A program made the translations under genes and the position numbers. A DNA stretch of 22,505 bases, taken from NCBI GenBank assembly GCA_040752395.1, contig JBFMHD010000012.1:1-22505 (forward strand), in the 5' to 3' direction. The notes beneath the pieces are model-generated. The model worked only from the letters and a program-made list of their open reading frames with translations, did not search any database and was not told the DNA's origin. Shown here piece by piece: positions 1 to 22,505 of the stretch. The first letter of the stretch is position 1. Every line of letters begins with the position of its first letter. The DNA comes from JBFMHD01 sp040752395 [NCBI: Candidatus Hydrogenedentota bacterium] (GTDB lineage: Bacteria; JBFMHD01).

Positions 1-20
1 GCTGTAACTCTAATAATTCG

Positions 21-82
21 GGCTACAGGCTACGGGCTACGGACTACAGCCGGCTGGAGCCCGAAGCCCGGAGCCTGAAGCC
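21..82. repeat. Heptad hairpin repeat, family A copy 1
   Basis: Four 7-bp units of the form GGCTACR (21-48) meet a palindromic centre AGCCGGCT (48-55) and continue as units of the form GRAGCCY (56-82). I paired the arms base by base (positions summing to 103). The whole 62 nt folds into one hairpin whose mismatches are A25-A78, A32-G71, A39-A64 and A46-G57, exactly every 7 bp, plus A43-C60. It lies about 80 bp past the fusA stop. A smaller GC-rich hairpin (117-122 with 128-133) separates the two. Related copies lie at 6251, 11358 and 22285. No T-run follows, so it is not an ordinary terminator. Confidence 0.9.
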
Positions 83-160
83 AACATATCATCTTTAGTT
101 TTTCATCCTTTGTGTAGAGCGCAACCCGCGCTCATGTCGACTCCTATGAAAAATTAAAAG

Positions 161-2248
161 TTATGCAACCGATTTTCTATATAAAGATACGTCAAGAAAT
201 TTTTTGACAATATCGTCAGGAACTTCCTCGTATCTGAAAAATTCCATAGTATATGTTGCTCTGCCCTGTGTCAATGATCTTAAATCCGTTGCATAACCAA
301 ACATCTCAGCAAGCGGTACCATCGCATCCACTATCTTCAAAGAAGCCTTTTCTGTTAAATTAATAATCTTACCACGCCTTACATTAATATCTGCTATAAC
401 CTCTCCTAAATTAGGCTCCGGTGTATATATCTCAAGTTTCATAATCGGCTCCATTAATATGGGATATGCATTTTTCATAGCTTCTCTAAAAGCTATGGAG
501 CCTGCTATTTTAAAAGCAATCTCTGAACTATCAACCTCATGATAAGAACCATCAATAAGAATAGCTTTTATGTCTATTACAGGGTATCCACCTAATATGC
601 CGCTTGTCATAGCCTCTTCTATGCCATTTTTTATTGAAGAGATATACTCTTCTTTTATAACCCCCCCTTTTATTTTGTTTTCAAAAATAAAACCATTACC
701 TGTATTTGGATATAACTCTATTATGCAATGACCATATTGTCCTCGTCCACCTGACTGTCTTATATACTTACCCTCACCACGCGAATTTGTTTTAATAGTT
801 TCGCGATACGATACCATAGGCTTACCAATATTTGCTCCGACACTGAACTCTCTTGTCAGTCTATCAGTTATTATTTCAAGATGTAATTCACCCATGCCGG
901 ATATAAGTGTTTGTAGCGTTTCTGCCTCAAATTTTACTTTGAAAGTAGGGTCTTCATCCTGGAGTTTAGAAAGGGCCTCGCTTAACTTCTGCTGATCAGC
1001 TTGAGTCTTTGGTTCGATTGCAACACTTATAACAGGTTCTGGAAATTGTATCGATTCAAGCAATATCGGGTTTTTAATATTAGAAAGTGTATCACCTGTT
1101 CTTGTAAATTTTAAACCGACGCATGCCACGATGTCGCCTGCACTCGCTTCTTGAATATCTTCTCGCTTATTTGCATGCATCCTTAATAACCGAGATATTC
1201 TTTCCTTCTTATCCCTGTTTACATTGTAAACAATCTCACCCTGTCTTAATATCCCTGAATATATCTTTAAATATATGAGCTGACCTACATAACTATCAGT
1301 TGCAAGCTTAAACGAGAGTGCTGAGAACGGCACTTCATCACTTGTTTCCCTTACTTCTTCCTTGTTGGTTATAGGATTTATACCTTTTACAGCCTCGACA
1401 TCAAGTGGTGAAGGCAAATAATCTACTACAGCATCAAGTAAAGATTGTATGCCTTTATTTTTAAAAGCAGAGCCGCATAATACAGGTACTACTGCGTTTT
1501 TAATCGTCCCTTTCCTTATAAGTAATTTAATCTCAGGAGTGGCTATCTCTTTACCAGCTAAATATTTTTCACATATTTTATCATCATATTCTGCGACTAC
1601 CTCAATAATGTTTTCTCTTTCAAACTCTATCTCGTCTTTGAGTTTTTTCGGGATCGGTTCTTCATAAAATTTCATACCTTTTGATTCCTCATCCCAGATT
1701 ATCTGTTTCCTTTCAAGTATATCTATGACTCCTATAAATTCATCTTTCTTGTAAATAGGGATCTGCAATTTAACAATTTTTGCAAAAAGTTTTGTCTTCA
1801 TCTCCTCTAACACACGATTAAAATCAGACCCTATTCTATCTAATTTATTAACAAATGCTATTCTTGGTACATTATATTTATTTGCGTAACGCCAGACTGT
1901 CTCGGACTGCGGTTCGACTCCACCCACACCGCAAAATATCGCAATCATACCATCAAGTACGCGTAAAGACCTCACAACCTCAACTGTAAAATCAACATGC
2001 CCCGGCGTATCAATAATATTTATTCTCGCATCTTTCCAAAAACAGGTGGTAGCTGCTGCTGTTATAGTTATACCTCTTTCACGTTCCTGCGCCATCCAAT
2101 CCATCTCAGTTGAACCCTCATCAACCTCTCCCATTTTATATATCTTACCTGTATAGTATAATATCCGCTCAGTAGTAGTAGTTTTGCCCGCATCAATATG
2201 CGCAACTATACCCATATTTCTCAAATTCAATAACTCTTCTTTCTTCAT
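161..2248 (-). CDS. fusA: Elongation factor G
   Basis: Translocation GTPase that moves tRNA and mRNA through the ribosome after each peptide bond and helps in ribosome recycling; cytosolic. The 695-residue length is normal for EF-G. The GTPase motifs are complete: P-loop AHIDAGKTT at residues 16-24, switch I RERGITI at 56-62, DTPGH at 80-84, and NKLD around 134-137. Domains II to V follow without interruption, including the conserved GMGELHLEI stretch of domain III. The ATG start lies 42 bp after the rpsG stop and is the third gene of rpsL-rpsG-fusA. The spacer before it is made of AAGAGGC-type heptads that include Shine-Dalgarno-like AAGAAG and GAGG. The usual next gene, tuf, is not present in the 160 bases that remain. 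Assignment is certain; whether a paralogue exists elsewhere cannot be seen. Confidence 0.98.
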
Positions 2249-2290
2249 AATTTTACTTCTTGCCTCTTGCCTCTTTCGTTATCTTATTAT
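2249..2290 (-). promoter_or_regulatory. Heptad-built ribosome-binding spacer of fusA
   Basis: Read on the minus strand, the 42-bp rpsG-fusA spacer contains GATAACG followed by AAAGAGGC, AAGAGGC and AAGAAGT heptads, then AAAATT and the fusA ATG. The same GATAACG plus AAGAAGC/AAGAGGC pattern occurs in unrelated spacers at 11866-11904, 18742-18776 and 22245-22273. The only Shine-Dalgarno-like sequences for fusA (AAGAAG about 7 nt from the ATG, GAGG about 14 nt) belong to this repeat. That it serves as the ribosome-binding site is inferred. Confidence 0.6.
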
Positions 2291-2761
2291 TCACCATCTG
2301 TAATGTGCAAAGGCTCTATTAGCCTCTGCCATCTTATGTGTGTCTTCTCTCTTTTTTATTGATGCGCCCTGATTATGTGCAGCATCAAGTATCTCTCTTG
2401 CTAATTTCTCTTCCATCGATTTGCCGTCTTTCCGCTCTCTCGCTGATAATACAATCCATTTTATAGCAAGCGAATTCTGCCTGTCCGCAGGTACCTCAAC
2501 AGGAACCTGATAATTCGCTCCACCAACACGCCTTGATTTGACCTCTAATTCTGGCTTCACATTGTCTATAGCTTTTCTGAATAAATCCATAGGCTTATCT
2601 TCTTTCTTCCCTATAATATCAAGCGCTTGATAAAAAATATATTCGGCAATACTTTTCTTGCCACTTTCCATAAGTTTATTAATGAATTTTTCAACTATGG
2701 TACTCTGAAATACCGGGTCTTGTAAAACTTCTCGCTTCTTAACTTTACCTTTTCTTGGCAT
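2291..2761 (-). CDS. rpsG: 30S ribosomal protein S7
   Basis: Primary 16S rRNA-binding protein that nucleates assembly of the 30S head and lines the decoding and exit region. The protein begins MPRKG and carries the family's [12 protein letters not shown] (about 77-88) and the C-terminal [13 protein letters not shown] signature. The 156-residue length is standard for bacterial S7. An AAGAGG Shine-Dalgarno lies 11 nt before the ATG. It is the middle gene of rpsL-rpsG-fusA, with 17 bp from the rpsL stop and 42 bp to fusA. In E. coli, S7 represses its own operon by binding the rpsL-rpsG intercistronic RNA. The 17-bp gap here is too short for the equivalent structure, so any autoregulation would have to work differently. 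Confidence 0.98.
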
Positions 2762-2778
2762 ATAATTAAAACCTCTTT

Positions 2779-3186
2779 TTAAGCTGTTGGTGCTGGTACC
2801 GGTGCAGGAGCCCTTACTTTCTCTCTCTTCGCCCCGTATTTTGATCTCCCTTGCTTCCGGTCAATAACACCAGCTGCGTCAAAAGCGCCCCTGATAATGT
2901 GATACCGTACCCCGGGTAAATCCTTTACCCGCCCCCCTCTTATAAGAACAATTGAGTGCTCCTGAAGATTATGTCCTATACCAGGTATATATGAAGTAAC
3001 TTCCATCCCTGATGTCAGTCTCACTCTCGCCACTTTTCTTAAAGCAGAATTAGGTTTTTTGGGTGTTGTTGTATAAACCCTCGCACAAACACCACGGCGC
3101 TGCGGGCAACCTTTTAATGCTGGCGACTTGGATTTCCATCTCACCTTTTCTCTGCCTTTTTTAACTAACTGATTTAATGTTGGCAT
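2779..3186 (-). CDS. rpsL: 30S ribosomal protein S12
   Basis: Decoding-centre protein of the small subunit that contributes to tRNA selection accuracy. The sequence has the invariant [11 protein letters not shown] start, the [11 protein letters not shown] loop at about residues 41-51, and the [20 protein letters not shown] segment. The lysines whose substitution gives streptomycin resistance in other bacteria are unchanged. At 135 residues it is about ten longer than E. coli S12 because of a proline- and alanine-rich tail (the last 11 residues), which looks disordered. It is the first gene of the str operon. A GAGG Shine-Dalgarno precedes the ATG, and a dispersed repeat (3197-3222) ends just before it. 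The promoter and terminator-bearing leader at 3322-3519 lie upstream in the same direction. Confidence 0.98.
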
Positions 3187-3196
3187 AACAAACCTC

Positions 3197-3245
3197 GTAA
3201 TCCCTCAATTATAGGTGGAATTTAGAAGCAAGATGCAAGATAACG
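3197..3245 (-). repeat. Dispersed composite repeat, uninterrupted copy upstream of rpsL
   Basis: On the minus strand this reads TCTTGCATCTTGCTTCTAA, then AATTCCACCTATAATTGA, then GGGATTACG. The second and third parts match, with few changes, the sequences flanking the inserted elements at 3682-3794 and 18798-18887 once those are removed. The TCTTGCTTCTAAAT part is also found, 14 nt identical, at 11005-11045. This is therefore the unoccupied form of the target repeat. It ends about 10 bp before the rpsL start codon. Confidence 0.75.
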
Positions 3246-3321
3246 TAAAATCGTTGTATGGGCAAATCTATGTGTCTGGCCATAGTGCGGCGTAACCCCT
3301 GCCCTACAATTTTGGTTTTAC

Positions 3322-3360
3322 AAAAAAAAAGAATGCGACTCTTTGATAGAACCGCATTCT
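3322..3360 (-). terminator. Intrinsic terminator in the rpsL leader
   Basis: On the minus strand AGAATGCG (3353-3360) and CGCATTCT (3330-3337) form a perfect 8-bp stem with a 15-nt loop, followed at once by nine Ts (3322-3330). It faces rpsL, whose start codon is 136 bp further on. It lies about 120 nt after a plausible promoter and immediately follows the leader helix at 3359-3459. It may end that leader RNA or act as an attenuator. It could also stop read-through from rng-rfbD. Confidence 0.8.
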
Positions 3361-3480
3361 TCCGGCGATAATATACCTGTTTTAAATCCCTCAACTATAA
3401 TCTCTCTTTATATCATTACGCTCCCTCCCTTGACTTTAAAATCAGGTCTATGCCGGAAGCGCTGCTTTCCGTTCTAAACA
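3322..3480 (-). ncRNA. Structured leader or small RNA upstream of rpsL
   Basis: Transcribed from the promoter at about 3486-3519, this ~160-nt RNA would contain three structural parts. The first is a 5' hairpin with stem CGGAA and GC arms (about 3453-3473). The second is a long-range helix: 3452-3459 pairs perfectly with 3359-3366 (8 bp), and 3435-3446 pairs with 3376-3386 (11 bp, one bulge). The third is the intrinsic terminator. The long-range helix encloses about 48 nt of purine-rich sequence with repeated GGGAG or GAGGGA, including AGGGAGGGAGCGTAATG with a stop two codons later. CTTCCG can pair either with the 5' hairpin or with the 3' strand, and two bases (3359-3360) are shared between helix and terminator, so alternative folds are possible. 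I recognise no known family. Existence as an RNA is inferred. Confidence 0.5.
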
Positions 3481-3486
3481 TTAAAT

Positions 3487-3519
3487 TTTATAGTTAAATA
3501 TTTTATTAAATTCTGTCAA
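3487..3519 (-). promoter_or_regulatory. Promoter for the rpsL leader
   Basis: A perfect TTGACA (minus strand, 3519-3514) is followed by an AT-only stretch. After 17 bp comes TAACTA (3496-3491), overlapped by TATAAA (3492-3487) at 21 bp. The -35 box is strong and the -10 ambiguous. A start near 3480 would place the structured leader and terminator inside the str operon transcript. Confidence 0.5.
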
Positions 3520-3587
3520 GATTTTTTTAAATAAATTTTTTCTTTTTTGTGTTCTCTTAGTTTTCGGTAGAGTTTCTTAAGTTCGTG

Positions 3588-3643
3588 TTTGGTTTTCGGT
3601 TTCCGGTGTTCGGTTCACCGATAACCCAAAACCCAAAACCGAA
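3588..3643. repeat. Heptad hairpin repeat, family D
   Basis: Units of 7 bp beginning GGTTTTC, GGTTTCC, GGTGTTC and GGTTCAC run from 3591 to 3618. They are answered by CGATAAC, CCAAAAC and CCAAAAC, then CGAATAT, from 3619 to 3646. Pairing positions that sum to 7231 gives a hairpin in which each heptad pairs through its GGTTT core and mismatches cluster at the last two positions. The sequence is unrelated to families A and B, but the 7-bp period and fold-back are the same. It is followed directly by CTTGCTTCTTG of family C. A partial inverted copy of the target repeat (core CTACCGAAAACTAAG on the minus strand) lies beside it at about 3549-3582. Confidence 0.8.
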
Positions 3644-3681
3644 TATCTTGCTTCTTGCCCCTTAATTCCACCTATAACTGC

Positions 3682-3794
3682 GAACGTGTGAAAAAATATA
3701 TTAAATGTAGTTTTAATAATTTGTTAAAAATAATATAAATACCTCATCTTAAAGACGCATCTAAAGATGCTCACCACAATTTTTTCACACGTTC
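3682..3794. mobile_element. Small element with 16-bp terminal inverted repeats, copy 1
   Basis: GAACGTGTGAAAAAAT at 3682-3697 is matched exactly by its reverse complement at 3779-3794. TGC stands immediately outside each end (3679-3681 and 3795-3797). Removing the 113-bp element and one TGC leaves a sequence that matches the uninterrupted repeat before rpsL at 23 of 26 positions. The interior has no open reading frame of note and contains the short repeat GCATCTAAAGATGC. This is what a non-autonomous, MITE-like insertion with a 3-bp target duplication would look like. No transposase lies in the window. The right end supplies the last codons and stop of rfbD. Confidence 0.65.
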
Positions 3795-4672
3795 TGCGGA
3801 ATTACTTCTTTACCTAATTCTTTTAATGCATGCTGAGTATCCATTATTTCTATCCCTATCTCTTTTTTAATCTTATCAATCAATAATCCTGCTTTTTTAG
3901 GCCTTTTTGCCCGCTGAGCCAACTCCTCTGTTTTTACCGGTACTATAAGTCTTTTATCTAAACCAAAAATCTCTGCTATCATATAAGCAAATTCTGATCG
4001 TGATAATATATCAGGCCCTGCTATATTGTATATCCCTTTCTTCTTTTTTTTGATTAATCTCAAAATACATTCTGCCAGTACCTCAGTGTAAGTCGGACTT
4101 GATACCTGATCATAAGGAACCTTAATATCTTTACTTTTTCTTAATGCGTCAATCAAACGCAATACATAATTTTTTCTGTATCTGTCATTGCCGTATAGCA
4201 CTGTTGTTCTGATGATTAACGAGTCCTCCGGCCGATTTGTTACTATAATATTCTCTGCATCAAATTTGGTCTTACCGTATACGCTTATCGGACGGGGAAT
4301 GGACTCTTCGATATACGGTCCACTCTCTCCATCAAAAACATAGTCAGTAGATAAAAAAACAAAATACACCGCATCCCCTGTATTCAACATAAGTTCTTGT
4401 GTAAATTCAGTATTACAGAGATACGCCTCTTCTTTATTATCTTCACAATAATCAACAAGATTTAACGCTGAGGTATGAATAATTATATCAGGCTTGAACT
4501 GGTTTATAGTATCTTTAATAGTTTTTTTATCATACGGCGTCATTAAAATTAAATCGTCATAAGTTTTTCTGGTTATATAAGTCCCTAAAATATCGTAATT
4601 ATTATTTTTCAATAGCGGATATAAAACCTGACCTGTCTGACTGCTCGCACCTGTTAATAAAACTCTTTGCAT
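3785..4672 (-). CDS. rfbD: RmlD-like NAD(P)-dependent sugar-nucleotide reductase
   Basis: Short-chain dehydrogenase/reductase of the dTDP-4-dehydrorhamnose reductase family, which makes dTDP-L-rhamnose for surface polysaccharides. The 295 residues begin with a Rossmann glycine motif TGASSQTG (7-14). STDYVFDG follows at 108-115 and the catalytic Y-x3-K at 132-136 (YGKTK), then the substrate-side IIRTTVLYG. The first glycine motif is GASSQTG rather than the commoner GANGQLG. No rmlA, rmlB or rmlC is nearby, so the true sugar substrate is open; related MAT2B-like reductases share this fold. It follows rng by 31 bp and is probably co-transcribed with it. The last codons and stop lie inside the inverted repeat of the element at 3682-3794, so the C-terminus may have been altered by that insertion. 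Confidence 0.8.
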   Translation of the reverse strand: MQRVLLTGASSQTGQVLYPLLKNNNYDILGTYITRKTYDDLILMTPYDKKTIKDTINQFKPDIIIHTSALNLVDYCEDNKEEAYLCNTEFTQELMLNTGDAVYFVFLSTDYVFDGESGPYIEESIPRPISVYGKTKFDAENIIVTNRPEDSLIIRTTVLYGNDRYRKNYVLRLIDALRKSKDIKVPYDQVSSPTYTEVLAECILRLIKKKKKGIYNIAGPDILSRSEFAYMIAEIFGLDKRLIVPVKTEELAQRAKRPKKAGLLIDKIKKEIGIEIMDTQHALKELGKEVIPQNV

Positions 4673-4703
4673 TTATCTCTGCCTCAAAAATAGGCTTCAG
4701 GCT

Positions 4704-6206
4704 TTATGCTGACCCTATTGAGCTATTTCTATAATCGGTTTGTGGTAAAACTTTTAAAAAATTAAAAGGTACATCCATAATTGCCTGAAACTCAACCTCT
4801 ATCGCTGTTTCCTCAATAAATTCAAGTAATGTTTCGTCCTTTTTTAATAGCGGTGTATAATACTGATTCGTCTGAACAACCAGTTTTTTGTTCCCATAAC
4901 CTATCTCTTTCCCTAACATCCTTTTAACTTGATTGCACATTGTTATTGAAGAATAAATTCTACCGCCTCCACTGCAAAAAGGGCAGTAATCCATAAGTAA
5001 ATGTGTAAGACTCTTTCCTACTCGTTTTCTTGTTAGTTCAATCAGCCCAAGCTCTGATAGTTTAACTATTTGTGTCTTACACCTGTCGCGTTTTAAAAGG
5101 TTCTCAAACTCTTCTTTAATCCTCTTTCTATGCTCCTGTTCCTTCATATCTATTAAATCTATAATTATCATCCCGCCTAAATTTCTTAATCTTATCTGGA
5201 TCGCTATCTTTTGTATCGCTTCCTGATTGATTTCAAAAGCTGTGTTTTCAAGCGCATCAATACCTATAAAACCACCTGTATTTACATCTATTGACGTTAA
5301 TGCTTCAGTCTGGTCAAATATTAAATAACCGCCGCTTTTAAGATTTATTCTTCTTGTTAAAGCTTTTGTAATCTGGTTCTCGACATTAAACTTTTCAAAT
5401 ATAGGTTCTTGTTCTTCATATAACGTAATTCTGTCTCTTATATGTTTTTTATTATTCTTTACATTCTCGCAAATGTTCTCATATTCCTCTTTGTCATCAA
5501 CATATACCCTGTTTATATCTTCTGTAAGCAAATCACGGACAACTATCTCTGATAAAGGCAATTCCTGATACACAAGTCCACTTTTTTTTATTTTACCCAA
5601 CTTATCTAAAATATCCTGCCATTTTTTTCTTAATTCATAAATCTCTTCTAAAATCTCTTCCTCTTTGCAATTTATAGCCTGAGTCCGAATAATAAATCCC
5701 TCTTCCTTTTCTTGTATGCTCATCACAATGTTTCTTAATCTCTCCCTCTCTTTTGGGTCAATTATTCTATGTGAGATACCGATATGAGGTGCAAGAGGCA
5801 TATAAACCAATAATTTACCTGAAATAGCAATATTCGTTGTTATTCTTGCACCTTTTTGTTCTATGGGTTCTTTATAGACCTGAATTAAAATATGCTCACC
5901 CTTTTTAATTATCTCCTCAATCTTTCGTAATATAGAAGGAGCAGGTGCTAAACTCTTTACATTTGTTTCAGAAATGTATCTATCTGTTATATCACCTACA
6001 AAAAGAAACGCATTCCTGTTAAGTCCGATATTTACAAAAGCAGCCTGCATCCCTGGAAGCACATCCTCGATTTTCCCTTTATATATGTTCCCGGATAATC
6101 TGCTTGCAGCCCCACGCTCTAAATAAAATTCTACAAGCTGATTATCTTCAAGTAAAGCAACCCTTGTCTCGTCTGCCTCAACATTTATAAGTATCTGCGA
6201 ATACAT
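4704..6206 (-). CDS. rng: Ribonuclease G/E family endoribonuclease
   Basis: Single-strand-specific endonuclease that cuts AU-rich RNA in 16S rRNA 5' maturation and mRNA decay. At 500 residues it is RNase G-sized, lacking the long C-terminal scaffold of RNase E. The order is an S1 domain opening with GNIYKGKIEDVLPGMQAAFV at 39-58, an RNase H-like region, and the catalytic segment with the magnesium aspartates in SIDVNTGG (D307) and IIIDLIDM (350-353). The Zn-link CPFCSGGG follows at 408-415. A strong GGAGAG Shine-Dalgarno supports the ATG. In many bacteria the adjacent upstream gene is the TIGR03960/TIGR03936 radical SAM protein. Here that gene lies at 8512-11013, separated by the sbnBA-like pair. 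Heptad hairpins A2 and B1 occupy its upstream region and probably its 5' leader. Confidence 0.95.
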   Translation of the reverse strand: MYSQILINVEADETRVALLEDNQLVEFYLERGAASRLSGNIYKGKIEDVLPGMQAAFVNIGLNRNAFLFVGDITDRYISETNVKSLAPAPSILRKIEEIIKKGEHILIQVYKEPIEQKGARITTNIAISGKLLVYMPLAPHIGISHRIIDPKERERLRNIVMSIQEKEEGFIIRTQAINCKEEEILEEIYELRKKWQDILDKLGKIKKSGLVYQELPLSEIVVRDLLTEDINRVYVDDKEEYENICENVKNNKKHIRDRITLYEEQEPIFEKFNVENQITKALTRRINLKSGGYLIFDQTEALTSIDVNTGGFIGIDALENTAFEINQEAIQKIAIQIRLRNLGGMIIIDLIDMKEQEHRKRIKEEFENLLKRDRCKTQIVKLSELGLIELTRKRVGKSLTHLLMDYCPFCSGGGRIYSSITMCNQVKRMLGKEIGYGNKKLVVQTNQYYTPLLKKDETLLEFIEETAIEVEFQAIMDVPFNFLKVLPQTDYRNSSIGSA

Positions 6207-6250
6207 TTTTCTCTCCTCTAAAAAAGTAAGAAGTAAGAAGTGGGAAGTAT

Positions 6251-6324
6251 CAGGACAGGCTACAGGCTACGGACTACAGCCGGCTGGAGCCAAAAGCCCG
6301 GAGCCTGTAGTCTGGAGCCTGCTG
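6251..6324. repeat. Heptad hairpin repeat, family A copy 2
   Basis: GGCTACA and GGCTACG units lead to the AGCCGGCT centre (6278-6285) and continue as GGAGCCA, AAAGCCC, GGAGCCT, GTAGTCT and GGAGCCT. A stretch of 45 nt (6247-6291) is identical to 22279-22323. Just before it, 6226-6250 reads as AAGTAAG heptads. Family B follows within a few bases, giving the same A-then-B order as at 22285-22412. Confidence 0.88.
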
Positions 6325-6326
6325 AA

Positions 6327-6372
6327 AAGTCTTGAGTCCTGTTTTGACTCACGACTTGTGACTCTTTGACTC
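6327..6372. repeat. Heptad hairpin repeat, family B copy 1
   Basis: Left arm AAGTCTT and GAGTCCT (6327-6340), loop GTTTT, right arm GACTCAC, GACTTGT and GACTCTT (6346-6366), then TGACTC. The GTC and GAC cores pair with 7-bp spacing. It is the short version of the hairpin at 22345-22412, which has two more heptads in each arm. Confidence 0.85.
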
Positions 6373-6461
6373 TATAGACTGATTTTGTAGTCGATAGCTT
6401 GGTGCTAACATAAATTAAGTATTTCTACCAAAAAATAAGGAATTATATCAATATTTTTTTA

Positions 6462-6490
6462 TTGACAAGTTGTATAAAAAAAAATAAAAT
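6462..6490 (+). promoter_or_regulatory. Near-consensus sigma-70 promoter of the sbnBA-like pair
   Basis: TTGACA (6462-6467), a 17-bp spacer, and TAAAAT (6485-6490). Transcription would begin near 6497, about 20 nt before the ATG at 6519, with GGAGG at 6506-6510. On the other strand TTGTCA (6468-6463) and TATAAT (6447-6442) lie 15 bp apart and could serve the divergent rng, sharing the same -35 bases. Confidence 0.75.
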
Positions 6491-6518
6491 TAAGTATAAA
6501 ATTTTGGAGGATAAATAT

Positions 6519-7490
6519 ATGAAGATACTCTATCTATCAGAACCTGACCTTCTTAAAATCGGTATACACTGGGATGAAACTATTGATATTATTGAAAAAG
6601 CTGTGAGGTGTCTGGATACAAAAGATTTTGCACAGCCCATTAAACCATATCTGCGTTATAGAGATTTGACAAACCGCATTATAGCTATGCCTGCGTTTGT
6701 CGGCGGTGAGATTAATCTCGCGGGGATTAAATGGATCGCAAGTTTCCCAAAAAATATTGATAAAGGTATCCCACGAGCCCACAGCGTTGTGGTGCTAAAC
6801 AACCCGGATACAGGTGAACCCATCGCTATTATAAACACAGCGCTGTTAAGCATAATCCGAACCAGTTCAGTAACTGGTCTTATGATCCGTTATTATCTTA
6901 AAGAACGACCATTAAAGAATATTAAAATTGGTTTAACTGGCTGGGGCCCCATAGGCAGACATCATTACAAAATGTGCACTGAACTCTTACAAGACAAAAT
7001 AGATAAAATATCTATTTTTGATATACGAGAAATTGACTCTGATACCATTAAAGGCCCGTATAAAAATAAAACATCAATAGTCAAGACCTGGCAAGAAGCT
7101 TTTAGAGATATGGACATCTTTATAACTTGCACCGTTTCAAAAGCACCGTATGTTGATGAAAAACCTAAAGATGGCTCGCTTCAACTCAATGTCTCGCTCC
7201 GTGATTATAAAGTTAATATTCTCGATTATACTAAAGCAATAATAGTCGATGACTGGGAGGAAGTATGCCGGGAAAAAACTGATATTGAAATGATGCACCT
7301 CCAACGAGGATTAAAGAAAGAAGATACTAAATCTATCGCTGATGTTGTTTGCCATAATGCTATGGCTTTATACCCCACAAATATGAGCATTATGTTTAAT
7401 CCTATGGGTATGGCTGTCTTTGATATCTCAATCGCTAGATACTACTTTGACAAAGCTAAATCTCTTGGCATAGGAAAAGAACTGGAGTAA
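6519..7490 (+). CDS. sbnB: SbnB-like dehydrogenase (ornithine cyclodeaminase superfamily)
   Basis: Resembles SbnB, which uses NAD to cleave N-(1-amino-1-carboxyethyl)-glutamate oxidatively into L-2,3-diaminopropionate and 2-oxoglutarate. Matches to that subfamily, rather than generic ornithine cyclodeaminase, include QPIKPYLR, RIIAMPAFVGGE, AGIKWIASFP, ITCTVS, VDDWEEVCREKT and FNPMGMAVFDIS. A Rossmann segment GLTGWGPIGRHH lies near the middle. The start chosen is the ATG with GGAGG 8 nt upstream, giving 323 residues. A longer reading from TTG at 6462 would start inside the promoter's -35 box and is rejected. The SbnA-like gene follows after 3 bp, so the two are surely one operon. No siderophore synthetase, NRPS or exporter is in the window, so the fate of the product is unknown. 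Confidence 0.85.
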   Translation: MKILYLSEPDLLKIGIHWDETIDIIEKAVRCLDTKDFAQPIKPYLRYRDLTNRIIAMPAFVGGEINLAGIKWIASFPKNIDKGIPRAHSVVVLNNPDTGEPIAIINTALLSIIRTSSVTGLMIRYYLKERPLKNIKIGLTGWGPIGRHHYKMCTELLQDKIDKISIFDIREIDSDTIKGPYKNKTSIVKTWQEAFRDMDIFITCTVSKAPYVDEKPKDGSLQLNVSLRDYKVNILDYTKAIIVDDWEEVCREKTDIEMMHLQRGLKKEDTKSIADVVCHNAMALYPTNMSIMFNPMGMAVFDISIARYYFDKAKSLGIGKELE

Positions 7491-7493
7491 GTT

Positions 7494-8462
7494 ATGAAGC
7501 AAAAAAAGATATATAACAGCGTGCTCGAACTTATCGGAAATACACCAATGGTTAAACTGAATAGAATAGCAAGAGAAGTCAAATCAAATATACTTGTTAA
7601 ACTTGAATATTTGAATCCATCCGGTAGTCTAAAAGACCGGATCGCTCTTTTTATGATTGAGGAGGCGGAAAAGTCCGGTAAACTAAAACAAGGATATACC
7701 ATAGTTGAATCCTCAACCGGGAATACAGGTTTTGCTCTCTCGTTTGTTGGAACCATAAAAGGCTACAAAGTTGTAATCTATGAGACAATGCCTGGTAAAG
7801 CAGGTGCAGAAAAAACTAAGATGATGACCAATGTCGGTGCTGTGGTACGCTTAATGGAACCTTCTGATATCGCGGCTCTGAAAGAAAGAAGTATCGCAGG
7901 CGCCGAGGTAGAACTACCCGGTAGACAACTCTGTCTTGAAGATGAGAGAACAAAACCAGATATCTGGTGGGCAAGACAGTTTAGTAATATTGATAATGTA
8001 AGAGCTCATCATAAAACCGCAAATGAAATCCTTTACCAGACTGATGGTAAAGTAGATATATTCATAGCATCGATCGGCACAGGAGGTACTCTTGCAGGTG
8101 TATCTGAAGTATTAAAAAAAGAACTGCCTAATGTAAGAATTATAGGGATCCAGCCTGCAAGCTCAAAGATTCACATTAAACCAGGGATGGATTATCCTAG
8201 CTCAGAGATTAAAGGCGGCATAATCTCAGAGATGCTTAAGAAAGGGCTTGTCGATGATTATATAAGAGTCACTGATGAAGACGCACGAGCAATGGTGCAT
8301 CGATTATGGAAAGAAGAAGGTCTTTATGCAGGTGTATCATCTGGCGCAAATGTTCTTGTGGCACTCACAGAAGCACAAAAATGTAACAAAAAGAAAAATA
8401 TTGTAACATTACTCCCTGACAGTATGAATAGATACCTGACCGAAGAACGATTTGTGACATAA
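7494..8462 (+). CDS. sbnA: SbnA-like PLP enzyme (cysteine synthase superfamily)
   Basis: Fold-type II pyridoxal-phosphate enzyme. In the staphyloferrin B pathway SbnA joins O-phospho-L-serine and L-glutamate into the intermediate that SbnB then cleaves. Visible features are ELIGNTPMVKL at residues 12-22, the PLP lysine in SLKDR (K47), the substrate loop SSTGNTG at 73-79, the phosphate cradle GTGGT at 195-199, and SSGAN near 277. At 322 residues it is close to SbnA and cysteine synthase alike. By itself it could be an O-acetylserine or phosphoserine sulfhydrylase; assignment to diaminopropionate synthesis rests on the SbnB-like gene 3 bp upstream. GGAG inside the end of sbnB provides the ribosome-binding site, suggesting coupled translation. 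Confidence 0.75.
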   Translation: MKQKKIYNSVLELIGNTPMVKLNRIAREVKSNILVKLEYLNPSGSLKDRIALFMIEEAEKSGKLKQGYTIVESSTGNTGFALSFVGTIKGYKVVIYETMPGKAGAEKTKMMTNVGAVVRLMEPSDIAALKERSIAGAEVELPGRQLCLEDERTKPDIWWARQFSNIDNVRAHHKTANEILYQTDGKVDIFIASIGTGGTLAGVSEVLKKELPNVRIIGIQPASSKIHIKPGMDYPSSEIKGGIISEMLKKGLVDDYIRVTDEDARAMVHRLWKEEGLYAGVSSGANVLVALTEAQKCNKKKNIVTLLPDSMNRYLTEERFVT

Positions 8463-8480
8463 TACCACGGGGGACCTCTG

Positions 8481-8503
8481 GTCTAAAGACATTCACTACA
8501 TTT
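8481..8503 (+). repeat. Short interspersed repeat, family F
   Basis: GTCTAAAGACATTCACTACATTT between the converging sbnA and radical SAM genes resembles 3757-3784 (GCATCTAAAGATGCTCACCAC) and the reverse complement of 14784-14813 (CATCTAAAGATGCTCACTAC). All share a small near-palindrome around TCTAAAGA, then YTCACYACA and a T-rich end. Function unknown. Confidence 0.55.
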
Positions 8504-8511
8504 GTACTATA

Positions 8512-11013
8512 TTATATTATTATTTCTCTCTCTATCTTCTCTATAAAAATATATTGCTTTAGCCCGAAAGCATCCAGTAATCCATCAGGTCTGAAATAAT
8601 AATTCATATTTTTATTCTCTATAATAAAATCTATTTTATTATCCGTCGGATTTTCAGTTTTTAACTGGATATACTTTTTTAAATCTATCCTCTCGACCTT
8701 CCCGCTCTTTCGTTTCCTGTAGTCATAATAAAACTCCATCCTGCTACCCCACTCTTTTAAAAAATTATCTATCTCATTTAGATTATTACAAATCAGTTTT
8801 ACATAAAATATTTCTTTCTTGCATCTGTGCATAATCTTTGTTTTATTCTCATCATAACTTATATCATTTATTTTAATACCAGCTGGCAACTTGTCATTCA
8901 CTAAATCCTTTAAGTCATTTCTGGCTGGTTTATCAAGTATAATAGTAAAATAGTCGTTTTTTATCTCATATCCAAGCGGTAAAGTTCTTGCAAAATAAAT
9001 AAGTGGTCGTGGTGAATAACCCTTTGAATATTTTAATTCAATCCCTGCTCTTTTGAATGACTTTAGTATAATATCTTCAAATTCTATATGAGATACATAA
9101 CTTATCTCGGCCTCTCTTTTAAATCTAACAAGAATATTAATTTTTTCTTCAGCTTCTTTCGTGGTAGGTGTGATTTGTGGTCCTTCTAAAGATGATGATG
9201 TACTCTTTTTTATCCTGATATTGCTACTACAAACGCCACAGAGCCTGCAATCATCCTGACATATAATACCACTCTTAATATTTCTTGCAGATTCGTATTC
9301 TTTCCATAGATATTCTTTACTACAATAGGTATCTATGCCATCCCAGGGGAGTACGTCGTTATATCCGAATTTCTGTGATGCTAATCTACGTATTTCAAGA
9401 CCATCTTCAAGAAAAGCATCTTCCCAGATTTTAATATCAAAATATTCGTTCCAACCCTCCCACCCTGCGCCTTTTTCATCAGCTTTCATAATTACGCTTC
9501 CTGCCTCCCGCCCCATCTTTGACAGCACGCTCTCAAGTAAGATTGTATTTATATTATGAAATCTTAATTCTATTTTTCTGCTCTTTACCCCATCTCTTAA
9601 AATCTTCATTTTCCAGAGTAAAATATCCATATCCTCTAATTGAAGCCATTGAAACGGGGTATGGGGTTTAGGTACAAATTGAGAGATTGTAACACCGATG
9701 TATCTCAATTTTCTATTACTTGCCAGAATGTTGCAAAGTCTTGCTATCTCTTTAATATCTTCCTCTGTTTCATAAGGTAGCCCTATCATAAAATATAATT
9801 TAACACGTCTCCACCCTGCCTCTACCATACTACCTACAATATTGAATAATTCATTTAAATTCACGTTTTTATTTATTATTTTCTGTAAACGTTCTGATGC
9901 AACTTCAGGCGCTAATGTAATGCCTGTCCTTCTTATCCCTGAATACTTTTTTAGTACCTCAGTATCAAATGAATTTATCCTCATTGATGGTAACGAAATA
10001 TTAAGATGCGGTATGTTTACTGCATAGCTAATCAAATCATCTATTCTTGAATAATCCATCACAGATAATCCACTGAAAGCTGCCTCATTATATCCGCTCT
10101 TATACAATCTCTGTTCCAGTTCCTCAACTATACTTTGTATATCTCTTTCCCTGTATGGTTTATAGAGGTATGTGGCTTGGCAAAACCTGCAATTCTGGAT
10201 ACACCCTCTTGAAACCTCTACACTGATTCTATTATGAATAATATCTATATTAGGTACGATCTGCGATTTTATCGACCCGAATTCACTGCTTATTCTTTTC
10301 TTTACAACAGCTCCATTTCTGACTTTGTTATTGTCTTCTTCCTTATATATATTATAATCAACGAAAGAATATCTTTTTGTTAAAGGGTCATATAATCCAT
10401 GCACTTCTTTTTTAAGGATTTCTTTAATCTTGTTTTTACTTACCCCTTTACACTCTTTAAATACATTAATTATCTCTAATAAGCCATTTTCAGCCTCGCC
10501 TATATAAAAGAGGTCGAAAAAATCACCAAGCGGTTCAGGAGTAAAAACACCGCTACCACCACCTATTACAAGCGGATATTTGTCGTTTCTACGTTCGGCA
10601 AGAATAGACACCCCACATACTCTTAACAACTTCAAAATATTAGCATAAGTTAATTCATAAGGGATGCTGATACCGATAATATCAAACTCGCTGAGCTTTT
10701 TTTTATAATGAAGGCTTGTTAAAATTATATTATTTTTTAAGAGATAATCATAATAATCTTTTGCTGGTAAAAAAATCCTGTCACATAACACGGAATCTAT
10801 ATTATTAAGCATATCATAAATAATCTGGATTCCGAGATTAGACATCCCTATCTCATATACTTCAGGAAACCCTATTACAAACCTTACAGCCTCTTTATTA
10901 AAATCTTTAACTATACTTCCATACTCGCAATTAAGGTACTGAGCAGGCCTTTTTATCTGTATTAATTCATTATAACAAAACAAATTATATCCATCACTCT
11001 TTTTAATATCCAC
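8512..11013 (-). CDS. Fused TIGR03960 radical SAM / DUF2344 protein
   Basis: Two proteins usually encoded side by side, and often beside rng, are one 833-residue chain here. Residues about 1-260 hold a cobalamin-binding-like region without the usual histidine. The radical SAM core starts with CIQNCRFC (C271, C275, C278), which binds the 4Fe-4S cluster for S-adenosylmethionine cleavage. A second cysteine group CQDDCRLCGVC (585-595) lies near residue 590, and DUF2344 occupies about 624-833. The substrate is not established for this family; conservation next to rng and ribosomal genes suggests RNA or ribosome modification, which is inference. The start is GTG without a clear Shine-Dalgarno, and it falls inside a copy of the dispersed repeat (11005-11045). 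Family homology does extend to about residue 20. It follows rpsT by 52 bp and is probably in its operon. Confidence 0.9.
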   Translation of the reverse strand: MDIKKSDGYNLFCYNELIQIKRPAQYLNCEYGSIVKDFNKEAVRFVIGFPEVYEIGMSNLGIQIIYDMLNNIDSVLCDRIFLPAKDYYDYLLKNNIILTSLHYKKKLSEFDIIGISIPYELTYANILKLLRVCGVSILAERRNDKYPLVIGGGSGVFTPEPLGDFFDLFYIGEAENGLLEIINVFKECKGVSKNKIKEILKKEVHGLYDPLTKRYSFVDYNIYKEEDNNKVRNGAVVKKRISSEFGSIKSQIVPNIDIIHNRISVEVSRGCIQNCRFCQATYLYKPYRERDIQSIVEELEQRLYKSGYNEAAFSGLSVMDYSRIDDLISYAVNIPHLNISLPSMRINSFDTEVLKKYSGIRRTGITLAPEVASERLQKIINKNVNLNELFNIVGSMVEAGWRRVKLYFMIGLPYETEEDIKEIARLCNILASNRKLRYIGVTISQFVPKPHTPFQWLQLEDMDILLWKMKILRDGVKSRKIELRFHNINTILLESVLSKMGREAGSVIMKADEKGAGWEGWNEYFDIKIWEDAFLEDGLEIRRLASQKFGYNDVLPWDGIDTYCSKEYLWKEYESARNIKSGIICQDDCRLCGVCSSNIRIKKSTSSSLEGPQITPTTKEAEEKINILVRFKREAEISYVSHIEFEDIILKSFKRAGIELKYSKGYSPRPLIYFARTLPLGYEIKNDYFTIILDKPARNDLKDLVNDKLPAGIKINDISYDENKTKIMHRCKKEIFYVKLICNNLNEIDNFLKEWGSRMEFYYDYRKRKSGKVERIDLKKYIQLKTENPTDNKIDFIIENKNMNYYFRPDGLLDAFGLKQYIFIEKIEREIII

Positions 11014-11045
11014 TCAGGTATTGGTGGCGTATTTAGAAGCAAGAA
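11005..11045 (-). repeat. Dispersed composite repeat spanning a start codon
   Basis: On the minus strand TCTTGCTTCTAAAT is identical to the copy upstream of rpsL. It is followed by ACGCCACCAATACCTGAGTGG, which aligns loosely with the CCACCTATAATTGAGGG of that copy. The GTG start of the radical SAM gene lies within it. The divergence makes the second half less certain. Confidence 0.5.
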
Positions 11046-11065
11046 ACAAAGAAACGACACAAAAA

Positions 11066-11335
11066 CTACGCTGTTGAAAAGGCTTTAATCTGGTTCATCA
11101 ATCTTGACTTTTTACGATTGGCGCTATTTTTATGAATAATATTTTTCTTTGCAGCTTTATCTATTTTAGAATAAGTAAGACCTAACAATTGCTTTAGCTC
11201 ATCCTGCCTTTTCTCTTTCGCAGCTACAAGACATTTCTTTATCAATGTCTTAATCTCAGTTTTAACTGATTTATTCCTCAGTCTCCTCTTTTCATTTTGT
11301 TTTATACTCTTTTTTGCTGATTTTGTATGTGCCAT
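11066..11335 (-). CDS. rpsT: 30S ribosomal protein S20
   Basis: Primary 16S rRNA-binding protein of the 30S body. The 89-residue lysine-rich helical protein has the family signatures MAHTKSAKKSIKQNEKRRLRN at the start and IHKNSANRKKSRLMNQI near the end. A GTG one codon upstream is possible, but the ATG at 11335 sits 8 nt after AGGGG and gives the usual MAHTKSA terminus, so I chose it. The promoter at 11509-11537 would give a leader of about 165 nt containing the long heptad hairpin A3. E. coli S20 is regulated in its leader and its mRNA is cut by RNase E, so a structured leader here could matter. The radical SAM gene follows in the same direction. Confidence 0.95.
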   Translation of the reverse strand: MAHTKSAKKSIKQNEKRRLRNKSVKTEIKTLIKKCLVAAKEKRQDELKQLLGLTYSKIDKAAKKNIIHKNSANRKKSRLMNQIKAFSTA

Positions 11336-11357
11336 CACTAAACCCCTCTAAAAAACA

Positions 11358-11478
11358 AGCTTCAGACTTCGGGCTCTTCAGTCTCCAAGGTCCTGGCTTC
11401 AGGCTCCAGCCGGCTGTAGTCCGTAGCCCGTAGCCTGTAGTCTGCAAGCTGAAGCCCGTAGTCTGTAGCCTGGAGCTA
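11358..11478. repeat. Heptad hairpin repeat, family A copy 3 (longest, reversed)
   Basis: The centre AGCCGGCT is at 11408-11415. Here the CTTC/CTCC units are on the left and GTAGCCY units on the right, the reverse of copies 1, 2 and 4. The right arm holds nine heptads in register (11416-11478), among them GTAGTCC, GTAGCCC and GTAGCCT. The left arm loses register at GGCTCTTCA, which has two extra bases. It ends GCTAACATA, like the flank of copy 1 (GCCAACATA). The predicted rpsT leader includes the whole structure. Confidence 0.85.
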
Positions 11479-11508
11479 ACATACTTTTAAAAGATTCAAA
11501 ACACATAA

Positions 11509-11537
11509 ATTATTGTCTGTTTTTCTGCCTTTGTCAA
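11509..11537 (-). promoter_or_regulatory. Promoter of rpsT
   Basis: TTGACA (minus strand, 11537-11532), a 17-bp spacer, and AATAAT (11514-11509). Eleven of twelve positions match consensus. The start would be near 11502, placing hairpin A3 in the rpsT leader. The -35 lies 7 bp beyond the stop of the small exported-protein gene. Confidence 0.65.
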
Positions 11538-11543
11538 ATATTT

Positions 11544-11780
11544 TTAGTCGTTCTGAATTAATCTCAATAACGGCGTGTCAATTTTATTAACAGCCTGGGT
11601 GCCTGTATTTTGAGCAGTAAGAACAATTTGTACACCTGTTAATCCATAGACAACAGCATTTGTCTCGCTTGTTACACTTATTAATTCTAATTCCCCAGCA
11701 GCAGATAATAGCGATGGCAGTAAAGATAGGACTATAATAATCGATATGAAAATAGTAGCTGTTTTTTTAGATGTTATCAT
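11544..11780 (-). CDS. Small predicted exported protein, possibly a remnant
   Basis: I do not recognise a specific gene. The 78-residue product starts MITSKKTA, has a hydrophobic segment at about 8-27 ending SAAGE that would serve as a signal peptide, then about 50 residues. The stretch around VQIVLTAQNTGTQAVN resembles the start of a CARDB-like or other immunoglobulin-type beta-sandwich domain. Such domains are normally 90 or more residues, so this may be the front piece of a larger secreted protein that has lost its remainder. No Shine-Dalgarno is visible, though TATAAT lies about 15 nt before the ATG. It could still be a genuine short protein. Confidence 0.45.
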   Translation of the reverse strand: MITSKKTATIFISIIIVLSLLPSLLSAAGELELISVTSETNAVVYGLTGVQIVLTAQNTGTQAVNKIDTPLLRLIQND

Positions 11781-11865
11781 ATTGGTAAATCAATTATTAT
11801 ATTATCGTCTAATTTTATAATAGATTTAATTAAAATTGCAAATTGCAAATTTATTTACCTTTATT

Positions 11866-11904
11866 TAGAGGCAAGATAACGGAAAGAAGCAAGAAGCAAG
11901 AGGC
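11866..11904 (+). repeat. AAGAAGC heptads, family C
   Basis: AGAGGC, AAGATAACGGA, then AAGAAGC, AAGAAGC and AAGAGGC (11884-11904) in exact 7-bp register. Just before, 11835-11850 contains ATTGCAA twice in a row, also a 7-bp unit. The same AAGATAACGGA join recurs at 22257-22267 and, inverted, near 22480. Confidence 0.75.
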
Positions 11905-11929
11905 ACAAAGTTTTTTCTTGTGTGTGTCT

Positions 11930-12038
11930 TTGCCTGCCTGGCGCGACGGAGCGCGGCGCAGCAAGGAAGAGAGATTGCAAATAGAGAAACCTTGAGGCTT
12001 GATGGTTTTTCTCTTTGCCCACCTGACAGGATGTCAGG
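11930..12038. other. Cluster of three hairpins in a gene-free spacer
   Basis: The 566-bp spacer 11781-12346 has no gene. Within it stand three hairpins in a row. The first, 11930-11964, is GC-rich, pairing TTGC-TGC and GCGC arms around GACGGA. The second is 11977-11991 paired with 12004-12018, a 15-bp stem with one mismatch around a 12-nt loop. The third is CCTGACA (12022-12028) paired with TGTCAGG around GGA. TGTCAGG recurs at about 12047. A perfect 7-bp TTGTTTA hairpin follows at 12137-12155. The rest of the spacer, to the PilZ gene, is AT-rich with nothing I can name. The function of the cluster is unknown; it could be an RNA or a repeat. Confidence 0.5.
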
Positions 12039-12346
12039 CGGAATAATGTCAGGATGAATTGTTTTTAGAATGGTCAGGTCAAAATGTGCCGAAAATTTAC
12101 TAAAAAATGTCCCGACAAACGGGGAACACTACAGTCTTGTTTATTTACTAAACAATTATGTAATCTTAAAACAAATTCTAATAATAGAAAAAAATTATTA
12201 GTGTGATTAATATAAAAAGAATTTTTTTCATTTGCAAAACATCTAAAATTATATATTTTTAATTAAGGTTTGTAAACTTAAAAAGATTAAAAAAATTTTT
12301 AAACTAATACGATAATATAGATTGAAAAAGATGGGACAGAACAACA

Positions 12347-12667
12347 ATGGATGAGAAAAGAAAAGACTGGCGAGCACGGATTACGTTATCAGCAAGGGTT
12401 TATATAAAAGATGTATTTATATCTGCGCTTGTCGAGGATGTAGGTGGCGGTGGTATAAAGATAATCTCTCAATATAAATTTACTCCTGGCGAACCATTCA
12501 AAATTATAATACCCGAGTTTAATCCAACCTATATATTTGATGCAATGGTTCTTGAATGCATATCAACTGGTATAAGTGGTGACTTCATCACGCGTGCCAG
12601 TTTCGAAAAAGATAGTAAAAAAGAGTGTGATAAACTTCTTACTTATCTAATCCGTCGGTTTGCTTAA
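12347..12667 (+). CDS. PilZ-domain protein with altered c-di-GMP motif
   Basis: A 106-residue single-domain protein of the PilZ beta-barrel type. PilZ proteins bind cyclic di-GMP through an arginine motif at the N-terminus and a D/N-x-S-x-x-G motif on the first strands. Here the arginines lie at R9 and R11 in DWRARITLS, and the second motif is D31-V-G-G-G-G36, with glycine in place of serine. The rest, [27 protein letters not shown], matches the domain's later strands. Ligand binding is therefore uncertain. The start is ATG with only a weak GGGA nearby. Its TAA overlaps the metX stop from the other strand by 4 bp (12664-12667). No partner gene indicates which process it controls. Confidence 0.7.
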
Positions 12668-13848
12668 ATAATCTCAATCTTCTCTTCTTCGACTACTCTA
12701 TTTAAGAAATTGGTAATAATCTGGGTCTGTTTATCTGTTTCAAGGAGAAACGCATCGTGACCATAATCACATTCGATCTCGCAAAAACTTACATCAGCAC
12801 CAACTGCCTGTAAAGCGCGCACAATCTCTTTAGTATGTTCCGTAGGGAAAAGCCAGTCAGAAGTAAATGATATTAATAAATACTTAACGTTAGTCGAGTT
12901 AATAAAAGCATTAGCTAATCTGCCATTGTATTCTTCAACAAGGTCATAATAATCACGCGCTTTTGTCATATAAAGATATGTATTTGCATCAAATCGCTCA
13001 ACAAATTTTTCACCCTGATACCTTAAATAACTCTCTACCTGAAAATCAACATCAAAATCATAGCCTACTTTATCTTTAAATAGTTTTCTACCAAACTTCC
13101 TTTTCATAGATTCCTCAGAGAGATATGTTATATGACCCATCATTCTTGCGATAGCAAGCCCGTTTCTCGGCCTCTCTTTACCATAATAATCTCCTTTATT
13201 AAAATTAGGGTCACTCATTATTGCACGACGCGCCACCTCATTAAATGCTATAGCCTGAGCTGATGGTCGCGCTGATGAGGCCTGCGGTATGGTTGAGATA
13301 ATCCTTTCAGGATACGATATCGCCCACTGTAAAGCCTGCATCCCGCCTATTGAACCACCTGATAAAGTTAATATCCTCCTGATACCAAGATAATCAATTA
13401 ACTTTTTTTCAGCATTCACCATATCTTTTATCGTAATAACCGGGAATCTTAAACCATATGGTTCTCCACGCGTTGGATCGATACTCGAGGGTCCGGTTGA
13501 GCCTTTACATCCACAGATAACATTCGAACAGATAACAAAATATTTGTCAGTATCAAAGGCTTTAGATGGACCAACCATATTGTCCCACCAGCCAGGTTTT
13601 TCATCAACTTTTAAATTGCCATCTTCATCGAACTGGTCTTTATAATACCCTGCAACATGTGCATCTGCTGATAGGGCATGGCAGAGAAGTATCGCATTGT
13701 CCTTATTTTTATTGAGCTTGCCGTATGTTTCATAAGCAATTCTTACAGGAGCTATCTTTTTACCTGACTCCAACTCTATCTCATCAAAGTCAAAGTATTT
13801 AGTCTCAACTACACCTACAGAATTAGCCGCGACTTTATACTCAACCAT
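12664..13848 (-). CDS. metX: Homoserine O-acetyltransferase
   Basis: Alpha/beta-hydrolase-fold enzyme that acylates L-homoserine, usually from acetyl-CoA, as the first committed step from homoserine to methionine. The catalytic triad is visible: the nucleophile S166 in GGSIGGMQ, D331 in TSDWLFP, and H364 in [10 protein letters not shown]. The family's [16 protein letters not shown] and the oxyanion-side [11 protein letters not shown] are present, as is [14 protein letters not shown]. The 394-residue length is typical of bacterial MetX, and there is no C-terminal CBS or methyltransferase fusion. GGAGG precedes the ATG. It lies 16 bp after the nucleotidyltransferase gene and may share its transcript. 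Acetyl rather than succinyl specificity is the family default and cannot be proved from what I see. Confidence 0.93.
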
Positions 13849-13864
13849 AATGTATCCTCCCTCT

Positions 13865-14239
13865 TTATCTCATTGTTGAAGAGGTGTGGTTTGTTATTGT
13901 AAACGAGATGCATTTACCGTTTTTAATTATTCTGCGAATAAATATATTATCTTTCAGAGCCTGTTTAAGTTCATCTTCAGTGTACGGTATAATATCAACA
14001 CTGACTGGAAATCGTGCTGGGAGATAATCAGGTATCCGATCCCTCATTCTTTTATCTGAATGAGATAAAACAAGCAGGATATCCATATCACTCCCTGGTG
14101 CATATGTCCCGTTGATAAAAGAACCAAAAAGATAGGCTACTTTAATTTCAGGATGACTAACTTTTAATTTTTCAAGATAGTCATAAGTTTTACGTAAAAC
14201 CTCTTCCTTATCAATTGATCTTACTTTTACAGTACTCAA
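13865..14239 (-). CDS. MNT-family minimal nucleotidyltransferase
   Basis: Small polymerase-beta-fold nucleotidyltransferase of 124 residues. The active-site signature GS-x10-D-x-D is intact: G39-S40, then D51 and D53 in [10 protein letters not shown]. The third acidic position is probably in SVDIIPY (D about 87). Such proteins pair with HEPN proteins, and in some pairs they neutralise the partner by adding AMP to it. The start is TTG at 14239 with AGAGGAAA about 8 nt upstream, inside the end of the HEPN gene, giving a 29-bp overlap. The C-terminal residues after about 112 ([10 protein letters not shown]) are not typical of the family. Whether this pair is a toxin-antitoxin module or a metabolic pair is open. 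Confidence 0.85.
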
Positions 14240-14597
14240 TTATTTCCTCTGCTAATCTAATTGATTCTTCAGCCTCGTTCCTTGTATAAAAGTCAGTTGG
14301 CGCACCTTCGTTAAACCCATTGGGATAACGCGATATGATATAATGTTTGTCAAGTATTTTTCCCTTTTCTATTAACTCTGTGCTGACACCTATCTCATAA
14401 GGAAGGTTAGCAAGAAGTATACTCAGGGTATGTCCCCACGCATCAAGATGCAGTCTCTGATATAAAGATTTAATGGCTTTCTCTGCGGCCTGGTGCGCAG
14501 CAAAACATGACCATTCAAAATCTCCAGCTATTAATGAATTTTTTGCATGTTTTAAATCAGAAACAGCCTGTTTCATCCAGTCCTGATGTCTTTGCAT
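14211..14597 (-). CDS. HEPN-domain protein partnered with MNT
   Basis: All-helical 128-residue HEPN protein. WMKQAVSDLKHAKNSL at 7-22, the helix FAAHQAAEKAIKSLYQ at 32-47 and RYPNG at 90-94 are the usual landmarks of the RYPD-type HEPN branch. Toxic HEPN RNases carry an R-x4-6-H motif. The nearest match here is R48-x7-H56, one residue too long, so RNase activity is doubtful and needs a structural alignment. It is translated just ahead of the nucleotidyltransferase with overlapping ends, the arrangement seen in HepT/MntA pairs. A consensus promoter lies 40-70 bp upstream. No clear Shine-Dalgarno precedes the ATG. Confidence 0.82.
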   Translation of the reverse strand: MQRHQDWMKQAVSDLKHAKNSLIAGDFEWSCFAAHQAAEKAIKSLYQRLHLDAWGHTLSILLANLPYEIGVSTELIEKGKILDKHYIISRYPNGFNEGAPTDFYTRNEAEESIRLAEEIIEYCKSKIN

Positions 14598-14636
14598 AAT
14601 TTATACCACGAGCAACTCTTTATTCACACTGGCTAC

Positions 14637-14666
14637 ATTAAATAATCCTTATATTAAAAATGTCAA
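14637..14666 (-). promoter_or_regulatory. Promoter of HEPN-MNT-metX
   Basis: TTGACA (minus strand, 14666-14661), an 18-bp spacer, TTTAAT (14642-14637). A start near 14630 would leave about 33 nt before the HEPN ATG. Confidence 0.55.
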
Positions 14667-14706
14667 CACATTTTGTTCAGGTCTCTTTTAAAACCTCATT
14701 TTTTAA

Positions 14707-14813
14707 AGATGCGCCTAAAGTCTAAAGAACGGGTCTTTGGACCCTCTTTACATTATATTGATTATATTGGAATTACAAAAAATAAAAAATGTAGTGAGCA
14801 TCTTTAGATGTGA
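14707..14813. repeat. Repeat-rich spacer with family F copy
   Basis: In the 356-bp gene-free spacer 14598-14953, AAAGATGC (14707-14714) is inverted as GCATCTTT (14798-14805). GGGTC and GACCC (14733-14746) form a small hairpin. 14784-14813 is an inverted copy of family F. Further on, 14880-14912 is built from loose 7-bp AATTTG units. No gene is seen. The ends at 14637-14666 and 14920-14947 are promoters. Confidence 0.5.
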
Positions 14814-14919
14814 TAATCAGGGTTTTTCAAAGATCTCTTGTCAGTGTAATCCAATAGTTAAGCGAAATTCTGCGAATCTCGAATTGCAAATTGGAATTTG
14901 AATTTGTAAAATTTTAATC

Positions 14920-14947
14920 TTGATTTTTTTTAAAAAAAGTATATAAT
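14920..14947 (+). promoter_or_regulatory. Promoter of a leaderless response regulator gene
   Basis: TTGATT (14920-14925), a 16-bp spacer and a perfect TATAAT (14942-14947). The ATG begins at 14954, 7 nt after the -10 box, about where transcription would start. There is no Shine-Dalgarno between. Confidence 0.6.
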
Positions 14948-14953
14948 TAATTT

Positions 14954-15325
14954 ATGAAGAAAAATATACTTGTAATAGAAGATGAGCATAATCTCCGTAA
15001 TCTCTACATCGAGGAGCTGTGTGAGGATGGTTACAGATGTTATGGTGCTTGTAACGGTCAGGAAGCGCTCGGTCTTATCGCTCAACACAATTTTGATCTA
15101 ATAATGGTTGATATCAAACTTCCTGATATCTCCGGTATAGAACTTCTTCAAAGATTAAAATCGTTCCGCGGTAAGATACCCATTTTCATTGTGACAGCTT
15201 TTGGTCAGCTAAAAAATCATTTTGCGTTTACAGATGCTGATGAATTCATTACCAAGAGCTCTGATCTTGCTGAATTAAAAGCGAAAATATCTAAATACCT
15301 CAAAAAAGAGACCCCGACCGTCTAA
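14954..15325 (+). CDS. Receiver-only response regulator
   Basis: A single phosphoacceptor domain of 123 residues with no DNA-binding or enzymatic output, like CheY or Spo0F. The acidic pocket E9-D10, the phosphorylated aspartate D53 in MVDIKLPD, the switch T81 in IVTAFG and the invariant lysine K101 in FITKS are all present. The usual aromatic switch residue after T81 is not obvious; the segment is short there (AFGQLKNHFAFTDADEF). No histidine kinase is in the window. The gene appears to be translated from a leaderless mRNA. Its stop overlaps the folP stop from the other strand by 4 bp. Confidence 0.92.
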   Translation: MKKNILVIEDEHNLRNLYIEELCEDGYRCYGACNGQEALGLIAQHNFDLIMVDIKLPDISGIELLQRLKSFRGKIPIFIVTAFGQLKNHFAFTDADEFITKSSDLAELKAKISKYLKKETPTV

Positions 15326-16152
15326 ATTATTCTCCTTACCACACTCAAAGCCTGTTTATTCTCCTTTATATCATGTATTCTAAAAAATCGGACACCTTTT
15401 GTATAAGCATAAACATTTGAAGCTATAGTGCCTGGCAACCTTTGCTTTGGGCTTGAATCGAATATCTTACCAATAAACGATTTTCTACTTGTCCCGATTA
15501 GCATTTCATATCCCTGCTTGCTAAACTCATCAATGTTTCGTAATAGCTCAAGGTTATGTTCAAGCGTCTTACCAAACCCTATACCAACATCAAGAAGTAT
15601 TTTTTCTTTTTCCAATCCTCTGTCTGTTAATTCTTTAGCTTTGTTTATAAGAAAATTTTTCACTTCTAAAATAACATCTTTATAAAGTGGGTTAATCTGC
15701 ATAGTTTGTGGTGTTCCCTGTATGTGGTTTATTACTATTGAAGCATTGTTTTTTATAACCACATCGATGATCCGCGCATCCATCATCGTTCCACTAATAT
15801 CATTAACTATTTCAGCGCCCTCAGATATCGCGAGCTCCGCTACCTCGCTTTTATAAGTATCGATAGAAATACATACCTCAGGGAATAACTCTTTTACCTT
15901 TTTAATCAGAGGAACTGTTTTATCAATTTCTTTATCAACAGATAAAGGTTTTGAGCCGGGTCGCGTTGATTCACCTCCTATATCAATAATATCAGCTCCT
16001 TCATCAATCATTTCTTTTATTCGTCTTATAGCATCGTCTAATTCATAATATTTACCGCCGTCATAAAATGAATCAGTTGTGCGGTTTAATATTCCAATTA
16101 GATAGAATTGATTATTATCAGTAGGAAAGATTTTATTTTGTGTTTTGAACAT
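15322..16152 (-). CDS. folP: Dihydropteroate synthase
   Basis: Condenses 4-aminobenzoate with hydroxymethyl-dihydropterin diphosphate to dihydropteroate in folate synthesis; target of sulfonamides. The TIM-barrel motifs are in place: ILNRTTDSFYDGG at 21-33, IGGESTRPGS at 58-67, IDTYKSEVA, VNDISG, DVGIGFGKT, and GTSRKSFIG near 220. The first loop normally reads N-V-T-P-D-S-F. Here it is N-R-T-T-D-S-F, so the conserved proline is replaced by threonine. The 276-residue length is normal. The ATG lies within the end of ftsH (20-bp overlap) without its own Shine-Dalgarno, so it is probably coupled to ftsH. The gene order hpt-ftsH-folP is common in bacteria. Confidence 0.95.
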   Translation of the reverse strand: MFKTQNKIFPTDNNQFYLIGILNRTTDSFYDGGKYYELDDAIRRIKEMIDEGADIIDIGGESTRPGSKPLSVDKEIDKTVPLIKKVKELFPEVCISIDTYKSEVAELAISEGAEIVNDISGTMMDARIIDVVIKNNASIVINHIQGTPQTMQINPLYKDVILEVKNFLINKAKELTDRGLEKEKILLDVGIGFGKTLEHNLELLRNIDEFSKQGYEMLIGTSRKSFIGKIFDSSPKQRLPGTIASNVYAYTKGVRFFRIHDIKENKQALSVVRRII

Positions 16153-18016
16153 CAGATTGTGTTATACTTTTAGTATTATTTAATTCGAGGTGTCGTGGTG
16201 GTAATTCCTTACCCTCCATCAATAAATCCACCTCATTCCCATCAAGCACTTCGCGTTCAATCAGCATCCGGGCGATTTTATCAAGTTTATCTCTGTTTTC
16301 GAGCAATAATTTTTTGGTTTCTTCGTAACACTCCTTAACAATCTTGCTTACTTCTTTATCAATCTCAAGCGCTGTCTGTTCAGAGAAATCCCTTTCACGC
16401 GTTATTTCTCTGCCTAAAAAGATATGTTCTTCACGTTTCCCATAAGAACGTGGCCCCATTTTATCACTCATCCCAAACTGGCAGACCATACTATGAGCGA
16501 TTTCAGTTGCGCGTTCGATATCATTAGCTGCGCCAGCGGTTATATCAGCAAAAATTAATTCCTCTGCAACCCGTCCACCATAAAGACATTTAATATCATT
16601 GATATATTCTTTTCTTGCTTTAAGATATTTATCTTTTTCAGGTAGATAAAACGTTGCACCAAGGTAAGCGAGGCCACGAGGGATAAGCGTAACTTTATGC
16701 ACCGGGTCAGTTCCTGGCAAAAGTTTGGCGATTAAAGCATGTCCGCTTTCATGATAAGCAATTATGCGTTTCTCCTCCTCGCTTATAGTACGGGAACGAC
16801 GCTCAGGCCCCATTATAACTTTATCGCGTGATTCAAGCAATTCTTCCATTGTAACTTTTTGTTTATTCCGCCTTGCTGCAAGTAACGCAGATTCATTAAC
16901 AAGATTTGCAATATCAGCACCTGAAAAATATGGTGTACCACGAGCAATTATTTCAAGCTCAACCCCTTCATCTAATGGTATCTTTTTAATGTGAACTTTG
17001 AGAATCCCGAGTCTGCCCTTTAAATCCGGTAGATCAACAACAACCCTGCGGTCAAACCTGCCGGGCCGAAGCAATGCCGGGTCAAGTATATCTGGCCTGT
17101 TAGTTGCAGCCACAACTATGACATTGGTATCTGTATCAAATCCATCCATCTCAACAAGAATCTGATTTAATGTCTGTTCACGTTCATCATGTCCGCCACC
17201 CAGCCCGGCTCCTCGATGTCTGCCAACCGCATCGATTTCATCAATAAAAATAATACAGGGCGCGTGCCGTTTGCCTTTGTCAAAAAGGTCTCTTACCCGT
17301 GAAGCACCTACACCAACAAACATCTCAACAAAATCAGAACCTGAGATAGAGAAAAACGGTGAGTTGGCTTCACCTGCAACAGCCCGAGCAAGCAACGTCT
17401 TACCTGTCCCCGGAGGCCCAACAAGTAATACACCCTTCGGAATCCTACCACCAAGTTTCGTAAACTTTTGTGGCTCTTTTAAAAATTCTATTATCTCTAC
17501 AAGCTCTGCTTTTGCTTCATCACAACCAGCTACATCATTAAAAGTAATCTTTTTATCAGATTGATTAATTAACCTGGCCCTGCTTCTACCAAATGAGAAT
17601 GCTTTATTCCCAACACCCTGAATCTGTCTTGCAAATATTAACCAGAATAAAATTATAAAAAGTATCACAGGCCCCCAGTACGGAAGAAATATGTCTAAAA
17701 ACCAGTTCTTTTCAACACCTTTAACTTTAAACGGAATTTTATATTCATCTAATAATTTTAGAAACTCCTCTGTCTTTAATACTGATACCTTATAACCATT
17801 CTTCTGATGTTTTAGTTTTCCTTTAATCTCTATTAAATCTGGTCCCTTTACCTCAATCTCAGCATTCTCTATTAACCCGGCTTTGATGTATTCTATAAAC
17901 TCACTCTGTGTGAAGTCTTTTTCCGGCACTTCGTCCTGTTTCATAGTAAATATCGCATAAAAAATCAGAATAAAAATAAGTATCCAGAAACCCAGACTTC
18001 TAAAAAACGAATTCAT
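16133..18016 (-). CDS. ftsH: ATP-dependent zinc metalloprotease FtsH
   Basis: Membrane-anchored AAA+ protease that degrades misassembled membrane proteins and short-lived regulators. Transmembrane segments lie at about 8-25 and 110-129, enclosing a small extracytoplasmic domain. The AAA module follows: Walker A GPPGTGKT at 200-207, pore loop MFVGVG at 232-237, Walker B IIFIDE at 255-260, and the second region of homology [19 protein letters not shown] at 304-322. The protease domain has the zinc site HESGH at 422-426 and the third ligand D499 in AANDIERA. The 627-residue length is standard. Its ATG overlaps the hpt stop as ATGA. The AAA domain is followed by a normal helical C-terminus. Confidence 0.98.
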
Positions 18017-18585
18017 ATACTATCTTCCTCTGTACTTAAATCCCATGCAATGTCTGATGGCGTACCTACGAAAGGTATATTTCTGAAATAATCCTGGCAA
18101 TCAAGACCATAACCAATAACAAAATTGTCAGGAATAACAAAACCAACATAATCAGGTTTGATATCAATGCGTCTGCTCGCAGGTTTATCCAGAAGACAAC
18201 ACATTTTTAACGAGGCTGGCTTTTTAGCAAGTATATTTTCTCGCAAATAGTGCCATGTTAACCCGGTATCTATAACATCCTCAATAACCAGAACATCTCT
18301 GTTTTCTACGTTTATAGAAATATCTTTAAGTATTCTTACAATCCCTGATGTTTTAGTATCTTTACCGTAACTTGTAACATCTATAAAATCAATCTCACAG
18401 GGTATAGATACTTTTCTGATAAGGTCAGCTAAAAAAACTACGGCACCCCGAAGCACACCTACAAATACTAAATCTTTACCTGCATACTCTTTTGAAATTT
18501 GTTCACCCATCTCCTGTATCCTTCTCTCAATAGCTTCTTTATCAATTATCACTTCGGCTACAGCATCTCTAAAATCGTAAAACAT
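18013..18585 (-). CDS. hpt: Hypoxanthine phosphoribosyltransferase
   Basis: Purine salvage enzyme converting hypoxanthine or guanine and PRPP to IMP or GMP. The 190 residues carry the first PRPP-loop region VGVLRGAVVFLADL (42-55), the flexible-loop SYG at 72-74, and the PRPP-binding signature VLVIEDVIDTGLT at 98-110. The C-terminal FVIPDNFVIGYGLDCQDYFRN holds the base-contacting segment. AGAGGGG lies a few bases before the ATG. It is the first gene of hpt-ftsH-folP and ends in a 4-bp ATGA overlap with ftsH. In many bacteria tilS precedes it; here the upstream 446 bp have no gene. Confidence 0.95.
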   Translation of the reverse strand: MFYDFRDAVAEVIIDKEAIERRIQEMGEQISKEYAGKDLVFVGVLRGAVVFLADLIRKVSIPCEIDFIDVTSYGKDTKTSGIVRILKDISINVENRDVLVIEDVIDTGLTWHYLRENILAKKPASLKMCCLLDKPASRRIDIKPDYVGFVIPDNFVIGYGLDCQDYFRNIPFVGTPSDIAWDLSTEEDSI

Positions 18586-18659
18586 TTATATCCCCTCTAT
18601 AAATAAGATTTAAGGTGCAAAGGCACAATGATACCTTCCCCAAAAGACCCTTCTAATCT

Positions 18660-18687
18660 CTTATATATTATAAATATCTTTGGTCAA
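18660..18687 (-). promoter_or_regulatory. Promoter of hpt-ftsH-folP
   Basis: TTGACC (minus strand, 18687-18682), a 16-bp spacer, and TATAAG (18665-18660). A start near 18653 gives a leader of about 68 nt ending in the AGAGGGG ribosome-binding site. Confidence 0.5.
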
Positions 18688-18741
18688 GATATTTCTTTAA
18701 ATTCCCCATCCAATAAAAAAACAAAAATAACCCTATAAAAA

Positions 18742-18776
18742 AAGAAGCAAGATGCAAGAGGCAAGAAGCAAGATAA
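18742..18776 (+). repeat. AAGAAGC heptads, family C (five units)
   Basis: AAGAAGC, AAGATGC, AAGAGGC, AAGAAGC and AAGATAA occupy five consecutive 7-bp units, the clearest tandem array of this family. It joins the target repeat ACTCCACCGAAAACTGA and then the inserted element at 18798. The 446-bp spacer 18586-19031 holds this array, the element, two promoters and no gene. Confidence 0.85.
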
Positions 18777-18797
18777 AGAAACTCCACCGAAAACTGA

Positions 18798-18887
18798 GAA
18801 CGTGTGAAAAAATTAGACTTTTTTTAGAAAATGTGGACTGATAATAAAAAAGTTAGCAGGTATTAATGTTGATTATTTCACACGTTC
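18798..18887. mobile_element. Small element with 16-bp terminal inverted repeats, copy 2
   Basis: GAACGTGTGAAAAAAT (18798-18813) is matched at 18872-18887 by the inverse with one change. TGA stands just outside each end (18795-18797 and 18888-18890). Removing the 90-bp insert and one TGA leaves ACTCCACCGAAAACTGAGG and CATTACGG, which align with the uninterrupted repeat before rpsL. The interior differs from copy 1 in length and sequence, so only the ends are conserved. Confidence 0.65.
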
Positions 18888-18917
18888 TGAGGCATTACGG
18901 AATTTCTAATTTTTATC

Positions 18918-18946
18918 TTGTATTTTCTGCTTAACTATAGTATATT
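18918..18946 (+). promoter_or_regulatory. Possible promoter of the membrane glycosyltransferase
   Basis: TTGTAT (18918-18923), a 17-bp spacer, TATATT (18941-18946). The leader would be about 80 nt, with AAGG some 12 nt before the ATG. Confidence 0.4.
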
Positions 18947-19031
18947 TAAGAATGCTGTGTAAAATAAAATCCTTTGAAGATGTTCAAAGACTATTAGATG
19001 GTTTCATATTTTTTATAAGGCTGAGAACATA

Positions 19032-20765
19032 ATGAAAAGAATAAATTTTTTTAAGATATTTTTCTATATTTTTATTCTATTCTGGATTTTTATTTCTGTT
19101 AACTGGGGATTAATGAATGATTCTCAAAAATCTCTTATTGAATGTGGTATATTAAATAAATCCAAACTGTATTCAGACCTTGAAAAAGCAAGGAATGATT
19201 TATATAGAGATGGTAAAGACTATTATTTCCATAATATCGCATCTCAAATATCAACTAACATAATTGACTATAGGAATAACACGGGCCTTTCAAATTTTTA
19301 TACTGCTATTAGACCTTATTATTTAAGAACAACTCATTCTGATGAGCAGGCAACATTATTTGCTTTGTCAAATATGAATCCTTATAAATTCGAATTTGAT
19401 CCGCACTTTTATCAGTATGGAGGCTCATACATTTACCCGCTCGGATTTTATCTTAAAGTACTTGACACCTTAAAGATTATCAATCTAGTACCTGATATTA
19501 AATATTATTTTAATAATATACAGGAAATGGCTAATATATATATATCCTGTCGTGTTTATATAGGATTATCGGTATTTGTCCTTACTCTTATTCTGTATAA
19601 ACTGCTAAGAAGATTCTGTTCAGATAACTTTTCAGTTCTATTAACACTTTTATTTGTCACTTTACCGGTAATAACATTATTTAAAAGCATAATTAAGGCT
19701 CACATTGTCGCACCGGCTTTTGGAATTGTATCACTTTATTATTTATATAAAATAATCGTTAATGGGGAAATTAGGTATCGAAACTTTATATTATGTGGAT
19801 TATGGACAGGGTTAGCAGCCGGCTCAATAATACTTTATTTTTCCTACTTAATAATACCATTAACTGCAATAATTTACTATAAAAAGATCAATATAAGAAA
19901 CAAAATTTTTTATATTATTATAATATGCTTTACAGCATTGATATTTTATGTGGTCTCAAATCCTTATTTTATTTTAAATATTAACAAAAATATTCACCAC
20001 TATGATACGTTTAGAAAAGTTTATCATTCATACGAAAACGGGTTATTAGTCCATTTTATTTATGGATTACCTAAATTTTTTAGCAAGTGTTTTGAAGGAC
20101 TTGGTCCTGCTTTATTTCTATTTATTTTTATGCTGTGTCAACTTGGGTTATATTTCAAGAAAATTTCTAATGACAATAAAAGGATATCTTATATTATTGG
20201 AATTTTTATTTTTTTGATCTCTTATTCATTATATTTTGAACTCCCAATCACCAAAATATTTAAACGTGAGCATATAAGAATATATATCCCGGCTATTCCT
20301 ATAATAATTCTTTTTATAGGTTTAATGTATCATTATATTAGCAATTTTAATAAAAAGGTGGTTCAAATACTTTTATTATCAGGTATCATGTACAATTTGA
20401 TTATATCAGGTCAATATCAATTTGAATTTTTTCAAGGATCAATTAATAATCGGACATCTCTGCAGGCAGGCGCCTGGATAAATTTAAATATTCCTGAAGA
20501 TAGAACTATCGGACTTCATTATATTCCGCAGCCTCACTATTGTCCGCCTTTTGGATTTTCTAAATATAAACTGATAGTTCCGTTTTCAGCAGATACACAA
20601 GTTGACTATGTAATTATTAAAAATATCGATAGAGATAGAGATATCTTACATCGACTCTTAAATAGTAAAGATTATAAATTGATTAAAGTATTTAAAAACA
20701 AGCGTCTCTTTGAAATCGTTAATCATCTGGTAAGTTCGGATATATATATATTTCAGAAAATATAA
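19032..20765 (+). CDS. Polytopic GT-C-like membrane glycosyltransferase (predicted)
   Basis: A 577-residue membrane protein with about ten hydrophobic segments. The first is at 8-25; after a large loop others begin near 172, 200, 222, 252, 270 and 292, with more between 345 and 450, and a soluble C-terminal part follows from about 460. Loop one carries an acidic pair, D104-E105 in THSDEQATLFAL. This is where lipid-linked-sugar-dependent GT-C enzymes of the GT39/GT83 type place their catalytic acid. KAHIVAPAF near 222-230 resembles a conserved loop of that group. The donor would be a polyprenyl-phosphate sugar and the acceptor a surface glycan or protein; neither can be read from the sequence. 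Its base composition is visibly more AT-rich than ftsH or metX, as are its codons, which may indicate transfer or relaxed constraint. Confidence 0.6.
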   Translation: MKRINFFKIFFYIFILFWIFISVNWGLMNDSQKSLIECGILNKSKLYSDLEKARNDLYRDGKDYYFHNIASQISTNIIDYRNNTGLSNFYTAIRPYYLRTTHSDEQATLFALSNMNPYKFEFDPHFYQYGGSYIYPLGFYLKVLDTLKIINLVPDIKYYFNNIQEMANIYISCRVYIGLSVFVLTLILYKLLRRFCSDNFSVLLTLLFVTLPVITLFKSIIKAHIVAPAFGIVSLYYLYKIIVNGEIRYRNFILCGLWTGLAAGSIILYFSYLIIPLTAIIYYKKINIRNKIFYIIIICFTALIFYVVSNPYFILNINKNIHHYDTFRKVYHSYENGLLVHFIYGLPKFFSKCFEGLGPALFLFIFMLCQLGLYFKKISNDNKRISYIIGIFIFLISYSLYFELPITKIFKREHIRIYIPAIPIIILFIGLMYHYISNFNKKVVQILLLSGIMYNLIISGQYQFEFFQGSINNRTSLQAGAWINLNIPEDRTIGLHYIPQPHYCPPFGFSKYKLIVPFSADTQVDYVIIKNIDRDRDILHRLLNSKDYKLIKVFKNKRLFEIVNHLVSSDIYIFQKI

Positions 20766-20796
20766 TGTTAAACCTAATTTCAGCTATGTCATAACT

Positions 20797-21030
20797 TTAA
20801 CCCAACTTCCACAATTTTAGCTAAAAAAGCCTTTCCGTGCCTATTTGTTTTGTTTCTTGGTTTAACCCAACTTCAAAATTTTAACCACTAAAATCACCAT
20901 TTTTTGACCCATCTTTTTTGCTAATTATAATATTTACAAGACTGTTTTCTGTTTTTTGACCTGATTTTCGAAGAAGTAAGCATAAGCCCGGTTTGTACTC
21001 TACATATAATCTCTCAGTTAAAGTTGGGTA
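20797..21030. repeat. TTTAACCCAACTT repeats in a gene-free spacer
   Basis: The 326-bp spacer 20766-21091 has no gene. TTTAACCCAACTTC begins at 20797 and again at 20861, each followed by an AATTTTA-containing tail. An imperfect inverse, AAGTTGGGTA, lies at 21021-21030. TTTTTTGACC-type words recur between them. The set could be the worn ends of an insertion, but no transposase trace is seen. Confidence 0.45.
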
Positions 21031-21060
21031 AGAAGTTAAAAGTTAAGAAATACATCTGAA

Positions 21061-21095
21061 AAGTCTTCAGTCGTAAGTTGTGAGTCGTGAGTCAA
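21061..21095 (+). repeat. Heptad repeat, family B single arm
   Basis: Five units in register: AAGTCTT, CAGTCGT, AAGTTGT, GAGTCGT and GAGTCAA. The preceding CTGAAAAGTCTT matches the start of both full family B hairpins (6323 and 22341), but the second arm is missing. The last unit contains the amrS stop codon (21092-21094 on the minus strand). Confidence 0.75.
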
Positions 21096-22201
21096 AGAAA
21101 GACACCGGGTATCTTTTGGTTGCAGTAAGGACAGAAACCACCCTTTAAATTGTTCTCTAAAACATAATAACCATACCGCTTTATTAATACTTTACCGCAT
21201 TTATGACAATACGTGGATTCATACTTGTGGCCTGCTACATTACCCATATATACATAATGTATACCAGCTAATTTTGCTATCTCGCAACACCGCTCAATCG
21301 TCTCCACAGGTGTCGGTGGTAAATTCGTTATTTTATATGTCGGATGAAACCTTGAGAAATGAACCGGTACATCTGGCCCTAAATTATCAAGTATCCATTT
21401 ACTCATCTCCTTTATCTCATCTTGTTTATCATTCTTGGTAGGTAATATTAAAACAACTATCTCAAGCCACATTTTAAGCTTTTTTATTAATTTCATAGTC
21501 TCAAGCACAGGATATACATACGAAGAACAAATTTCTCTATAAAACTCGTTATTAAAAGATTTGAAATCTATCTTTATCCCTGTAAGCACCTCGCACAATT
21601 TCTTTAACGGCTCAGCATTGATAAAACCATTACTCACCATCACATTACCTATCCCCTTCTCTCTTGCGAGTTTTGAAGTATCATACATATATTCATAAAA
21701 GATAATAGGTTCAGAGTACGTATAGGATATTGTTGGCACTTTTTTAGTTATACATTGATTGACTAATGCCCAAGGAGGGGCATAGATACTTGAAACGTCC
21801 TCAGGTCTGAACTGTGATATCTGCCAGTTCTGACAGAACTTACACTCAAAATTACAACCTGCGGTAGCGATCGAGAACGCTTTTGTTCCTGGTAAGTAAT
21901 GAAAGAACGGCTTTTTTTCTATAGGATCAATATTTGCGGATACACAACGGCTATGAACAAGTGTATATAATTTACCATTTATATTCTCTCTAACTTCACA
22001 GAATCCACGACCACCATTGATTATACCACATTCCCTGGGACATAGCTTACATCTAACCTCTGAATTCTTTTCTCTTTTCTCATAGAACATCGCTTCTTTA
22101 ATAAACCTTTCATCATCCTTTGTTATGGCGAAAACCGGGTTAGAACATACAGAGAATAATGTTCCTGCAATACCACACTTTAAAAACTCTCTCCTTTGCA
22201 T
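21092..22201 (-). CDS. amrS: AmrS-type radical SAM protein with twin-arginine signal
   Basis: Member of the radical SAM family of the AmmeMemoRadiSam system, named for its frequent neighbours AMMECR1 and MEMO homologues; the reaction is unknown. The SAM-cluster motif is GCNFECKFCQNW (C116, C120, C123). An extra cysteine group C51, C54, C58, C68 precedes it, and two CxxC pairs near 333 and 359 form a zinc-ribbon-like tail. The N-terminus RREFLKCGIAGTLFS is a classic twin-arginine signal with a probable cleavage after VFA (residue 25), implying export of a folded iron-sulfur enzyme. Neither AMMECR1 nor MEMO is in the window, and the gene stands alone between repeat-rich spacers. GAGG lies 7 nt before the ATG. 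Homology to the family is clear over the whole 369 residues. Confidence 0.85.
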   Translation of the reverse strand: MQRREFLKCGIAGTLFSVCSNPVFAITKDDERFIKEAMFYEKREKNSEVRCKLCPRECGIINGGRGFCEVRENINGKLYTLVHSRCVSANIDPIEKKPFFHYLPGTKAFSIATAGCNFECKFCQNWQISQFRPEDVSSIYAPPWALVNQCITKKVPTISYTYSEPIIFYEYMYDTSKLAREKGIGNVMVSNGFINAEPLKKLCEVLTGIKIDFKSFNNEFYREICSSYVYPVLETMKLIKKLKMWLEIVVLILPTKNDKQDEIKEMSKWILDNLGPDVPVHFSRFHPTYKITNLPPTPVETIERCCEIAKLAGIHYVYMGNVAGHKYESTYCHKCGKVLIKRYGYYVLENNLKGGFCPYCNQKIPGVFL

Positions 22202-22244
22202 ATCACTCCTCTGAAAAACATTGTAATTATAATAATATCAAGTA

Positions 22245-22273
22245 GAAGCAAGAAGCAAGATAACGGAAGAAGT
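22245..22273 (+). repeat. AAGAAGC heptads upstream of amrS
   Basis: GAAGC, AAGAAGC, AAGATAA, then CGG and AAGAAGT. It sits just outside a TATAAT (minus strand, 22231-22226) that may serve amrS, so heptads of type TTGCTTC or TTCTTGC fall where a -35 would be. Confidence 0.65.
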
Positions 22274-22284
22274 GAGAGGTATCA

Positions 22285-22341
22285 GGACAGGCTACAGGCT
22301 ACGGACTACAGCCGGCTGGAGCCCGAAGCCCGGAATCTGCT
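22285..22341. repeat. Heptad hairpin repeat, family A copy 4
   Basis: Centre AGCCGGCT at 22310-22317, left arm units GGCTACA, GGCTACG and GACTACA, right arm GGAGCCC, GAAGCCC and GGAATCT. 22279-22323 is identical to 6247-6291 for 45 nt, which suggests recent copying. Family B starts 4 bp later. Confidence 0.88.
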
Positions 22342-22344
22342 GAA

Positions 22345-22412
22345 AAGTCTTGAGTCTTGAGTCTCGAGTCCTGTTTTGACTCACGACTTGCGACTTGTGA
22401 CTCACGACTCTT
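22345..22412. repeat. Heptad hairpin repeat, family B long copy
   Basis: Left arm of four heptads (22345-22372), loop CTGTTTT between the innermost paired bases (22371-22377), right arm of five heptads (22378-22412). Pairing positions that sum to 44748 aligns every GTC on the left with a GAC on the right, with wobbles or mismatches between cores. It has two more heptads per arm than the copy at 6327. After it, ATATCATCTTTAGTTTTTCAT (22417-22437) repeats the sequence that follows copy A1 at 86-106. Confidence 0.88.
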
Positions 22413-22437
22413 TTTATATCATCTTTAGTTTTTCATA

Positions 22438-22505
22438 CCTTGTGCCTCTGTGCCTCTGTGCTTCTTTCGTTATCTTTCTTTTCCGTTATCTTGCTTCTTG
22501 CTTCT
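22438..22505 (-). repeat. TGTGCCTC triplets and inverted family C at the window end
   Basis: TGTGCCTC occurs about three times in succession (22441-22464, 8-bp unit), then CTTTCGTTATC and the inverse of AAGAAGC heptads running to the last base. The 304-bp stretch 22202-22505 contains repeats only and continues beyond the window. Confidence 0.65.

Follow-up and report, generated by a model that had tools for sequence, protein, structure and literature searches.

Two MITE-like insertions with shared ends in a Candidatus Hydrogenedentota contig and ISAzo13-type transposases as their candidate movers

The window analyzed here, a stretch of 22,505 nucleotides from contig JBFMHD010000012.1 of a Candidatus Hydrogenedentota bacterium, carries a short, MITE-like and non-coding element at positions 3682-3794 (element 1; 113 bp, 26% G+C). 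Its left terminal inverted repeat, GAACGTGTGAAAAAAT (3682-3697, forward strand), recurs as a perfect copy on the reverse strand at the right end (3779-3794), and both ends are bordered by the triplet TGC (3679-3681 and 3795-3797), a probable target duplication. The first-pass annotation had given the length, the perfect 16-bp inverted ends (16/16 positions match) and the TGC on both sides exactly, and its statement that the element lacks coding capacity agrees with the absence of any ORF of at least 80 aa inside it. An RmlD-like gene on the reverse strand (3785-4672; Pfam PF04321, E 3.9e-60) shares the last 10 bases of element 1, which is located at the 3' end of this gene and holds its stop codon inside the right end: the last residues and the stop (CAG AAC GTG TGA) come from the element, while across the joined flanks the same ORF would read CAG TTA TAG. 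The ends carry a stop in one reading frame (GTG TGA), and element 1 uses precisely that frame, so that the neighboring gene is altered only in its last residues. No Rfam match at the gathering score and no tRNA were detected in the window. As a separate observation, 27 bases from the right half of element 1 (3758-3784) recur in inverted orientation at 14784-14810 with 93% complementarity and without the terminal GAACGTG; this is perhaps a related or decayed element.

The end sequence GAACGTGTGAAAAA, allowing up to 2 mismatches, occurs at four sites in the window compared to 0.28 expected, a number reached in none of 100 shuffles. Two of these sites delimit a second element at 18798-18887 (element 2) that was absent from the first-pass annotation. 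It spans 90 bp with ends that are alike at 15 of 16 positions, has an interior unlike that of element 1, contains no ORF of at least 80 aa and is bordered by TGA on either side (18795-18797 and 18888-18890), again a probable target duplication.

Each element lies within a copy of one and the same host sequence, which is also present without an insert. The empty copy (3197-3222, reverse strand), directly upstream of an ORF that we read as rpsL (2779-3186, reverse strand), agrees at 23 of 26 positions with the joined flanks of element 1, just as had been claimed for a deletion of the element together with one TGC, with the match lying on the reverse strand. These flanks (3664-3681 and 3795-3805, forward strand), joined with one TGC, read AATTCCACCTATAACTGCGGAATTAC; over 60-80 bp, their local alignment to the empty copy has a score of 66, compared to at most 38 in 300 shuffles, and the resemblance continues into a repeat of the ATCTTGCTTCTTGC type. 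The host sequence around element 2 (18780-18797 and 18888-18898, forward strand) is a diverged copy with the insertion at the same point, and its joined flanks agree in fixed register at 21 of 26 positions with the empty copy and equally with those of element 1; the best of the remaining 26-mers in the window has 18 of 26 in common with the empty copy. Local alignment scores are mixed, with 43 for site 1 against site 2 (maximum of 300 shuffles 35) and 38 for site 2 against the empty copy, which stays below the maximum of 48 in 300 shuffles; together with the fixed-register match, this makes the host copy at site 2 likely but diverged. The three copies thus hold no insert, 113 bp and 90 bp, respectively, rather than an insert of one fixed length throughout, and the earlier claim of an empty site was borne out, with the empty copy being a paralogous site rather than the corresponding site of a sister strain. 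Perfect inverted ends, 3-bp repeats that differ between sites, the second filled copy and the same ends, mostly beside TNA, in other phyla all speak for insertion, and the reading of elements 1 and 2 as insertions is supported.

The window holds further features. Short intergenic runs of 7-base units, several of which have inverted partners nearby, include runs of AAGAAGC or AGTCTTG units detected with Tandem Repeats Finder (18742-18773, 22244-22268 and 22346-22370) and a GGTTTTC-type run found by eye (3598-3643). A dispersed, partly palindromic intergenic repeat (CAGGCTACAGGCTACGGACTACAGCCGGCTGGAGCC...) forms a family of its own at 26-91, 6256-6321, 11386-11451 and 22288-22353, and a HEPN / nucleotidyltransferase (MNT) gene pair with the usual make-up of a toxin-antitoxin system (PF05168, PF01909) lies at 13865-14597 on the reverse strand.

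A scan of bacterial genome contigs for GAACGTGTGAA followed 46-106 bases further on by its reverse complement recovered 18 stretches in 10 genomes, comprising 12 from Burkholderiales, 3 from Acidobacteria, 2 of Bacteroidetes type (including a Saprospiraceae) and 1 from a Planctomycete. Identical 3-bp flanks border 10 of these 18 stretches. The Planctomycete stretch was rejected as an element on inspection, being a run of tandem GAACGTGT units, and the loci of genome G009 that we read as such tandem GAACGTGT repeats (L016, L023 and L126) were left out of the end and flank counts below. Across hosts, the ends are constant while the interiors are unlike each other, the listed two-ended places range from 37 to 200 bp, and the host sequences differ from genome to genome. 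The window has two copies; single ends are also found in all 10 genomes and are most frequent in the element-rich G002 (28 end matches forward and 22 reverse). In genome G008, single ends of the form TGA|GAACGTGTGAAG(C)A.. immediately follow stop codons at five loci (L058, L060, L061, L062 and L065), and no partner end was detected in their vicinity. Plasmids yielded one distant match for a Variovorax element and, for the window element, nothing beyond weak short matches, viral contigs matched neither the paired-end pattern nor the 7-base-repeat pattern, and a literature search with the end motif gave, among the matches listed, no title about a bacterial repeat.

From the loci fetched around such ends, we collected 123 distinct exact ends, of which 65 are flanked by TNA (TCA 31, TGA 28) and 58 are not as counted. 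When a two-ended element is defined by a partner end with at most one mismatch, there are 59 distinct ones including those of the window, and 29 of these have identical 3-bp flanks, whereas in 5000 within-genome shuffles the number averages 15.0 and never exceeds 24. The triplets concerned are TCA (16), TGA (6), TAA (2) and one each of TTA, TGC, AGA, GCA and CGA, and the usual form of the flanks is CTCA[..]TCAG or CTGA[..]TGAG. Identical flanks are the rule in the window (2/2), G008 (5/5), G007 (4/5), G004 (3/4) and the genomes with a single two-ended element (G001, G003 and G010, 1/1 each) and are found at 4/7 in G005 and 2/4 in G006, but at only 6/29 in G002. The TGA of element 2 conforms to TNA like most others, and the TGC of element 1 is an exception. 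Since the triplet changes with the site, it looks like duplicated target DNA and not like a fixed part of the element.

At the Burkholderiales loci, 19 of 20 TGA triplets abutting an element end close a long open frame and are probable stop codons, compared to 878 of 4813 other TGA triplets. In a control with crudely called genes, 7 element flanks fell at a stop, 15 inside an ORF and 8 elsewhere, while other CTGAG/CTCAG sites were distributed as 13, 132 and 16, respectively. With sites inside ORFs set aside, the share at stops is much alike (7/15 for element flanks and 13/29 for other sites), so that no preference for stop codons is demonstrated beyond selection against coding insertions, and such selection against insertions in genes may explain the placement. 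A more far-reaching proposal is that one transposase lineage keeps the 11-bp end in Burkholderiales, Acidobacteria, Bacteroidetes and the host of the window and favors stop codons as targets (C-TGA-G at gene ends); its passengers would then spread while leaving genes intact, and the single ends of G008 would be functional. In our view, this is quite unlikely.

We propose that both elements are MITEs moved in trans by a DDE transposase, a reading to which we assign a probability of roughly 85%. Such an enzyme, whose action in trans we infer, would recognize the 11-16 bp end GAACGTGTGAA(AAAAT) and cut a target, mostly C-TNA-G, with a 3-base stagger, and this staggered cut would place each element between two copies of a target triplet (TGA for element 2 and TGC for element 1). 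No transposase gene bearing the ends GAACGTGTGAAA was found, in searches that were samples and leave room for a partner. Whether the mover is a member of the ISAzo13 family (PF07592), which has similar ends and targets, is about an even bet judging from these sequence resemblances. ISAzo13 elements are described as making 3-bp duplications (PMC10045372). Out of 33 ISAzo13 loci examined, 11 had delimited ends and 10 were used for a profile, giving the end consensus GGACCTGTCAATAAAT and duplications of TAA or TTA, with C before the target in 6/10 and G after it in 7/10. The end of the window elements fits this profile better than its own permutations do, with a permutation p of 0.0002 over positions 2-16 and 0.006 over positions 2-11. 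Loci L239 and L208 had been excluded, their arms resembling chance matches in G+C-rich DNA, and with both put back the values are 0.0002 and 0.007; with only the three loci that were found without the TNA condition, they are 0.0005 and 0.009. A leading G was itself required by the search, as was a TNA flank for most loci, and neither is independent evidence. In a control, the end finder gave no hits in 34 other transposase loci and hits in 5 of 29 RAYT-like loci, whose genes have inverted repeats of their own.

The elements share with ISAzo13 a 3-bp TNA duplication and may share an end that starts with G and follows G....TGT.AA..AAT, but differ in that the delimited ISAzo13 elements shown are 1.27-1.33 kb long and contain a transposase gene. 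The Saprospiraceae ends carry an additional G and depart from the ISAzo13 profile (p about 0.06), and the exact end GAACGTGTGAA is in none of the ISAzo13 elements found. PF07592 itself was detected in none of the 10 genomes holding the end motif and in none of 74 genomes of the family of G002, while the same search matched 7/300 genomes of the order of G005, 26/344 of the phylum of G004 and 33/395 of the phylum of G006. In the parts of the literature covered by our search, we found no description of MITEs like these in the ISAzo13 family.

The same target would also suit a transposase of the IS5 group. IS1031/ISL2-type elements make 3-bp TNA duplications at C-TNA-G targets. NuwaII, a member of a eukaryotic IS5/Harbinger-like group, also has a C-TNA-G target with duplication of TNA (PMC4482050). 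That the window elements are MITEs of an IS1031/ISL2-like enzyme rather than of ISAzo13 nevertheless appears unlikely to us: no transposase of this group with these ends was seen in the 9 genomes searched, and paired ends were present at none of 20 DDE_Tnp_1 loci from 8 element-bearing genomes nor at PF13586 loci, with the 3 matches to PF13359 (in 2 of 9 genomes) falling on contig places already covered by these checks. The DDE_Tnp_1, DDE_Tnp_1_2 and DDE_Tnp_4 genes checked in element-bearing genomes, none of which has these ends, were rejected as movers. More radically, there might be no insertion at all and the elements could be a variable stretch inside a dispersed repeat, or else paired regulatory sites, as one might suspect from the location of both window elements in copies of one host sequence and from the partnerless ends kept right after stop codons in G008; we give this reading hardly any credence in light of the empty copy of the host sequence, the wide range of lengths, the different host sequences of different genomes and the excess of repeated 3-bp flanks over shuffles.

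Several properties of the elements would also suit REPIN-like DNA mobilized by a RAYT, an IS200-related transposase of the Y1 (HUH) type that acts on end hairpins, yet we judge this very improbable. Like REPINs, the elements are intergenic and palindromic, and REP-like hairpins occur in the interiors of those from Acidobacteria. Two elements of this type enclose a Y1-like gene in Acidobacteria G004 and G010 (L098:1237-1851; Pfam Y1_Tnp E 0.0002, below the curated cut-off), their ends GAATGTGTGAAA and CAATGTGTGAAA pointing outward from it, and a 44-residue remnant of this gene is found beside another element of G004. Relatives of the gene, sought in 347 genomes, were matched in 25, and among 30 RAYT-like Acidobacteria loci inspected, these ends adjoin the gene in only two, which form one orthologous pair, whereas other inverted repeats lie on both sides in 25. 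Y1_Tnp had no match in G002, G003 and G008, a set that includes two genomes rich in elements, and plasmids had no match for the Y1-like protein. The elements also fold well as single strands (z -5.85 for the 113-base and -3.46 for the 90-base element), but most of the pairing comes from the ends themselves, with the interiors alone at z -2.64 and -0.79, respectively. Furthermore, the elements show identical 3-bp flanks above shuffled expectation (29/59), an HUH enzyme would not be expected to duplicate 3 bp of its target, and the REPIN/RAYT family is not known for target duplications. Because, among the loci inspected, these ends belong to a single orthologous pair, we set the RAYT reading aside and take the Acidobacteria elements as neighbors of the gene or carriers of its REP-like hairpins and not as its general substrate. 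Separately, the Acidobacteria loci L174-L201 comprise divergent Y1 transposase genes, most of them bordered on either side by inverted repeats of REP type, for instance CAGAACCGCCTGCGTAAGCGGGCGG.

The preferred reading, MITEs mobilized in trans by a DDE transposase, places the window elements in a group of MITEs with a shared end, and this kind of element is already known. Chunjie, a MITE of Geobacter uraniireducens, is likewise short, non-coding and intergenic with inverted ends, direct repeats, variable length and partial copies (PMC10969869). Judging from its description, it differs in being 178-235 bp long and found in one genome, whereas the elements studied here have the same end in several phyla together with unrelated interiors.

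MITEs are common, and two more of them are ordinary. Of greater interest are the recurrence of one short end sequence, with unrelated interiors, across several phyla and the placement of the Burkholderiales insertions, most of which lie at the stop codon of a gene and leave the protein unchanged. If the link to ISAzo13 is true, these elements would be MITEs of the ISAzo13 family.
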